Shown here one piece after another: positions 1-64,000 of a stretch of DNA of 64,000 bases. How positions within the stretch are numbered: the first letter of the stretch is position 1; every line of letters starts with the position of its first letter. This DNA is from Halorussus rarus. GTDB taxonomy: Archaea; Halobacteriota; Halobacteria; Halobacteriales; Haladaptataceae. The position numbers were made by a program, and so were the translations under genes. A model generated the notes under the pieces. It searched no databases. It was given only the letters and a program-made list of their open reading frames with translations, and was not told the DNA's origin. The stretch is from NCBI RefSeq assembly GCF_003369835.1, contig NZ_QPMJ01000003.1:186001-250000 (forward strand), given 5' to 3'.

Positions 1-54
1 CGAGGACATTTATCGGGTGTATCCGAGCGCAGGTTCATAAACTAGATGTTCTCT

Positions 55-74
55 GGCGGGCTCCGCCGCCCGCC
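55..74 (-). terminator. GC-rich inverted repeat after the proline dehydrogenase gene
   Basis: A perfect 7-bp stem (55-61 with 68-74, loop 62-67) lies just past the stop codon of the minus-strand proline dehydrogenase gene. No T-run follows it on the minus strand, so a role as a transcription end is only suggested by position. Further left, positions 35-42 read as a TATA-like box on the minus strand, so a gene probably starts just outside the left edge. Confidence 0.3.
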
Positions 75-102
75 GAGTCTCAAACGATCCCCGTCCGAGC
101 GC

Positions 103-939
103 TCACCGACCCAGGACCGCCCGGAGCGCGAACAGCAGGTTCTCCTTGCGCTCGGCCGCGCGCCGGTAGAAGTACGACAGCCACTTGTCGCCGTAGGGGA
201 CGTACTGCCAGACCTCGTACTCCGACGCGAGTTCGTACTGGGCGTCCTCGCGCACGCCCATCAGCATCTGGACCTCGAAGTCGGTGCCGTACTCCTCGTG
301 GAGCGCCTTCGCGCGGTCGATCATCTCCGGGTCGTGACTCCCGACCGCGATGCCGCCGTCGAAGTGCTCGAACATGTACTCCAGTTGCTCCCGGTAGGCG
401 GCGTCGACCGCGGACTTCTCCTTGCGGGCGACGTCGGCCGGCGGGTCGTAGGCGCCCTTCACGAGCCGGACCTTCCCCGGGACGTCCGCGAGGCGCTCGA
501 GGTCGTCGTCGGTGCGCCGGAGGTTCGCCTGGACGCAGACGCCGACGCCGCCCCCGTGTCGCCGGGCGAGCTTCTCGTAGGCGTCGAGGGTCGCGTCGGT
601 CGTGGTGTGGTCCTCCATGTCGACCCAGACGAACACGCCGCGGTCGGCGGCGTAGTCGGCGATGCGCTCGACGTTCTCGCGGAACACCTCGGTCCCGGCG
701 TCGAGGCCGATCTGGGAGGGCTTGACCGAGACGCAGGCGTCGACCGCGGTGTCCTCGATGTCGTCGACGAGCCGGAGGTACGCCTCGGCGTCCTCGTCGG
801 CCGGGCCGCGGTCGTCGTAGTGCTCGCCCAGCAGGTTCAGGATGGCCCTGACGTTCCGGTCGTTCAGCTCCCGGGCGTGGTCGAGCGCCGTGGCCGGCGT
901 CTCGCCGGCGACGAACCGACTGGCGACGGGGGGAATCAT
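103..939 (-). CDS. putA: Proline dehydrogenase
   Basis: Monofunctional FAD-dependent proline dehydrogenase of 278 aa, which oxidises proline to pyrroline-5-carboxylate in the first step of proline catabolism; probably cytoplasmic or membrane-associated. The TIM-barrel hallmarks are visible: the VKGAY strand near residue 165 and the C-terminal substrate-binding helix YFYRRAAERKEN near residue 255, where the paired arginines bind the proline carboxylate. Length fits the short archaeal and Gram-positive PutB/FadM-type enzymes rather than bifunctional PutA. The start fits a leaderless mRNA, because a TATA box (GTTATAAG, 962-969) sits about 26 nt before the ATG. No P5C dehydrogenase lies next to it in the window. 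Confidence 0.93.
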   Translation of the reverse strand: MIPPVASRFVAGETPATALDHARELNDRNVRAILNLLGEHYDDRGPADEDAEAYLRLVDDIEDTAVDACVSVKPSQIGLDAGTEVFRENVERIADYAADRGVFVWVDMEDHTTTDATLDAYEKLARRHGGGVGVCVQANLRRTDDDLERLADVPGKVRLVKGAYDPPADVARKEKSAVDAAYREQLEYMFEHFDGGIAVGSHDPEMIDRAKALHEEYGTDFEVQMLMGVREDAQYELASEYEVWQYVPYGDKWLSYFYRRAAERKENLLFALRAVLGR

Positions 940-1043
940 GGTCGGCTCTTGGAACCCCTCGTCTTATAACGTTGCCATCTGAGACACCGTCGCGAAAAAT
1001 AGCCGCTCCGGTCGTCAGCGTCGCCCGCGGCGAGTCAGTTCGC

Positions 1044-1673
1044 TCAGGCCGTCTCGTTGCCGTCGGTCTCGTTACCGTCGGTCTGGTTGCCGTCACCGCC
1101 GCCGCCGGGCGAGAACTGGACGGTGACCATGCCGAGTTCGTTGTAGCCCTGGTTGCCGTAGTCGTTCTCGTCCGGGCCGTAGAACCCGTCGTAGTCGCCG
1201 GAGTCGATGCCGAACTGCTGGAAGTCGTCGGGGCCGAACGGCCCGAACGCGGGGCTCAGCGTGTACGTCTGTCCCTGCTGGACGTTCGCGCTCTCTTGGA
1301 CGAACAGCAGCGCCCACGACTGGCGACCGACCTGGTAGTTGACCACCCGGGTGTTGAAGTTCGCGAACACCGCGGCGTCGTCGAACAGCAGCTCGTCGTT
1401 CGCATCGGTCAGGAAGTCGTTCTCCTCGTTCTCGAGCGGCGCCCAGTCTATCGACTCGGAGACGATTTCGAACTGCGCGCGGGGATGGAACTGAGTGCTG
1501 AACATCACTCCGCGCATCACGTTGCCGTCCTGGTTGCCGCCGTCCTGTGCCGCGACCGTGCCCGCCCCGGACAGCCCCGTGGCGAGGCCGCCCGACGCGA
1601 TGGCGCTCTTCTTCATGAACGACCGGCGCGATTCGTCCGCGAGTCCGCCGAGGATACTGTCGTTGTCCGTCAT
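1044..1673 (-). CDS. Tat-exported protein of unknown function (paralog of next gene)
   Basis: A 209-aa protein that I cannot assign to a function. The N-terminus carries a twin-arginine signal (RRSFMKKSA at residues 16-24, then a short hydrophobic stretch ending GTVAAQ), so it should be exported folded. The mature part begins with a Phe-rich strand motif (MFSTQFHPRAQFEIVSES) and ends in a Gly/Asn/Thr/Glu-rich tail (NQTDGNETDGNE) with N-glycosylation sequons, typical of haloarchaeal surface proteins. The protein encoded 42 nt upstream on the same strand (1716-2144) is clearly homologous along its length, so the two form a tandem pair, probably one operon. No membrane anchor is visible at the C-terminus. 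Confidence 0.75.
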   Translation of the reverse strand: MTDNDSILGGLADESRRSFMKKSAIASGGLATGLSGAGTVAAQDGGNQDGNVMRGVMFSTQFHPRAQFEIVSESIDWAPLENEENDFLTDANDELLFDDAAVFANFNTRVVNYQVGRQSWALLFVQESANVQQGQTYTLSPAFGPFGPDDFQQFGIDSGDYDGFYGPDENDYGNQGYNELGMVTVQFSPGGGGDGNQTDGNETDGNETA

Positions 1674-1715
1674 CCTTGTGTGGTATAAGCTGAATCGGTT
1701 AGCGAACTATTCGGT

Positions 1716-2144
1716 TCAGATTCCGTCACGGTCGAACCATTCGTCGTCATCGTCGACGTTACCGACCGGCGAGAACGTCACGTTGATAAGGTTCGACGAT
1801 GGCGTGTCGCCGCCGCCGTCGTTGGCGCCGTCGTCGTCGATGTCCGCCCAGTCCCCGCCGAGGCGGTAGAGGACGCCCTGCTGGATCTCGGCGTCCTCGT
1901 ACGGGAAGAAGAACGCGAACATGTTCCGCGCGCCCGTGTACTGGATGAGCCGGTTGTCGAAACTGGACAGGAACTGCCCCTCGCCCGCTCCGGCGGGGGT
2001 CGACATTCCCTGGAGCTCGGTCGAGACGACGTGGAACTGCCCGTCCGGGAAGAACTGGTTCTGGAACATGTACGCCTCCCCGCCGCCGTCGTCTTGCAAC
2101 GCACCTTCGTTCGCCGTGATGTCGCTGTTGTCGTTCCCCATCAT
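1716..2144 (-). CDS. Signal-less paralog of the neighbouring Tat-exported protein
   Basis: A 142-aa protein of unknown function, homologous to the product of 1044-1673. The aligned blocks are MFxxQFxPxxQFxxVS near the start, an NxRLIQYxxAR block, an IQQGxxYxL block and a final VTFSP strand. Unlike its neighbour it has no twin-arginine or Sec signal. The reading frame upstream is closed by a TGA at 2172-2174 with no other start codon before the ATG, so the signal is truly absent rather than misannotated. A TATA box (GCTTATATC, 2224-2233) lies about 80 nt upstream and would give a leadered transcript for the pair. It is either a cytoplasmic partner or a copy that lost its export signal. Confidence 0.65.
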   Translation of the reverse strand: MMGNDNSDITANEGALQDDGGGEAYMFQNQFFPDGQFHVVSTELQGMSTPAGAGEGQFLSSFDNRLIQYTGARNMFAFFFPYEDAEIQQGVLYRLGGDWADIDDDGANDGGGDTPSSNLINVTFSPVGNVDDDDEWFDRDGI

Positions 2145-2291
2145 TGTCTCAGAGAGTAGGATTGTCCCGCGTCAGGACATGCGTAACAACTCCGCCCACG
2201 CGGTTAATGGCGTTGGCCACTTCCTGATATAAGCCGCTTTTAGCCCTTCTAAAGGGAATTTTACTCGAATAACGGTTCCGACAATGCAACG

Positions 2292-2843
2292 TTACCGGGA
2301 GTTCGAGGAGGCCGCCCGTCCTTCGCCGCCGATGTCGATTCCGAAGTGATAGACGGCCGCCTGGGCGGCGAGACCCAGTCCCAGGAGTGCGAGGTTCCGT
2401 GCCGGTGCCCCCAGCGGGATGATCTCGATGGTGAGCTTCCGCGAGAACACCGGCCAGAACGGGCTGATCGGTTGCGTACCCGGGAGCAGGACGAGCATGT
2501 CGGCGATGACGTGACCCGAGACGCCGACGAACGTGCCGGCCGCCCCCCAGACGAACACGCGCTTCGGAGTCAGACTCGACCAGCGAGGCGTGGCCGACGA
2601 AGCGAGGTACGCCCGGTAGGCCGCCCAGCCGAGCGCGCCGACGACGCCCGCGGCGACCGCCGCGAAGAGGAACGTGTGGGTCACCCCGTGATGGGTCACG
2701 ACCGGAAGGTGCTTGTCGAGGTCCGGAAGCAGGGCGACGAGGACCACGAACGCGGAGAACACCGTCCCGGCCTTCCGACCGAGGAACGATGCGAACGGTG
2801 CAGCGACGAGGAGCGCGACGCCGTAGTGGCCAGTCGGGTACAT
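2292..2843 (-). CDS. YdjM/DUF457-type membrane-bound metal-dependent hydrolase family protein
   Basis: A 183-aa integral membrane protein. The N-terminal signature of the YdjM (DUF457, LexA-binding/metal hydrolase-like) family is clear: a His in MYPTGHYGVALL, then LLPDLDKHLP and HHGVTHT around residues 40-58, which supply the conserved D, H and HRGxTH-like metal-binding positions within four or five hydrophobic segments. A further conserved GHVIADML lies near residue 105. The family has no settled function in archaea; a zinc- or iron-dependent hydrolase acting at the membrane is the usual guess. It is monocistronic, flanked by a convergent-looking tail region and a small membrane-protein gene upstream. 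Confidence 0.8.
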   Translation of the reverse strand: MYPTGHYGVALLVAAPFASFLGRKAGTVFSAFVVLVALLPDLDKHLPVVTHHGVTHTFLFAAVAAGVVGALGWAAYRAYLASSATPRWSSLTPKRVFVWGAAGTFVGVSGHVIADMLVLLPGTQPISPFWPVFSRKLTIEIIPLGAPARNLALLGLGLAAQAAVYHFGIDIGGEGRAASSNSR

Positions 2844-2900
2844 GAGAGACGGACTGCCCCGACTACGTCGCAGAGGTAGGTAACGGTTGTCGCCGACGGA

Positions 2901-3104
2901 TCAGGCCGGAGCCAGGACGCCGAGACGACGGAACCCCCACCCGACGAGACCGATCCCCGCGATGACCCCGGCCCCGAGGACCGCGACCGGGAGCAGTTGC
3001 CCCGGGATCGGTCCGCGAAAGGGGTCGAAGAGCAGTTGCCAGAGGCAGTAGGAGACCAGCGTCGTCCCGACGATCACGGCCATCGGTTCGAGTGCGTCGG
3101 TCAC
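2901..3104 (-). CDS. Small two-helix membrane protein
   Basis: A 67-aa protein beginning at GTG 3104 (an internal ATG at 3083 would give 60 aa). Two hydrophobic segments are separated by the loop [11 protein letters not shown]: the first runs through [18 protein letters not shown], the second through [18 protein letters not shown], followed by a basic end (FRRLG). This is the plan of many short haloarchaeal membrane proteins of unknown role. It is divergent from carS, with which it shares a 90-nt upstream region. The start codon is uncertain; a reading frame continuing upstream to 3842 is only the antisense shadow of carS. Confidence 0.5.
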
Positions 3105-3191
3105 GGTGGACGTACGCGCCCGCGCCCCGTAAGGCCACTCGCCGGGGACGAACCTCTGGTTCTTAAGGGTCGCCGGTCCGCGTATCGCCAT

Positions 3192-3737
3192 ATGGGTGTC
3201 ATCGAGACCGTCGCGGTCGCGCTGTGGGCGATGTTGCCGGCCTACGTCCCGAACAACGCCGCGGTGCTGGCGGGCGGCGGCCGGCCCATCGACGCCGGGC
3301 GGACGTGGAACGGGCGCCGACTCCTCGGCGACGGCAAGACGTGGCGGGGCACCGCGGTCGGAACCGCCGTCGGGGCGGCGCTGGCGCTGGTCCTCAACGC
3401 GGTCGAACCCGCCGTCTCGGACCTGGTGGGCGTCGGCCTGCCGACGTTCCCGCTCGCGGTCGCTGTCGCGCTCCCGGCGGGCGCGATGCTCGGCGACATC
3501 GCGGCGTCGTTCCTCAAGCGCCGGACCGGCCGCGAGCGCGGCGCGGCGTTCCCCGGGGTCGACCAGCTCGACTTCGTGGTGTTCGCGCTCCTGCTGGCGT
3601 TCCTGGCCGCGCCCGACTGGTTCGGCGACGTGTTCACCGTCCCGGTGCTCGCGGTCGTCGTCGTCGCGACGCCGGTCTTGCACCTGGTGACGAACGGAAT
3701 CGCGTACGTACTCGGGCTGAAGGACGAGCCCTGGTAA
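3192..3737 (+). CDS. carS: CDP-archaeol synthase (CTP:geranylgeranylglycerol phosphate cytidylyltransferase)
   Basis: A 181-aa polytopic membrane enzyme that activates digeranylgeranylglycerol phosphate with CTP to CDP-archaeol, the branch point for archaeal phospholipid headgroups. Family hallmarks are seen: YVPNNAAVL near residue 18, the [13 protein letters not shown] loop near residues 43-55 and a catalytic-region [17 protein letters not shown] around 105-121, followed by the DQLDF motif near 130. About five membrane segments are present, as expected for the CdsA-like fold. The ATG at 3192 is chosen because it is preceded by a TTCTTAAGG TATA-like box about 30 nt upstream and because the family starts here. 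Confidence 0.93.
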
Positions 3738-3738
3738 A

Positions 3739-3790
3739 CCACTTTTTGCTGCGGTCGCGCCCCCAGAGGCGCTCCCTTGCAAAAACGTGG
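3739..3790 (+). terminator. Imperfect inverted repeat with T-run downstream of carS
   Basis: Directly after carS, CCACTTTTTGC (3739-3749) pairs imperfectly with GCAAAAACGTGG (3779-3790), with GC-rich sequence between. The T5 run at 3743-3747 is a plausible archaeal termination site. A second, perfect dyad of 10-bp arms around one base (3800-3809 and 3811-3820) follows. The citrate synthase gene at 22-23 kb is followed by a similar TTTTGC...GCAAAA arrangement. Confidence 0.4.
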
Positions 3791-4027
3791 GAAAAACACC
3801 GTCAGAGCGACGCTCTGACGAGCCGTCGTTCGCGCCGCTCACGACGACACTTCGTCACCCCCTCACTCGCGCCTCCGGCGCTCGTCGAGGGTTCCTCGTG
3901 CCGCTCGCTCACTGCGTTCGCTCGCGGTGCAGACCGGGACTGCATCCCCCGACGCCGACCGCCGCACGACCCGGCCGGGAGTCGAGGTGTCCTGAAAATT
4001 TAAGCGCCCCGTCTCGGAATCACGGCC

Positions 4028-4231
4028 ATGGACGGCCGCCTCTACGAGTACCGCCGGGCCCTGTTCGGCGGCGTACTTGCGCTCGTATTCGCCCCGGTAC
4101 TCGCCAGCGCCGTCGTCGGATGGGAGCGGGCGACGGCTGTGCTGGGGCTGCTCGCCGCCGTTTTCGCACTCCTGTTGGTCCTCAAAGCGGCCAGCGCCTT
4201 CCTCGCTATCTTGGTCCGGTCCGTGCTGTGA
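4028..4231 (+). CDS. Small two-helix membrane protein
   Basis: A 67-aa protein with a short basic N-terminus (MDGRLYEYRRALFGG), then two hydrophobic helices, LALVFAPVLASAVVGW and AVLGLLAAVFALLLVLKA, and a third weak one to the C-terminus. No family recognised. The start is well supported: an AATTTAAG TATA box at 3997-4004 is about 27 nt before the ATG, so the mRNA is probably leaderless. The 290 bases separating it from carS hold only inverted repeats and G+C-rich sequence of the GCTCGCTCACTGCGTTCGC type that is common between haloarchaeal genes. Confidence 0.65.
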   Translation: MDGRLYEYRRALFGGVLALVFAPVLASAVVGWERATAVLGLLAAVFALLLVLKAASAFLAILVRSVL

Positions 4232-4568
4232 GCGACCGGAGACCGTCGGACGGAGCGGGCTCGCGACTCTCTGACACTGAGATCCTTGGGGCCGAGGCTC
4301 CTTTAGCCTCGGCGTAATCTGTGATCCCGTTTGTATCCACGGGGCGGTTTGCGGCCATGACCATGGCGCGCCGCCGAACAGGACGCGACCGGCGAGAGGG
4401 GCGACCGAACTGGCAGTCTCGACCGCCATCAGGCGGTCACCTCCGGTGCGGCAGTGGTTGGCGCGCGGATCTCCGCTTGCGTTCCGGAAGCTGGTTTCGT
4501 CTTGTTACCTACTTCGTATCGGAACCTATTTGTGCGTTTGACAACGAGACGGATAGTAGCTACCAGCC
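4232..4568. other. Intergenic region with one strong hairpin
   Basis: No convincing gene. It holds a perfect 9-bp hairpin (stem 4291-4299 with 4305-4313, loop 4300-4304) lying 60 nt after the small membrane-protein gene. The run CTTTAG in its loop side is not a typical terminator T-tract. Near the right end, sequence becomes less G+C-rich (4505-4560) and probably contains the promoter of the HxlR-type regulator. Confidence 0.4.
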
Positions 4569-4943
4569 ATGTCGTCCATCCATTCCCAGCCCGACGGCGT
4601 CGAGGAGAAGAACCCCGGCGCGTGCCCGGTGGTCGAGGCCATCGAGCAGATTGGCTCGAAGTGGCGGCTCGTCGTGCTCAGCGACCTCCACGAGAGCGAC
4701 GAGAAGCGTTTCAACGAACTCGAGCGCTCGACCGGCGCCAGCTCCCGGACGCTCTCGCGGGTGCTCGACGACCTCGAGGAGGCCGGCCTGGTGAACCGCC
4801 GGGTCGAGGACAAGCCCATCGCCACGTACTACAGCCTGACCGACAAGAGCCGCCAGCTCTGCCCCGTCTTCGAGGAGCTCGAATCCTGGGCCGACGAGTG
4901 GATCGACGCCGGCCCGGCCGACCCCGGCCCGGCCGACGACTGA
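4569..4943 (+). CDS. HxlR-family winged-helix transcriptional regulator
   Basis: A 124-aa DNA-binding protein of the HxlR/MarR-like family. The diagnostic N-terminal cysteine motif CPVVEAIEQIGSKWRLVVL spans residues 18-36, followed by the winged helix with RFNELERSTGASSRTLSRVL (about 47-66) as the recognition region and the wing VNRRVEDKPIATYYSLT. Cys18 is the conserved single cysteine that can act as a redox or electrophile sensor in some members; no second Cys near it is present, although C97 lies in QLCPVFEEL. Adjacent genes share no obvious substrate, so the target is unknown. It ends in an acidic GPADPGPADD tail. Confidence 0.9.
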   Translation: MSSIHSQPDGVEEKNPGACPVVEAIEQIGSKWRLVVLSDLHESDEKRFNELERSTGASSRTLSRVLDDLEEAGLVNRRVEDKPIATYYSLTDKSRQLCPVFEELESWADEWIDAGPADPGPADD

Positions 4944-5033
4944 CTCGGTCCGAACGAACGATTTCTCTCCCGGACGTCGCGCGCCCGCGCCAAACGGAAC
5001 CGCTTATCCGCCCGCCGCCCCGACTCACCGACG

Positions 5034-5555
5034 ATGACCGACGAGGAACTCATCGCGGCGCTCCGGGACGCCGACGCGGTCCAGTACGGCGAGTTCGAGC
5101 TCTCGCACGGCGGCACCAGCGACTACTACGTCGACAAGTACCTCTTCGAGACCGACCCCGACTGCCTCGAACGCATCGCCCGGGCGTTCGCCGAGCGGGT
5201 CGGCGACGAGAAGCTCGCGGGCGTCGCGCTGGGGGGCGTCCCGCTGGTCGCGGCCACCAGCGTCGAGACCGGCAACCCCTACGTCATCGCCCGCAAGCAG
5301 CAGAAGGAGTACGGCACGGCCAACCTGGTCGAGGGCCGCCTGGCGGAGGGCGAGGAGGTCGTCGTCCTCGAGGACATCGCCACCACCGGACAGAGCGCCG
5401 CCGACGCCGTCGAGGCGCTCCGCGACGCGGGCGCGACGGTGAACCGCGTGCTCGTCGTGGTGGACCGCGAGGAGGGCGCGGCCGAGAACCTCGCCGACCA
5501 CGGCGTGGAGCTCGAATCGCTGCTGACCGCGACCGACCTGCTCGACGCCGAGTAG
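5034..5555 (+). CDS. pyrE: Orotate phosphoribosyltransferase
   Basis: A 173-aa type I phosphoribosyltransferase that joins orotate to PRPP giving OMP in de novo pyrimidine synthesis. The substrate-handling motif [16 protein letters not shown] (residues 21-36) and the PRPP-binding loop [18 protein letters not shown] (about 108-125) are intact, as is the flexible-loop RKQQKEYGT segment with the catalytic Lys residues. Length is normal for an archaeal monofunctional enzyme. A CTTATCC box about 28 nt before the ATG supports this start. Two genes downstream lies an NCS2 nucleobase permease, and between them gfcR, whose sensor domain is itself PyrE-like. Confidence 0.95.
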
Positions 5556-5613
5556 CCGCGACGCAGTCTTCGCGTCCGACTACGACTTCGTGCGCGACGC
5601 CGCGACCGCGACC

Positions 5614-5661
5614 CCACGATTACGCAACCGACCCCGACCACGATTGCGCAGTTCTGCAGAA
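5614..5661 (+). promoter_or_regulatory. Direct repeats and palindrome upstream of gfcR
   Basis: Two 13-bp copies differing at one base, CCACGATTACGCA (5614-5626) and CCACGATTGCGCA (5638-5650), are spaced 24 bp start to start. A perfect 10-bp palindrome TTCTGCAGAA (5652-5661) follows at once. They sit 20-70 bp upstream of the likely gfcR TATA box (GTATTCAAG, 5684-5692), where an activator or an autoregulating protein would bind. Confidence 0.4.
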
Positions 5662-5716
5662 ATTCCTCCGGTCGGCTATCGAGGTATTCAAGTTCGTGGG
5701 ATGATTCGGCCGAGAC

Positions 5717-6433
5717 ATGAACCGAGCAGAGAAGGCGACCCTGCAGTTGCAGGCGGTCGCCGTCCTCCGGATGCTGAAGGAGACCCGGACCTACGACGAA
5801 CTCGCGGCGGTGACGGGCCTCCCCGCGGGCGACCTCAACCGCTACGTCAACGGCCACGTCCTGCCGAGCGTCGACCGTGCGAAGGAGATCGTCGGCGGCG
5901 TCGGTCGCGAGGAGCTCGCCGAGGAACTCGAGGCCCGAATCCGGGTCGACGACGAGGGGTACGTCGACAACTCCGAGGTGGTCTTCGACCAGTCGTTCCT
6001 CGACCTGGTCGCCCCCGTGGCGGCCGAGACGTTCGACTTCGACCGCCCCGACGTGGTGCTGACCGCCGCGACCGACGGCATCACCCTCGGCGCGGCGATG
6101 GCGGGCTACTTCGACGCCCGGGTCGCCTACGCCAAGAAGTCCAAGGAGACCGCAGTCGAGGAGTTCATCGAGTCGCGCCAGCGCCTCCAGTCGGGCATCG
6201 AGCTCACCTACTACCTGCCGGCGTCGGCCATCGGCTCGGGCGAGACCGTGCTGGTGGTCGACGACCTCATCCGGTCGGGCGAGACCCAGGAGCTGCTGCT
6301 CGACATCGTGGACCGCGCCGACGCCGCGGTCGGCGGGGTCTTCGCGCTCATCGCGGCCGGCGAGGAGGGCATGGAGCGCGCGAAGAGCCGGACCGACGCC
6401 CCGGTCGGCGCGCTGACGACGTTCGTGGAGTGA
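5717..6433 (+). CDS. gfcR: Transcriptional regulator GfcR (PRTase-domain sugar regulator)
   Basis: A 238-aa two-domain protein: an N-terminal helix-turn-helix (residues 1-60, core YDELAAVTGLPAGDLNRYVNG) followed by a phosphoribosyltransferase-like domain with the PRPP loop VLVVDDLIRSGETQELL near residues 180-195. This is the architecture of GfcR, described in Haloferax as the activator of genes for fructose uptake and glycolysis and formerly annotated as a second pyrE. The intact acidic PRPP loop suggests that it binds a nucleotide-sugar-phosphate type effector; catalysis is not implied. It has its own promoter region with repeated sites. Confidence 0.88.
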   Translation: MNRAEKATLQLQAVAVLRMLKETRTYDELAAVTGLPAGDLNRYVNGHVLPSVDRAKEIVGGVGREELAEELEARIRVDDEGYVDNSEVVFDQSFLDLVAPVAAETFDFDRPDVVLTAATDGITLGAAMAGYFDARVAYAKKSKETAVEEFIESRQRLQSGIELTYYLPASAIGSGETVLVVDDLIRSGETQELLLDIVDRADAAVGGVFALIAAGEEGMERAKSRTDAPVGALTTFVE

Positions 6434-6562
6434 GCCCCCCGACCGTCGCGCGGGTTTCACGCGGTACGCCGGCGCCCACTTCGCGAACGCGGGCGCGTCG
6501 GGTAATTGTGGGCACGTCCATGTGGTGTTCCGGATTTCTACCCGGTAATCGGCGGCGAATCG

Positions 6563-6611
6563 ATGCACTGTTGTGCATATCTGCGTTCTCGCGATGAGAA
6601 TACTTAAATAT
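6563..6611 (+). promoter_or_regulatory. NCS2 permease promoter with two dyads
   Basis: Upstream of the permease there are two inverted repeats: ATGCAC-4 nt-GTGCAT (6563-6578) and TTCTC-5 nt-GAGAA (6586-6600). The second abuts the TATA box CTTAAATAT (6602-6611), which lies about 34 nt before the ATG at 6641. A second GTGCAT occurs at 6633-6638, next to the start codon. The arrangement looks like operator sites around a promoter. Confidence 0.45.
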
Positions 6612-6640
6612 CCGTTCGCGAGTATGCCCACTCGTGCATC

Positions 6641-8062
6641 ATGGGTATTGAAGAAACGACCGACGCGCGCTCCGACTCGGGCGTGACCGGCGCGCTCGCG
6701 GAGTACTTCGGCTTCGAGGAGCACGGCACGGACCTCCGGACCGAGATACTGGCGGGGCTGACGACGTTCCTGACGATGAGCTACATCGTCGTGGTCAACC
6801 CCGACATCCTGGCGCAGGCCATCCAGCTCCAGAACTACTCGGCCGCCCAGACCGAGTCGATGCTGGCGGTCGTCACCCTCATCGCGGCGGCCGTGGCGAC
6901 GCTGACGATGGCGTTCTACGCCAACAGGCCGTTCGCGCAGGCGCCCGGCCTCGGCCTGAACGCCTTCTTCGCGATCACGGTCGTCATCGGGATGGGCATC
7001 GCGTGGCAGGTCGCGCTGGCGGCCGTCGTCGCGGAAGGGATCATCTTCATCGTGCTCACCGCCGTCGGCGCCCGCGAGTACGTCATCCGGCTGTTTCCCG
7101 AACCCGTGAAGTTCGCGGTCGGCACGGGTATCGGCCTGTTTCTCGCCATCATCGGCCTCGAGGCGATGGGTATCGTCACGGGCGAGGGCGGCACCATCGT
7201 CGCGCTCGCCCCGATCGGCCAGAGTCCGGTCGCCGTCGTCTCGGTCGTCGGCCTGTTCCTCACCTTCGCGCTCTACGCCCGGAACGTCCCCGGGTCGATC
7301 ATCCTCGGCATCCTGCTGACGACCGGCATCGGCTACGCCGCCGAGTGGGCCGGTCTGGTCGGGGCCGGCACGCTCACCCCCGGCGCGGCCGCGACCACCT
7401 ACGACATCACGCCGCTCGCCGGCGCCTTCCTCGACGGGCTCCGCGACATCGAGGCGTTCTCGTTCGCGCTCGTCGTCTTCACGTTCTTCTTCGTCGACTT
7501 CTTCGACACCGCGGGCACCCTGACGGGCGTCTCGCAGATCGCCGGCTTCCTCGACGAGGACGGCCACCTCCCGGACATCGACCGGCCCCTGATGGCCGAC
7601 GCGGTCGGCACCACGGTCGGCGGGATGCTCGGCACCTCGACCGTCACGACCTACATCGAGTCGGCCTCCGGCGTCGAGGAGGGCGGCCGCACCGGGATGA
7701 CCGCGCTGACGGTCGGCGTCCTGTTCCTGGTCTCGCTGGTGTTCGTGCCGGTCGCCGCCGCGATTCCGATGTACGCCTCCCACATCGCGCTGGTCGTCAT
7801 CGGCGTCGTGATGCTCCAGAACGTCGTCGACATCGACTGGGACGACGTCACGAACGTCGTGCCCGCCGGCCTGACCATCCTCATCATGCCGTTCGCCTAC
7901 TCGATCGCGTACGGCATCGCCGCGGGCATCGTCTCCTACCCCATCGTCAAGCTCGCCGCCGGCAAGCGCGAGGACGTCCGGCTCGGCCACTGGGTGCTGG
8001 CGGCCGCGTTCGTCGTCTACTTCTTCGTCCGGACCAGCGGGGTCCTCCAGGCCAGCGTCTGA
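6641..8062 (+). CDS. NCS2-family nucleobase permease (AzgA/PbuG-like)
   Basis: A 473-aa polytopic transporter of the AzgA branch of the nucleobase:cation symporter 2 superfamily, probably carrying hypoxanthine, guanine or adenine. Seen features: N-terminal TEILAGLTTFLTMSYIVVVNP (about 35-55), which is diagnostic of the AzgA group, a PGLGLNAFFA motif near 103-112, FFVDFFDTAGTL near 285-296 and the late GTSTVTTYIESASGVEEGGRTG at about 330-351 that forms the substrate region. Ten or more membrane helices are present. The neighbouring pyrE and gfcR and the dyad-rich promoter suggest that uptake is regulated with nucleotide supply. Confidence 0.92.
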   Translation: MGIEETTDARSDSGVTGALAEYFGFEEHGTDLRTEILAGLTTFLTMSYIVVVNPDILAQAIQLQNYSAAQTESMLAVVTLIAAAVATLTMAFYANRPFAQAPGLGLNAFFAITVVIGMGIAWQVALAAVVAEGIIFIVLTAVGAREYVIRLFPEPVKFAVGTGIGLFLAIIGLEAMGIVTGEGGTIVALAPIGQSPVAVVSVVGLFLTFALYARNVPGSIILGILLTTGIGYAAEWAGLVGAGTLTPGAAATTYDITPLAGAFLDGLRDIEAFSFALVVFTFFFVDFFDTAGTLTGVSQIAGFLDEDGHLPDIDRPLMADAVGTTVGGMLGTSTVTTYIESASGVEEGGRTGMTALTVGVLFLVSLVFVPVAAAIPMYASHIALVVIGVVMLQNVVDIDWDDVTNVVPAGLTILIMPFAYSIAYGIAAGIVSYPIVKLAAGKREDVRLGHWVLAAAFVVYFFVRTSGVLQASV

Positions 8063-8208
8063 GCCGCTCGGTCTCGCCTCCGACTCTTCTCCGCCTCTCT
8101 GCGTTCGGTTCTCGGGTCGAACCTCCTCGGACCTCGGTCACTCCCTTTGCGAGTCGTTGTCTTGCCGAGTAACAGTTATGTCGTCGGACGTCGATGTATA
8201 TCTCGACA

Positions 8209-8502
8209 ATGGACGAATACCAGCGCTCCGAGACCGACGACGGCCCGATAGCCAAGATATACTACGCCGACGAGGAGGCGACGAAGGTCGACGCCGCCTT
8301 CGTCATCGAGGACTGGGACTGGGTGGTCGGGTTCAACCAGGTCGCCACCGACGAGTACGACTACGTCTCGATTCCGGTCGAGAAGGTCATCGGCGTGATG
8401 TCCCCGGAGTACACCTCCTTCTCGCGCAACGGCAAGCGCGTGACCGCCTACGGCGTCGACGAGGAGGAGGCCGCGACGTTCGCCGACCGGCTGCCGGTCT
8501 GA
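8209..8502 (+). CDS. Small conserved-looking haloarchaeal protein, function unknown
   Basis: A 97-aa soluble acidic protein, no family recognised. It is rich in aromatic residues (IYYADE, EDWDWVVGFNQ, YDYVSIPVEKV) and has a compact alpha/beta look. The start at 8209 is preferred over the in-frame ATG at 8194 because a TTATGTCG TATA-like box at 8176-8183 lies the right distance away for a leaderless transcript. It stands alone between the permease and the arylsulfotransferase-like gene. Confidence 0.65.
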   Translation: MDEYQRSETDDGPIAKIYYADEEATKVDAAFVIEDWDWVVGFNQVATDEYDYVSIPVEKVIGVMSPEYTSFSRNGKRVTAYGVDEEEAATFADRLPV

Positions 8503-8548
8503 CCGCCGCGCCCCAATTTTAATCCCCTCCGCTTGCGTGGAAACCGAC

Positions 8549-9964
8549 ATGAACGCTCCCTCCTCCGACGCCCTCCGCGGGGTTCCGCGCCGGTGGCTGG
8601 TGCGAGGCGCGGTCGCGCTCCTCGTCCTCGGACTGGTCGCGCCCGCCGGCATCTCCGGCGCGACGTTCCTCGCCACGAGCGAGGACCCGACCAACCTCCG
8701 GGCCTCGGTCGACGACCCCGCGAACGGCACCACGGTCATCTCCATCCAGGGCTTCCACTTCCAGGGGATGGCCAACGCCAACAAGCCCGCGCGCCTCGTC
8801 GCGGTCGGGCCCCGGGGCGAGGTGCAGTGGGTCCACAACGGCTCGGGGTTCGACGCGCGGTGGTTCTACGACGTCGACCCGCTCGACAACCGCAATCTGC
8901 TGGTGACCGCGACGACGCCCAACGCGACGCTCGTCTACGAGTTCGACCCCGCGACCCGGGAGCGCGTCTGGACCGAGCGCCTGCCCATCCACGACACCCA
9001 CGACGTCGACCTCATCAACGGCGACCAGCTGCTCGTCGCCAACATGCGCGAACCGGACCGCGGCGACCGCATCTTCGTCTACAACATGACCACCGACGAG
9101 ACGGTCTGGGAGTGGGAGTTCGCCGACCACGGCTACCCCGAGTCGGGTGGCGGTCGGGCGAAGGACTGGACCCACGTCAACGACATCGACAAGATCGGCG
9201 ACGGCGAGTACCTCGTCTCGCCCCGGAACTTCGATCAGGTCGTCGTCGTGAACCGCTCGACTGACGAGGTGACGATGCAGTTGGGCAGCGACGGGAACCA
9301 CGACGTGCTGTACGAGCAGCACAACCCCCAGTACCTCCGCGAGGCGAACGGGACGCCGACCGTGCTCGTGGCCGACAGCGAGAACGACCGCATCGTGGAG
9401 TACGCCCGAGAGAGCGAGGGCGATTGGACGAAGACCTGGAGCGTCGGCACGCAGGGGCTCAACTGGCCGCGGGACGCCGACCGCCTCCCGAACGGCAACA
9501 CGCTCGTCGTCGACACCATGCACCACCGCGTCTTCGAGGTGACTCCGACCGGCGAGGTCGTCTGGGAGTTCCACGCGCCGTGGGCGCCCTACGACGTCGA
9601 GCGCATCACCTACGGCGACGAACCCGGCGGCCCGACCATGCGGGAACTCGGCAAGACGGGTGACTACGAACTCAGCGGGAGCCGGCTCGCGGTCGGCGGC
9701 GACACCAAGACCGTCTCGTTCTGGCTGGCCGCGGCGTTCGAGGGCACGCCGCTGGCCGACCGGGCGAACCACGCCGCCCGGCTCTGGGCCCACGTCACGC
9801 CGTGGATCCGCCCGGTCTGGATGTCGAGCTGGGAGTTCCTCGGCGCGGTGCTGGCCGGCGCGGTCGTCGTCGCGTGGGGCCTCGGCGAGACGATCTACCA
9901 GCGCCGCCGCATCCGGCGCGGGGTCTCGCGCATCGTCAGGCGAGTGCGCCGACCGGTGGAGTGA
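8549..9964 (+). CDS. Arylsulfotransferase (ASST)-like membrane-anchored beta-propeller
   Basis: A 471-aa protein anchored by an N-terminal hydrophobic segment (LVRGAVALLVLGLVAPAGI) and a C-terminal helix (FLGAVLAGAVVVAWGLGETIY) followed by an Arg-rich cytoplasmic tail. The domain between is an ASST-type propeller with repeated blade motifs such as HDTHDVDLINGDQLLVAN, THVNDIDKIGDGEYLVSPR and WPRDADRLPNGNTLVVDT, each providing His or Asp residues of the family. Bacterial ASST moves sulfate between phenols; whether this archaeal group does so is unknown, and a sensory or structural role is equally possible. A TTTTAATC TATA box about 30 nt before ATG 8549 sets the start. Confidence 0.8.
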   Translation: MNAPSSDALRGVPRRWLVRGAVALLVLGLVAPAGISGATFLATSEDPTNLRASVDDPANGTTVISIQGFHFQGMANANKPARLVAVGPRGEVQWVHNGSGFDARWFYDVDPLDNRNLLVTATTPNATLVYEFDPATRERVWTERLPIHDTHDVDLINGDQLLVANMREPDRGDRIFVYNMTTDETVWEWEFADHGYPESGGGRAKDWTHVNDIDKIGDGEYLVSPRNFDQVVVVNRSTDEVTMQLGSDGNHDVLYEQHNPQYLREANGTPTVLVADSENDRIVEYARESEGDWTKTWSVGTQGLNWPRDADRLPNGNTLVVDTMHHRVFEVTPTGEVVWEFHAPWAPYDVERITYGDEPGGPTMRELGKTGDYELSGSRLAVGGDTKTVSFWLAAAFEGTPLADRANHAARLWAHVTPWIRPVWMSSWEFLGAVLAGAVVVAWGLGETIYQRRRIRRGVSRIVRRVRRPVE

Positions 9965-10033
9965 GAGGTGCGATTGGAGGGGCCGAATCGAAACCGTCGC
10001 GCTCGATGGATTTTCCTCTCGGCGCACGCCGGC

Positions 10034-10050
10034 GCGGTCTTCAGGACCGC
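10034..10050. repeat. Short hairpin in the 280-nt gap before glutaredoxin
   Basis: GCGGTC (10034-10039) pairs with GACCGC (10045-10050) across a 5-nt loop, about 70 nt after the arylsulfotransferase-like gene. It may end that transcript. Nothing else is recognisable in 9965-10244 apart from a more A+T-rich stretch (10100-10150) that may hold the glutaredoxin promoter. Confidence 0.3.
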
Positions 10051-10244
10051 ACCGATGCGTGCGAGGGAGGCGGGAGGCCCGCGGTCGCGGTGCTGTGCGG
10101 TACATTTGTGACGGCAGTAGCTAGCTATCTCTTATCCGTCCACTTTCTGCCACCTGTTGAGTATTTCCGCCGTCTCCCTCCGAGGTCTCGTCACGCGCTT
10201 CCGGCACCACCACGTTCTTACCCGGCAAGTACCTACGAACGGAC

Positions 10245-10505
10245 ATGCCGAACCTCGAACTGTACGAACTCCAGGGCTGCCCGTACTGCGCGAAGGTCAC
10301 CGACAAACTCGACGAACTCGATCTCGACTACCAGTCCCACATGGTGCCGAGCGCCCACGCCGAGCGCGACGAGGTCGAGGAGGTCAGCGGCCAGACCGGC
10401 GTGCCCGTGCTGGTCGACGAGGAGAAGGGCGTCGAAGGGATGGCCGAGAGCGACGACATCGTCGAGTACCTCGAGGAGACGTACGGCGACGGGCAGGCGG
10501 CCTGA
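10245..10505 (+). CDS. Glutaredoxin-like protein
   Basis: An 86-aa thioredoxin-fold protein with the dithiol active site CPYC at residues 12-15, the cis-proline motif TGVPVLVD near residue 56 and the ESDDIVEYLEETYG helix that normally contacts glutathione in glutaredoxins. Haloarchaea use gamma-glutamylcysteine instead of glutathione, so the physiological thiol partner is probably that compound. Length is standard. It is monocistronic and followed by a convergent small membrane-protein gene. Confidence 0.92.
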   Translation: MPNLELYELQGCPYCAKVTDKLDELDLDYQSHMVPSAHAERDEVEEVSGQTGVPVLVDEEKGVEGMAESDDIVEYLEETYGDGQAA

Positions 10506-10540
10506 GCCGTCCGGTGACGGCCCCGCTCGAATCCCGATTC

Positions 10541-10738
10541 TCAGCCGAACCTGTTTATCGCCGCAGTGAGGGCCACCATTACGACGAGGGCGACGACCCC
10601 GGTCGCGACCGCGAGCAGGACCGCGCTCTCACCGCCGACCGTCGATTCGGCGACGGAGAACCCGAGAGCACCGCCGACGCCGCCGATGACCATCTGCTTC
10701 CACGTTTCGTCGGGCGTCTCGAACGCGCGGCGGTTCAT
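10541..10738 (-). CDS. Small membrane protein
   Basis: A 65-aa protein with a polar N-terminus (MNRRAFETPDETWKQ) and two hydrophobic stretches, VIGGVGGALGFSVA and AVLLAVATGVVALVVMVALTAA. No family recognised. It is convergent with the glutaredoxin gene and is transcribed from a promoter close to the downstream end of the HTH-regulator gene; GTTATACTCCC at 10745-10755 is an A+T-rich spot before its start (read on the other strand). Confidence 0.6.
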   Translation of the reverse strand: MNRRAFETPDETWKQMVIGGVGGALGFSVAESTVGGESAVLLAVATGVVALVVMVALTAAINRFG

Positions 10739-10772
10739 CGCCCGACCGTTATACTCCCGATAGCAAAAGGCT

Positions 10773-11732
10773 TCACGCCGGCTTCTCGCCGCGCTCGCGG
10801 ATGAGTTCCCGGAGCTCGTCGGGGTCGTCGATGTCCTCGAGCTCCTCGCGCTCGACCAGGCCGGTGCCGTCGACGCTCTCGCGCTTGGCCTCGTCGACGA
10901 AGTAGACCGAGCGCGTCCGGGCGACCTGACCGATGGAGGACATGATGCGGGCGCGCTTCTCGGCGGCCTTGGTGAACGCCGAGTGGCCCGTCAGGACGTT
11001 CTCGTGGCTGGTTTCGTCCTCGCTGACCGTCTTGAACGGCGCGCGGACCGTGGGGTGGACCTCGAAGCCCGCGCGGGTCAGCACCGTGACGATGCGCTCG
11101 TCGTCGCGCTCGGGCTCGGGGTCCTCGGGCGTGGGCTCGCCCTCGCGGACCTCCTCGGCCCCGTCGAGCACGTCCACGGGGCTGGTGAGGTCGCCCTCGA
11201 ACATGTCTTCGAGCTCGAGCGCCACCTCGACGCTGGCGTTCATGCCGTCCTCGTACTTCGAGACGGTGCGCCGGGAGACGCCGAGCTCCGAGGCCAGCCG
11301 GCCCAGGCTCCAGTCGCGCTCCTCGCGCTCGTCGCGCAGGACGTCGCCGTCGATGTTGACGTAGAGGCCGCCCGGCGCGGCGTACACCAGCGGCGACATC
11401 CCCTCGACGAACAGTTCCATGGCGGTGTCGGGGCTCAGGACCGGGACGCCGTGCCGGAAGTAGACCACGCCCGGCTCGAGCTCCTCGTCGCGGGTCCGGA
11501 GACCGACGACGACCGGGGTCGCGCTGAGGTACTCCCCGAGTCGCCGCATCTCCAGACCCGTCTCTCCGTCGAACGCGTCGACGTTCGCCAGTATCTTGAG
11601 CAAGAGCAGGTCGCGGCCGCGCCGCGCGGCCACGTCGAAGCTCTTGGGTCGGATTGCGCACCGGTCGCTAACGGTGAACCCCGCGTCCTCCAGCATTGCG
11701 GTCACGTTCCCGACCAGTGCAGACCGGGACAT
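10773..11732 (-). CDS. Archaeal HTH-type transcriptional regulatory protein
   Basis: A 319-aa protein of the conserved archaeal family of putative HTH regulators (HAMAP-type family with Cro/C1 helix-turn-helix). An N-terminal nuclease- or restriction-like alpha/beta domain (residues 1-125, [23 protein letters not shown]) precedes the [24 protein letters not shown] around residues 143-163, and a C-terminal domain follows after a Glu/Pro-rich linker ([15 protein letters not shown]). The family is nearly universal in Euryarchaea but its targets are unknown. It is transcribed divergently from tiaS with 150 nt between; a TATATATAC run at 11752-11762 marks the promoter. Confidence 0.85.
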
Positions 11733-11882
11733 ATCCGCATGTAAGTGATTCCCCTATATATACATTGTGCCGACCTCACCCCGGCGACTGCTTGCGATTG
11801 GCCGCGTACGGAACGGTAGCTTGATTACCGAAGACGGGGTCGGTCCGAAAGTCGTTAATCCGACACGGTCCAACCCGAGACA

Positions 11883-13220
11883 GTGACGGTAATCGGCGTC
11901 GACGACACCGACTCCCGCGAGCGCGGGATGTGCACGACCTACCTCGCGGCCCGCCTGGCCGAGCGCCTCCGCGACGATGGCAGCGAGGACGCGACCGACT
12001 CCGCGAGCGTCGAGCGCCTGCTGCTCGTCAGGCTCAACCCCGCGGTCGAGCACAAGACCCGCGGCAACGCCGCGCTCGCGGTCCACACCGACGCCGATCC
12101 CGACGCCGCCTTCGACATCGCCCGCGAGGAGGTCGAGGCGGTCGCCGAGACCGACGACCCCCGGACCAACCCCGGCCTGGTCGTCGCGCCGGGCGACCCC
12201 GACGACGTCCCGGACGCCGTCGCCGACTTCGCACGCGCGGCGGTCCGGGACCACCTCTCGGTCGAGACTGCAGACGAGCGCATCGCGGCCGCGGGCTACC
12301 GGAGCGCCGGATGGAAGCTGGGCCGCGGGAAGATCGGCGCGCTGGCGGCGGTCGGCGCGTGGGCGGCGTTCGAGGACCGCGACGACGCGGAGGGCGAGGA
12401 CGGCGACGTCGCCCACCCCTGGACCTACGAGTGCATCTCCTACCGCGAGCCCGAACGGGTCGGCACGCCCCGCGAGGTCGACGCCGACTCGGTGTTCGCG
12501 GCCGCGGATGCGGCCTACCCCGCGGCCTGGGACACCGTCGACCGCGAGACCGGCCAGCTGGTCTGCGTCCCGCACACTCTCGGGCCCATCCTCCACGGTA
12601 TCCGGGGCGACGACCCCGAGACGGTCCGGACGGTCGCCGCGGCCATCGAGAGCGAACCCGTCTCGCGCCGCGCGGTCTTCGTGACGAACCAGGGCACCGA
12701 CGCCCACCTCCGCGACGGTGACCTCGCCGACGTCGAGGACGGCCGGGCCTACCGCGTCGAGGGGACCGTCGCCGAGGCGCCCGAGACCCGCCGCGGCGGC
12801 CACGTCTTCTTCCCGCTGGCGGACCCCGAATCAGACGCGGAACTCCGGTGCGCCGCCTTCGAACCGACCAAGCGCTTCCGGGACCGGGTCCGGGCGCTCC
12901 GGCCCGGCGACCGCATCGCGGCCTGCGGCGAGGTGTCGGGCGGGACCCTGAAGCTGGAGAAGTTCGCGGTGCGCGAACTGGACCGGACCGAACTCGTCAC
13001 GCCCGATTGTCCCGACTGCGGCCGGTCGATGGAGAGCGCAGGCGCCGGCCAGGGTTACCGGTGTCGGGACTGCGGGACCACCGCGCCGGGGAAGGTCGAG
13101 CGCGAGGTCGACCGGGAACTGGAGATCGGCTGGTACGAGGTGCCGCCCGAGGCCAGGCGCCACATCGCCAAGCCGCTGGTCCGGGGCGGGTTCGACGCGC
13201 CGATTCACCCGGAGAAGTGA
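11883..13220 (+). CDS. tiaS: tRNA(Ile2) 2-agmatinylcytidine synthetase TiaS
   Basis: A 445-aa ATP-dependent enzyme that attaches agmatine to C34 of the AUA-decoding isoleucine tRNA. Features in order: the N-terminal catalytic motif VIGVDDTDSRERGMCTTYLA (residues 3-22), the ferredoxin-like and FLD domains, an OB-fold region around 275-360 and a C-terminal zinc ribbon with CPDCGRSM and YRCRDCG near residues 377-400. GTG start at 11883; nothing upstream in frame fits the family better. Its presence shows archaeal AUA decoding. It is convergent with the first NUDIX gene, with only 1 nt between the stops. Confidence 0.95.
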   Translation: MTVIGVDDTDSRERGMCTTYLAARLAERLRDDGSEDATDSASVERLLLVRLNPAVEHKTRGNAALAVHTDADPDAAFDIAREEVEAVAETDDPRTNPGLVVAPGDPDDVPDAVADFARAAVRDHLSVETADERIAAAGYRSAGWKLGRGKIGALAAVGAWAAFEDRDDAEGEDGDVAHPWTYECISYREPERVGTPREVDADSVFAAADAAYPAAWDTVDRETGQLVCVPHTLGPILHGIRGDDPETVRTVAAAIESEPVSRRAVFVTNQGTDAHLRDGDLADVEDGRAYRVEGTVAEAPETRRGGHVFFPLADPESDAELRCAAFEPTKRFRDRVRALRPGDRIAACGEVSGGTLKLEKFAVRELDRTELVTPDCPDCGRSMESAGAGQGYRCRDCGTTAPGKVEREVDRELEIGWYEVPPEARRHIAKPLVRGGFDAPIHPEK

Positions 13221-13221
13221 C

Positions 13222-13758
13222 TCAGTCGAGCGCCGCCATCGCCGCCTCGACCCGGTCGCGGACGTGCGGTCGGAGGTCGTACCCGTCGTCGGCCAGTTCG
13301 TCCGCGTGGAAGAAGCGGACCGAACTGGCGTCGGTGCCGGCGGTCGGTTCGCCCGTCGACTCGGACGCCCTGACGGCGAATCCCACGTTGAGCACGTACT
13401 TCTCCCCCGTCGAGTCGAGCAGGTCCGTCCCGACGAGCGTGAGGGTCCCGGGGGCGACCGACACGCCCGCTTCCTCGCGGAGTTCGCGGACGACCCCGAC
13501 ACGAGGGTGCTCGTCGGCCTCGAGGTGACCGCCGGGGACCGTCCACTCGCCGGCTCCCGGCGGGGCCGCCCGGCGGACGAGCAGCGCCGAATCGTCGCGG
13601 ACGACGGTCACGTCGGCTCCCGGCGTGGGGTTGTGGTACACGACGCGCTCGCAGGCGGGACAGTACCGGCGCTCGCGGTCGTCCGTCCGACGGTCCGCGA
13701 GTTCGCCGCCGCAGTACGGGCAGTAATCGGCGACCTCCTGGGTCATTTGCCGACTCAT
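13222..13758 (-). CDS. Zinc-ribbon NUDIX hydrolase (copy 1)
   Basis: A 178-aa protein with an N-terminal four-cysteine zinc ribbon (CPYCGGEL at residues 13-20, CPACERVVYHNP at 33-44) and a NUDIX domain. The Nudix box GGHLEADEHPRVGVVREL continues to REEAGV and keeps all catalytic Glu residues. Proteins of this plan hydrolyse nucleoside diphosphate-linked substrates such as NADH; the exact substrate cannot be read here. It follows the paralogous NUDIX gene 13811-14335 at 52 nt on the same strand, so the two probably arose by tandem duplication. Confidence 0.88.
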   Translation of the reverse strand: MSRQMTQEVADYCPYCGGELADRRTDDRERRYCPACERVVYHNPTPGADVTVVRDDSALLVRRAAPPGAGEWTVPGGHLEADEHPRVGVVRELREEAGVSVAPGTLTLVGTDLLDSTGEKYVLNVGFAVRASESTGEPTAGTDASSVRFFHADELADDGYDLRPHVRDRVEAAMAALD

Positions 13759-13810
13759 CGAAGTGTCAACTCATAGCCGTTACTGGATCGCCGAGAAGAC
13801 TCCTCCCTTC

Positions 13811-14335
13811 CTACCCCAATCTACTCCACGCCTTCTCGAAGCGCTCGCCGTGCGGCGGGTGGAACGCCCCGCCGGTCCGGGCGAACGACTCCGGGGTGAA
13901 CCACCCCACGTCGGCGACCTCCGGGCCGGCTGCCGGTTCCCCGTCGGTCCCCTCGCGTCGGACCGCGAACCCGATCGAGACGATGCGCTTGCCCTCGAAC
14001 TGGTCGGCGGCGAAGGTGTCGAGCAGGAGGAGGTCGTCCGGGTCGACCCCGACGCCGGTCTCCTCGCGGAGCTCGCGGGCGGCCGCCTCCCGCGGACTCT
14101 CCTCCACTTCGAGGTGGCCGCCGGGGACCGCCCAGTCGCCGACCCCGGGTTCGACCGCGCGCTCGGTCAGCAGGACGCCCGCGTGGTCGACCACCGCGAC
14201 GCCCGCGGTCGGAGCGGGGTTCCGCCAGACCACTCGCTCGCAGTCGGGACAGTACTGGCGCTCGCGCCCCTCGATTTCGCGTGCAGTGAGCTCGGTTCCG
14301 CACTGCGGGCAGTAGTTCGCGGGGTAGGTGGTCAT
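13811..14335 (-). CDS. Zinc-ribbon NUDIX hydrolase (copy 2)
   Basis: A 174-aa paralog of the product of 13222-13758: zinc ribbon CPQCGTEL (residues 9-16) with CPDCERVVWRNP (29-40), then a NUDIX domain with box GGHLEVEESPREAAAREL continuing to REETGV. The start codon overlaps the stop of the upstream threonine synthase gene (ATGA at 14332-14335), indicating translational coupling, so the NUDIX protein is made with ThrC. The substrate is unknown; NADH pyrophosphatase-like or an ADP-sugar activity would fit the ribbon-NUDIX plan. Confidence 0.88.
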   Translation of the reverse strand: MTTYPANYCPQCGTELTAREIEGRERQYCPDCERVVWRNPAPTAGVAVVDHAGVLLTERAVEPGVGDWAVPGGHLEVEESPREAAARELREETGVGVDPDDLLLLDTFAADQFEGKRIVSIGFAVRREGTDGEPAAGPEVADVGWFTPESFARTGGAFHPPHGERFEKAWSRLG

Positions 14336-15468
14336 GATTTCAGCCCGCTCCCGGTCAGCGGGACGACCACGTCGTCGCTCGGTTCGAGGATCCCGCGCTC
14401 GCGGTAGGCGGCCACCGCGGCGGGCGCGACCGCCGAGGTGGGTTCGACGTAGAAGCCCCCGCGGCGCAGGCGGTCGAGCGCCGCGTCGACCGGGTCGGCG
14501 CCGAGCGCGATGGCGTCGCCCCCGGTCTCCTCGATGGCGTCGAGGATCTGTTCCTTCCGGACGGGGTCGACGATCTGGATGCCGTCGGCGGTCGAGTTGT
14601 CGCCCTCGGTCGCCTCGCTGCCGTGGAGCGCCGCCGCGATGGGCGCGTAGCCGGCGGCCTGCGCGCCGAGTAGTTTCGGCATCTCGTCGGTCCAGCCGGC
14701 GTCCTTCAGCGCGCGGAAGCCCCGGTAGGCCCCCAGGAAGAGCGTGCCGTGACCCAGCGGCGTGACCACCGCGTTCGGAACGTCCCAGTCGCGCTGGGCC
14801 GCGACCTCGAAGGCGAAGGTCTGGGTGCCCGCGAAGAACGTGGGGTTCCAGGCGTGGCTGGCGTACCAGCCCGCCTCGTCGTCTGATTCGACCGTCTCCA
14901 CGCAGGCGTCGGTCACGTCCCGGCGCGAGCCCTCGATTCTGACGGGGGTCGCGCCGACGCGTTCGATAGCCGCCAGCTTCGACGCCTTGGCGTCGGCCGG
15001 CACGTAGATGTCGGCGTCGATGCCGGCCCGGGCGGCGTACTGGGCGACGGCGGCGCCCGCGTTGCCCGAGGAGTCCTCGACGACCTTCTCGACGCCCAAA
15101 TCGGCGGCTCGCGAGAGGGTCGCGGTCGCGCCGCGGTCCTTGAAACTCCCCGAGGGGAACACGTACTCCAGCTTGAACTGGACGTTCGGGCCCCAGTCGG
15201 CGGTGGAGTTCGAATCGACTTCGGCGTCGACGAGCGGCGTGAACCCCTCGCCCAGCGTGACGCGGGGCGTGACCGGCAGGAACTCCTCGAACGCCCACAG
15301 CCCCGTCCGCGTGTCCAACTCCGCGAAGTCGGGCGCGGGACCGTCGGGTAGCGGTCGGTCGGCGAACTCCAGCGGATGGCCGCAATCGCAGCGCCACGGT
15401 TCGTCCGGGCCGGCGTGGTAGGTCCGGCCGCAGTCCGGGCAGGCGAGGTCGGTCGGCATACCCATCAC
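14332..15468 (-). CDS. thrC: Threonine synthase
   Basis: A 378-aa PLP enzyme converting O-phosphohomoserine to threonine. An N-terminal zinc finger-like segment (CPDCGRTY and CDCGHPL, residues 10-32) precedes the fold-type II domain, with the PLP lysine at K110 in FPSGSFKDRGA, the SSGNAGAA phosphate loop near residue 134 and a C-terminal PLTGSGLK motif. All fit archaeal short threonine synthases. It heads a two- or three-gene minus-strand unit with the NUDIX genes. A threonine deaminase lies 11 kb away (26314-27525). A catabolic pyridoxal enzyme of the same fold is a less likely alternative. Confidence 0.92.
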   Translation of the reverse strand: MMGMPTDLACPDCGRTYHAGPDEPWRCDCGHPLEFADRPLPDGPAPDFAELDTRTGLWAFEEFLPVTPRVTLGEGFTPLVDAEVDSNSTADWGPNVQFKLEYVFPSGSFKDRGATATLSRAADLGVEKVVEDSSGNAGAAVAQYAARAGIDADIYVPADAKASKLAAIERVGATPVRIEGSRRDVTDACVETVESDDEAGWYASHAWNPTFFAGTQTFAFEVAAQRDWDVPNAVVTPLGHGTLFLGAYRGFRALKDAGWTDEMPKLLGAQAAGYAPIAAALHGSEATEGDNSTADGIQIVDPVRKEQILDAIEETGGDAIALGADPVDAALDRLRRGGFYVEPTSAVAPAAVAAYRERGILEPSDDVVVPLTGSGLKS

Positions 15469-15517
15469 TGTCGGACTCAGGAACCAATAGTTGTCGAAGG
15501 GACCGCGCTATCGTCGG

Positions 15518-16474
15518 TCAGAACTCGTCGACGTCGGTGCCGACCGAGCAGACGTACTCGCCGGTCGCGACCTGCGGGAGCCGGCGCGAGCGCCAGAAGA
15601 TGCCCCTGTCGTCGGCGGTCACCTCGGCCTTGAGCTGGCCGAACGGGTCGGTCACCTCGAAGATGACGTCGCCGACCTCCACCCGGTCGCCCAGGTCCTT
15701 CCGGAACCGGACAAGCCCGCCCGAGGGCGAGCCGTAGCGGTCGAACCCCGTGGCGCGGGTCTGGGGCCGGCGGTCGACGTCGCCGTCGAGGAAGCCGTAG
15801 TACCGCAGCACGTTGAACAGGCCGTCGACGCCGTACCGGATGCTCTCCTCGTCCCAGCCGATGCAGCCCCCGAGCTCCGGGTCGACCGTCGGGATGCCCT
15901 CGTCCGGGCCGACGCGGGCGAGCTGGCCCTCCGGACCCTTCTGGTCGAGGACGTGGCCGCAGCCGAACACCTTCGCGAGCTCCAGGCACTCCTCGTGGAG
16001 CCGGTGGCGCTGGCCGCACCGGACCCGGACCTCGTTGAGCATCCGGCTGGTCGAGCCCTGGTGGAGGTCGAGGATGAGGTCCGCCCGGGTGGCCGCCTCG
16101 AAGGTGGCGGCCGCGATGCGCTCGCTGGAGGTCCCCGACTCGTCGCCGGGGTAGGTGCGGTTCATCTTGGTGTCGTCGATGGGGTTGCGGTGCTCGGCCA
16201 CCTGGAACGCGTGGTAGTTGACGATGCCGGTGACCAGCACGGTACCCGAGAGGTCCTCGGGCGAGATGCGGGGGATCGCCCGCTGGATCACGCCGAGCCC
16301 GTTGAGCTCGTCGCCGTCACTGACCGCCTGCACGTACAGCGTCGGGCCGTCCTCCGCGCCGTTGACCACCGCGACCGGCAGGCCGAAGTCGCCGCCGTCG
16401 CGCGTTTCGCCGACCTGCAACCGCCCGGTGTCCACCTCGCCGGGCGCAGCACTCGCCGTTCCGAGCGTCTTCAT
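15518..16474 (-). CDS. Succinylglutamate desuccinylase/aspartoacylase-family protein
   Basis: A 318-aa M14-type carboxypeptidase-fold protein of the AstE/AspA group. Visible motifs are DGDELNG (residues 53-59), MNRTYPG near 104-110, DLHQGS with His138 and a C-terminal biotinyl-like barrel with GDRVEVGDVIFEVTDPFG. In this family the first motif is normally HG(D/N)E, supplying one zinc-binding His; here that position is Asp53. The protein may bind a different metal, or work as a deacylase with altered chemistry. It is monocistronic, about 50 nt downstream of nothing related; the neighbouring thrC on the same strand has its own start region. Confidence 0.82.
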   Translation of the reverse strand: MKTLGTASAAPGEVDTGRLQVGETRDGGDFGLPVAVVNGAEDGPTLYVQAVSDGDELNGLGVIQRAIPRISPEDLSGTVLVTGIVNYHAFQVAEHRNPIDDTKMNRTYPGDESGTSSERIAAATFEAATRADLILDLHQGSTSRMLNEVRVRCGQRHRLHEECLELAKVFGCGHVLDQKGPEGQLARVGPDEGIPTVDPELGGCIGWDEESIRYGVDGLFNVLRYYGFLDGDVDRRPQTRATGFDRYGSPSGGLVRFRKDLGDRVEVGDVIFEVTDPFGQLKAEVTADDRGIFWRSRRLPQVATGEYVCSVGTDVDEF

Positions 16475-16661
16475 TACCCATAACCGACGGCTACACGCCC
16501 TTTAGCGGTTCGGTCTGACCGTCGGCGGCGTCGGACTCGCCGACGCCGAACTGCCGGTTCCTCCGGCCGGCTTCGACCTATCGAGCCGTCCCCCACCGTC
16601 CGTAGACGAACGTATCGGCATCTCCCCGGGAGTTTAGTCGGTCGGTTTCCATCCCTCTCAC

Positions 16662-17981
16662 ATGGCGACCGACCGCGAGCGCGCCGACCCCTTCGCGGCG
16701 TTCCGGCAGTTCCTCGCGCTCGAGCGGGACGTCCTCGTCCTCTCGCTGGCGATGTTCGCGTTCAGCCTCGGTTTCCAGATGACCGGCCGGTACATGGGCC
16801 GGTACCTGGGCGTCCTCGGGGCGAGCAGCCTGGTCATCGGCCTCTACGGGAGCCTGGGCAACCTCATCGGCGCGGTCTACCCGTACCCCGGCGGGGCGGT
16901 CTCGGACCGCATCGGCTCGCGGACCGCGCTGACCGCGTTCGGGCTGGCCTCGACGCTGGGCTTCCTGCTGTGGTTCCTCGCGCCCGAGTTCGACGTCCTG
17001 CCGGTGCCGGGCTGGGCGTGGATCTTCGTCGGCCTGCTGCTCGCGCAGGCCTGGAAGTCGTTCGGGCTCGGCGCGACGTTCGCCATCGTCAAGCAGAGCG
17101 TCCCGCCCGAGGAGCTGGCGACCGGGTTCGCCAGCACCGAGACGTTCCGCCGGACCGCCTTCCTGCTCGGCCCGCTCATCGCGGCCGGCCTGCTGGCGAC
17201 GTACGAGTTCGAGGTCGGCTTCCGCTACGTGCTGGCGGTCGCGGCCGGGTTCGGGCTGGTGGCGACCGTCGCCCAGCACGTGTTGTACGACGCCGGCCGT
17301 GACTCGTTCGGCAAGGAGTTCGAGGGCGTCGCCCAGATTCTCGACGACCTCCGGGGAATGCCGGCGGTGCTCCGGCCCCTGCTCGTCGGCGACACCCTCG
17401 TCCGGTTCGCGAACGGGATGGTGTACGTCTTCGTCGTGCTCGTGGTGACCCAGTACCTCGAAGTGAGCGCGACCCTCCCGGTGGTGGGCTTCCTGGGTCC
17501 CGACGCCTTCTTCGGGGTCCTGCTGGCCGTGGAGATGGCGGTCGCGCTGGCGGTGATGATTCCGGTCTCGAAGCTCGCCCGCCGGGTCGGCCTCAAGCCG
17601 GTGGTCGCGCTCGGGTTCGTCGTCTACGCCGTCTTCCCGGCGCTGCTGGTCAACGTGCCCGCCGACGGCCTGACCGTCGCGGGCCTCGCGCTCTCGGAGA
17701 CCGCGCTGGTCACGCTGCTGTTCGCGGTCTCGGGGCTCCGGTTCGCCGGGCTCCCGGCCCACAAGGCGCTCATCGTCGGCCCGGCCGAGAAGGACGCCGG
17801 CGGCCGGGTGGTCGGGTCGTACTACCTCGCGCGCAACGCGGTCGTCGTCCCGAGCGCGGCAGTCGGCGGCTGGATCTACGGCTTCTCGCCGCCGCTGGCG
17901 TTCGGGCTGGCGACCGCCGTCGGCCTGGTCGGGACCGGCTACTTCCTCGTCTTCGGGAAGGAGCTTCCGGCGTACCGGTGA
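16662..17981 (+). CDS. MFS transporter
   Basis: A 439-aa major facilitator with about twelve hydrophobic helices. The first helix pair contains FSLGFQMTGRYMGRYLGVLG, and the motif-A-like loop GGAVSDRIGSRTAL lies near residues 75-88 between helices 2 and 3. A long cytoplasmic central loop follows GRDSFGKEFEGVAQILDDLRGM. The substrate is unknown; drug/solute efflux is common in this group, which resembles the permeases often labelled as archaeal multidrug or sugar-efflux MFS. The ATG is preceded by GAGTTTAGTC, about 30 nt upstream. It is convergent with the nitronate monooxygenase gene. Confidence 0.88.
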   Translation: MATDRERADPFAAFRQFLALERDVLVLSLAMFAFSLGFQMTGRYMGRYLGVLGASSLVIGLYGSLGNLIGAVYPYPGGAVSDRIGSRTALTAFGLASTLGFLLWFLAPEFDVLPVPGWAWIFVGLLLAQAWKSFGLGATFAIVKQSVPPEELATGFASTETFRRTAFLLGPLIAAGLLATYEFEVGFRYVLAVAAGFGLVATVAQHVLYDAGRDSFGKEFEGVAQILDDLRGMPAVLRPLLVGDTLVRFANGMVYVFVVLVVTQYLEVSATLPVVGFLGPDAFFGVLLAVEMAVALAVMIPVSKLARRVGLKPVVALGFVVYAVFPALLVNVPADGLTVAGLALSETALVTLLFAVSGLRFAGLPAHKALIVGPAEKDAGGRVVGSYYLARNAVVVPSAAVGGWIYGFSPPLAFGLATAVGLVGTGYFLVFGKELPAYR

Positions 17982-17998
17982 CGGTCGGCTCTCGGAAT

Positions 17999-19039
17999 CT
18001 ATTCCTCGGAGCGCTCCGCGTCTCCCTCGCGCCCACTGCTCGCCCGCGATAGCGCCGCCCGCGTCTCCGCGGCGAGTTCCGCGGTCAGGTCCTCGGCCGA
18101 GACCACTTCCTCGGCGAGGCCGGCGCTCTGGCCGGCGTACAGCGGGAGCGCCTCGACGTCGCCGGTCGTCCCGGGGAGCGCCAGCGAGTCCTCGTAGCGC
18201 TCGACCGGGTCGCCGTCGGGTCCCTCCGCGACGACCTCGCCCTCGCCCGGTCGCTCGCCGCGCGGCGGGCCGCCCGCCGCCTCCCAGTCGTCGACCGTGG
18301 CGTTCCGGAGGACGCGGTGGGGCGCGTCCGGCCACCCCTCGTCGAACAGCGTCCCGTAGTAGGTGTCGGTCTCGGCGGCGTCGACGACGCGCTCGCGGTA
18401 CCGGTCGTGGACCCGCGCCTCCGCCGTCGCCAGGAACCGGGTGCCGAGCCACGCCGCGTCGGCGCCGAGCGTCAGCGCCGCGGCGACACCCCGGCCGTCG
18501 GCGATGCCGCCAGCCGACACGACCGGGACGTCGACCGCGTCGACCACGCGGGGGACCAGCGGCATGGTCGCGACCTCGCTCTCGACGTGGCCGCCGGCCT
18601 CCCAGCCCTGCGCGACGACCGCGTCCGCGCCGGCCCGGGCCGCGCCGCGGGCGGCGTCGGCGCTGCCGACCGACTGGAGGACGACCCCGCCCGCGTCGCG
18701 GACCCGCTCGACGTGCTCGTCGCCCGCGCCGAACGAGAAGGAGACGACGTCGACGCCCGCCGCGAGGCAGGCGTCGAGGTGGTCCCCGGTGGGCACCGCC
18801 TTCGCGTCGTCGTCCATCACGACGTTCACGCCGAACGCGCCGTCGGTCAGGCGCCGCGTCTCGCGGACGGTCTCGCGGGTCTCCTCCGGGCTCCGCCACG
18901 TGACCGCGAGCATCCCGAGGCCGCCGGCGTCCGCGACCGCGGCGGCGAGTTCGGGACAGGTCGCGCTCCCGACGGGGGCCTGGACTATCGGCACGTCGAG
19001 GTCGAGCAGGTCGGTGAACCGGGTGTCGAGCGGGGCCAT
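17999..19039 (-). CDS. Nitronate monooxygenase (2-nitropropane dioxygenase family)
   Basis: A 346-aa FMN-dependent TIM-barrel enzyme. Family motifs are PIVQAPVGSATCPELAAAV at residues 17-35, a GGLGML strand, the VAQGWEAGGHVE loop near 145-156 with the catalytic-region His, PVVSAGGIADGRGVAAAL near 178-195 and LGADAAWLGTRF near 196-207 for FMN phosphate binding. The family oxidises alkyl nitronates and some propionate-3-nitronate; several archaeal members are general detoxification enzymes. The start is set by the family N-terminus; sequence further upstream is the antisense shadow of the epimerase gene. The C-terminal 20 residues are acidic and rich in Arg/Glu. Confidence 0.9.
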   Translation of the reverse strand: MAPLDTRFTDLLDLDVPIVQAPVGSATCPELAAAVADAGGLGMLAVTWRSPEETRETVRETRRLTDGAFGVNVVMDDDAKAVPTGDHLDACLAAGVDVVSFSFGAGDEHVERVRDAGGVVLQSVGSADAARGAARAGADAVVAQGWEAGGHVESEVATMPLVPRVVDAVDVPVVSAGGIADGRGVAAALTLGADAAWLGTRFLATAEARVHDRYRERVVDAAETDTYYGTLFDEGWPDAPHRVLRNATVDDWEAAGGPPRGERPGEGEVVAEGPDGDPVERYEDSLALPGTTGDVEALPLYAGQSAGLAEEVVSAEDLTAELAAETRAALSRASSGREGDAERSEE

Positions 19040-19195
19040 CTCTCGGTCGGAGCTACCGCGACCGGCAGGAAAAAACGCCGGGTCTGGAATTCGGAACATC
19101 TGCGTGCCCGACCCGGCGGACTGAACGGGCGGCGGTCGGTCCCGCTCCGTCCCGGCTACGGCCATCCTTTTCCCCCGCGCGCTCCTCCTGCGTCC

Positions 19196-20209
19196 ATGGA
19201 CGTTCTTCTCATCGGCGGTACGGGGCTCATTAGCACCGGTATCGCGCGCCAGCTCGCGGACTCCGACCACGACGTCACCTGCTTCACGCGGGGCGAGACC
19301 GAGGCGCGGGTTCCCGACGCGGTCTCGTTCGTCCGCGGCGACCGGAACGACGACGCCGACCTCGCGGGCGCCCGAGGGGCCGTCGACCCCGACTGCGTCA
19401 TCGACATGGTGTGTTTCACGCCCGAGCAGGCCCGGGCCGCGGTCGACGTCTTCGAGGGCATCGAGCAGTACGTCTTCTGTTCGACGGTCGACGTCTACCA
19501 CCGGCCGCTCGACGCGAACCCCGCGACCGAGGAGGCCCGGCGCGACCCGCCGGTCAGCGAGTACGGCGCCAACAAGGCCGCCGCCGAGGACGCGTTCCGC
19601 GAGGCGGACGCCGACGGCGCGTTCGCCGCCACCATCATCCGGCCGTGGAGCACCTACGGCGAGGGTGGCGCGGTCCTCCACACGCTCGGGACCGGCACCT
19701 ACTACGTCGACCGCATCCGGAAGGGGGAGCCGATTCTCGTCCACGGCGACGGCACCTCGCTGTGGGGGCCGTGCCACCGCGACGACGTGGCGCGGGCGTT
19801 GGTCGCGGCGGTGGGCAGCGAGGCGGCCTACGGCGAGGCCTACCACGTCACGAGCGAGGAGGTCATCACGTGGAACCAGTACCACCGCCGGGTCGCGAGC
19901 GCGCTCGACGCGCCCGACCCCGACCTCGTCCACGTCCCGACCGACCTCCTGGTCCGGGCGCTCCCCGACCGGACCGACATGCTCGAGGACCACTTCCGGT
20001 ACAGCACCGTCTTCGACAACCGGAAGGCACGCCGGGACCTCGACTTCGCGTACACGGTCGGCTTCGAGGAGGGCGTCGCCCGCACGGTGGCGTGGCTCGA
20101 CGAGCGCGACCGGATCGACCCGTGGGACGCGACGAACGACGACGCCGTCGTCGAGGCGTGGCGGCGCTCCGGGGACGCGTTCGTCGAGACGGTCCGCGAA
20201 AGGTCGTAG
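19196..20209 (+). CDS. NAD-dependent epimerase/dehydratase-family protein
   Basis: A 337-aa extended short-chain dehydrogenase. The Rossmann motif is LIGGTGLISTGIARQL (residues 4-19), a modified form of GxxGxxG (GGTGLIS); the catalytic Tyr/Lys pair appears as EYGANKAAAE near residue 122-131. These features, together with HGDGTSLWGPCHRDDVARAL near 183-202, resemble plant CSP41-like and sugar-nucleotide epimerase-like proteins rather than true GalE. Substrate unknown. It is divergent from the nitronate monooxygenase gene, with about 155 nt between the starts. ATG 19196 was chosen because the Rossmann strand begins at once. Confidence 0.87.
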   Translation: MDVLLIGGTGLISTGIARQLADSDHDVTCFTRGETEARVPDAVSFVRGDRNDDADLAGARGAVDPDCVIDMVCFTPEQARAAVDVFEGIEQYVFCSTVDVYHRPLDANPATEEARRDPPVSEYGANKAAAEDAFREADADGAFAATIIRPWSTYGEGGAVLHTLGTGTYYVDRIRKGEPILVHGDGTSLWGPCHRDDVARALVAAVGSEAAYGEAYHVTSEEVITWNQYHRRVASALDAPDPDLVHVPTDLLVRALPDRTDMLEDHFRYSTVFDNRKARRDLDFAYTVGFEEGVARTVAWLDERDRIDPWDATNDDAVVEAWRRSGDAFVETVRERS

Positions 20210-20289
20210 CGGTGGTCCCGCGGTCGGCGCTCGGACGCCCGACGCCGCGAACCGACGCGCCTTTCGTCCGGCCGGTCCAACGTCTGACC

Positions 20290-20556
20290 ATGTCCGGGAA
20301 CGTCCCCGAGCGACCGCGGGCCAACTTCGCGGCGGCGCTGAACGTCCGGCGGAACGCCGTCCGCGGGTTCGCGTTCAGCCTGCTGTTCACCGCGGCGGTG
20401 CTCGCGGTGTTCGTCTTCGTCCCGGGGACGCACCAACCCGCGGTGTACTACCTCGGACTGGGGTTCGTGCTGGTCACGGCGCTGGGGGCGCTGACGACGA
20501 CGGTGCTGACGCTGGTGTCGGCCTACAACCTCGCCCGGGAGACAGATCTCGACTGA
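20290..20556 (+). CDS. Small two-helix membrane protein
   Basis: An 88-aa protein with a polar, Arg-rich N-terminus (MSGNVPERPRANFAAALNVRRNAVRG) and two membrane segments, FAFSLLFTAAVLAVFVFV and YYLGLGFVLVTALGALTTTVLTLVSAYNLA, ending in an acidic tail. No family recognised, although it resembles widespread small haloarchaeal membrane proteins with a paired-helix design. It follows the epimerase gene by 80 nt on the same strand and could be co-transcribed. Confidence 0.65.
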   Translation: MSGNVPERPRANFAAALNVRRNAVRGFAFSLLFTAAVLAVFVFVPGTHQPAVYYLGLGFVLVTALGALTTTVLTLVSAYNLARETDLD

Positions 20557-20649
20557 GTCCGCGTCGCGGCCCGCTCCGATGGGACGCTGCCGGACCGGTA
20601 AGCCTACTGAAATTGAAAATTTAATGCGTCCCGGGGGCTCGGTCAGCCC

Positions 20650-20988
20650 ATGCGAGCGTACCTCTACCTGGCCGCGGCCATCGCCGCCGAAGTCGCGGGA
20701 ACGACCGCGCTCAAGTTCTCCGACGGGTTCGAGAACCTGCTGCCGACGGCTGTCGTCCTCGTCGGCTACATCGGCTCGTTCTACCTGCTCAGTCTCGTGT
20801 TGCAGGACCTGCCCGTCGGGCTGGTGTACGCCACCTGGTCCGCGGTCGGCATCGTGGCCGCCGCCCTCGTCGGGGTCGTCCTGTTCGACGAGTCGGTCGA
20901 CGCGGCCGCGCTCGCCGGGATGGCGCTCATCGTCGCCGGCGTCCTCGTCCTGAATCTCCTCTCCGAGTCGTACTCGCCGGCCCACTGA
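20650..20988 (+). CDS. Small multidrug resistance (SMR) family transporter
   Basis: A 112-aa four-helix membrane protein of the EmrE/SugE family. The conserved glutamate sits in helix 1 at AAEVAGTTALK (Glu15), followed by the GxxLxFSDGF region, and the signature YATWSAVGIVAAALVG is in helix 3. These exporters exchange protons for cationic drugs, quaternary amines or guanidinium; which one cannot be told here. An AAATTTAATG TATA box about 30 nt upstream gives a leaderless transcript. It is convergent with the PhoU/RCK_C gene, 2 nt between the stops. Confidence 0.93.
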   Translation: MRAYLYLAAAIAAEVAGTTALKFSDGFENLLPTAVVLVGYIGSFYLLSLVLQDLPVGLVYATWSAVGIVAAALVGVVLFDESVDAAALAGMALIVAGVLVLNLLSESYSPAH

Positions 20989-20990
20989 GC

Positions 20991-22220
20991 CTACTCCGCC
21001 GAGTACTCGTCGCCGGTCAGCTCCGCCAGCCGCTCGGCGCCCGACCGGGTCCCCTTGGCGATGAACACGTCGCCGGCCCGGAGTTCCGTGTCCGGACCGG
21101 GCTGGATGACCCAGTCGCCGCCGCGCTCGCCCCGGTCGTCGCCCGGGCGCCGGACCGCGATGACCCGCATCCCGGTCTCGGTCTTGACCTCGCGGGCGCC
21201 CAGGGTCACGCCGTCGAACTCGCTGCCCGGCGCGACCGTCAGCCGGACGATGACCTCGTCGCTCTCCTCGACCGCCTGCTCGACGACCGGGTGGGTCCCC
21301 AGCCCCCGGAGCACGCCCTCGCTGATCTCGACCGCGGCGTCGCTGATCACCTCGGTTGCGTTGGCGAGGTGGACCAGCCCCCGAAGCGAGACCGGGTCGT
21401 CGACCCGGGCGGCCGCCCGGAGGGTCCACGCCTCGAAGCGCGACTGGAGGGCGTCGACCTCGGCCTCGAGCTCGACCACCTCCTCGGCGACCGCCGCGCT
21501 GTCGAAGAGCACGCTGCCGTACGCGAGGTCGACCGCGAGCTCGCTGATGTTCTTCATCAGCACGATGGAGTCGACCGCGCGCTCGAGGTCATCGATGCCG
21601 GGCTCGGGCGGTTCGGGCGGTTCGTAGGCCTCCCCGGTGGCCTGCCGGTACACCGCCGCGATGCCCTCGTCGGGGCCCCGCAGGAGCACGGTGTCGCCGG
21701 CTTCGAGCGCGGTGTCGCGGTCGGGGTTCGTGATCCAGTCCTCCCCCCGCCGGATGGCGATGACCCGCACGCCGGTCTCGGTCTCGACGTTGGCCGCGCC
21801 GAGCGTCCGGCCAGCGAGGCCGGCGTCGGCGGCGACCCCCGCGCGGACGAGCGTCTCGACCGCCTCGGGGAGCGCGGCCCGCATCGCGTCGGGCAGGCCG
21901 ATGTCCTCGAGGACGACCTTGGCGATGTCGCCGGCGGCGTCGCTTATCTTCTCGGCCGCGCCGACCACGCCGAGCACCGGCGCCAGCTGCTCGGCGTCCT
22001 CGGGGCTCCTGGCGGCCATCAGCAGGCTCATCCGGGCCCGCATCTGGAGCACGTCCATCCGGGCTTCGAGGTCGAGCACCTCGCGGGCGATGTCGTCGCT
22101 CCCGTTGAGCACGGCCGAGTACGAGAGGTCGATGAGGAGCTCGGCGGTGTCCTTCATCTCCGCCAGCACCGCCTTGACGCTGACGGGCTCGTACGTCACC
22201 TCGCCGCCCGGCCTGTCCAT
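20991..22220 (-). CDS. Tandem PhoU-like/TrkA-C (RCK_C) regulatory protein
   Basis: A 409-aa cytoplasmic protein made of an internal duplication: a PhoU-like helical domain then an RCK_C domain (residues about 10-195), repeated at about 215-405. The helical halves share ELLIDLSYSAVLNGS against ELAVDLAYGSVLFDS; the RCK_C halves share TETGVRVIAIRR against TETGMRVIAVRR and GDTVLLRGP against GDVFIAKGT. RCK_C domains bind small anions or nucleotides and gate K+ channels and transporters. No pore or transporter subunit lies adjacent. A TTTTTATCC TATA box (22243-22251) is about 27 nt before the ATG. Confidence 0.88.
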   Translation of the reverse strand: MDRPGGEVTYEPVSVKAVLAEMKDTAELLIDLSYSAVLNGSDDIAREVLDLEARMDVLQMRARMSLLMAARSPEDAEQLAPVLGVVGAAEKISDAAGDIAKVVLEDIGLPDAMRAALPEAVETLVRAGVAADAGLAGRTLGAANVETETGVRVIAIRRGEDWITNPDRDTALEAGDTVLLRGPDEGIAAVYRQATGEAYEPPEPPEPGIDDLERAVDSIVLMKNISELAVDLAYGSVLFDSAAVAEEVVELEAEVDALQSRFEAWTLRAAARVDDPVSLRGLVHLANATEVISDAAVEISEGVLRGLGTHPVVEQAVEESDEVIVRLTVAPGSEFDGVTLGAREVKTETGMRVIAVRRPGDDRGERGGDWVIQPGPDTELRAGDVFIAKGTRSGAERLAELTGDEYSAE

Positions 22221-22335
22221 GGCGGAGGGTTGTGCGCCTCCGGATAAAAACGTTCGTAGCCGTTCGCCCCGACGGGCCGCTCGGAACCGAGAGGAAAGAT
22301 AATGCTTTTCCGGTCCTGTCGAGAAGTATCAGGGT

Positions 22336-23475
22336 ATGTCAGACGAGGTCAAGAAAGGGCTGGAGGGCGTCGTCGTCGCAGAATCGGGACTCAGCTTCAT
22401 CAACGGCGACGAGGGACGCCTCATCTACCGCGGGTACGAGATCGAGGACCTCGCCCGGAACGCGAGCTACGAGGAGGTGCTCTACCTGCTCTGGCACGGT
22501 GAACTCCCGACGCGCGACGAGCTCGAGGCGTTCTCGGAGTCGATGGCCGCCGAGCGAGCCGTCGACGACGACGTGCTCGACACGGTCCGGAAGCTCGCCG
22601 AGGCCGACGAGGAGCCGATGGCCGCGCTCCGGACCGCGGTGTCGATGCTCTCGGCCTACGACCCCGACGACTCCGAGGCCGACCCTACCGACCGCGAGAT
22701 CAACCTCCGGAAGGGCCGGCGCATCACCGCCAAGATGCCCACCATCGTCGCGGCGCTCAAGCGCTTCCGGAACGGCAACGAGGCGGTCGAGCCCCGCGAG
22801 GACCTGAGCCACGCCGCGAACTTCCTCTACATGCTCAACGACGAGGAGCCCGACGACGTGCTGGCCGAGACGTTCGACATGGCGCTGGTGCTCCACGCCG
22901 ACCACGGCCTGAACGCCTCGACGTTCTCCTCGATGGTGACCTCCTCGACGCTGTCTGACCTCCACAGCGCCATCACCAGCGCCATCGGGACGCTCGCCGG
23001 CCCGCTCCACGGCGGCGCCAACCAGAACGTCATGAAGATGCTCAAGGAGCTCGACGAGAGCGGCAAGGACGCCAAGACGTGGGTCGACGACGCCCTCGAC
23101 CGCGGCGACCGCATCATGGGCTTCGGCCACCGCGTCTACAACGTCAAGGACCCCCGCGCGAAGATCCTCGGCGAGAAGAGCGAGGAGCTCGGCGAGGCCG
23201 CCGGCGACACCAAGTGGTACGAGATGTCGGTCGAGATCGAGGAGTACATGCAGGACAACAAGGGGCTGGCGCCCAACGTCGACTTCTACTCGGCGTCGAC
23301 CTACTACCAGATGGGCATCCCCATCGACCTCTACACCCCCATCTTCGCCATGTCGCGGTCGGGCGGCTGGATCGGCCACGTGCTCGAGCAGTACGAGGAC
23401 AACCGGCTCATCCGGCCGCGGGCGAAGTACACCGGGTCGGACCACGAGGACTGGGTGCCGCTCGACGAGCGGTAG
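22336..23475 (+). CDS. citZ: Citrate synthase
   Basis: A 379-aa type II-like citrate synthase condensing acetyl-CoA and oxaloacetate at the entry of the citric acid cycle. The three catalytic regions are visible: HADHGLNAST near residue 180-190, GGANQNVMKML with its upstream HGG near residue 217, and GFGHRVYNVKDPRA near 258-271; the catalytic Asp lies in PNVDFYSAS near residue 316. Length is typical for archaeal dimeric enzymes. A methylcitrate synthase activity cannot be excluded by sequence. Its last 26 codons are duplicated downstream (23572-23649). Confidence 0.95.
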   Translation: MSDEVKKGLEGVVVAESGLSFINGDEGRLIYRGYEIEDLARNASYEEVLYLLWHGELPTRDELEAFSESMAAERAVDDDVLDTVRKLAEADEEPMAALRTAVSMLSAYDPDDSEADPTDREINLRKGRRITAKMPTIVAALKRFRNGNEAVEPREDLSHAANFLYMLNDEEPDDVLAETFDMALVLHADHGLNASTFSSMVTSSTLSDLHSAITSAIGTLAGPLHGGANQNVMKMLKELDESGKDAKTWVDDALDRGDRIMGFGHRVYNVKDPRAKILGEKSEELGEAAGDTKWYEMSVEIEEYMQDNKGLAPNVDFYSASTYYQMGIPIDLYTPIFAMSRSGGWIGHVLEQYEDNRLIRPRAKYTGSDHEDWVPLDER

Positions 23476-23513
23476 GACTGCGAGCGACCGTCCCGCTGCG
23501 GCTGTTTTTGATC

Positions 23514-23568
23514 AACCTTTTGCCAGCGCCGGAGCGAGCGAAGCGAGCGACGAGCGCAGCAAAAGGTT
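23514..23568 (+). repeat. 10-bp inverted repeat flanking a GAGCGAGCGAAGC-type tract
   Basis: AACCTTTTGC (23514-23523) and GCAAAAGGTT (23559-23568) are perfect inverted repeats. Between them lies a degenerate GCGAGCG tract, a sequence type common between haloarchaeal genes. Its position between the end of citrate synthase and the duplicated fragment suggests a terminator hairpin, or one edge of the event that produced the duplication. Confidence 0.5.
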
Positions 23569-23571
23569 GCG

Positions 23572-23649
23572 GACGACCGGCTCATCCGGCCCCGGGCGAA
23601 GTACACCGGCTCGGACCACGAGGACTGGGTCCCGCTCGGCGAGCGGTAA
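23572..23649 (+). pseudogene. Diverged copy of the citrate synthase 3' end
   Basis: About 78 bp repeat the last 25 codons plus stop of citrate synthase (original 23398-23475). Seven codons differ across the aligned ends: CCG/CCC, GGG/GGC and GTG/GTC are silent, AAC/GAC and GAC/GGC change residues, GAG/GCG lies at the boundary, and the stop is TAA in place of TAG. Half the changes being silent suggests that the copy once belonged to a functional, related citrate synthase gene instead of having drifted as junk. No start or upstream coding part is present, so it is a remnant. Confidence 0.7.
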
Positions 23650-23733
23650 CGTAGTCCAACGTTCTCCGCTTCGGACCAGACGGCCGTGAGCACGACCGGA
23701 ATCGCCGAGTCTCTGTGGCGAACACAGGCGGTG

Positions 23734-25086
23734 TCACTCCCCTTTCGTCGCGAACCACCGTCTCAGGGCGTAGCCGGCGGCCCCGAGGGAGGCGAGTCCC
23801 GCCGCGATGCCCACACCCAGCCTCCCAGCACCCGGTAGGCCGCCGTCCCGGTCCGTCTCGATGTCCTGCGGGCCGGTCCACCCCTCGTGGTGGCCCAGCG
23901 TTCCCAGGTTCACGCGCGAGTCCTCGCTCGCCCCCGTGACGCCCGCGTCCAGGGCGTAGACGTTGCCATCGTTGCTCCCGACGAAGATGGTCCCGTCGAC
24001 CACTGTCGGCCCCGAATCGACGGGCCCGCCGGTCCCGAAGCGCCAGCGCTCGGTCCCGTCGGTCGCGTCCAGGGCGACCACGTCGCCGTCGCGGTTGCCG
24101 AGGAAGACGGTGCCGCCGGCCACCGTCGGCGACGACCCGACCGCTCCGCCGGTTTCGACGCGCCAGCGTTCGGTCCCGTCGGAAGCTATCGCGTACACGC
24201 GACCGTCCAGACTCCCAGCGTAGACGATACCGTCGGCAACTGTTGGCGACGAGACGACCATCGCGTCGGTCGCGAACCGCCAGCGTTCGGTTCCGTCGGT
24301 CGCGTCCAGGGCGTAGACGTTGCCATCGTTGCAGCCGACGAAGACGGTTCCGTCGGCGACGGTCGGGGACGAGAACACCGCGTCGCCGGTGTCGAAGCGC
24401 CAGCGTTCGCTCCCGTCGTCGGCGTCGATGGCGTACGCGGCCCCGGCGTCGGTTCCGACGAAGACGGTGCCGCCGACCACCGTCGGCGACGACCCGACCT
24501 GGTCGTCGGTCCCGAACTGCCAGCGTTCGCTCCCGTCGCTCGCGTCTATCGCGTAGACGCGACCCGACTGATTCCCGAAGTAGACGGTGTCGTCGACCAC
24601 CGTCGGCGACGACCACACCGCCCCCGGGCGGCGGTCCCCCGTGGCCGCGTCGAACTGCCAGCGTTCGCTCCCGTCACTCGCTTCCAGCGCGTACACCTCG
24701 TCCCCGCCGCTCACGGCGTACGCGGTCCCGTCGACGACCGTCGGCGACGACTGCACGGCCGCCGCCCCGTCGCTCCAGCGCTCAGTCCCGTCACCAGCGG
24801 CGAGCGCGTACGTGCGGTCACCTCCGGCGAACACGATGCCGTCGACGACCGTGGGGGACGAGGGACCCCAGAGGCCGGTTTCAAAGCGCCACTGCTCCCT
24901 CCCCGGTTCCGTTGCGGTTGCACGACCGGGGAGTGCGTCGGTCGTGAACACACCAACACCGATTCTGGCCGTCGCCCGCAGTACGTCGCGGCGTTCGAGT
25001 CCCCGATCGCTCGATGGGTGCGATCCGGCCGAACTCCTAGTCGGATGTAATTCCACTGTTACTTCCCCGGATGACTTCCCGGTCAC
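23734..25086 (-). CDS. Secreted PQQ-type beta-propeller protein
   Basis: A 450-aa protein with a Tat-like N-terminus (ERRDVLRATARIGVG), eight or so PQQ-type blades and a C-terminal membrane helix (GRLGVGIAAGLASLGAAGYALRRWF) ending in a short basic tail. Each blade repeats a SSPTVVDGTVF-like strand, VYALDA and GTERWRF, so the domain is a WD40-like, PQQ-dehydrogenase/BamB-type propeller anchored to the outside of the cell. No catalytic dehydrogenase residues could be recognised; a binding or scaffold role is likely. The ATG overlaps the stop of the small gene upstream (ATGA at 25083-25086), so the two are coupled. Confidence 0.85.
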   Translation of the reverse strand: MTGKSSGEVTVELHPTRSSAGSHPSSDRGLERRDVLRATARIGVGVFTTDALPGRATATEPGREQWRFETGLWGPSSPTVVDGIVFAGGDRTYALAAGDGTERWSDGAAAVQSSPTVVDGTAYAVSGGDEVYALEASDGSERWQFDAATGDRRPGAVWSSPTVVDDTVYFGNQSGRVYAIDASDGSERWQFGTDDQVGSSPTVVGGTVFVGTDAGAAYAIDADDGSERWRFDTGDAVFSSPTVADGTVFVGCNDGNVYALDATDGTERWRFATDAMVVSSPTVADGIVYAGSLDGRVYAIASDGTERWRVETGGAVGSSPTVAGGTVFLGNRDGDVVALDATDGTERWRFGTGGPVDSGPTVVDGTIFVGSNDGNVYALDAGVTGASEDSRVNLGTLGHHEGWTGPQDIETDRDGGLPGAGRLGVGIAAGLASLGAAGYALRRWFATKGE

Positions 25087-25412
25087 ATATCGGTGACGGT
25101 CGAGTCGCCGTCGGCTGACGAACGCTCCCCTTCGGCACGCGCCCAGTACTCGGGACCGTTCCGTTGCTCTGCGAGGACGGGACTTCCCCTCTCACGCCCG
25201 CTCGACGCTCCCCGCTCGCGCATCGTGGCGGTCGCCCTCCCGGCCCAGTCGCCCCACCGGAACCCCGCGCCGACGACCAGCGTCATCCAGACGCGGTAGC
25301 CGAGGATGCCGGCGTAGGCGCCGCCGACGCCGAAGCCGAGGCGGACGCCGACCAGCCACGAGCGCCCGACCACGGACCGGACCATCTCGGTGGTGCGCGC
25401 GACGAGCGGCAT
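25083..25412 (-). CDS. Small membrane protein coupled to the beta-propeller
   Basis: A 109-aa protein of unknown family. It starts with MPLVARTTEMVRSVVGRSWLVGV, has one glycine-rich hydrophobic segment (GFGVGGAYAGILGYRVWMTLVVGAGF) and a basic, Arg-rich then polar C-terminus. Its stop codon overlaps the start of the Tat-exported propeller gene, the strongest evidence that it is real. It may help to anchor or export the propeller; nothing in the sequence proves this. Confidence 0.55.
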   Translation of the reverse strand: MPLVARTTEMVRSVVGRSWLVGVRLGFGVGGAYAGILGYRVWMTLVVGAGFRWGDWAGRATATMRERGASSGRERGSPVLAEQRNGPEYWARAEGERSSADGDSTVTDM

Positions 25413-25571
25413 CCGGGTGTCACTGCTACCCTGGTGCGATCCCGAGTGCGAGGATGCGCCGCCAGACGCGGACAGCCGACTGCGCACGGACCCTGTCGTG
25501 AAGTGTCCGTTCGGGGGCGAGAAGTCGAGTGTACCGGAACGCGAAAGCCGGTCGGCGTCCCAGGGTCGCGC

Positions 25572-26024
25572 ATGGACGTCTTCGTCTACGGAACGCTGAC
25601 CGACCCCGAGCAGATCGCCCGGGTCGTCTCGGAGTTCGAGTTCCGCGGGCCCGCTGTCCTGGAGGGCCTCCACCGCGTCGACGGCGAGTACCCCACGCTC
25701 GCGCCGGGCGGGACGGTGCCGGGGCGGGTCCTCCGGACCCCCGAGGTCGAGGCGCTCGACGCGTACGAAGGAGTCGCGACCGGACTGTACGTCCGGGTGT
25801 CGGTCCCGCTGGTCCGCGGTGAGTCGGGGGACGACTTCGCCGGCGAGTCGAACGCCAACGGTGACGAGTCGAACGCCGATACCGGCGAGCGCGAGGTCGA
25901 CGTGTACGTCGGCGACCCGGACGCCCTGGGCGCCGACGTCGAGTGGCCCGCCGCGGAGCCGTTCCCCGCGGCGGTCGAGCGATTCTGTCGCGGGAACGAG
26001 GTCGTAGTTCAACCGAGGCCGTGA
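25572..26024 (+). CDS. Gamma-glutamylcyclotransferase-family protein
   Basis: A 150-aa protein with the GGCT/AIG2-like fold. The N-terminal MDVFVYGTLTDPEQIA motif forms the substrate loop and LDAYEGVATGLYVR near residues 63-76 carries the catalytic-region Glu. An acidic low-complexity insert (ESNANGDESNADTGERE) separates the last strands, as often seen in haloarchaeal versions. The family turns gamma-glutamyl amines to 5-oxoproline; haloarchaea contain gamma-glutamylcysteine, a possible substrate. Divergent from the small membrane-protein gene. Confidence 0.85.
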   Translation: MDVFVYGTLTDPEQIARVVSEFEFRGPAVLEGLHRVDGEYPTLAPGGTVPGRVLRTPEVEALDAYEGVATGLYVRVSVPLVRGESGDDFAGESNANGDESNADTGEREVDVYVGDPDALGADVEWPAAEPFPAAVERFCRGNEVVVQPRP

Positions 26025-26037
26025 TAACGGCCAATAG

Positions 26038-26079
26038 GTTTATACGATGAATTCAACGTGTGCCGCCCGTCAGACGGGC
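26038..26079 (+). promoter_or_regulatory. Orphan TATA box and hairpin upstream of ilvA
   Basis: GGTTTATACG at 26037-26046 resembles a strong TATA box but no good gene begins 25-35 nt later. A perfect 7-bp inverted repeat (26065-26071 with 26073-26079) lies at the predicted transcript start. A second box GGCTTTAAGTA (26130-26140) follows. The 289-nt gap could hold a short untranslated RNA, or this may be the end of the preceding transcript. The ilvA promoter proper is AGGGTTAAAG at 26281-26290. Confidence 0.3.
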
Positions 26080-26313
26080 GTCTCATCACGCCGCTGTCCT
26101 GTACTTTCACTTTCACCGCGTCCACCGGGGCTTTAAGTACCACCCGTGCGACTCTCCGGATGCGCGTCACACGCTTCGCGCCCACTTCCCCTTTCCCCCT
26201 GTTCCCGCGCTGGTCAGTGCCGACGGCGTGGACGCCGTGGGTCGGACGCCGACCGCCGCGCCGGGAGCAACAGTTGAAAAAGGGTTAAAGAGACACCGGG
26301 ATTAGGGTGCGGT

Positions 26314-27525
26314 ATGATAGACCTCTCGGACGTTCTCGACGCCCGCGTCCGCGTCGAGGAGACCGCCCGGCGGACGCCCCTCGACTACTCGCACACCTTC
26401 TCGGACATGACCGGGGCGGAGGTCCACCTCAAACTGGAGACGTTCCAGCGCACGGGGTCGTTCAAGATCCGCGGGGCGACCAACCGCATCGCGACCCTCT
26501 CGGACGACGAGCGGGCCGCGGGCGTCGTCACCGCGAGCGCGGGCAACCACGCCCAGGGCGTCGCGCTGGCGGCGACCCGGAGCGGCGTCGACTCGAAGAT
26601 CGTGATGCCCGAGAACGCGCCCATCTCGAAGATCGAGGCGACCCGGAGCTACGGCGCGACGGTCGTGCTCCACGGCGACGACTACGACGAGGCCCAGGCG
26701 AAGGCCCACGAGATAGAGCGCGAGGAGGGCCGGACCTACGTCCACGCCTTCGACGACGAACTGGTGATGGCCGGCCAGGGCACCATCGGCCTCGAGATCA
26801 TCGAGGACCTGCCGGAGATCGACGCAGTCGTCGTCCCCATCGGCGGCGGCGGGCTCATCTCCGGCATCGCGACCGCCATCAAGAAGCAGAAGCCCGAGGC
26901 CCGCGTCGTGGGCGTCCAGGCCGAGGGCGCCTCCAGCGCGGCCCAGTCGCTCCGGAAAGGGGAGGTCCACACCCTCGACGCGGTCGACACCATCGCGGAC
27001 GGCATCGCCACCCGGAGCGTCGGCGAGAAGCCGTTCGAGGTCATCGAGGAGCGGGTCGACGAGGTCGTGACGGTCTCGGACTCGGAGATCGCGGTCGCGG
27101 TCACCCACCTGCTCGAGCGGGCGAAGACGCTCGTGGAGGGCGCGGGCGCGGTGCCGCTGGCCGCCATGCTGTCGGGGGCCATCGAGTACGAGGACGACGA
27201 GGTGGTCGTCCCGGTGCTGTCGGGCGGCAACATCGACATGAACACGCTCACGACCGTCATCATGCGGGGGCTGGTCGAGACCGGCCGGTACGTCAAGGTC
27301 CGGACCGTGCTCAAGGACCGGCCGGGCGCGCTCGACGACCTCATCGACATCATCTCGGCCCAGCGCGCGAACATCTACGGCATCCAGCACGACCGGACCT
27401 CCCGGGACATCGCGATGAACGCCGCGGAGGTCGAACTCGACCTCGAGACCCGGGGCCAGGACCACGTCGAGGAGCTGCTGGCCGCGCTGCGCGAGGAGGG
27501 GTTCGACGTCGAGGTGCTGGCGTAG
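26314..27525 (+). CDS. ilvA: Threonine ammonia-lyase with C-terminal ACT domain
   Basis: A 403-aa fold-type II PLP enzyme deaminating threonine to 2-oxobutanoate and ammonia. The PLP lysine is K51 in GSFKIRGATN, the phosphate loop is SAGNHAQGVAL near residue 73-83 and the Gly-rich IGGGGLISG lies near residue 175-183. A single ACT domain fills residues about 325-403 (YVKVRTVLKDRPGALDDLIDII), the plan of the short catabolic or biosynthetic TdcB/IlvA class. Good TATA box 26 nt upstream. The RidA-family gene that follows at 100 nt fits the need to hydrolyse the enamine product of this enzyme. Confidence 0.94.
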   Translation: MIDLSDVLDARVRVEETARRTPLDYSHTFSDMTGAEVHLKLETFQRTGSFKIRGATNRIATLSDDERAAGVVTASAGNHAQGVALAATRSGVDSKIVMPENAPISKIEATRSYGATVVLHGDDYDEAQAKAHEIEREEGRTYVHAFDDELVMAGQGTIGLEIIEDLPEIDAVVVPIGGGGLISGIATAIKKQKPEARVVGVQAEGASSAAQSLRKGEVHTLDAVDTIADGIATRSVGEKPFEVIEERVDEVVTVSDSEIAVAVTHLLERAKTLVEGAGAVPLAAMLSGAIEYEDDEVVVPVLSGGNIDMNTLTTVIMRGLVETGRYVKVRTVLKDRPGALDDLIDIISAQRANIYGIQHDRTSRDIAMNAAEVELDLETRGQDHVEELLAALREEGFDVEVLA

Positions 27526-27624
27526 ACGGAACGTCGGGGGACGCCGCGAGCCGGGGCTGCCCGGGGTGTCGGCGCGGAGCGCAGGGTTGCCCAGGTTTAA
27601 GTTCCGGGGCGCGAACAAAGCGAT

Positions 27625-28005
27625 ATGAAGCGCATCATCAGCACCCAGGACGCGCCGGAGGCGGTCGGCGCGTACAGCCAGGCGACGACCAACGGCGACG
27701 TGGTGTTCACGGCGGGCCAGATTCCGATGACGCCCGACGGCGACCTGCTCGACGACGAGGAGATCGCGGTCCAGACCCGCCAGAGCCTCGAGAACGTCAA
27801 GGCCATCCTCGAGGAGGAGGGCCTGACGATGCAGGACGTGCTGAAGGTCACCGTCTTCCTCGACGACATCGACAACTTCGACGAGATGAACGACGCCTAC
27901 CGGGAGTACTTCCAGGACAACCCGCCGGCCCGGAGCGCGGTCGAGGCCGGCAGTCTCCCGAAGGGTGTCGGCGTCGAGATCGAGGCCATCGCCGCGAACG
28001 ATTGA
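27625..28005 (+). CDS. ridA: RidA-family enamine/imine deaminase
   Basis: A 126-aa trimeric YjgF/RidA protein, which hydrolyses the reactive 2-aminoacrylate and 2-aminocrotonate made by PLP lyases such as threonine deaminase. The family signature is at the C-terminus: PARSAVEAGSLPKGVGVEIEAIA with the catalytic-pocket Arg and Glu, and the N-terminal AVGAYSQA and VFTAGQIP motifs near residues 13-32. It follows ilvA, which fits that role. The AAGTTCCGG stretch 30 nt before the ATG suggests its own weak promoter. Its stop codon touches the left end of the inverted-repeat element 28005-28109. Confidence 0.95.
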   Translation: MKRIISTQDAPEAVGAYSQATTNGDVVFTAGQIPMTPDGDLLDDEEIAVQTRQSLENVKAILEEEGLTMQDVLKVTVFLDDIDNFDEMNDAYREYFQDNPPARSAVEAGSLPKGVGVEIEAIAAND

Positions 28006-28109
28006 TACTGTCGGCTGTAAGTACGTAAGAATCCCAACTATGCTCGTTTCACGGACTTGTACGGCATTTCTGGGTAACCCTCGAGTCGTCGAATTACAGC
28101 CGACAGTAT
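28005..28109. mobile_element. MITE-like element with 16-bp terminal inverted repeats
   Basis: ATACTGTCGGCTGTAA (28005-28020) and its exact reverse complement (28094-28109) bound a 105-bp stretch that contains no gene and is lower in G+C than its surroundings. Perfect 16-bp termini around a short non-coding core are what a miniature inverted-repeat transposable element or a solitary IS end-pair leaves. No clear target duplication is visible. The element starts on the last base of the RidA stop codon and ends 3 nt before the next start codon. Confidence 0.6.
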
Positions 28110-28112
28110 GAC

Positions 28113-28325
28113 ATGACGCTGGAGCTTGGCCCGATCCGCCCGCGCGCGAAGGCCAGCGTCCTCTGGGGCGTCGTCGGTCTCCTCGCCTTCCTGGTCGCGC
28201 TCCAGGGGTACGAACTGGCGACGGGGTACCGCTACCCGGTCGCGGTCAAGGCCGGCGTCGCGCTGGCGGTCGGCGTGGGCGCGACCGGCCTCTCCTACGC
28301 GCTGGAGGGTCGGCTGTTCACGTAG
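28113..28325 (+). CDS. Small two-helix membrane protein
   Basis: A 70-aa protein with a basic N-terminus (LGPIRPRAKAS), helix VLWGVVGLLAFLVALQGYELA, a short loop (TGYRYPVAVK) and helix AGVALAVGVGATGLSYALEG. No family recognised. Its start codon lies 4 nt after the inverted-repeat element, so any promoter must lie in the element or upstream of ridA. It is the last protein gene before the tRNA-Ser gene. Confidence 0.65.
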   Translation: MTLELGPIRPRAKASVLWGVVGLLAFLVALQGYELATGYRYPVAVKAGVALAVGVGATGLSYALEGRLFT

Positions 28326-28331
28326 AAAGGA

Positions 28332-28340
28332 AGATTTAAA
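28332..28340 (+). promoter_or_regulatory. TATA box of the tRNA-Ser gene
   Basis: AGATTTAAA, an archaeal TATA consensus, is centred about 33 nt before the first base of the mature tRNA. Confidence 0.6.
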
Positions 28341-28368
28341 CGCGGGACGGGACTACGAATCACCGCGG

Positions 28369-28450
28369 GCCGGGATGGCCGAATGGCAAAGCGCACGCCT
28401 GGAAAGCGTGTCCCCTTACGGGGTTCTGGGTTCAAATCCCAGTCCCGGCG
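28369..28450 (+). tRNA. tRNA-Ser (anticodon GGA)
   Basis: An 82-nt type II tRNA. The acceptor arm GCCGGGA pairs with TCCCGGC, with G as discriminator. The anticodon stem CACGC/GCGTG encloses the loop CTGGAAA, so the anticodon is GGA (reads UCC and UCU serine codons). The long variable arm TCCCC-TTA-CGGGG is the serine hallmark and the T arm CTGGG/CCCAG carries TTCAAAT. No intron and no encoded CCA. A degenerate copy of its 3' part occurs downstream (28587-28611). Confidence 0.95.
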
Positions 28451-28835
28451 CTTCTCTGCGAACATCACGGCGAGCAGCCCGTCTGCTCGCCAACTCCGTG
28501 AGCGGAAATCGCCACAGAGCTGGATTTGAACCCCTGCCAGTCACAGCCCGCGGAACGAGCGAAGCGAGTGAGCAGGACTGTCTGGCTCCGGTTCAATTCC
28601 CAGTCCCAACGTACCCTCCTGTGAACGACGCTGCGAGCGCCTCGTCTGTTCGAGCGCCTCGTGCATTCGATTCACGTCCGGTCGACGAGAACCGATCTCG
28701 CTGCGACGCTCGCCGGTCGATCCGGACGCGACCGATATCATAAGAACATCTACACAAATGGGGTTCGGTAAACTCCGCTACAGAAACGTAATTCAGATTA
28801 TGTTTATGGCCGCGGCGGTCGTCCGTTCAACCGTG
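28451..28835. other. Gene-free region with tRNA-derived repeats
   Basis: No protein gene could be supported. It contains a degenerate reverse-strand T-arm (28520-28542, GGATTTGAACCCC read on plus) and a forward T-arm/acceptor remnant (28587-28611). They flank a GCGGAACGAGCGAAGCGAGTGAG tract and make a long imperfect inverted repeat. The rest (28612-28800) has no structure that I recognise. Confidence 0.55.
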
Positions 28836-29114
28836 ATGAGACGCCTACCGCACTACGACCCGCCCCGGCACCGCGACCCGGCGTACACCGGCAGTATCGG
28901 CCCCACGCTCGTGGCGTGGGCAGTGCTGGCGCTTGCGACGGTCGCGGCGGTGGTGGCCGTTCACTACCCCATCGCCGCCGCGGGAACAACCGCGCTCGCC
29001 GTCCCGACCTGGCTGACCGCTCGGACCCTCCGCCGCGTCCACCGGACTCGCCGGCGGACCGGCCGCACGAGCACGGTCTGCGTTCCGAAGATCGGCCTCT
29101 GCGTCGAGGTCTGA
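28836..29114 (+). CDS. Small membrane protein with Arg-rich C-terminus
   Basis: A 92-aa protein beginning MRRLPHYDPPRHRDPAYTGS, with two hydrophobic segments (TLVAWAVLALATVAAVVAVHYPI and AAGTTALAVPTWLTA) and a very basic tail ending CVPKIGLCVEV, whose two cysteines are worth noting. ATG 28836 is preferred over upstream starts because TGTTTATGG (28801-28809) is about 30 nt before it, giving a leaderless mRNA. No family recognised. It is convergent with the end of the pst operon. Confidence 0.6.
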   Translation: MRRLPHYDPPRHRDPAYTGSIGPTLVAWAVLALATVAAVVAVHYPIAAAGTTALAVPTWLTARTLRRVHRTRRRTGRTSTVCVPKIGLCVEV

Positions 29115-29147
29115 TTTCCGCTGGCGGTCGCGGCCCTCCGCTCTTCT

Positions 29148-29384
29148 TTAAGTTGTTCTGGCGATAACGGAAAGATACGAGGAGTTCTCCCCGAACGCCG
29201 ACTCCGTCGAGCCGTCGCTTCCCGTCTCGTTCCCCATCAGTCCGCCCGCAACCCCATTTGAGCGCCCGCTCCGCGATTCGGCCGCCGGTTCGCTCGCAGG
29301 GGACCGCTCGGACCCCGCGCCTGCGGGCGAGGCGTCTGTACGACTGCCTTGGGGTGACGTGGAATCGGGTGTCGTCTCTGTCAT
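29148..29384 (-). pseudogene. Short ORF coupled to pstA, possible pstB remnant
   Basis: A 78-codon reading frame starts with an ATG that overlaps the stop of pstA (ATGA at 29381-29384), exactly where pstB begins in complete haloarchaeal pst operons. It encodes a disordered Ser/Gly/Asp/Glu-rich peptide (MTETTPDSTSPQGSRT at the start) resembling the acidic low-complexity N-terminal leader found before the ATPase domain of haloarchaeal PstB, but stops before any Walker A, ABC signature or Walker B motif. No ATPase domain follows in any frame. It is either a truncated pstB or an unrelated small coupled ORF. Confidence 0.4.
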
Positions 29385-31066
29385 CGGTAGAGTTTCCTCC
29401 GGAAGTAGTATCGCGTGGCGATGCCGACCGCGTAGAACGACAGCACGACCGCGAGCAGGACCAGCACGAGCCCCCACGCGAAGTTGTCCGGGTTGTCGAG
29501 CGGACCGGCGACGCCCGCGGTGACGAGCGCGTACACCTGGTAGGGGAGCGCGCTGGTCGCCTGCAGGAGCTCGGGGTTCGTGACGAACGGCGGCGACGCG
29601 GTGAACTGGAAGCCGCCGACGACGTCCACCGTCTGGGTTCCGGGGAGGAACGTCCCGCCCGCCATCGTCAGCAGGATAGGGGCGGTCTCGCCCGCGACCC
29701 GGCCGACCCCCAGGATGACGCCAGTGACGACCCCCGGGAGCGCGGCCGGCAGGACCACGCTCCGAATCGTCTGCCACTTCGTGACCCCGAGCGCGGCGCT
29801 GGCGTCGCGGTACTCGTCGGGCACCGCGAGCATCGCCTCCCGCCCGGTGATGACGACCAGCGGGAGCAGCATGAACCCGAGCGTGAGCATCCCCGACAGC
29901 AGCGACTTCTGGCCGCCGAACCGCGGCACGAGGAACGCGTAGCCGAACAGCCCGTAGACGATGCTGGGCGTGCTCCACAGCCCGTTGGTCGCGATCTCGA
30001 CGACCTCGGTGAACCGGCCCTCGTCGGCGTACTCGCTCAGGAAGACCGCCGCGCCGACGCCAAGCGGGACCGCGAACAGCACCGCGCCCACCACCAGCCA
30101 CACCGTGCCGGCGATGGCGGGCAGGACGCCGTCGACCTCGGCCAGCAGCGAGACGCCGTTCATGAGGAACGGCCACGACACCGGCCAGACGACGGTGTAG
30201 CTGACGCCGAACAGGGCGATGGTCGTCGACGGGCCGGCGCCGGCCTCGGCCGCGATTCCCTGGACGAGACCGGGGAACCCCTTGGCGACGACGAACGCCA
30301 CCAGCCCGAACAGGACCGCGACGATGGCTCCGGCGTTGAGGTAGAGGAGGACGTGCGCGCCGACGTGCCGGCCGCGCGCCCCGAAGCCGCCGTAGGCCTT
30401 CGCGGCCGACCACCCGGTGACCAGCGAACAGAACATCACCGCGGTCGGGACGACGAACCGGGGGAAGAACGTCGCGCGGAGCCCGCCGGGCGCCCACGAC
30501 CACTGCTGGCCGATGGTGCCGGTGACGAAGACGAGCCCGGCGAACAGCGCCAGCGCGCCCGCCGGCAGCGTCGACCCGACGTCCTCGCGGGGGACGACCG
30601 TCGCGGCGAACGCGATCACGGCCGCCGCGAGCGCGGCGACCAGCCACCCGCCGAGCCCGAGCCCGAACGTCTGCGACCCGACGAGTCCGCCGACGACGAA
30701 CCAGACGGCCGCGAACGCGGTGGCCGCGACCAGGCCGGCGTCCGCCTGCGGTTCGGCCGGGAGGACTTCGAGGCGCGACCCGACGCCGAAGCCGACGACG
30801 GTCGCACCGAGGACAGCGAGCAGCGCGCCGAGCGCGGTCACCACGGGGACGCCGGCGACCGCGTCGGTCATCGCGACCAGCTCGAAGTGGGCGGCGAGCG
30901 CGAGCGCGAACAGCAGCGCCGAGAGCCCGACCGTCCCGGCCGCGAGCAGTTCGGGGAGCGAGGTGCCCTCGCGGACGAGCGCGTCCCGCTCGGCGGCGGT
31001 GCCGCGGTCGTCGCCGGAGTCTCGGCCCGCGCCGGCGTCCCGCTCCGCGCCGGTGACGCCGCCCAT
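29381..31066 (-). CDS. pstA: Phosphate ABC transporter permease PstA
   Basis: A 561-aa permease. The C-terminal 280 residues are the canonical PstA domain with the ABC-transporter EAA loop region (EYRDASAALGVTKWQTI) around residue 430-446 and the six-helix core. The N-terminal half adds some five or six extra membrane helices, a known extension in haloarchaeal PstA, which makes it about twice the bacterial length. The pstC stop and the ATG share TGATG at 31064-31068; a GTG at 31069 is an alternative. Its stop overlaps a short coupled ORF, and no PstB gene follows in the window. Confidence 0.93.
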   Translation of the reverse strand: MGGVTGAERDAGAGRDSGDDRGTAAERDALVREGTSLPELLAAGTVGLSALLFALALAAHFELVAMTDAVAGVPVVTALGALLAVLGATVVGFGVGSRLEVLPAEPQADAGLVAATAFAAVWFVVGGLVGSQTFGLGLGGWLVAALAAAVIAFAATVVPREDVGSTLPAGALALFAGLVFVTGTIGQQWSWAPGGLRATFFPRFVVPTAVMFCSLVTGWSAAKAYGGFGARGRHVGAHVLLYLNAGAIVAVLFGLVAFVVAKGFPGLVQGIAAEAGAGPSTTIALFGVSYTVVWPVSWPFLMNGVSLLAEVDGVLPAIAGTVWLVVGAVLFAVPLGVGAAVFLSEYADEGRFTEVVEIATNGLWSTPSIVYGLFGYAFLVPRFGGQKSLLSGMLTLGFMLLPLVVITGREAMLAVPDEYRDASAALGVTKWQTIRSVVLPAALPGVVTGVILGVGRVAGETAPILLTMAGGTFLPGTQTVDVVGGFQFTASPPFVTNPELLQATSALPYQVYALVTAGVAGPLDNPDNFAWGLVLVLLAVVLSFYAVGIATRYYFRRKLYR

Positions 31067-32196
31067 CACCGGTCACCTCCGAGCTTCTGCTTCATGCGCT
31101 TCTCAATGAGCCGGGAGCCGACGCTCAGGAACAGGACGGTCACGAACAGCACCACGCCGGCCGCGAACAGCGCGTTCATCTGGAGCCCGTGGGAGCTGCC
31201 GTACCGGGCCGCGATGAGGCTGGTGAGCGTCTCGTACCCGTAGAACACGTTGTAGACGGGGTCCGGGAGCGCGGGACTGTTCCGGAGCATCACGGTCGCG
31301 GCCATGGTCTCGCCGATGGCCCGGCCGACCCCGAGCAGCACCGCGGCCGACACGCCCGAGAACGCCGCCGGCAGCGTGATAGTCGACATCGTCTGCCAGT
31401 CGGTCGTACCGAGCGCGAGCGACCCGCTCTTCATCGACTCGGGCACGCTGTTGAGCGCGTCCTCGGCGACCGACACCACCGTCGGTAACGCCATCAGGCC
31501 GACGACGACGCCGACGAACAGGTAGGTCCCCTGTCCGACCAGCTCGAACTGGTCGCTGGCCCACGGGCTGAGGATGGTGAAGCCGATGAACCCGTAGACG
31601 ATGGAGGGAATCCCCGCCAGGATCTCGACGCCGGGCTTGACGAGCTCCCGGACCGCGGGCGGCGCGACCTCGCCGATGAACAGCGCGGCCGCGACCCCGA
31701 GCGGCCCGGCGACCAGCGTCGCGATGACGGTCACCACGACCGTCCCGTGGATCATCGGGACGAGCGAGAACCGCTTTGCGGTCACGGGGTCCCAGTTCGT
31801 CTCGGTGAACAGCCGCAGCCCCGGGACCGACACGCCGACCACCTCCGCGGAGGCGTACTCGAACGCCGGCCACGCCTCCAGGAAGATGAACACCGTGATG
31901 AGTCCCAGTATCAGGATGGTCGAGATGGTCGTCGCCAGCGCGAGAGCGTGCGCCGTTACCGCTTGGTGGCGGACCCAGCCGTACCCGACCGCCACCAGAA
32001 ACGCGAGGAACGCCACCACCGTCAGCGGTGACATCACGAGGAAGCCGACGAACGTGCCCAGCAGCGCCAGCGAGCCGATCGCGCCCGCCGCGAGCGCCTC
32101 GTTCTCGGCGTCCTCGACGAGGTCGCGGGCCTCGGTCAGCCGCCGCCGGAGCGCCCCTCGTAGTCCGGTCCAGTCAGTCTCGATCAGCGTTGCCAT
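31066..32196 (-). CDS. pstC: Phosphate ABC transporter permease PstC
   Basis: A 376-aa membrane subunit of the high-affinity phosphate importer. A cytoplasmic N-terminus and an extra pair of helices (residues 1-100) precede the permease domain, with the EAA-type loop ALNSVPESMKSGSLALGTTDWQ around residue 250-270 for ATPase contact. GIPSIVYGFIGF near residue 195 is the typical PstC helix. It lies 108 nt downstream of pstS and is coupled to pstA by overlapping codons, so the three genes form one operon pstS-pstC-pstA. Confidence 0.95.
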   Translation of the reverse strand: MATLIETDWTGLRGALRRRLTEARDLVEDAENEALAAGAIGSLALLGTFVGFLVMSPLTVVAFLAFLVAVGYGWVRHQAVTAHALALATTISTILILGLITVFIFLEAWPAFEYASAEVVGVSVPGLRLFTETNWDPVTAKRFSLVPMIHGTVVVTVIATLVAGPLGVAAALFIGEVAPPAVRELVKPGVEILAGIPSIVYGFIGFTILSPWASDQFELVGQGTYLFVGVVVGLMALPTVVSVAEDALNSVPESMKSGSLALGTTDWQTMSTITLPAAFSGVSAAVLLGVGRAIGETMAATVMLRNSPALPDPVYNVFYGYETLTSLIAARYGSSHGLQMNALFAAGVVLFVTVLFLSVGSRLIEKRMKQKLGGDR

Positions 32197-32304
32197 TTTT
32201 GTGTAATGTGATTCGGATGCGGTCGAAAACGGAACGACGAGGGCGAGGACGGCGCGAGCGATGCGGCCGGTCGCCGAGCGAACGCCCGGGGCCGGCCGGG
32301 CGCT

Positions 32305-33507
32305 CTACGCCTGGTCGGGGAGCTTCGCCTTCTCCTTCTCGATGTCCTTCGTCGGGAGCGGGATGTAGTTGTTCGCCTCCACGAACACCTTCTGGCCGAA
32401 CGTCGTCAGGAACATGTTGATGAACGCGGCCTCGCGCTCGTCCACGCCGCTCGGGTGCTCGTCGGTCTTCTTGGTGTACATGTGGAGGTCCCGGTTGAGC
32501 GGGTAGTCGCTGTCGAAGATGGTGTGGCTCGCGTTCTTGTCGGGCTCGTAGGTCGTGCCGTCGAACTCGATGGCGATGGGCCTGACCTGCTCGCCGGTGA
32601 ACGCCAGCGCCATGTACGCGATGGCGCCCTCGTTCTGCTGGACGACCGTCTTGACCTGCTGGTTCTGGCCCTTCCGGGTGTCGACGCCCGGCATCGGGGC
32701 CTCGGCGTCGCCGAGCATGTTGAGCCGGAACGCGGTGTCCGTCCCCGAGCCCTCGGCGCGGCCCACGCAGTAGATCTCCTTGTCCGGACCGCCGACCTCG
32801 CTCCAGTTGGTGATCTCGTCCTGGTAGATCTGCTTGATCTGCTCGCCCGTGAGCTTCCGGACGCCGGCGTCCCAGATGTCCTTGCTCACGACGACGGGCT
32901 GGCCGTCGCGCCCGACGACGTGGTCGACGTACTCCTCTTTGGCCTTCGAGTCGCTGATGCCGAGTTCGGCCGTGATGGGACCCGAGGAGTTGCCGATGTC
33001 GACCAGGCCGTCACGGACCGACTTGCAGCCGGTGCCGGAGTGGCTCAGGGCGACGCTGGTCGCGTACGGCGGGGTCGCCTGCTGCCCGGTCGCCTCGAAG
33101 CCGTAGAGGCCCGCGAAGTAGTCGGCGAGGCGCTCGTCGGTCTGGATCTGCTCCCAGCCGGGGACCGACCCCTCGTCGTTCGAGCCCCAGTACTCGCCGT
33201 CGTCGGCGGGCGCGTTGGAGTTCCAGTAGGAGCTCCCCTTGTTCGAGATGGGGTACACCGTCGAGGAGCCCTCTGCGGTGAGCATCGAGGTGTCCATCGC
33301 GTTGCTCTCCCGGGGCGTCTCGTCGGACCCCTCGGTGGCGTCCGTCGACCCCTCGGTCGCGTCGTCATCCGACCCGTCGGCCGTCGTCGTGTCGTTGCCC
33401 GAACCGCCGGTGCATCCGGCGAGGGCCGTGGTCGCACCTGCACCGGACGCGAGCAGGAACATCCGGCGCGATACGCTGTCAGACTGCCGTCCGTTGTCAG
33501 ACGTCAT
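32305..33507 (-). CDS. pstS: Phosphate-binding lipoprotein PstS
   Basis: A 400-aa periplasmic-binding-protein homolog anchored to the outside of the cell. The signal is a Tat lipoprotein type: SRRMFLLASGAGATTALAGC, with Arg14-Arg15 and the lipidated Cys32. A Gly/Thr/Asp-rich linker follows, then the ligand-binding domain with phosphate-loop motifs TAEGSSTVYPISN near 78-90, SHSGTGCK near 150-157 and GRAEGSGTDTAFRL near 240-253. ATG 33507 is preferred over GTG 33510. Two A+T-rich boxes upstream (33533-33550, minus strand) are candidate TATA elements. Confidence 0.95.
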   Translation of the reverse strand: MTSDNGRQSDSVSRRMFLLASGAGATTALAGCTGGSGNDTTTADGSDDDATEGSTDATEGSDETPRESNAMDTSMLTAEGSSTVYPISNKGSSYWNSNAPADDGEYWGSNDEGSVPGWEQIQTDERLADYFAGLYGFEATGQQATPPYATSVALSHSGTGCKSVRDGLVDIGNSSGPITAELGISDSKAKEEYVDHVVGRDGQPVVVSKDIWDAGVRKLTGEQIKQIYQDEITNWSEVGGPDKEIYCVGRAEGSGTDTAFRLNMLGDAEAPMPGVDTRKGQNQQVKTVVQQNEGAIAYMALAFTGEQVRPIAIEFDGTTYEPDKNASHTIFDSDYPLNRDLHMYTKKTDEHPSGVDEREAAFINMFLTTFGQKVFVEANNYIPLPTKDIEKEKAKLPDQA

Positions 33508-33946
33508 CACGTAGAGAGAGCCCCAACTCGATTAAGTACCCTTATAATTGCTGAATATATCACCGCTGTCGGGTAATAGCCGACCTGACGAGGTGGTCGT
33601 GAAACACTCTCATGGGTACTCTACATAGACCACGCAGTTACGCCACTGACAATAATATAGATATACCGACAAAATTGATGACGCCAACCGACGCGGTCGC
33701 TGTGACCGCTGCACCTGCCCCTGAATACCGATCGAAATACCTGCTGGGGCCGAATACTGGTATAAACCCCTGGGCCACGCTCGACCCCTGCCGCGCCGAA
33801 TCTCGGACGGCAAATCCCGGCGTATCGTCCGGTACTACGCTCGTCCGGTCCGATTTCTCGAACCCCTGCCTGACAGTTCGGCGTGTTACCAAGTAGCTTG
33901 GAAGCGAACATTTATATAGAATCACAATCATACTTTCTGGTGTACT
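33508..33946. other. Divergent pst / thermosome promoter region
   Basis: 439 nt without a credible gene. On the left is the pstS promoter (minus strand) and on the right the thermosome promoter (plus). The central part 33600-33760 is markedly less G+C-rich than elsewhere, with short A+T runs and no hairpin or conserved coding pattern. Short reading frames here lack normal haloarchaeal codon use. Confidence 0.5.
33911..33918 (+). promoter_or_regulatory. TATA box of the thermosome gene
   Basis: TTTATATA, preceded by a purine-rich CGAACA-type BRE, is centred about 33 nt upstream of the ATG at 33947. Strong TATA elements of this type drive the heat-induced cct genes of haloarchaea. Confidence 0.75.
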
Positions 33947-35602
<1,656 letters not shown>

Positions 35603-35727
35603 TGCAGGCCGAAGGCTAAATCACACCGCCCAACCGCACCGCGTCCACTTCGCAACCGCTCCGCACGTCCCGGTTCGCAACCGTCCGGGTGACCGACTTT
35701 CGTATTTCTTTCGGCTCCGTCCTTCCG

Positions 35728-35739
35728 AGTGCCGGCAGT
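35728..35739 (+). promoter_or_regulatory. Palindromic repeat AGTGCCGGCAGT, copy 1
   Basis: The first of two identical 12-bp sites containing the perfect palindrome TGCCGGCA. The second lies 81 bp downstream at 35809-35820. See the second copy for context. Confidence 0.5.
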
Positions 35740-35808
35740 ACGGCGTCTGCCCCCGCCTGACCGCCGTGGCAAACACTGCACGATTCGGCATCGTTTTAGG
35801 TAATTTAT

Positions 35809-35820
35809 AGTGCCGGCAGT
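35809..35820 (+). promoter_or_regulatory. Palindromic repeat AGTGCCGGCAGT, copy 2, at the promoter
   Basis: This copy overlaps the last bases of the TAATTTATAG TATA box (35801-35810) and lies directly before the start codon (35834) of the following gene. A protein bound here would block initiation, so it is a likely repressor site. Confidence 0.55.
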
Positions 35821-35833
35821 CGAACCACTTCGT

Positions 35834-36829
35834 ATGGACACGCTGCTGCTCAACCGGGACGCCGTCGACGAGAACACCCAGATGCCGGAGGTCATTCGGG
35901 CGGTCGAGGACGCGTTCGCCGCGTACGCCCGCGGGGACGCCCAGATGCCCGCCAAGTCCTACATCGACCTGCCCCAGTACAACGGCGACTTCCGGTCGAT
36001 GCCCGCGTACCTGGAGGCCGAGGACTGGGACGCCGCCGGCATCAAGTGGGTCAACGTCCACCCCGACAACCCCGACGAGTTCGACCTGCCGACCGTGATG
36101 GGCACGATGGTCTACTCCGACCCCGAGACCGCGTTCCCGCTGGCCATCATGGACGGCACCGAGCTCACGATGAAGCGGACCGGCGCGGCCGCCGCGGTCG
36201 CCACCGACCACCTCGCGGTCGAGGACGCCACCTCGATGGGTATCGTCGGCGCGGGCGTCCAGTCGTACACGCAACTGGAGGCCATCGCCCAAATCCGCCC
36301 CATCGAGACTGTCGTCGTCAGCGACCCCGACGAGGAGGCGGTCGCGGACTTCATCGACTACTTCGAGGGGGCGTTCGACGTCCGGGCCGGCTCCATCGAG
36401 GAGGCCGCGCAGTGCGACGTGCTTTCGACCGTGACGCCGGTCGAGGACCCCATCGTCTCCCGGGAGGCCATCGGCGAGCGCACCCACGTCAACGCGATGG
36501 GCGCCGACGCCGAGGGCAAGCACGAGCTCGCCGACGAGATTCTGTTCGACGCCAAACTCGTCATCGACGACCACGCCCAGACCACCCACTCGGGCGAGAT
36601 CAACGTCCCGTACCGCGAGGGCGTCCTGACCGACGACGACATCTACGGCGAACTCGGTGACATCGTGGTCGGCGATCAGGACGGCCGGACCCCCGAGGAC
36701 GGCATCACGGTGTTCGACTCGACCGGCCTCGCCATCCAGGACGTGGCCGCGGCTCACGTCGTCTACGAGCACGCCGACGACAACGACAACGGCTACCCCT
36801 TCGACCTCATCGGCACCGAGACCCAGTAG
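35834..36829 (+). CDS. Ornithine cyclodeaminase/alanine dehydrogenase-family protein
   Basis: A 331-aa NAD-dependent enzyme of the mu-crystallin/OCD family. In order: the substrate-region Arg/Lys positions (FRSMPAYLEA and GIKWVNVHPDNP, residues 55-80), TGAAAAVATDHLAVEDA near 117-133, and the Rossmann motif MGIVGAGVQSYTQLEA near 136-151. Later DSTGLAIQDVAAAHVVYE is the C-terminal signature. The family contains ornithine cyclodeaminase, archaeal alanine dehydrogenase and L-lysine or opine enzymes; the exact substrate cannot be read. A leaderless promoter with paired palindromes lies upstream. Confidence 0.9.
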   Translation: MDTLLLNRDAVDENTQMPEVIRAVEDAFAAYARGDAQMPAKSYIDLPQYNGDFRSMPAYLEAEDWDAAGIKWVNVHPDNPDEFDLPTVMGTMVYSDPETAFPLAIMDGTELTMKRTGAAAAVATDHLAVEDATSMGIVGAGVQSYTQLEAIAQIRPIETVVVSDPDEEAVADFIDYFEGAFDVRAGSIEEAAQCDVLSTVTPVEDPIVSREAIGERTHVNAMGADAEGKHELADEILFDAKLVIDDHAQTTHSGEINVPYREGVLTDDDIYGELGDIVVGDQDGRTPEDGITVFDSTGLAIQDVAAAHVVYEHADDNDNGYPFDLIGTETQ

Positions 36830-36850
36830 CCCGAGACACAGTGGCGGACG

Positions 36851-37099
36851 TCAGGGGACCCGGTCGGTCGGCGCCTTCCGGGCGAAGTAGCCAGTTACCT
36901 TCGAGACCAGCCACACGATGACGATGAACGGCAGGAGCGGCACCAGCAGCACCAGCAGCCCCAGCCCGTACGCGATGCCGATGGTGGTCATCTCGGCGTC
37001 GGGCCGCCCGCGGTAGCCCGGGGTCACCGTCCGCACGACCTTCTTCATCGGTTCGGGTACGACGCTCTCGCTCCCTCCGTCTGCATCCCCCTCGCTCAT
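36851..37099 (-). CDS. Small membrane protein
   Basis: An 82-aa protein with an acidic start (MSEGDADGGSESVVPEPMKK), a basic stretch (RTVTPGYRGRPDAEMT) and one or two membrane helices (IGIAYGLGLLVLLVPLL and FIVIVWLVSKVTGYF). This plan occurs in many haloarchaea; no function is known. The start is supported by CTTATCCC about 27 nt upstream (37123-37130, read on minus). Convergent with the OCD-family gene. Confidence 0.7.
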   Translation of the reverse strand: MSEGDADGGSESVVPEPMKKVVRTVTPGYRGRPDAEMTTIGIAYGLGLLVLLVPLLPFIVIVWLVSKVTGYFARKAPTDRVP

Positions 37100-37283
37100 G
37101 GCGCGAACTATCGACGACGGGAGGGATAAGCGTTTGCGGCCGGACGACCCGACCGGGGTTCGTTTCGAGTGGAACCGACGTGAAACAGCGGAAACGGCGG
37201 TGTCTGACGCGCGTCGGACGCGCCCCGAGCGAGTACGGCTGCGTCGGACGGTTGCCGTCGCCTGCCGAGGCAGTATTTCGCGG

Positions 37284-37532
37284 TTACTGCGGGGACAGGT
37301 CCTCGCGGATGCGGATCTGGCTGTTCTGGACCGCGGTGACGGCCTCCTCGTCGATGGCGTGGCGGTCGTCGCCCTCCGACCAGCCGAGCGCGTCGCGCAG
37401 GTCCTCGGGGAGGTGGTCCCAGTCGGGGTCCACGTAGGCGGTCCCACCGCGGACGTCCGTGACGGTGCCGATGCGGTCGGTGTCGTTCACGACTGTCTTG
37501 CCGCGGTCGTCGTCCGAGAGTTCCCCGGTCAT
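37284..37532 (-). CDS. PRC-barrel-like protein (paralog of 61351-61587)
   Basis: An 82-aa soluble acidic protein. The core GKTVVNDTDRIGTVTDVRGGTAYVDPD followed by an Asp/Glu-rich C-terminal strand matches, block by block, the product of 61351-61587 (GKDVVMGDDKVGTVQEVRG, TAYVNPD). The short beta pattern with VGxVxxV is the PRC-barrel type, an RNA- or protein-binding adaptor fold. No partner is evident. It is read divergently from OsmC-side genes and is followed on the same strand, 184 nt on, by a small membrane protein. Confidence 0.7.
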   Translation of the reverse strand: MTGELSDDDRGKTVVNDTDRIGTVTDVRGGTAYVDPDWDHLPEDLRDALGWSEGDDRHAIDEEAVTAVQNSQIRIREDLSPQ

Positions 37533-37686
37533 GACGGTGACAGTACACGAGTTACGGGGAAAACCTCGGTGGCTCACCGTCGCCCTCTGACGTTTCGACC
37601 GGTGCACGGTCGGGTGACGCCGAATTCGGAGCCCCGGCCCGGCCGCGTCGACTCGACTGGCGAGGAAATCGGAGTCCGATGGTCGA

Positions 37687-38295
37687 TTACGCGGTCCTCG
37701 ACTCGTCGTTCATCCGCATCTCGGGCGTCATCTCGTGGGCCCGCGACACGAGGTTGAACACCGGGGAGCGGGCCACGCCCTCCCGGAGGATCGCGGCGTC
37801 CTCGTCCGTGAGGTCGGGACCGCCGACCTCGACGTCGATGGTGATGTCGTCGTAGGTCTCGTCGCCGTGCTCGACGTCCCGGATGCCGAAGAACACCCGC
37901 GGGTCGAGGTCGGCCGAGACCCTCGTCTCGAGGTGGTCGAGGTCGATGCCGTTCTCCAGCGCGACCACGTCGAGCGTGGCGTTGATGCACCCGGTGAGCG
38001 CCGCCAGCGCGACCTCCACCGGCTCCGGTCGGTCGGCGGGGTCGACGAACCCCGCGTCGGCCTCGACCTCCTTGAATCCGCCGAGCTGGAGGCTGTAGTC
38101 GCGCGTCTCGCGGCGGACGTCCTCGCCGCCGTAGCTGTAGCCGCCGAGCTTCGCCAGCGTGTGCATCGGGCGGCCCTCGGCGAATCCCGTGGCGCCGAGT
38201 CCGAGCATCGCGTCCTCCGGGTTGGCGGTCGCGTGCTCGATGAACTTCGCGTACTGTTCGAGGTCTACTCCGTGCTCTGTGGACTTCTGTGCCAT
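37687..38295 (-). CDS. OsmC-family protein
   Basis: A 202-aa protein with the OsmC/Ohr fold. Two features support it: PVEVALAALTGCINATLDVVAL, in which the single Cys (about residue 100) is the conserved peroxidatic cysteine, and the C-terminal VARSPVFNLVS, a variant of the CPxxxxL region. The second conserved cysteine, expected near HCPVYRTL-like sequence, is replaced here (SPVF), so a two-Cys hydroperoxide mechanism is unlikely. It may act on organic peroxides with an external thiol, or in envelope stress. Leaderless TATA (AGTTATAGATAC) sits about 27 nt upstream. Confidence 0.87.
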   Translation of the reverse strand: MAQKSTEHGVDLEQYAKFIEHATANPEDAMLGLGATGFAEGRPMHTLAKLGGYSYGGEDVRRETRDYSLQLGGFKEVEADAGFVDPADRPEPVEVALAALTGCINATLDVVALENGIDLDHLETRVSADLDPRVFFGIRDVEHGDETYDDITIDVEVGGPDLTDEDAAILREGVARSPVFNLVSRAHEMTPEMRMNDESRTA

Positions 38296-38526
38296 GGAAG
38301 ACGGTACGCCGGACGTATCTATAACTATTTTTCATTACGTTCGGGAATGTCGGCGGCTAACACTCTCGTAGCCGGGTCCTGCACGATTACACGAGCCCGT
38401 GCGAGTCGCCCCCGGCGACCGGCCCGAAGGTGACCGCCCGCCGACCTGCTCCGTCCGAGACCTGTCGGCGGGGCATTGCGCCCGGTGACGAAACCTTGAG
38501 GTGCCGCCCGCGAGTCGGCCCAGCTC

Positions 38527-38994
38527 GTGGGCGAGTTCGCCGACGACGTGCGCGACCGACTCTGGAAGTCCCTCGCCGAGCGACGGCCCTCGCACGAGTG
38601 GTCGACCGAGCACCGCATCCGGCGGACGCCCGTCGACGTCGTCGGCACCGACGAGGAGACACTCGTCGCGGTCGAACTGGAGTGGCGCCGCGCCGACCCG
38701 GTCAACAACACCGCGAAGCTGTTCTACTACGCCGACGAGGGGGAGATGGACGAGTACGACGAGGTGGTCGTCTGTCAGGTGTTCTCCGGCTACTACGACC
38801 TCGCGTCGGGGGGTGTGTCCTCCAAACGAGAGGTCGCGGAGTTCGTGGGCGAGACCGCCGCCGCGTCGGTCGAGCGCGTGACGTTCCACCCGCTCCGACT
38901 CCCCATCGACCCGCCGAAGCGGGGCGGCGAGCGCCCGGACGACTGGCGGGCGCGGACCGACGAGACCGCCGCGGCTGTCGCCGACCTGCTCTGA
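38527..38994 (+). CDS. Unknown protein with possible nuclease-like fold
   Basis: A 155-aa protein beginning at GTG 38527. After a helical start (FADDVRDRLWKSLAERRPSHEW) it contains RTPVDVVGTDEETLVAVELEWRRADPVNNTAKL around residue 33-63; the Asp...Glu-x-Glu pattern on consecutive strands recalls, but does not prove, the PD-(D/E)xK nuclease core. The region FYYADEGEMDEYDEVVVCQVFSGYYD follows. The function is not known. It is monocistronic and starts 230 nt from the divergent OsmC gene. Confidence 0.6.
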   Translation: MGEFADDVRDRLWKSLAERRPSHEWSTEHRIRRTPVDVVGTDEETLVAVELEWRRADPVNNTAKLFYYADEGEMDEYDEVVVCQVFSGYYDLASGGVSSKREVAEFVGETAAASVERVTFHPLRLPIDPPKRGGERPDDWRARTDETAAAVADLL

Positions 38995-39002
38995 CGCGCG
39001 GT

Positions 39003-39482
39003 TCACGGTTCTCGCGGTTCCGCCGAACGCGGCCCGAGGAAGAACCGGACGCCGAGGCCGTAGACCAGCCCGTACGAGACCGCGAGCGCCAGGGCGTACG
39101 CCAGGCCGAATCCGAGGTTGGGCACCGGCGGCGCCACCCCGGTCAGGTCGAGCAGTCCGGGCACCGCGAACGGGAAGAGGAAGCCGAGCACGAGCAGCGT
39201 CACGACGACCTCGATGCGCCGGTCGTGCGCGCCGGGCGCGGCCGGCCGCGTCGCGACCCAGGCGTAGCCGGCGGCGAAGGCGGTGACGACGACCGCGGCG
39301 AACGGCCGCGAGAGGTCGACCGACGCCGGCGTCCGCGTGAGGTGGAGGTACCAGGTCGCCGCCAGCAGGCCGAGCAGGAAGACGTACGAGGCGGTGACGG
39401 CCCACTGGAGTCCGCCGACGACCTTGGCGGCGAGCGTCGGCCGGGTCGGTCCGGGGACCCGCGACTCCGGCGCGTCGGTCAT
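39003..39482 (-). CDS. Four-helix membrane protein of unknown function
   Basis: A 159-aa integral membrane protein with a polar N-terminus and four hydrophobic segments (WAVTASYVFLLGLLAATWYL, FAAVVVTAFAAGYAWVA, RRIEVVVTLLVLGFLFPFAV and LGFGLAYALALAVSYGLVYGLG). A few charged residues lie in the loops. I recognise no family. It converges with the possible nuclease-like gene and sits near the peroxiredoxin gene, 85 nt away and on the same strand. Confidence 0.65.
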   Translation of the reverse strand: MTDAPESRVPGPTRPTLAAKVVGGLQWAVTASYVFLLGLLAATWYLHLTRTPASVDLSRPFAAVVVTAFAAGYAWVATRPAAPGAHDRRIEVVVTLLVLGFLFPFAVPGLLDLTGVAPPVPNLGFGLAYALALAVSYGLVYGLGVRFFLGPRSAEPREP

Positions 39483-39567
39483 ACCCCCGGTTCGGCGCCG
39501 GAGCGAAAAATCCTACCGGCGGCGTCGGCACCACCGGTGGGACGGGGATGGCGCCGCCGAGGTCGAG

Positions 39568-40026
39568 CTACTCCAGCGCGACCAGGCCCTCGTCGAGCAT
39601 GTCGCCCAGCACGCCGCGGGCGTGGCCGTCGGGGTCGACCCCGTCGTACACCGACTTCACCTCGCCGTCGGCGAGCACGAAGGTCGTCCGAGAGGCCGCG
39701 CCCCGCGAGGGGTCGACGCCCACGCCGAACGCCTCGGCGATCTCGGCGTCGGGGTCGGCCAGCAGGTCGAACCGGATCTCGTACTTCTCGGCGAACTCCT
39801 CGTGGCTCTCGACGCCGTCGGTCGAGACGCCGAACACCGAGACGCCGGCGTCGTGGTAGCTCTCTAGCTCCCGGTCGAACTGCTCGGCCTCGGTGGTGCA
39901 GCCGGGCGTGTCGTCGCGGGGGTAGAAGTACAGTACGGTCGGCTCGTCGAAGTCGAGTTCGACGGTCTCGCCGCGCTGGTTCCGCGCCTCGACGGTCGGC
40001 GCGTCGTCGCCGGTCTCGAGCGTCAT
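39568..40026 (-). CDS. bcp: Peroxiredoxin of the Bcp/PrxQ type
   Basis: A 152-aa thiol peroxidase. The peroxidatic Cys43 lies in YPRDDTPGCTTEAEQF, with Thr and Arg of the active site (Arg in PSRGAASRTTFVL near 112-123). In most Bcp enzymes a resolving cysteine lies five residues later (CTTEAC); here that place is Glu, so this is a one-Cys version that needs an outside thiol such as glutaredoxin or thioredoxin. It reduces organic hydroperoxides. Small transcription unit on the minus strand upstream of the four-helix membrane protein. Confidence 0.93.
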   Translation of the reverse strand: MTLETGDDAPTVEARNQRGETVELDFDEPTVLYFYPRDDTPGCTTEAEQFDRELESYHDAGVSVFGVSTDGVESHEEFAEKYEIRFDLLADPDAEIAEAFGVGVDPSRGAASRTTFVLADGEVKSVYDGVDPDGHARGVLGDMLDEGLVALE

Positions 40027-40115
40027 GTCCGAGCATTGCGGCCCGGACGGGAAGGCGTTTGCGCTCGGCCGGCAGTCGCCGCGTCCGCTCTAGCGGACGC
40101 CCGTCGCGTCGGCGC

Positions 40116-40565
40116 TCAGCTGATGTCTATCTGGTGGGAGTCGCCCTCGCTCGCGCTCCGCTTCGGCAGGGTCACCGTCAGCACGCCGTTCCGGTAGTCG
40201 GCCGAGACGCTCTCCTCGTCGACCTCCTCGGGGATCGTCACGGTGCGGTTCACCGACCGGTGGCTCCGCTCCTTCCGGATGTACCGGCCTTCGCCCTCCC
40301 CCTCGTCGGTCTGCTCGGACTCCTGCTCGCGCTCGGCCCGGATGCCGAGGCGGTCGCCCTGGAGCGTCAGGTCGATGTCCTCCTTCCGGTACCCGGGCAG
40401 GTCCGCGGTCACGACGAACTCGTCGCCGCGGTCGGCCACGTCGACCGACGCGCCGCCGCCTCCGAGTTGACCCATTCCCTCGCCGCCCATCGACTCCTCG
40501 AGCTGGCGGCTCATGCGGTTCATCATCTCCTCGATCTCCTTGAACGGATTCCTGCGTCCTGACAT
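40116..40565 (-). CDS. Hsp20-family small heat-shock protein (1)
   Basis: A 149-aa chaperone with a helical start (RRNPFKEIEEMMNRMSRQLEE), an alpha-crystallin domain (VADRGDEFVVTADLPGYRKEDIDLTLQGDRLGI) and the closing GVLTVTLPK with a conserved IxI-type tail (HQIDIS). It probably binds unfolding proteins. The start MSGRRNPF at 40565 is chosen over ATG 40610: a TATA-like ATTTTTAA box (40616-40625, minus strand) puts transcription start near 40592, and a GGGGGA sequence lies 10 nt before ATG 40565. Confidence 0.92.
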   Translation of the reverse strand: MSGRRNPFKEIEEMMNRMSRQLEESMGGEGMGQLGGGGASVDVADRGDEFVVTADLPGYRKEDIDLTLQGDRLGIRAEREQESEQTDEGEGEGRYIRKERSHRSVNRTVTIPEEVDEESVSADYRNGVLTVTLPKRSASEGDSHQIDIS

Positions 40566-40655
40566 TGTGTCCCCCGGGCGTCGGTCGCCCGGTCGGAACT
40601 GCGACGCCATCGTCCTTAAAAATTCAGCCCCTCCTCGGCGACCGAGATGCCCGCG

Positions 40656-41468
40656 TCAGTAGATGACGTGCTCGGTGTCGTACGACCCGAGGCGCCGGAC
40701 CCACCCGTTCTCCGCGATGTCCTCGACGTCCGCGATGGCTTCCTGGGCGCGGTCCTCGTAGAGGCCCGCCGCGAAGTCGACGTGGAACACGTAGTCGCCG
40801 AGGCGCTCGCCGCTGGGCCGGGACTCGACCCGGGTGAGGTTGATGTCGCGGTCGGCGAACGGTTCGAGGAGCTCGAGCAGCAGCCCGGGGTAGTTGGCGT
40901 TCGGGTAGACCACCAGCGAGGACTTCCCGCCCGCATCCGACCGCTCGTCGGCGGGCGCGATGACGAAGAACCGCGTCGCGTTCGAGGTCCGGTCCTGGAT
41001 GCCCTCGGCGACGACCTGTAGGTCCGGGTCCCCGTCGGCGTTGGCCGGGTGGGCGATGCCCGCCACGTCGCGGTTCTCGCGGGCGTGCTCGACGCCGCGG
41101 GCGGTGCTGGCGACCGCTTCGAGGTCGGCGTCGGGGTACTCCTCCTCGAGGAAGCTCCGGCACTGCGCGAGCGCCTGGGAGTGGCTGGCGACCACCGAGA
41201 ACTCCTCGCCCTGGGCGAGCAGCGCGTGGCGGATGGGCGTGACGATCTCCTGGACGGCGGCGACCTCGCGGTCGGTCAGCGCGTCGAGCGTCTCGGTGAC
41301 GCTGCCCTCGATGCTGTTCTCGATGGGGACGACGCCCCGGTCGTACTCGCCGTCGGCCACCGCCTCGACGATGGCGGTGACCGACTCGCGGAACTCCACG
41401 TCGTCGGCGACCGAGGCGGCCGCCCGGTGGGAGTAGGTGCCCTCTGGTCCGAGCGTGACAGCTTGCAT
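40656..41468 (-). CDS. pheA: Prephenate dehydratase
   Basis: A 270-aa enzyme converting prephenate to phenylpyruvate on the way to phenylalanine. The catalytic domain has TLGPEGTYSHRAA at the start, VPIENSIEGSVTETLD (residue 49-64) and NATRFFVIA near 168-176, the conserved Thr-Arg-Phe; the ACT domain starts at SSLVVYPNANYPGLLLELLEPFA (about residue 190), where Phe normally acts as feedback inhibitor. The ATG at 41468 was chosen because the family begins with this strand. No chorismate mutase fusion. Confidence 0.95.
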   Translation of the reverse strand: MQAVTLGPEGTYSHRAAASVADDVEFRESVTAIVEAVADGEYDRGVVPIENSIEGSVTETLDALTDREVAAVQEIVTPIRHALLAQGEEFSVVASHSQALAQCRSFLEEEYPDADLEAVASTARGVEHARENRDVAGIAHPANADGDPDLQVVAEGIQDRTSNATRFFVIAPADERSDAGGKSSLVVYPNANYPGLLLELLEPFADRDINLTRVESRPSGERLGDYVFHVDFAAGLYEDRAQEAIADVEDIAENGWVRRLGSYDTEHVIY

Positions 41469-41636
41469 ATGCACGCCCTTTCTCGGTGGCCACCAAAAGG
41501 GCGTCGGGTGTGATAGATCTTCGCGCGGGCGAGTGGGCACCCGGGTTCGGCGGACGACTGAGCGAGCAGTGGGCGGCCAGCGACCGCAGACGCTGCGGGT
41601 TCGGGGAGCTCCCTCCGTCGCGACGGGGTCGACGTG

Positions 41637-42140
41637 CTACTCCAGTTCGAGCTTCCGGACGAAGTCGCGGTTCTTGAGCTCGTTCAGCACGTCGCCGGGG
41701 ATGTCGTCGTCGGTCACCAGGTAGAGCCGGGGCTCGTCGGTGAACTCCGGGTCCTCGCTGACGGTCTGGCGGATGGAGATGTCGTTCTCGGCCAGCAGCG
41801 TCGTCACCTCCGCGACGATGCCGGGCTGGTCGGCGTCGGTCACGTCGACGGTCAGCACCGTCAGGTCGAGCACCGGCGCGAGGTCCATCAGGCTCGGAAT
41901 CGAGGAGATGTTCTGGAAGATGCGCCGGAGCTGCTCGTCGGCGAGGATAGCGTCGGTGGTCGAGTCGACCACCCGGCGGTCGACCCCGATCTCGCTGGCG
42001 ATCTGGGTGTTGGGGATCTCGATGCTCCCCGAGACGACCCGCCCGTCGTCGTTGACCGAGAACCCGCGTTCGAGGAGCAGGCGGATGACCGCCTGCTGGG
42101 AGGGGCTTCCCTCGAACTTCCGCATGATCTCGTCGAACAT
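41637..42140 (-). CDS. HTH-ACT amino-acid-responsive regulator
   Basis: A 167-aa protein: N-terminal winged-helix-like region (FEGSPSQQAVIRLLLERGFSVND, with IPNTQIASEIGVDRRVVDSTTDAI around residue 40-63 as the likely recognition helix) and a C-terminal ACT domain (LTVLTVDVTDADQPGIVAEV about residue 92-111). ACT domains bind amino acids. A plan like this belongs to archaeal regulators of amino-acid biosynthesis genes (for example TrpY-like proteins of methanogens). It lies just upstream of pheA on the same strand, 170 nt away, which suggests control of aromatic amino acid genes. Confidence 0.75.
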   Translation of the reverse strand: MFDEIMRKFEGSPSQQAVIRLLLERGFSVNDDGRVVSGSIEIPNTQIASEIGVDRRVVDSTTDAILADEQLRRIFQNISSIPSLMDLAPVLDLTVLTVDVTDADQPGIVAEVTTLLAENDISIRQTVSEDPEFTDEPRLYLVTDDDIPGDVLNELKNRDFVRKLELE

Positions 42141-42267
42141 GGTTCGGCTAACGGAGGCGCTCGTTAAGGGTCTCCCGGTCGGTCTGCCACCTCGGTACGG
42201 GCCAGCCATCGAGCGCGGACTCCGCCTGCCAAGAGAGTTATGTACCGTCAGTGAGATACCGCCGACC

Positions 42268-42489
42268 ATGCCCGACCGAATCGAACTCGGCGTCAGCACG
42301 CCCGCGCTCGGCATCGCGGTCGTCGGCCTCGGCATCGTCGGCCTGGAGATCGGCGGGCAGACGAGCCAGTCCCTCGACGGAACCGTCCCGGTCGCGCTCG
42401 CGCTCACCGGCGGCGCGCTCGTCGCCGTCGCGAGCGGCGCGGCCGGGTTCTGGCTCGGGTCGGCTCGGACGGGTCCGGACGACGACTGA
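42268..42489 (+). CDS. Small two-helix membrane protein
   Basis: A 73-aa protein: MPDRIELGVSTPALGIAVVGLGIVGLEIGG forms the first hydrophobic segment, PVALALTGGALVAVASGAAGFWLGSA the second, and it ends in an acidic TGPDDD. No family recognised. A GTTATG box about 30 nt upstream supports the ATG at 42268. It is convergent with hisB. Confidence 0.6.
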   Translation: MPDRIELGVSTPALGIAVVGLGIVGLEIGGQTSQSLDGTVPVALALTGGALVAVASGAAGFWLGSARTGPDDD

Positions 42490-42510
42490 TTCCGGCCGTC
42501 GGACGCCGGC

Positions 42511-43098
42511 CTACAGCTGCCCCTTCGTGCTCGCGACGTCGCTCCGGCGCTCGTCGATGCGGGTCGCGTCGTCGAGCGCCCGGGCCAGCGACTTGAACAG
42601 CGCCTCTATCTCGTGGTGGGCGTTCTCCCCCGACACCTCGACGTGGAGCGTCAGCCCGGCGTTCATCGCGAGCGAGCGGACGAAGTGCTTGGCCATGTGG
42701 CTGGTCAGCTCGCCCACGCTGGCCTGCGAGAACGACCCGTCGAAATCGAAGAGGGGTCGCCCGCTCACGTCCACGACGACCGACGCGACCGCCTCGTCCA
42801 GCGGGACCCGGCGGTCGGCGAAGCGCTCGATGCCGCGCTTGTCGCCCAGCGCCTCCGCGAAGGCGTCGCCGAGCGCGATGGCCACGTCCTCGACGGTGTG
42901 GTGGTCGTCGATCGCGAGGTCGCCGTCGCACCGGACCGTCAGGTCGAACAGTCCGTGCTTGGCGAAGCTCTCGAGCATGTGGTCGAAGAAGCCCACGCCG
43001 GTCTCGACCGTGGCGTCGCCGTCGCCGTCGACGTCGAGGGTCACCTCGATGTCGGTCTCGGCGGTCTCGCGGGTCACCGCGGCGGTTCGCTCGCTCAT
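42511..43098 (-). CDS. hisB: Imidazoleglycerol-phosphate dehydratase
   Basis: A 195-aa manganese enzyme for the sixth step of histidine synthesis, removing water from imidazoleglycerol phosphate. The metal-binding motifs are conserved: [17 protein letters not shown] around residue 38-54, [17 protein letters not shown] near 65-81, [16 protein letters not shown] near 132-147 and [17 protein letters not shown] near 158-174. It is monofunctional as in archaea. The histidinol-phosphate phosphatase domain of bacterial fusions is absent. hisA lies 300 nt further, on the same strand, with a tiny plus-strand gene in between. Confidence 0.96.
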
Positions 43099-43204
43099 AC
43101 CCGACAGTTAGCCCGGAGCCACATGGTCGTTACCCTCCGGCCGGGATGTGACGAGCGTCTGACAAAGATATATTGCAGTTCTCGCGTAACGAGCACACGA
43201 GACG

Positions 43205-43384
43205 ATGCGCAAAATCGACGTCCTGACGCTGCTCGGCCTGTTCGTGGGTGGACTGCTCGCGCTCGGCGACGGCGCGGTGGTGGGCGTGCCGCTGCTCGCC
43301 GCGAGCGCGTACTTGCTCGCGAAGCCGCGGACGCGGTCGACCCGCCGGCGCCTGACGGCCGCGCTGGGTCCGCTGGGCCGGTGA
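43205..43384 (+). CDS. Tiny membrane protein between hisB and hisA
   Basis: A 59-aa protein too short for most gene finders. Sequence MRKIDVLTLLGLFVGGLLAL forms a first helix, GAVVGVPLLAASAYLLA a second, and the tail is strongly basic (KPRTRSTRRRLTAALGPLGR). An AAGATATATTG TATA box is about 30 nt before the ATG. It is antisense-oriented between two convergent-minus his genes, with its own promoter. Function unknown. Confidence 0.6.
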   Translation: MRKIDVLTLLGLFVGGLLALGDGAVVGVPLLAASAYLLAKPRTRSTRRRLTAALGPLGR

Positions 43385-43400
43385 CGCACAGCCCCGTGCG

Positions 43401-44123
43401 CTAAACCGACCGCGCTTCTTCGAGCGTGAACTCGCCCTCGTAGAGTGCGGTCCCCACGACGACCGCCGCGGCCCCGGCGTCCCGGAGCGCGCGCACGTCT
43501 TCGAGCGTCGCGACGCCGCCGGAGGCCACGACCGGAATCTCGACCGCTTCGACCACCTCGCGCACGCGGTCGGTCTGGACGCCCGCGAGCTGCCCCTCCA
43601 CGTCGACGTCGGTGAACAGGATGGCGCCCGCGCCCAGCTCCTCGTAGCGAGCCGCGGCCTCGGCGGGGTCGAGCCCGGTCCCCTCGGTCCACCCGGAGAC
43701 GACGACCTCGCCGCCCTTCGCGTCGAGGCTGACCGTGACCGAGCCGGGGTACTCCTCGGATATCTCGGCCACGATGTCGGGGTTCTCGACCGCGGCCGTC
43801 CCGAGGATGACGCGGTCGACCCCGCGGTCGAGCAGGTCGGTCGCGTCCGCGACGGTCCGGATGCCTCCGCCGAGCTGGACGTCGACGTCGACCGCGTCGA
43901 GGACGGCCTCGACCGCGTCGGCGTTGGCGCGCTCGCCCTCGAAGGCGCCGTCGAGGTCGACCAGGTGGAGCGTCTCGGCGCCGCGCTCGACCCACTGCTC
44001 GGCGGCCGCCACCGGGTCGCCGTAGGTCTTCTCCGTGCCGCGCTCGCCGGCGACCAGCTGGACCACCTCGCCGTCCTGCATGTCCACCGCGGGGACGACC
44101 TCGAACTCGGGGAACGGTGTCAT
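43401..44123 (-). CDS. hisA: Phosphoribosylformimino-5-aminoimidazole carboxamide ribotide isomerase
   Basis: A 240-aa TIM barrel performing an Amadori-type rearrangement in histidine synthesis. The catalytic Asp pair sits at VVPAVDMQDGEVV (residue 10) and VTVSLDAKGGEV near residue 127; the two half-barrel phosphate sites LGGGIRTV (near 82) and VASGGVATLEDVRAL near 198-212 are intact. Length is normal. TATA CTTTAACC about 25 nt before the ATG. Downstream, on the same strand, is hisB. Confidence 0.95.
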   Translation of the reverse strand: MTPFPEFEVVPAVDMQDGEVVQLVAGERGTEKTYGDPVAAAEQWVERGAETLHLVDLDGAFEGERANADAVEAVLDAVDVDVQLGGGIRTVADATDLLDRGVDRVILGTAAVENPDIVAEISEEYPGSVTVSLDAKGGEVVVSGWTEGTGLDPAEAAARYEELGAGAILFTDVDVEGQLAGVQTDRVREVVEAVEIPVVASGGVATLEDVRALRDAGAAAVVVGTALYEGEFTLEEARSV

Positions 44124-44285
44124 GGGTGTCGGTAGTGCGAGCGGCGGTTAAAGGCTCACTCTTCCGGCAGCGGTTCGCGGAGTCGGTGTCGCCCCGGATG
44201 CGAACGCCGCCGCGCCCGTGACTCAAACGTCGCTCCGACACCTTCGGACGCCAACTATTTGTGGCGCTCCGGCGGACCGACACGC

Positions 44286-44693
44286 ATGAAACAGTCGCGC
44301 TTCCGATACCTGGGTCTCTTCGACCTGCTCCTCGTCGCGGTGTTCGTCGCCGCCTTCGGAACCGCCTCGTTCGCGGCGAGCGTCGCCATCCCGGCCATGG
44401 CGCTCGCGGGCCTGTTCGCCGTTCTCGCCGGAAGCGTCGCCGAGCTGTCGCTCGGCTCGGTGACGGTCACGTGGCGCCACTTCGTCGCCGCGACGTACGC
44501 GCTCTTCGCGCTGGCGCTCCCCGGCAGCTACCTGCCCGACGTGGTCGCGGGCACCGCGGGTCGGGCGGAACTCGCGCTGTTCGCGGTCACGTCCGTCGGC
44601 GCGCTCACCCTGCTGTTCTTCGGGTACGACGTCGCCCGCGGCGGCGACCACTTCGAGGTCGAACCGGACGTCGATACCGTCGTCGGCCGGTGA
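44286..44693 (+). CDS. Four-helix membrane protein of unknown function
   Basis: A 135-aa protein with MKQSRFRYLGLFDLLLVAVFV at the start and about four hydrophobic segments (the last ELALFAVTSVGALTLLFFGYDVA), followed by an acidic tail (FEVEPDVDTVVGR). No family recognised. It precedes serB by 80 nt on the same strand and has an AACTATTTGTG box about 30 nt upstream, so the two could share an mRNA. Confidence 0.6.
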   Translation: MKQSRFRYLGLFDLLLVAVFVAAFGTASFAASVAIPAMALAGLFAVLAGSVAELSLGSVTVTWRHFVAATYALFALALPGSYLPDVVAGTAGRAELALFAVTSVGALTLLFFGYDVARGGDHFEVEPDVDTVVGR

Positions 44694-44774
44694 CGGTCGC
44701 TCCGTTCCGACTGTCCCCCCGCAACGACCGCGTCTTCCGGTCGTTTCAAGCCCCCGGCAGCCCAACCCCCGGCC

Positions 44775-45413
44775 ATGACGCTGGTCGCGTTCGACTTCGA
44801 CGGGACGCTCTCGGACTCGGAGATGACGGTCCTGCTCGGCGAGCGGCAGGGGGTGGCCGACGAGATGGCCGACATCACCGAGCGGGCGATGAACGACGAG
44901 ATTAGCTACGCGAAGAGCCTCCGGGACCGGGCCGCGCTGCTGGAGGGGCTGCCGGACGAGAGGGCCGAGGAGGCGTTCGAGGAGGTGTACCTCCGGCCGG
45001 ACGCCGCGACCGTAATCCGGGAGCTCAACGAGGCGGGCGTGACCACGGCGGTTCTGACCGGCGGGTTCGAGCGCGGCGTCGAGACGGCCCTGGCGCGGGA
45101 GGGCGTCTCGGTCGACGTCGTCGTGGCCAACCGGCTCCCGGTCGCGAATGGAGACCTCACCGGCGAGGTCGAGGGGCCGCTCATCGAGGGGACGAAGGAC
45201 GACGCCCTCGAACGGCTCGCCGGCGAGCGCGAGATCGCGATGAGCGACACCGTCGCGGTCGGCGACGGCGCGAACGACCTCCCGATGCTGGAGGTCGCGG
45301 GCCTCTCGGTCGGCTTCGTCCCCAAGCCCGCGGTCGAGCCGGCCTGCGACGTGGTGGTCTCGTCGATGGAGGGCCTCCGCGAGCTGTTCGACGAGGAGGG
45401 ACTGCTCGACTGA
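44775..45413 (+). CDS. serB: Phosphoserine phosphatase
   Basis: A 212-aa HAD-superfamily phosphatase, last step of serine synthesis from 3-phosphoglycerate. The nucleophile motif VAFDFDGTLSDSEMT (Asp7 and Asp9 positions), the alpha-helical cap with SYAKSLRDRAALLEGLP, the Thr/Ser motif VLTGGFERG and the metal motif VGDGANDLPML near residue 162-172 are all present. The Thr/Ser position reads TGG instead of SGG, conservative. Length fits archaeal SerB. A different HAD substrate cannot be excluded. Confidence 0.88.
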   Translation: MTLVAFDFDGTLSDSEMTVLLGERQGVADEMADITERAMNDEISYAKSLRDRAALLEGLPDERAEEAFEEVYLRPDAATVIRELNEAGVTTAVLTGGFERGVETALAREGVSVDVVVANRLPVANGDLTGEVEGPLIEGTKDDALERLAGEREIAMSDTVAVGDGANDLPMLEVAGLSVGFVPKPAVEPACDVVVSSMEGLRELFDEEGLLD

Positions 45414-45505
45414 CGGGATTCGGGATATGGGTGTCTCGAGGCCTGTGATACAGCTTCTCGGCAATCTTATCTCCTCGCGAAGCCTATAGGTATGCGGTGA
45501 ATCGA

Positions 45506-46036
45506 ATGTCCCGATACGGCCCCTTCGAGGAGATGGACCGCGTGTTCGAACAGCTTCGCACCCGGATGTGGACCCCGGACGGGCCGTACGGCCGCGACGC
45601 CGGAGCGCTCGCCCGCGGCGACCGGGGCGTCCGCATGGAACCCGGGAAGCACGGCGGCGTCTTCGGGAGCGCAGCGACCGACGGCTCGTCGCTCTCCCGG
45701 AGGTCGAGCGACGGCGAGTACGTCTTCGTCGCCGATCTGCCGGGCTTCGAGCGCGAGGAGATCGACCTCTCGTTCGACGACGACGCGCTGACCCTCACCG
45801 CCGAGAGCGAGACCGGCGAGACCACCGCCGACGACGAGGGCGGGATCGCACTCCGCGGCGAGGTCACGCGCTCGCGCCGGGTGTCCGAGCGCGTCGCGAT
45901 CCCCGAGGACGTGGTTGAGGACGAGATCACGGCCTCGTACCGCAACGGCGTCCTCGAAGTCCACCTCCCGCTGGTCGACCCGGTCGAGGCGGACGACGAC
46001 GGGGACGACGCGACCAAGATCGACATCGGCGAGTAG
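45506..46036 (+). CDS. Hsp20-family small heat-shock protein (2)
   Basis: A 176-aa chaperone beginning at ATG 45506 (an in-frame GTG is at 45497). After a helical start (RYGPFEEMDRVFEQLRTRMW) there is a Gly/Arg/Asp-rich linker, then the alpha-crystallin domain from YVFVADLPGFEREEIDLSFDDDALTL and ending in NGVLEVHLPL with acidic KIDIGE tail. It is longer than Hsp20 (1) because of the linker. The two Hsp20 genes are 5.4 kb apart, separated by pheA, hisB, hisA and serB. Confidence 0.9.
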   Translation: MSRYGPFEEMDRVFEQLRTRMWTPDGPYGRDAGALARGDRGVRMEPGKHGGVFGSAATDGSSLSRRSSDGEYVFVADLPGFEREEIDLSFDDDALTLTAESETGETTADDEGGIALRGEVTRSRRVSERVAIPEDVVEDEITASYRNGVLEVHLPLVDPVEADDDGDDATKIDIGE

Positions 46037-46164
46037 TCCGTATTTTTCCGTGCAGTCGCGCGCTCGGTAGCGACAGCGACACGTCCCGGAGCGTCGCCGG
46101 TCCGTAACGTCGGCCGTCGACCGGGGCGAGTACGCTTTTCCCGCCGGCCTCCGACGGTTCGACC

Positions 46165-47250
46165 ATGACTGACATCGCCGTGGTGGGCGCGGGCGTCGCC
46201 GGCCTCGGGGCCGCCTACGCGCTCCGGGAAGCCGACGCCGAGGTCACCGTCTTCGAGCGCCGCGAGTCGGTCGGCGGCCGGGCGGCGACGCGCCGCCGCA
46301 ACGGCTGCGTCTACGACGTCGGCGCGAACTACTGTAAAGACGAAGACGAGCGCATCGCCGACCTCATCTCGGGCGAACTCGCCGACGGACTGGTCGAGGC
46401 CGAGGGGCCGGTGTGGACCTTCGACGCCGACGGCGACATCTCGGAGGGTCGCGGCGACGACGCCCGCAAGTGGACCTACCGCGAGGGGCTGGCGACGCTC
46501 GGCGAGCGCCTCCGCGAGGCCGGCGGCGCGACAGTCCGGACCGGCACCGAGGTCGCGCGGCTCGTCGGCGAGGACGACGGCTGGCGGCTCGGCACGAAGG
46601 CCACCGCCGACGCGAGCGACCCCCAGGCCGACGAGTTCGCGGGCGAGACGAACCCCGCCGAGGCCGACGCGTTCGAGGCCGACGCGGTCGTGCTGACGCC
46701 GCCCGCGCCGACGACCGCCTACCTGCTCGATCGGGCCGACTGGGACGACTCGCTCCGGGCGGACCTCGTCGAAGCCGCGGCCGACGTGCCCTACCGGACC
46801 ATCCTCACGGTCGCGCTCCACTACCCCGACCGGACCGACGCGCCGTACTACGCGCTCGTCAACGCCGACAAGGACCACGACCTCGGCTGGGTCGCCCGCG
46901 AGGAGTGCAAGCCCGGCCACGTCCCGGACGGCGAGAGCCTGCTCGTCGTCCAGCCCTCGCTCGAGTGGTCCCGGCACCGGTACGACGACCCCGACGACGA
47001 GATCGCGGTCGCGGCGGCCGACCGCGCCGCCGAACTGCTCGGCGACCCCGACAGGTACGAGTTCGACTGGGCCGACGCGGTGCGGTGGCGCGACGCGCTC
47101 CCCGACGCCGGGGCCGACCGCGACGTCCTCGACCGCGGGGCCGACGCCGACCTGTTCTTCGCCGGCGACTGGGTGGCCGGCGAGGGTCGGGTCCACGCCG
47201 CGCTCCGGAGCGGGCTGGACGCGGGCGAACGGGTCGCCGAGCGGCTCTAG
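46165..47250 (+). CDS. FAD-dependent oxidoreductase (renalase/amine oxidase-like)
   Basis: A 361-aa flavoprotein. The FAD Rossmann motif VGAGVAGLGAAYALREADAEVTVFE starts at residue 6 and is followed by the RxxxGGR loop RRESVGGRAATRR near residue 34-46. Late residues FFAGDWVAGEGRVHAALRSG near 333-352 form the second FAD contact. The family includes renalase and protoporphyrinogen- or amine-oxidase-like enzymes; the substrate is unknown. It is convergent with the six-helix membrane gene; the stop codons overlap on CTAG (47247-47250). Confidence 0.88.
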   Translation: MTDIAVVGAGVAGLGAAYALREADAEVTVFERRESVGGRAATRRRNGCVYDVGANYCKDEDERIADLISGELADGLVEAEGPVWTFDADGDISEGRGDDARKWTYREGLATLGERLREAGGATVRTGTEVARLVGEDDGWRLGTKATADASDPQADEFAGETNPAEADAFEADAVVLTPPAPTTAYLLDRADWDDSLRADLVEAAADVPYRTILTVALHYPDRTDAPYYALVNADKDHDLGWVAREECKPGHVPDGESLLVVQPSLEWSRHRYDDPDDEIAVAAADRAAELLGDPDRYEFDWADAVRWRDALPDAGADRDVLDRGADADLFFAGDWVAGEGRVHAALRSGLDAGERVAERL

Positions 47251-48020
47251 TCGCGGTCACGGCCGAGCAGGAGCACCGACGCGCCCGAGACCAGCGTCAC
47301 CGCGACGACGTGCCCGACGACCGCCGCGACCAGCAGCGGCCGGTCCCGGACGAACGGCACCAGCAGCAGTTGCACCAGCGCGAACCCGACGGTCAGCAGG
47401 TCGACCCGGCGCAGACCGGCCCGGGTCGGGGCGTCGAACCGGTCGCGGTATCGGAGCGTCCGCCAGAGCCCGGTGAGGCTGGCCCACCACCCCGTGCCGA
47501 TGCGGTAGCAGAGGTCCCACAGCACCAGCAGCGCGAGGTAGACCGCCGGTGCGGGCGGAGCGTCGCCGAGCAGGCGCGCGAACGGCGACACCCCGCCGGT
47601 CCGGGCGTCGGCCGAGAACAGGACGGTCAGCAGCGCGACGAACGCAAGCACGCCCAGCACCACCTCGATGCTCGACGAGAAGAGCAGCCGGCGGTACGGC
47701 TCTGGGGTCTCGACCCGGCGTATCTCGCCGCCGAGCGCCAGCATGAGGTAGCTCCCCGCTGCCGCGACCCCCACCGCGGCCGTGCCGGCCGGCACCGCGG
47801 CCCAGAGGTCGTACGCCGCGGCGAGCGCAAGCACCAGCCCCTCGAACACCGCGAACTGGACGACGACGGCCACCGGCGGCGAGAGCCCGAGGCCGGGAAT
47901 CGCCCCCACGATGCTCTCGTAGACCCAGGTCTCCCCGTATCGGGTCGCGGGGTCCGCCCCGTCTCGGTTGTCGCCGCCGGCGTCGGCGTCGCTGCCGCCG
48001 TCCGGGCGCTCTCGGTTCAT
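47247..48020 (-). CDS. Six-helix membrane protein of unknown function
   Basis: A 257-aa membrane protein with a Gly/Asp-rich acidic N-terminus, then about six hydrophobic segments (VVVQFAVFEGLVLALAAA through VVAVTLVSGASVLLLG). Conserved-looking elements include YGETWVYESIVGAIPGLG near residue 28-45 and DLCYRIGTGWWASLTGLWR near 168-186. No family recognised. It overlaps by 4 nt the convergent flavoprotein gene and follows the SDR gene at 54 nt on the same strand. Confidence 0.75.
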   Translation of the reverse strand: MNRERPDGGSDADAGGDNRDGADPATRYGETWVYESIVGAIPGLGLSPPVAVVVQFAVFEGLVLALAAAYDLWAAVPAGTAAVGVAAAGSYLMLALGGEIRRVETPEPYRRLLFSSSIEVVLGVLAFVALLTVLFSADARTGGVSPFARLLGDAPPAPAVYLALLVLWDLCYRIGTGWWASLTGLWRTLRYRDRFDAPTRAGLRRVDLLTVGFALVQLLLVPFVRDRPLLVAAVVGHVVAVTLVSGASVLLLGRDRD

Positions 48021-48074
48021 CGCTCGCCCGCCGCGTCGTCGTCGGTCATCCCTTTCGTCTCGTGGCCTCGGTGG

Positions 48075-49025
48075 TCATCGCTTTCCCGCCGCGTCTCCGT
48101 CCGCCGCCACGTTGCTCGCCGTCCAGTCTGCGCGGGCCTCCTCGGCCGCCAGCGCGCGCCCGACGGCCTCGTCGAACGGCGTCAGGTCGACCGGGACCAG
48201 TTCGCGGATGGCGGCGTCGTCGGCGACGACCGGGTTCTTCAGCCCCGCGATGAGCGGGTGGGCGATGGACTTCGGCACGCCGGTCACCAGGTCGACCCAG
48301 TAGGTCGACAGGGTCGGCGTCAGCACCGGCACCGGGACGATGCGGGGCTCCCGGCCCATCACGCGGCCGGTCCGGCGCAGCATCTCGCCGTAGGTCAGCA
48401 CCTCGGGACCGCCGATCTCGTAGGTCCCGCCCGCGGTCTCGGGGACGTCGAGGACGCCGACGAGGTAGGCCACCACGTCGGCGACCGCGACGGGCTGGCA
48501 CTCGTTGCGGACCCACCGCGGCGCGACCATCACCGGGAGCTTCGCGACGAGCTCGCGGATCATCCGGAAGCTCGCGCTCCCGTCGCCGACGATGACGGCC
48601 GCGCGGAGCGTCGTCAGCGCGAAGTCCTCGCTCTCGGCCAGGACGGTCTCGACTTCGCGCCGGGACGCCAGGTGCGCCGAGAGCGCGTCGCCGGTCTCGC
48701 CCAGCCCGCCGAGGTAGACCACCCGACGGAGGGGCGACCCGCGGGCGGCCTCGACGAAGTTGCGCGCCGCGAGCCGGTCGCGCTCGGCGAAGTCGCCGCC
48801 GGTCCGCATGGAGTGGACGAGGTAGTAGGCCGCGTCGACTCGCTCGAAGACTCCCGCCAGGCTCTTGCGGTCGAGCAGGTCGGCCTCCGCGACTTCTACC
48901 CCGCCGGGAGCGTCGTACCGGCTCGCGTCCCGCACGAGCGCGACCACGTCGTGGCCCGCGTCGAGCAGCGCGGGCACGAGGTGGCCGCCGACGAACCCGG
49001 TCGCCCCGGTGACCAGCACGCGCAT
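48075..49025 (-). CDS. NAD(P)H-binding SDR-family protein (NDUFA9-like)
   Basis: A 316-aa atypical extended SDR. The dinucleotide motif VTGATGFVGGHLVPALLDAGH covers residues 5-25 (GxxGxxG), followed by DAAYYLVHSMRTG near residue 71-83 and a GGPEVLTYGEMLRRTGRV block near residue 216. The catalytic Tyr/Lys pair is not clear, as in complex-I NDUFA9 and YtfG-type NAD(P)H-binding proteins, so it may be a binding or quinone-linked protein. ATG 49025 is chosen because the Rossmann strand begins at once. It precedes the six-helix membrane gene. Confidence 0.85.
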   Translation of the reverse strand: MRVLVTGATGFVGGHLVPALLDAGHDVVALVRDASRYDAPGGVEVAEADLLDRKSLAGVFERVDAAYYLVHSMRTGGDFAERDRLAARNFVEAARGSPLRRVVYLGGLGETGDALSAHLASRREVETVLAESEDFALTTLRAAVIVGDGSASFRMIRELVAKLPVMVAPRWVRNECQPVAVADVVAYLVGVLDVPETAGGTYEIGGPEVLTYGEMLRRTGRVMGREPRIVPVPVLTPTLSTYWVDLVTGVPKSIAHPLIAGLKNPVVADDAAIRELVPVDLTPFDEAVGRALAAEEARADWTASNVAADGDAAGKR

Positions 49026-49109
49026 GAGGTACGGCTTCGGCCCGCGCGACCATAACTGTCGGCGGCGGAGGAGCTCGGGCGAATCGGTGGTGACGTCGGT
49101 TTCCCGCCC

Positions 49110-51794
49110 TCACCCGGAGACGGTCGTCGTCGTGCCAGTCCCCGTTCCGTCCATCGCCGCGTTCGGATTCGCCGCGCCGGTCGTCGCGTTCCCGCCTCCC
49201 GCGTTCCCGCTGCCCGCGAGACCGGGCCGCAGGTCCGCGAGGTCGGCGACGGTCGGGGCGTTCACGACGGTGACGTTCCGGCCGTCCCGGACCACCCGGA
49301 AGGCGTCGGCGAACGGCCCCGACTCGACGACCCGGGTGTTCGGCCCGACCCGCTCGGCGCCGTGGCCGGCGAGCACCTCGCGGTACGCCCGGTGGAACTC
49401 CCGGGCGTCGCGGTCGGTGTCCCACGCGGTCAGCCAGACGTAGCCGTACTCGGTGTCGTTATCGGGGGCGCTCGGCCCGCCGAACACGGTCTCGTCCCCG
49501 TCGGCGTCGGCCGTCCGGTACGGCACGAACACGTCGTTACCCCACCCCGTCGAGGGCGCGCTGGTGTAGTTGAACCAGTCGTACGTGCCGCCGTTCGGGA
49601 ACAGGTGCTCGTTCACCCCGATTATCTCGTTGTCGTACTCGTAGCCCTGGTACCACAGCATCGCGAAGATGCCGACCTCCCCGACGGTCGTGCTCCCGTC
49701 GGTGCCCCGGAACGCGAGCAGCGAGGTGTCGAACTGCCGCCAGTCGCCCCGCGCCGTATCCTCGAAGTCGAGCCGGACGGGGGGCTCGTTCCGGCGCTCT
49801 GGGTGGAGTATCTGCTCGGTGCTGGCCGGCAGGTCGTCGTAGGCGTCGTTCACCGCGTCCCAGCCGCCCCGCTCGCGCAGGTCCTCGACGTACCCCGGTC
49901 CGTCGGAGTACGGCGCCAGCGCGAGCTGGCGCATCGCGAAGTTCCGCGTCGGCGAGACGTTCCCCCCGCTGGGTTCCCTCGCTTCGACCTGGAGGCAGTT
50001 CCACGCCACCCCGCAGAGCGCCTCGAACCGCTCGTCGGCGTACCGGGCGTCGCCCTCGACCAGCGCGTTGCGGGCGTTGAACGCGTCCTCCCGCGCGGGA
50101 GCCAGGTCCCGGCGCGTGAGGTCGAAGTGCTGGTCCTGGAGCGCGTGGACGAACTCGTGGACCAGCGTCGTGCTGCTGATCGCGACGGGATCGGCCTCCT
50201 CCGAGACCACGACCAGCTTGTCGGTCAGCGGGTGGTAGAAGCCGCCGATCCGGGTGGACTCGGCGTTCATCTCGGCGGTCGCGTTCGCGTCCTCGCCGAC
50301 GACGAACAGCGCCTCCCAGAACTGGTTGTCCCACGCCGAGGCGAGGCCGGAGTCGTTGCGCTCGCCCCGCGACCGGCGCTCGAGTTCGTCCCGACTGACG
50401 ACCTCCAACGACACCGACCCGGTGTACTCCAGCTGGCGGAGGTGTTCGGCGCGGGCGATGGCCCGGTAGACGTACGCCCGGAGCTCCCGGTCGGTGAGCC
50501 CGTCGGACTGGTTCGCGGCGATGGCGTCGTCGTACCGGACGCCGCCCTCGACGCCGATGGTCTCGTCGCCGGTCGAGTCGAAGACGACCGCGCCGTCGCG
50601 GTTGCTCGCCACCCGGACGCCGGTCGAGTTCTCGAGCGTGACGCCGCCGATCCGGTTGTTCAGGACCGCGTTCCCGGTGACCGCCCCGCCGGTGACGTTG
50701 CGGTAGAAGACGCCGATGGAGCCGTTCTCGGCCGTCGAGTCGGTCACGGCGGCGTCGGCCGCCCGGAACGCGTAGACGCCGTACTGGTTGCGCGAGGCGT
50801 CGGTCGCGACCACGCTGGCCTCGGTGCCGTTCTCGAGAAGCACCCCGGCGAGGTTGTTGTTCGTCGCCGAGACGCCGAACACTGTCGTTCCGGTCGCGTT
50901 GACGGCGCGGACGCCGGCAAGGCCGTTCCCGACCACGGCGGTGCGCCGCACGTCGGTCCCGGACGCGAACAGCAGGGTGACGCCGACCCGGTTGTCCGAC
51001 GCGGTCCCGCCGGTGACGCTGGCCCCGGTGGTCGATTCGAGCAGGACACCCGCGAGGTCGTTATCCCGGGCGGTGACGTCCGCGACGGTGCCGCCGGTCC
51101 CGCCGGAGAGGTAGACGCCGGCGAATCCGTTTCCGGCGGCGGTGACGTTCGCGACCCGCACCCGGTCGCTCCGGAACGCGCCGACCCCGAGGACGGCGTT
51201 GCCGTCGACCGCGCCGTCGGTGACCGTCGCTCCGGGCGACGCGATCGCCGTCACGCCGAATCCGTTGTTCTCGGCGCGGACGCCGGCGAGTCGACCGTTC
51301 CGGACGCCGGAGGCGACGACGCCCCACCGCCAGTCGGTGACGGTCAGGTCGGTCACGGTCACGTTCGACAGCCGGCGGTTCGCGGTCGCGGCCACCCCGA
51401 CCGTGGCGCCGGCCCCGAACGGGTTGACCCGCCCGCCGAAGAACCGGTCGGTCAGCGCGTCCGGGTCGCTGGTCGTCACCCCGTCGACCGCGTGGCCGTT
51501 CCCGTCGAGGACGACGTCGCTCGCTCGAATCCTGATGCAGGTGTCGGCCGAACTGTTCTCGATGTCGCCGGTCAGGACGTATCGCCCCGGCCGCGCGATG
51601 GTTCTGCACGACGAGATTTCTGTCGCCTGCGCCGCCGCGTTCGCCGCCCGGTCCCCCGCTGTTCCCGCCATCGCGTCGCCCGTCGTCCCCGGCATCGCGT
51701 CTCCCGTCGCCGCTCCCCCTGCCGCCCCTGCCCCCGCCGCCGACCAGCACAGCATCAGCAGGCAGGCGACGACCGCGAACTGTCTGTTCGTCAT
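49110..51794 (-). CDS. Secreted beta-helix (NosD-like) plus zincin fusion, Hvo_1808-type surface protein
   Basis: A 894-aa secreted protein. A Sec-like signal (VACLLMLCWSAAGAGAA) is followed by an Ala/Gly-rich linker and about 370 residues of right-handed parallel beta-helix of the NosD/CASH type, with repeated units such as NRVGVTLL, NGLAGVRAVNATG and NNLAGVLLENGT (residues about 60-430). The C-terminal 450 residues form a second domain of the haloarchaeal Hvo_1808 surface-protein kind, with a zinc-metallopeptidase motif HEFVH at residues 546-550 in TLVHEFVHALQDQHFDL. It ends in a GTGTGTTTTVSG tail with no C-terminal membrane anchor. Confidence 0.8.
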   Translation of the reverse strand: MTNRQFAVVACLLMLCWSAAGAGAAGGAATGDAMPGTTGDAMAGTAGDRAANAAAQATEISSCRTIARPGRYVLTGDIENSSADTCIRIRASDVVLDGNGHAVDGVTTSDPDALTDRFFGGRVNPFGAGATVGVAATANRRLSNVTVTDLTVTDWRWGVVASGVRNGRLAGVRAENNGFGVTAIASPGATVTDGAVDGNAVLGVGAFRSDRVRVANVTAAGNGFAGVYLSGGTGGTVADVTARDNDLAGVLLESTTGASVTGGTASDNRVGVTLLFASGTDVRRTAVVGNGLAGVRAVNATGTTVFGVSATNNNLAGVLLENGTEASVVATDASRNQYGVYAFRAADAAVTDSTAENGSIGVFYRNVTGGAVTGNAVLNNRIGGVTLENSTGVRVASNRDGAVVFDSTGDETIGVEGGVRYDDAIAANQSDGLTDRELRAYVYRAIARAEHLRQLEYTGSVSLEVVSRDELERRSRGERNDSGLASAWDNQFWEALFVVGEDANATAEMNAESTRIGGFYHPLTDKLVVVSEEADPVAISSTTLVHEFVHALQDQHFDLTRRDLAPAREDAFNARNALVEGDARYADERFEALCGVAWNCLQVEAREPSGGNVSPTRNFAMRQLALAPYSDGPGYVEDLRERGGWDAVNDAYDDLPASTEQILHPERRNEPPVRLDFEDTARGDWRQFDTSLLAFRGTDGSTTVGEVGIFAMLWYQGYEYDNEIIGVNEHLFPNGGTYDWFNYTSAPSTGWGNDVFVPYRTADADGDETVFGGPSAPDNDTEYGYVWLTAWDTDRDAREFHRAYREVLAGHGAERVGPNTRVVESGPFADAFRVVRDGRNVTVVNAPTVADLADLRPGLAGSGNAGGGNATTGAANPNAAMDGTGTGTTTTVSG

Positions 51795-51929
51795 TCTCTA
51801 CCGCTCTCACGACGCCGCGGGGCATGAAACTCCGGGGCGGGTTCGCGCGACCGCGCCGGGATTTAATCGGTCTCCCGGCTGGTCGGAAGCGTCGGTCGGT
51901 CCCGAAGACGAGTGCAGGAGTGCCGGGCG

Positions 51930-53132
51930 TCAGTCGCCGAACAGGCTGGCGTGGACCGGCGCGAACTCCCGCTCGTCGGCGTCGCTGACCGCCCGCCCCT
52001 CGACGCCCGCCGCGAGGAAGTCACGGACCGGCGGGCCGACCTCCTCGGGTTCGACGAGGAAGGCGTCGTGGCCGTGGTCGCTCTCGACGACGTGGTTGGC
52101 CACGTCGACGCCCGCGGTCTCGAACGCGGCCGCGAGGCGCTCGGCCTGCTCGACCGTGAAGTGCCAGTCGCCGGTGAAGCTGACCACGAGCGCCTCGCCC
52201 GAGAACCCCGCCAGGGCGTCGGCATCCGAGTCGTACCCCTCGCCGAGGTCGTAGTCGTCCATCGCCCGCGTGAGGTAGAGGTAGCTGTTGGCGTCGAACC
52301 GCTCGACGAACTTCTCGGCCTGGTAGTCGAGGTACGACTCGACCTCCCGGTACGGGAAGAAGTCCGCGGCGGGGTCGTCGGGCGCGAAGGCGTCGGCCAT
52401 CGCGGCCCGGCCCGCCGACCGCCGGCCGAACTTCCGGTCCATCGACTCCTTCGAGAGGTAACCGACGTGGCCCAGCTGGCGGGCGACCGCCAGGCCGTCG
52501 TGGGGTTCCTCTTGGTCCTCCCCGTAGTAGTCGCCGCCGTTCCAGTTCGGGTCGGTGGTGATGGCCCGGCGGGCGATGGCGTCGATGGCGAGCATCTGGG
52601 GGTCGAGCCGGGCCGCGGCGGCGACCGGGATCACCCGGTCGACGCGCTCGGGGTAGCGCTTGGCCCACTCGAGGACGTTCATGCCGCCGACGCTCCCGCC
52701 GATGACGGCGTGGAGCGGGCCGACCCCGAGGTGGTCGAGCAGCCGGGCCTGCGCCCGGGTCCAGTCGCCGACCGTCACGGCCGGGAAGTCGGTGCCGTAG
52801 GGCTCGCCGGTCTCGGGGTCCTCGCTGGCCGGGCCGGTCGTGCCGTAGCACGACCCCGGGACGTTCGCGCAGACCACGTAGTACTCGCGGGTGTCGACCG
52901 CCTTGCCCGGGCCGACCACGTCGCTCCACCACGCCGCGGCCTGGCCGTCGGTCCCCTCGTCGCCGCGCTTCGGGCCGGTGACGTGGGCGCTGCCGGTCAG
53001 GGCGTGACAGACCAGCACCGCGTTGTCGCCGTCGTACTCGCCGTAGGTCTCGTAGGAGACCTCCAGCGGGACCGACCGGCCGCACTCGAACTCGAACTCC
53101 CCGAGGGCGGCGGTGTCGCGCGTCCGGTTCAT
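51930..53132 (-). CDS. metX: Homoserine O-acetyltransferase
   Basis: A 400-aa alpha/beta hydrolase that activates homoserine with acetyl-CoA for methionine synthesis. The nucleophile elbow [13 protein letters not shown] holds Ser147, an acidic position lies in SFTGDWHFT, and the His is in [13 protein letters not shown] near the C-terminus. It matches the MetX catalytic set. Succinyl-CoA use would be a different, shorter family (MetA). It is coupled to the upstream metY gene by an ATGA overlap (53129-53132) and carries out the step before it. Confidence 0.95.
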
Positions 53133-54478
53133 GCGTCCTCCGTCGGTGTCGCGGACGCGTCGGTCGCACTTTCACTACTGCCGCCCGTCGCCGCCTCGAT
53201 GGCCTGCTCGACGTCCGCGAGCAGGTCAGCGGGGTCCTCGATACCGACCGAGACCCGGACGAGGTCGGGCGAGACGCCGGCGTCGCGCTGTTCCTCGGGC
53301 GAGAGCTGAGCGTGGGTCGTGCTCGCGGGGTGGATGACCAGCGTCTTGGCGTCGCCGACGTTGGCGAGGAAGCTGGCGAGCTCGACGCGCTCGCAGAACC
53401 GCTTGCCGGCCTCGAAACCGTCTTCTAGGCCGAACGCGATCATCCCGCCGTACCCGCCGTCGAGGTACTCGCTGGCGTTGTCGTGGGTCTCGTGGCTCTC
53501 CAGGCCGGGGTACGCCACCCACGCAACGTCGTCGCGCTCCGCGAGGTACTCCGCCAGGATTGCCGCGTTCTCGCAGTGGCGCTGCATGCGCAGGGGAAAC
53601 GATTCGAGGCCCTGGAGGGTCTGCCAGGCGTCGAACGGCGACTGCTGGTTGCCGAGGCTCCGGAGCGCCCGGAATCGCACCGCCGCGGCCAGCGGCGCGT
53701 CCGCGAAGTCCGCCGAGAAGTCGGTGTCGTGGTAGGCGGGGTTGTCGCCGGCGAGTTCGGGGTAGTCGTCGGCGTGGGCCTGCCAGTCGAAGCTCCCGCC
53801 GTCGACCAGCACGCCGCCGACCGTGGTCCCGCTGCCGTGGAGCCACTTGGTGGTCGACTCCCAGACGACGTCGGCGCCGTGGTCGAGGGGGTTGCAGAGG
53901 TACGGCGTCGCGAACGTGTTGTCGACGACGAGCGGCGCGCCGGCGTCGTGGGCGATGGACGCGACGCGCTCGAAGTCGGGGGTCACCAGCGAGGGGTTGC
54001 CGACGGTCTCGACGTGGACGAACGCGGTGTCGTCGTCGACCGCCGCCTCGTAGGCCTCGTAGTCGAGGGTGTCGACGAACCGGGGTTCGACCCCGCGCTT
54101 GCTCGCGGTGTGGCTGAGGTGGGCGGTGGTGCCGCCGTAGGTGTCGGTCGAGCAGACCACGTTGTCGCCCTGCCCGGCGAGGACGAGGACCAGCGAGTCG
54201 AACGCCGCCATCCCGCTGGCGGTGGCGACCGCCCCGGCGCCGCCCTCCAGCGAGTTGAGCCGCTCCTCCAGCGCCCGGACCGTGGGGTTCGAGATGCGCG
54301 AGTAGATGTCGCCCTCGGCGTCGAGCGCGTAGAGCTCGGCGGCGCGGTCGGCGTCGTCGAACTGGTAGGAGGTGGTCTGGTAGATGGGCGGCGCTCGCGC
54401 CCCCGTCGCGGGGTCGGCCCCGTGGCCCGCGTGGAGGCTCCGCGTGTCGAAGCGCGGCTGGTCGTCCTCGGAGGTCAT
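53129..54478 (-). CDS. metY: O-acetylhomoserine aminocarboxypropyltransferase (sulfhydrylase)
   Basis: A 449-aa PLP enzyme of the Cys/Met-metabolism family making homocysteine (with sulfide) or methionine from O-acetylhomoserine. The PLP lysine is K211 in [12 protein letters not shown], preceded by [35 protein letters not shown] (60-74) and [11 protein letters not shown] are the usual pyridoxal contacts. The C-terminal 25 residues are an Ala/Thr/Ser-rich acidic extension. TATA GTTATAACC about 28 nt before the ATG (minus strand). With metX this completes direct sulfhydrylation. Confidence 0.95.
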
Positions 54479-54579
54479 GTACTACACTCATATTTCTCGA
54501 CGAGGTTATAACCCTCAGTTACGGCAAGCATTGCAGAACCGGGCGGAGCCCTTTAGTCGCGCTTCGGCGTAGCCCCGAC

Positions 54580-55629
54580 GTGAACCGGCGCGAACTGCTC
54601 GCCGGCGCGGGGGTCGCGGGCTTCGGAACAGTCGAGACTGTCGGCTCCGCTCTCGCAGACACCGCCCCGCGAGAGCGCCAGTCGCACGAGACCTATCGGA
54701 ATCCCGTCTCCGACCGCATCTTCCCCGACCCCGACGTGCTCCGGATCGGCGATACCTACTACGCCTACGGCACCTACCATCCCTGGACGCCGGGCGAGGG
54801 TCCCGACCGACAACTGGTCCCAATCCTGCGGTCGCCGAACCTCGTCGACTGGGAGCCGGTCGGCCCGGCCTTCGAGCAGAAACCGCCGTGGTCGCGCTAT
54901 CGGGGCCTGTGGGCGCCCGGCGTCGGCCGACTCGACGGCCGGACGCTGCTCTACTACTCCGACTCGAAGTTCGGCGCCGACAACCCGGGCGTCGGCGTCG
55001 CCACCGCGCCCGAGCCCGCCGGTCCTTTCGAGCCTCGGGGCGGCCTGTTCCGGAGCGAGGGCATCGGCGTCCCCAACTCCATCGACCCGATGCTGTTCGA
55101 GGCCGACGCGCCGTACCTGTTCTGGGGGAGCCACCGGGGTATCTACGGCGTCCGGCTGGCCGACGACGGCCTCTCGACCGCGGGCGAGAAGTTCCGGATC
55201 GCGGGCGATGGCGTCGAGGCGCCCTACGTCGTCGAGCGGGACGGCTCCTACTACTTCTTCGGCTCGCGGGGCACCTGCTGCGCGGGCGCCGAGAGCACCT
55301 ACCACCTCGTCGTCGGCCGGGCCGAGCAGTTGCGGGGCCCCTACCGCAACCGCGAGGGGGAGCGGCTCACGGCCGACGGAGCGACCGGGACGACCATCCT
55401 CGACGGCGGCGAGCAGTTCCTCGCGCCGGGCCACTGCGCGGTCGTCCGCGACGGGAACGGCGGGTGGTGGCTGCTCTACCACGCCTACGTCGCGGGGAAC
55501 GCGCGGGTCGGCGACACCCCGCGTCGAGTCCTCATGCTCGACCGAATCCGGTGGGTGAACGGGTGGCCGGTGGTCGGGGAGGACGGCACGCCGAGCGCGA
55601 GGGGGACGGTTCCGCCGGCCGAGGAGTAA
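54580..55629 (+). CDS. Secreted glycoside hydrolase family 43-like protein
   Basis: A 349-aa protein starting at GTG 54580 with a short Tat-like N-terminus (NRRELLAGAGVAGFGTVE). The five-bladed GH43 core shows the typical acidic positions: Asp in FPDPDVLRIGDTYYAYGTY (residues 46-64), Asp in NSIDPMLFEAD near 167 and Glu in GDGVEAPYVVERDGSYYFFGS near 209-229. GLWAPGVGRLDGRTLLYYSD lies between. GH43 enzymes cut arabinan, xylan or arabinosides. CTTTAGTCG about 28 nt upstream supports a leaderless start. Confidence 0.85.
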   Translation: MNRRELLAGAGVAGFGTVETVGSALADTAPRERQSHETYRNPVSDRIFPDPDVLRIGDTYYAYGTYHPWTPGEGPDRQLVPILRSPNLVDWEPVGPAFEQKPPWSRYRGLWAPGVGRLDGRTLLYYSDSKFGADNPGVGVATAPEPAGPFEPRGGLFRSEGIGVPNSIDPMLFEADAPYLFWGSHRGIYGVRLADDGLSTAGEKFRIAGDGVEAPYVVERDGSYYFFGSRGTCCAGAESTYHLVVGRAEQLRGPYRNREGERLTADGATGTTILDGGEQFLAPGHCAVVRDGNGGWWLLYHAYVAGNARVGDTPRRVLMLDRIRWVNGWPVVGEDGTPSARGTVPPAEE

Positions 55630-55743
55630 CGCCGCCTCGACAGCTTCGGTGGCGGCGCTCGCGAATCAAGCGGTTTTCGGCGCGCGGAACCCGCTTTCAA
55701 CCTCTCCGTAAACCATAGGGAACCCGACACCCAAGTCCCCGTC

Positions 55744-56805
55744 ATGACCGACTTCGTCGTCCCGCCGGCGCTCGACCGCGGCGACCGGGTGGCCGTCGTC
55801 GCGCCCGGGTCGAACCGGGCGACCGACTTCCCGCACGTCTACGAGCTCGGCCTCGAGCGCCTCCGGGAGGTGTTCGACCTCGAACCGGTCGAGTACCCCA
55901 CCGCGACGCGGGACAGCGAGTACCTCTACGACCACCCCGAGGAGCGGGCGCGGGACGTGATGGACGCCTTCGCCGACCCCGACATCGCGGGGGTCGTCAC
56001 CGTCATCGGCGGGTTCGACCAGGTCCGCATCCTGCGCCACCTCGACCCCGAGGTGCTCCGCGAGAACCCCACGCGGTTCTACGGCATCAGCGACAATACC
56101 AACCTCGCGTGCTACCTCTGGAACCTCGGTATCGTCTCGTTCTACGGCGGGACCGTGATGACCGACCTCGCCATGCAGGGGTCGATGCACGACTACACCG
56201 TCGAGCACCTCGAAACGGCGTTCTTCGCCGACGACCTCTCGGCGTTCGGCGAGCTCCGGCCCGCCCAGCGATTCACCGACGAGGACCTCGACTGGGGCGA
56301 CCCCGACAATCTCGACGAGCACCGGGAGATGGAGCCCGCGGACGGCCGGACCTGGCGCGGCGCCGACCGCGCCGTCTCGGGCCGGACGTGGGGCGGGTGC
56401 GTGTCCACCTTGGACATGCAGTTCCGGACCGACCGATTCCTGCCGGCGCCCGAGGACCTCGACGGCCGGATCCTCTTGCTGGAGACCTCGGAGGAGCTCC
56501 CCTCGGCGATGGACGTCCGACAGTTCCTCATCGGACTGGGCGAGCGCGGCCTCCTGGAACGGTTCGCCGGCGTCCTCGTCGGCCGTGCCAAGGCCCGCAA
56601 CCCCGTCGAGGACCCCGGTCCCGAGGCCCGGGCCGAGTACCGGCAGAACCAGCGAGAGACCGTCGCGGAGGTGCTCGCGGAGTACAACCCCGACGCGCCC
56701 GTCGTCCTCGACGTGGAGTTCGGTCACACCGCTCCGGTCGTGCCGATTCCGATCGGCGGTCGCGTGGAGATCGACCCGACGAGCGAGACCGTCGCGTACC
56801 GGTAG
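55744..56805 (+). CDS. S66-family serine peptidase (LD-carboxypeptidase/MccF-like)
   Basis: A 353-aa hydrolase. The full S66 triad is visible: Ser116 in FYGISDNTNL, Glu247 in LLLETSEE and His328 in VEFGHTAPVVPIP. This family includes LD-carboxypeptidases, which trim bacterial peptidoglycan, and MccF, which disarms microcin C-type nucleotide antibiotics. Archaea have no murein, so detoxification or peptide turnover is the more likely role. Start ATG 55744 is close to the family start. It follows the GH43-like gene by 114 nt and precedes an MFS gene on the same strand. Confidence 0.92.
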   Translation: MTDFVVPPALDRGDRVAVVAPGSNRATDFPHVYELGLERLREVFDLEPVEYPTATRDSEYLYDHPEERARDVMDAFADPDIAGVVTVIGGFDQVRILRHLDPEVLRENPTRFYGISDNTNLACYLWNLGIVSFYGGTVMTDLAMQGSMHDYTVEHLETAFFADDLSAFGELRPAQRFTDEDLDWGDPDNLDEHREMEPADGRTWRGADRAVSGRTWGGCVSTLDMQFRTDRFLPAPEDLDGRILLLETSEELPSAMDVRQFLIGLGERGLLERFAGVLVGRAKARNPVEDPGPEARAEYRQNQRETVAEVLAEYNPDAPVVLDVEFGHTAPVVPIPIGGRVEIDPTSETVAYR

Positions 56806-56880
56806 GAGCCGGCGACCCAGCGACGCCCTCCTATTCCATCGCCGTTAAGACGGTGTAGTTCCCAGTTTCGACCGATACCC

Positions 56881-58086
56881 GTGAGTTCCGCTCGCCGCGA
56901 CCGCGTTCTGCTCGCGACCGTGGTGTTCGCCGTGATGCTCGCCCAGGTGCTGCTCTACCCCGGCGTCCCGGACCTCGTCGACGCGGTCGGCGCGTCGACC
57001 TCGCTCGACGCGAGCATGTGGTTCCTCGCCGCGGAATTCGCCGCGTTCGTCGCCTTCGCCGGGGCGTGGGGCGCGCTCAGCGACGGGCTCGGCCGCCGGA
57101 TTCCGCTGGTCGTGGCGGGGGCGCTGGGCGGCGCGGTCGGCTACCTCGCGCTCGCGCTGCTGCCGGCCGCGCTCTCGCTGTCGTTCCTCGGCGTGCTCGG
57201 ACTCCGGGCGCTCCAGGGCGCGACCACCATCGGCGCGTTCTCGCTGTCGATGACGATGCTGATGGACCTCGAGGGCGGCCACGGCAAGAACATGGGCGCG
57301 GCCGGCATCGCCATCGGCCTCGGGACCGCGATCGGCGCGCCGCTCGGCGGCCAACTGTACGGCGTCGGCCCGCTCCTGCCGCTCTACGTCGCGAGCGGCC
57401 TGCTCGTCTGCGCCGCGGTGCTCGCGCTGCCGATCTCGGACCGGGTGCCGGGCGACGAGGCCGACGAGCGCGGCCGGGTCGTCCGGGCGCTGACGACCCT
57501 GACCGAGCGACCGATCCTCGGCCTCCCGTACGTCTTCGGGTTCGTCGACCGGTTCACCGCCGGGTTCTTCGCGCTTGTCGGCACCGTCTACTTCCGGGAG
57601 GCGTTCGGCCTCGACGCCGCCGCGACCGGCGTGATGCTCGGGCTGTTCTTCGCGCCGTTCGCGCTCCTCCAGTACCCCTTCGGCGTCCTCTCGGACCGGA
57701 TCGGCCGGAAGGCCCCCATCGTCGCCGGGTCGGCGCTGTACGGCCTCGCGGTCGTCGGCGTCGGCGTCTCGCCGACCGTCGCCGTCGCCGGCGCGGGGAT
57801 GGTCGTCGTGGGCGTCATCGGCGCGCTGATGTCGCCGGCGACGATGGCGCTAGTCACCGACCTGTCGGCCGACTCCGCGCGGGGCACCGCGATGGCCGGC
57901 TTCAACGTCTTCGGGAGCCTGGGCTTCCTCGCCGGCATCCTCGTGGGCGGAACGGTCGCCGACGAGGCCGGGTTCCTCGCGGCGTTCCTCGTCGCCGGCG
58001 CGCTGGAGACCGCCATCGCGCTCGCGTCGATTCCGGCGTTCCTCCGGGTCGACCTCGACGGCGAGCGGAGCGCGTTCGGCGGATAG
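56881..58086 (+). CDS. MFS transporter
   Basis: A 401-aa major facilitator with twelve hydrophobic helices, GTG start. Motif A appears in GALSDGLGRRIPLVVAG near residue 63-79 and again as GVLSDRIGRKAPIVAGS near 268-284 in the second half. A central loop (PGDEADERGRVVRALTTLTERP) joins the halves. The substrate is unknown; antibiotic or metabolite efflux is common for this type. The gene lies 75 nt after the S66 peptidase gene and could be transcribed with it; efflux plus an MccF-type hydrolase would make a plausible detoxification pair. Confidence 0.88.
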   Translation: MSSARRDRVLLATVVFAVMLAQVLLYPGVPDLVDAVGASTSLDASMWFLAAEFAAFVAFAGAWGALSDGLGRRIPLVVAGALGGAVGYLALALLPAALSLSFLGVLGLRALQGATTIGAFSLSMTMLMDLEGGHGKNMGAAGIAIGLGTAIGAPLGGQLYGVGPLLPLYVASGLLVCAAVLALPISDRVPGDEADERGRVVRALTTLTERPILGLPYVFGFVDRFTAGFFALVGTVYFREAFGLDAAATGVMLGLFFAPFALLQYPFGVLSDRIGRKAPIVAGSALYGLAVVGVGVSPTVAVAGAGMVVVGVIGALMSPATMALVTDLSADSARGTAMAGFNVFGSLGFLAGILVGGTVADEAGFLAAFLVAGALETAIALASIPAFLRVDLDGERSAFGG

Positions 58087-58104
58087 ACCGTTCTGGGCGG
58101 ACCG

Positions 58105-58236
58105 TCAGGAGACGAGGTGCTCGACCGCCTCGGGTCCGAGCACGCCGAGGAGGAGAAGGACCGCGTCGAAGCCGGCGACGAGCGCGATGAGGGCCCGGAG
58201 CAGCCCCCGGAGGTCCTCGTCCAGATTGTTCGACAT
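58105..58236 (-). CDS. 43-residue single-helix membrane protein
   Basis: A tiny protein with a short acidic start (MSNNLDEDLRG), one long hydrophobic helix (LLRALIALVAGFDAVLLLLGVLG) and a polar tail. It has the leaderless pattern of larger genes: GTTTTATG (58262-58269, minus strand) about 29 nt before the ATG. It converges with the MFS gene. Below normal gene-finder cutoffs. Upstream in-frame sequence lacks haloarchaeal codon use, so the short start is preferred. Confidence 0.55.
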   Translation of the reverse strand: MSNNLDEDLRGLLRALIALVAGFDAVLLLLGVLGPEAVEHLVS

Positions 58237-58413
58237 GTACTCGAGGCTGTTCCACCACCGGCATAAAACCCCGCCCGCACGCCGGGGACGAGTCCGACCC
58301 ACCCGGACGCCCCGCTGCACCGGAGGGGCTCCCCGACCACCGGACTCGGCCGCCCCGGAGATGTTGCGACCATCAAATGGTTCTTGTGGACCGTCAGCGA
58401 TGTACACCCACGA

Positions 58414-59532
58414 ATGACGAGGCCCGACGGACTGTTCGCGCGTGCGCCAGACGACCGCATTCGAGTCCTGGACGCCGACGGCGAGGTGGTCGCACCGGAG
58501 CTACTTCCCGACCTCGACGACGAGGCGCTCGTCGCGATGTACCGCGACATGCGCTTCTGCCGCCGGCTGGACGAGCGCGCGATCAGCCTCCAGCGCCAGG
58601 GCCGGCTCGGCACGTACTCGTCGCTCGCCGGTCAGGAGGGCGCCCAGATCGGCTCGACGCACGCGCTCGCCGACGCGGACCTCGTCTCCTACCAGTACCG
58701 CGAGCACGGCGCGGTCGTCGCGCGCGGGTTCCCCTGGGAGTACCTGCTCTACTGGGCGGGCCACGAGCGCGGCAACGCGGCGCTCGCCGACGTAAACGTC
58801 CTCCCGCTCAACATCACCATCGGCGACCACCTCCCCCACGCGGTCGGGATGGCGTGGGCGGCGAAGCTCCGGGGCGACGACCGGGCGACGGTCGTCCACT
58901 TCGGCGACGGCGCCACGTCGGAGGGCGACTTCCACGAGGGGCTCAACTTCGCGGGCGTGTACGACGTCCCCGCGGTGTTCGTCTGCAACAACAACCAGTG
59001 GGCCATCTCGGTCCCGCGCGAGCGCCAGACCGCGAGCGACACCCTCGCCCAGAAGGCCCGCGCCTACGGCTTCGAGGGCGTGCAGGTCGACGGAATGGAC
59101 CCGCTCGCGATGTACGCCGTCACGCGGGCGGCCCGCGAGAAGGCGCTCGACCCCCGCGAGGACGAGCCCCGGCCGACGCTCGTCGAGGCGGTCCAGTACC
59201 GGTTCGGCGCCCACACCACGGCCGACGACCCCTCGGTCTACCGCGACGAGGCGGAGGTCGAGCGCTGGCGCGAGCGCGACCCGCTCGACCGGCTGGAGGC
59301 GTTCCTTCGCGAGACCGGCCGACTCGACGACGACCGTCTCGACGAGATGGACGCCGAGATCGAGGCGACGCTGGCCGACGCGGTCGACCGCCTGGAGTCG
59401 TACGAGGCCGACCCCGACGACCCGTTCGAGTACACCTACGCCGAGCCGACCGAGACCCTCCGCGACCAGCGGGACTACCTGCGTGCGCTCCGGGAGGAGT
59501 ACGGCGACGAGGCGCTCCTGCAGGACGAGTAG
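58414..59532 (+). CDS. Orphan thiamine-diphosphate dehydrogenase E1 alpha subunit
   Basis: A 372-aa E1-alpha of the 2-oxoacid dehydrogenase type. The ThDP motif runs from HFGDGATSEGDFHEG (residue 162-176) to VFVCNNNQWAIS near residue 190, and the phosphorylation-loop region RFGAHTTADDPSVYR near 258-272 is typical. The protein starts MTRPDGLF at 58414; a GTG further upstream would add 10 residues. E1 beta, E2 and E3 genes, normally adjacent, are absent: small membrane protein and aminotransferase genes follow. It may pair with an E1-beta elsewhere. Confidence 0.9.
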   Translation: MTRPDGLFARAPDDRIRVLDADGEVVAPELLPDLDDEALVAMYRDMRFCRRLDERAISLQRQGRLGTYSSLAGQEGAQIGSTHALADADLVSYQYREHGAVVARGFPWEYLLYWAGHERGNAALADVNVLPLNITIGDHLPHAVGMAWAAKLRGDDRATVVHFGDGATSEGDFHEGLNFAGVYDVPAVFVCNNNQWAISVPRERQTASDTLAQKARAYGFEGVQVDGMDPLAMYAVTRAAREKALDPREDEPRPTLVEAVQYRFGAHTTADDPSVYRDEAEVERWRERDPLDRLEAFLRETGRLDDDRLDEMDAEIEATLADAVDRLESYEADPDDPFEYTYAEPTETLRDQRDYLRALREEYGDEALLQDE

Positions 59533-59611
59533 CGTAGAGGTTCGACCGACAGCCGGTCGCGCTCGCCGATAACGGTATCCGGCTCGCTGCCGAGAACTGT
59601 AGTCGTCACGC

Positions 59612-59929
59612 ATGGCACCGAACTACGGGAGCGGCGACGCGGTCAGGGTCGTCCGGTGGGCGGCGATGGCGGTGGCGACGTACGCGGTGACGGGGGTCGT
59701 CTACGCGATTCTGGTGCTCGCGTCGGCCCGAGGGCCGCTGCTGTCCGAGGCGAGCTGGGAGGTGATGACCGCGCTCATCCTCCCGGCGTTCTACGCGAAC
59801 CCCGCCCGGGCGCTCGTCGCGCCGGGGGTGGCGACGCTCGCGTTCGTCGTCGCGGCGGTCGCGGTGGTCCTGGGGACGCGGGGGCTACAGTCGCTCTACG
59901 TCCTGACGAACCCGACGCAGAAAGGGTGA
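59612..59929 (+). CDS. Three-helix membrane protein of unknown function
   Basis: A 105-aa membrane protein: an N-terminal helix (VVRWAAMAVATYAVTGVVYAILVLA), a helix containing a Pro kink (MTALILPAFYANPARAL) and a third (VATLAFVVAAVAVVLGTRGL), ending in a short polar tail. I recognise no family. It follows the E1-alpha gene by 79 nt on the same strand and may be in one transcript with it. It is convergent with the class V aminotransferase gene. Confidence 0.65.
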   Translation: MAPNYGSGDAVRVVRWAAMAVATYAVTGVVYAILVLASARGPLLSEASWEVMTALILPAFYANPARALVAPGVATLAFVVAAVAVVLGTRGLQSLYVLTNPTQKG

Positions 59930-59959
59930 CGGCGAACGCGGCGTTCGATGGCCGCGGCG

Positions 59960-61147
59960 TTACCGCAGTTCCTCGCGGGCGGCCTCGACGCCGGCCTCGG
60001 CGTCGACGTCCGCGCCGGTCGCCTCGAACGCCTCGCCGACCGTGCGGACGCCCCGGAGGATCTGCTCGCTGGAGAGGTTGCCCATGTTGCTAACGCGGAA
60101 GATCTCCCCGCCGAGGTGGGCCTGCCCGCCCGAGATGGAGACGCCCCGCTCCTCGACCGCGTCGAAGAAGGCGTCGGGGTCCTCGCGGGTGTGGGCCGGC
60201 AGCGACACCGCGGTCAGGGTGTTGGAGTACCCGGTCGCCTCGTTGCGCTCGGGGAAGAGGTCGAGGCCCATCGCGACGAACGCCTCGCGGAACGCCCGCG
60301 ACTGCTCGCGGTGGCGCTCGATGCGGTCGCCCATTCCCTCGGCCTCGATGTTCTCGACCGCGACCGCGAGCCCCCGGAAGAGGGGGACCGCGCTGGTGAA
60401 GGGGGTCTGGTGGGAGTCGGCCTTCCGGAGGTGCCAGTCGAGGTCCTCGTAGAACGGGGCGGCGTCGCCGTCGAACTGCTCCTGGGCGCGCTCGGTGGCG
60501 TACATCGCAGAGGTGCCCGGCGGCGCGGCCAGGCACTTCTGGGCGTCGGTGACCGCCACGTCGACGTTCCAGTCGTCGATGCGGAACTCGTCGCCGCCGA
60601 TGGAGGTCACGCCGTCCACGACGAAGGTGGCGTCGTGCTCGGCCGCGATCTCGCCGACCGCCTCGACCGGGTTGAGCAGGCCCGTCGAGGTCTCGTTGTG
60701 GACCATCGTCACCACGTCGGTGTCGTCGTCGACGGTCTCGGCGACTTCGTCGAGGTCGATGGACTGGCCCCACGTCGCCTCCACCGGGTCGACCGAGGCG
60801 TATCGGTCGGCGATGCGCTTGAAGCGCCGGCCGAACTTGCCGTTGACCAGCGGCACGACCGTGCCGCCGTCGCCGCGGCCGCTCAGGCTGCCCACCAGAT
60901 TCGCCACCGCGGCCTCCATCGCCATCGTCGCGGTCCCGTTGAAGATGAGGCTGGTCCCGTCGCTGGCGGTCGACGACCCGTCGAGCGTCGACTCGGTGAA
61001 CACGTAGTCGAGCGCGTCCTGGGCCCGCTCGTACACCGCCTCGAACTCGGCGGAGCGGTGCGAGACCATCGGCTCGCTCATCGCCTGCCGCACGTCGCGG
61101 GTCGTGGGTACCGGCCCGGGGTTCAGGAGGAGAAAGTCCTCGCGCAT
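59960..61147 (-). CDS. Class V aminotransferase (alanine-glyoxylate/serine-pyruvate type)
   Basis: A 395-aa PLP aminotransferase. The start MREDFLLLNPGPVPTTRDV with the NPGPV motif and MVSHRSAEFEAVYE are the family N-terminus; the PLP lysine is K204 in TDAQKCLAAPPG, with VVDGVTSIGG just before. The end contains RVSNMGNLSSEQILRG. Substrates of the group include alanine-glyoxylate, serine-pyruvate and phosphonoacetaldehyde pairs; which applies is not clear. ATG 61147 was chosen by the family N-terminus, although an upstream ATG in frame exists. Confidence 0.9.
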   Translation of the reverse strand: MREDFLLLNPGPVPTTRDVRQAMSEPMVSHRSAEFEAVYERAQDALDYVFTESTLDGSSTASDGTSLIFNGTATMAMEAAVANLVGSLSGRGDGGTVVPLVNGKFGRRFKRIADRYASVDPVEATWGQSIDLDEVAETVDDDTDVVTMVHNETSTGLLNPVEAVGEIAAEHDATFVVDGVTSIGGDEFRIDDWNVDVAVTDAQKCLAAPPGTSAMYATERAQEQFDGDAAPFYEDLDWHLRKADSHQTPFTSAVPLFRGLAVAVENIEAEGMGDRIERHREQSRAFREAFVAMGLDLFPERNEATGYSNTLTAVSLPAHTREDPDAFFDAVEERGVSISGGQAHLGGEIFRVSNMGNLSSEQILRGVRTVGEAFEATGADVDAEAGVEAAREELR

Positions 61148-61350
61148 GGACGAAGGGTCGGCCGGGCGCGGCTTAAGTACGCGGGGTCGGCGCAAATCCC
61201 GCCAATTCCGTCCGGTCGCTCCGCGGTCGTCGGGCCGTTCGTTTTCGTCGCGGTGTGACCTCCTGTCGGACTCACCGACCGGTCGCCGGAGATGACATGC
61301 CAGTTCGGGGCCACAGTCGTCATCAGTCCTCCCGGCGTATCTCGGCTGCT

Positions 61351-61587
61351 ATGGCACAATTCAGCGAGGACGACGAGGGCAAAGACGTCGTCATGGGCGA
61401 CGACAAGGTCGGAACGGTCCAGGAAGTGCGCGGCGACACGGCGTACGTCAACCCGGACGCCGGCATCACCGACAAGATCAAGGCGAGCCTCGACTGGGGC
61501 GACGACGACGAGGACACCTACCCGCTCGAGGCCGACCAGGTCGACGCCGTCACCGACGACGAGGTTCGCCTGCGAAGCGACCTGTAG
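61351..61587 (+). CDS. PRC-barrel-like protein (paralog of 37284-37532)
   Basis: A 78-aa acidic soluble protein beginning MAQFSEDDEGKDVV. Core motif VGTVQEVRGDTAYVNPDAG aligns with the product of 37284-37532, and both end in an Asp/Glu-rich strand (DQVDAVTDDEVRLRSDL). Such short PRC-barrel-like proteins occur in many haloarchaea; the partner is unknown. It is divergent from the aminotransferase gene and ends in front of a T-rich terminator shared with the converging TraB-like gene. Confidence 0.75.
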   Translation: MAQFSEDDEGKDVVMGDDKVGTVQEVRGDTAYVNPDAGITDKIKASLDWGDDDEDTYPLEADQVDAVTDDEVRLRSDL

Positions 61588-61593
61588 CCGACC

Positions 61594-61617
61594 CGCTGCG
61601 CAGCGCGCTCGTTTTTT
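61594..61617 (+). terminator. Palindrome and T6 run after the PRC-barrel gene
   Basis: A 12-bp perfect palindrome CGCTGCGCAGCG (61594-61605) is followed after six bases by GTTTTTT (61611-61617). The T-run overlaps the stop of the convergent TraB-like gene. This is the clearest terminator-like element in the window. Confidence 0.6.
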
Positions 61618-62434
61618 ATTGTTTCGCGATTTGCTCGGCCACCCTGTCTAGGTGATCGAGCCCGACGACAGCGACCGTCTCTCCGCGCTCGCGGAGCGAC
61701 GCGAGTTCCCCGGCCATGTGCTCCTCGCGGGTCTCGTCCCGGAGCGCCACGGGCCGGGGCGGGTCGAACGCCCGGAGCAGCGACTGGGAGCGCCTGGCCT
61801 GCGCGCGCTCGTCGCTGGCCTGCACTGCGGGCGGGTCCGCGCGGGTGCAGTCGTGCTCGACGGGGTCGTCGACCTCGACCCGGAGCGCGGTCCGGTCGGC
61901 GACCGCGGCCGCGACCCGGCAGGTCAGCGCGTGGCGGGTCACCGACGCGACGCCCGACGCCACCCGCCGGAGCGTGCCGGGCGAGGCGCCGTCGCGCCAC
62001 CAGTTGCGGGCCAGGCGGGCGAAGAAGCCGCCGGTGGGCCCGTCGACGCCGACGACGTCGGCGCCGCACTCCTGGGCGGCCTGTGCGGCCGCGCTCATCT
62101 CGCCGCCGAACGCGGGCGGGGTGCGGTCGCTCCGGGCGTAGGCCCGGTAGAGCGGCGTCGCCAGCGGCGGCGCTTCGAGCGCGACGGTGTCGGGCTCGCG
62201 CTCGGCCACCACCGCGCGGGCCCGGAAGACGCTCGCGGGGTGGTCGTGGACGACGCCGACCAGGGTCACGTCGCCGTCGGGGTGGGCGACGGTGCGGACG
62301 TACTCGTCGCCCAGGCGCGGGTCGTCCGGGCCGTCGGTCGGCGGTTCCGCCGGCTCGTCGCTCGGTTCGGGGGTGTCGTCCGACCCGCCGTCGGGGGCGT
62401 CGGTCGAGTCGGGTGCGTCGTCGGGGGAGGGCAT
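61616..62434 (-). CDS. TraB-like protein
   Basis: A 272-aa protein. After an acidic, Pro/Asp-rich N-terminus (residues 1-45) it has the TraB/PrgY pattern: a first His motif LVGVVHDHPASVFRARAV near residue 55-72, TVALEAPPLATPLYR near 80-94 and a C-terminal TVAVVGLDHLDRVAEQI. These give the GxxH, Glu and late His that mark the metal-dependent TraB/Tiki-like superfamily. A peptidase or pheromone-shutdown role is known in bacteria; in archaea it is undefined. It converges with the PRC-barrel gene and diverges from ligA. Start at ATG 62434; a GTG 21 nt earlier is possible. Confidence 0.75.
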   Translation of the reverse strand: MPSPDDAPDSTDAPDGGSDDTPEPSDEPAEPPTDGPDDPRLGDEYVRTVAHPDGDVTLVGVVHDHPASVFRARAVVAEREPDTVALEAPPLATPLYRAYARSDRTPPAFGGEMSAAAQAAQECGADVVGVDGPTGGFFARLARNWWRDGASPGTLRRVASGVASVTRHALTCRVAAAVADRTALRVEVDDPVEHDCTRADPPAVQASDERAQARRSQSLLRAFDPPRPVALRDETREEHMAGELASLRERGETVAVVGLDHLDRVAEQIAKQ

Positions 62435-62468
62435 CGACGTGCGGGCCGGTATCACGCACCCCACATAA

Positions 62469-64000
<1,532 letters not shown>

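Follow-up and report, generated by a model that had tools for sequence, protein, structure and literature searches.

The window, by which we mean the whole 64,000-nucleotide stretch analysed here, lies in a 4.37 Mb genome and carries on its plus strand the citrate synthase gene citZ (22336..23475; 379 aa, stop codon TAG), taken from the open reading frame list and matching the haloarchaeal CitZ model NCBIfam NF041301 with 729 bits against a cut-off of 550. Self-comparison revealed a direct repeat of the gene end. The functional end of citZ (copy 1, 23397..23474, plus strand) spans the 25 final codons plus bases 1 and 2 of the stop codon. A second version lies at 23571-23648 and agrees with it at 73 of 78 positions, with five mismatches, a period of 174 and a spacer of 96 bp; the duplication is far beyond chance (blastn E = 9e-31 within the locus). 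Copy 2, the displaced end (23571..23649, plus strand), is probably not a gene; it closes with its own stop codon, TAA in place of TAG. The repeat and the differing stop codons had already been described in the sequence-only reading, whose coordinates and distance of 97 bp proved correct within one base. Three features, all on the plus strand, separate the copies: the last base of the stop codon followed by 29 bp (23475..23504), a gap that is longer in the two related genomes G007 and G014; a palindromic element (23505..23569) that begins with a T5 tract, has the arms CAACCTTTTGC / GCAAAAGGTTG and belongs to a dispersed Halorussus family (74 bits with the covariance model R1, whose alignment includes this very copy); and a junction base (23570..23570) between the right arm and copy 2, within AAAGGTTGCGGACGACCG. 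The inverted repeat AACCTTTTGC/GCAAAAGGTT between the copies occurs once in the window and was reached in 0 of 100 shuffles. A search of 23300-23800 against Rfam gave no match up to E = 1, and RNA folding of 23470-23660 was unexceptional (z -1.56, with 10 of 200 shuffles equally stable). Directly behind the citZ fragment, on the minus strand (23734-25086), a 450-aa protein with tandem repeats spaced about 120 bp is encoded, for which no match was found in the stretches behind citZ of 14 relatives.

The sequence-only reading had taken the copy differences to be largely third-position, as between two functional homologs, and had raised the prospect that the fragment groups with a different lineage. 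The codon positions of the five differences are 1, 3, 3, 3 and 2, and three of the changes are silent, so third positions do account for three of five; this is no excess over chance (P = 0.21), and the homolog reading does not follow from the window's copy alone. As for lineage, alignment put the fragment with the citZ of its own species (73 of 78 bases, against at most 64 for the gene ends of each of 14 relatives). Copy 1 is nearer than copy 2 to 11 of the 14 species, with two ties and one species to which it is farther, and the drifted member of the pair is therefore copy 2. The sequence that follows copy 2 matched none of the seven relatives tested. A diversity-generating retroelement was also considered and rejected, the differences showing no adenine bias (two A/G and three G/C changes in the window).

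A close citZ (at least 80%) is present in 15 of 18 Halorussus genomes, in one of them partially, while the only copy in the other three is near 50%. Behind citZ, a clear second gene end was found in three of the 15, namely the window's genome (G000), G007 and G014, and in every case it is adjacent to the gene; the stretches searched, 20 kb long in 13 genomes and 6 and 4 kb long in two, contained no distant tail copy, the window's genome included. Pfam scanning of 10 of the 14 longer open reading frames listed behind citZ in G012 and G010 detected no integrase and no transposase, two of the 10 being without a family, and the inserted stretch itself is too short to encode a recombinase. Within this coverage, an element integrated at citZ, which the sequence-only reading had offered as an alternative, found no support. 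The same palindrome precedes the citZ copy in all three genomes, and the junction AAAGGTTGCGGACGACCG occurs exactly only at these three citZ junctions among 392 genomes of the order. In a tree of 14 species the three do not group, and each copy is nearest its own species' citZ, in G007 by one base only; G014 additionally carries a third, decayed copy (by eye). In-frame read-through of copy 2 was tried as an explanation and dropped, the spacings not always being multiples of three (174 and 219 at citZ, 128 at the tiaS-like gene of G002). About 1.8 kb behind the citZ of G007, a further palindrome copy seems to stand in place of the initial codons of a gene that resembles the open reading frame at 25573-26024 of the window (L033:16867-16932), and the same stretch holds a long run of 11-bp tandem repeats (L033:6540-6795).

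To describe the palindrome as a family, we scored 150 candidates per genome with R1, which gave at least 296 matches in the 18 Halorussus genomes (E up to 0.001), a count that is a lower bound. The ten genomes from other genera of the same taxonomic family have 0 to 4 matches each (E up to 1e-4). In an R1 alignment of 20 copies, 95% of pair cells are paired and two pairs covary, while one of the 14 pairs is unpaired in 11 of 20 copies. Dispersed in many copies between genes and with conserved arms, the palindrome resembles intergenic repeats of the REP type. Exact palindromes outside the genus number four among the 392 genomes, and in none of the four is the right arm followed by a gene-end copy. 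Of 156 copies, 21 place the right arm 0-2 bases from a stop codon that closes a convergent open frame of 150 codons or more, and the protein ends found there recur between species; on these grounds, the palindrome probably also serves as a transcript end. An integron attC site came into question as the arms end in CAAC/GTTG, and was dropped since the arm ends vary (GTTG, GTCG, GTTC). The window holds a second, weaker palindrome copy (3739-3796, minus strand, 42 bits). A convergent open frame has its stop codon 1 base away from this copy, which has no duplicated gene end beside it.

The citZ repeat is one case of a wider Halorussus pattern. Among 166 distinct palindrome copies with flanks, mostly the best-scoring ones and so not a sample that gives an unbiased rate, 19 are followed by a copy of upstream sequence that starts 1-8 bases after the right arm; places that appeared more than once for one copy were excluded before counting, as were three weak overlaps on the opposite strand. 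Random flank pairings yielded 5 of 820, one of them strong, and a local-alignment test gave 19 observed against 0.5 expected (n = 163). When the start was left free over 300 nt, in a comparison of 600 nt to the left with 300 nt to the right of each palindrome for direct repeats of at least 20 nt, 19 of 22 repeats still began at base 1-8 after the right arm. The joint at the base of the right arm is fixed. The left side of the element, in contrast, varies: inspection of the 19 cases by eye showed no left end common to them, although some share a longer left part, and the second joint usually falls within the last 23-113 coding bases of the same gene, which survives. Gene-end copies measure 23-152 nt and repeat units 100-263 bp. 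The targets are citZ (three species), hpt (six), a tiaS-like gene, elp3 and 6-phosphogluconate dehydrogenase (two each), and, once each, a glyoxalase-type gene, dph6, a tRNA end and a gene of G002 (L255) that we take to be thiolase-like. One protein per gene was scanned to identify seven of the genes, and the thiolase and tRNA were assigned by eye; the tiaS-like protein falls below its NCBIfam cut-off yet has Pfam TiaS domains. Copies on the other side of the palindrome, on the reverse strand, were limited to two weak ones (L129, 25 nt; L177, 22 nt), the rest being the same repeats detected again. In the open literature searched, we recognised no earlier description of palindrome-linked gene-end copies.

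To decide which copy is native, the flank after each was compared with a relative that lacks the palindrome. The flank after copy 2 matched the relative far better than that after copy 1 for citZ (G007/G016, 85 versus 8), dph6 (G002/G016, 103 versus 10), the tiaS-like gene (G007/G016, 70 versus 10) and hpt (G005/G008, 44 versus 9, from base 56 on), where shuffles reach at most 17. The displaced downstream copy stands in its native context in these four gene/species cases, and what was inserted is therefore the upstream copy together with the palindrome. For hpt of G004, the flank was unmatched in both relatives compared (G007 and G010). The clearest case is dph6 of G002, which has a sister species, G016, in the one close species pair of the sample. 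The gene bodies are 95.3% identical over 700 nt, and the displaced copy, which follows G016 together with its flank, is 94.7% identical (107/113), whereas copy 1, the present gene end, reaches only 87.9% over 99 aligned bases, with 18 mismatches that all lie from +44 on. There is one mismatch in the 101 bases from -58 to +43, and a patch of seven mismatches from -136 to -94. No donor of copy 1 was found, the best full-length match being 87.6%. The claim of the sequence-only reading that one allele took over and left the old tail behind is accordingly supported for the phenomenon as a whole, through dph6 of G002, the native flanks at hpt of G005 and, in G007, at citZ and the tiaS-like gene, and differences that are mostly silent. 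It gains no such support at the window's own citZ, where the fragment is nearest its own gene, has drifted and has a flank unmatched in the seven relatives tested.

Plain tandem duplication of the gene end with its palindrome, by hairpin-induced slippage or unequal crossing-over and with later decay of the second palindrome, would not yield the flank of a palindrome-less relative after copy 2, as seen in the four cases, and leaves dph6 unexplained. As a general account we consider it quite unlikely, although several loci do fit it. At hpt of G003 there are two identical units and a decayed third. In the thiolase-like gene of G002 the two copies are identical, and sister G016 has the left part of the palindrome and no clear second copy; both loci look like local, tandem copying. 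The decayed third citZ copy in G014 points the same way, as does a gene end of G002, described below, that is copied in direct tandem and lacks the palindrome. Inspection of hpt in 17 species (by eye) found the palindrome behind the gene in eight and none in nine, the window's genome among them. Behind the palindrome nearest hpt, six species have a second copy, G014 a decayed copy and G013 a doubtful trace; G015 has a second palindrome without a copy. In G016, one stretch (L286) breaks off within the end of hpt, as though the repeat had interrupted the assembly.

We then asked how the two copies differ. At coding positions, 14 countable cases other than dph6 have 24 differences, 16 of them silent, a count that omits L179 (indel), L136, L171 and L255. 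If the first 8 bases are set aside, the silent count is 11 of 13, against 23% predicted for random change (P = 4.9e-6), although the species cases of one gene are not independent and the 8-base cut was chosen after viewing the data; with dph6 added, the silent count is 20 of 33. With differences that are mostly silent, the copies look as if they had diverged at a time when each end was still being used. Often the two copies carry unlike stop codons, and most of these remain stops. The tiaS-like copy of G007 carries an indel plus a missense change. These patterns bear on the alternative that a palindromic element transposes near stop codons with a long, variable target-site duplication, so that the second gene end stems from the same genome and the copies are differentiated later by cross-species recombination. 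The fixed right end, the 23-152 nt copies flanking the element and the identical copies in several cases (L133, L205, L216, L136, L255) all agree with transposition, but it is at odds with dph6, where copy 1, unlike copy 2, departs from the sister species, with the frequently different stop codons and mostly silent changes, and with the lack of a common left end by eye. On balance we regard transposition as unlikely.

Insertion of an allele's end before the native one explains the best-resolved loci. For the window's citZ, where the type of event is read from an anatomy identical to that of the resolved cases, our preferred interpretation, held tentatively and at somewhat less than even confidence, is that the fragment is a gene end displaced by such a recurrent palindrome-linked event. 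The inserted stretch would comprise a 3' end and stop codon of the same gene, a brief 3' untranslated segment and the terminal palindrome, and would enter in front of the native gene end; the gene would stay intact, as the new stretch supplies its own end, and the old end would remain as a remnant behind the palindrome. Haloarchaea are polyploid and can fuse. We infer as the most likely route an excursion, by template switching or end joining, between two alleles that share a cell, in which a strand would exit the gene near the start of the tail, copy the related allele through the stop codon and palindrome, be released at the base of the palindrome and rejoin at the exit point. More broadly, and as a possibility that we rate as rather doubtful, Halorussus may swap the ends of conserved core genes through palindrome-terminated insertion that needs no recombinase of its own: copying of the incoming allele would start within the gene and run as far as the base of a terminator-like palindrome, and the product would be placed before the native end, so that function is kept and the old end becomes a fossil. 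The outer end of the palindrome would then be a natural point of strand release, and the loci would record template switching between species.

REP elements, to which the palindrome was compared, are mobilised by the RAYT (Y1) transposase. REPs occur in bacteria and archaea, one class within 15 nt of stop codons, and they resemble the Halorussus family as short dispersed palindromes near gene ends (PMC12306157, accessible part). The Halorussus palindrome differs in that its right end is a fixed junction in 19 copies, whereas the accessible part of PMC12306157 mentions no link to a second gene-end copy. Haloquadratum walsbyi harbours PATEs, MITEs, small mobile repeats and deletion-coupled insertions, and it shares with Halorussus non-coding palindromic mobile repeats in a setting of foreign DNA uptake by haloarchaea; but according to PMC3119063, PATEs lack target duplications, insertions are coupled to deletions and direct repeats are usually shorter than 20 bp. 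Integrative elements were compared as well. In E. coli, the e14 element restores the 3' end of its target gene icd, and the Halorussus loci are alike in that a new gene end is supplied and the old one displaced, as seen in four gene/species cases. The same likeness extends to islands in tRNA genes, which restore the 3' end of their target (PMC4383910, accessible part). Unlike both, the Halorussus repeat unit spans 100-263 bp, the open reading frames scanned contain no recombinase and one palindrome serves many genes. Could the repeats nevertheless be relics of site-specific integration, left by a small circular or integrative element that used the gene 3' end as attachment site and lost its body? 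The gene end restored with silent changes and the old end displaced, as in the tRNA-gene islands of the accessible part of PMC4383910, would suit such a relic, as would the duplicated tRNA ends with other spacers. We nevertheless think it very unlikely, given the same palindrome in eight protein genes without a common junction core by eye, the lack of integrase or transposase domains in 10 of the 14 longer open reading frames behind citZ of G012 and G010, and the lack of distant citZ tail copies in 15 genomes. What looked like an odd repeat behind a single gene thereby becomes, on the interpretation that we prefer, a genus-wide recombination mark at conserved gene ends (citZ, hpt, elp3, dph6). 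If the proposed mechanism is true, archaea can swap gene ends while keeping the gene whole, and every such event leaves behind a fossil and an exact junction. The palindrome loci offer a testable system in which to ask how palindromes guide the joining of DNA in archaea.

Finally, 1.2 Mb of G002 was scanned for near-tandem repeats independently of the palindrome, and 25 were listed, six of which were read by sequence. One is a protein gene end with the palindrome, that of the tiaS-like gene; another, near 140.9 kb (L322, 140865-140998), is a direct tandem copy of a protein gene end without the palindrome and with a short inverted repeat of its own; and two are duplicated tRNA ends with other spacers, near 670.0 kb (L348) and 1115.3 kb (L370). 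R1 finds four palindromes in the same 1.2 Mb, one of them with a gene-end copy. From these counts, duplicated gene ends are rare, enriched at the palindrome and not confined to it, those without it lying mainly at tRNA genes. At the tiaS-like gene, G002 starts to diverge from G016 some 80-120 bases upstream of the repeat. Comparison of L131 (G002) with L310 (G016) also showed that G002, at its displaced gene end, lacks some 500 bp that G016 has behind its tiaS-like gene. Further tRNA 3' ends, duplicated like those of L348 and L370 147-218 bp downstream and with other non-coding spacers, were seen in G003 (L031:15080-15324) and G012 (L037:9306-9572). The duplicated tRNA ends resemble small attachment-site relics and possibly form a parallel class of the same event.
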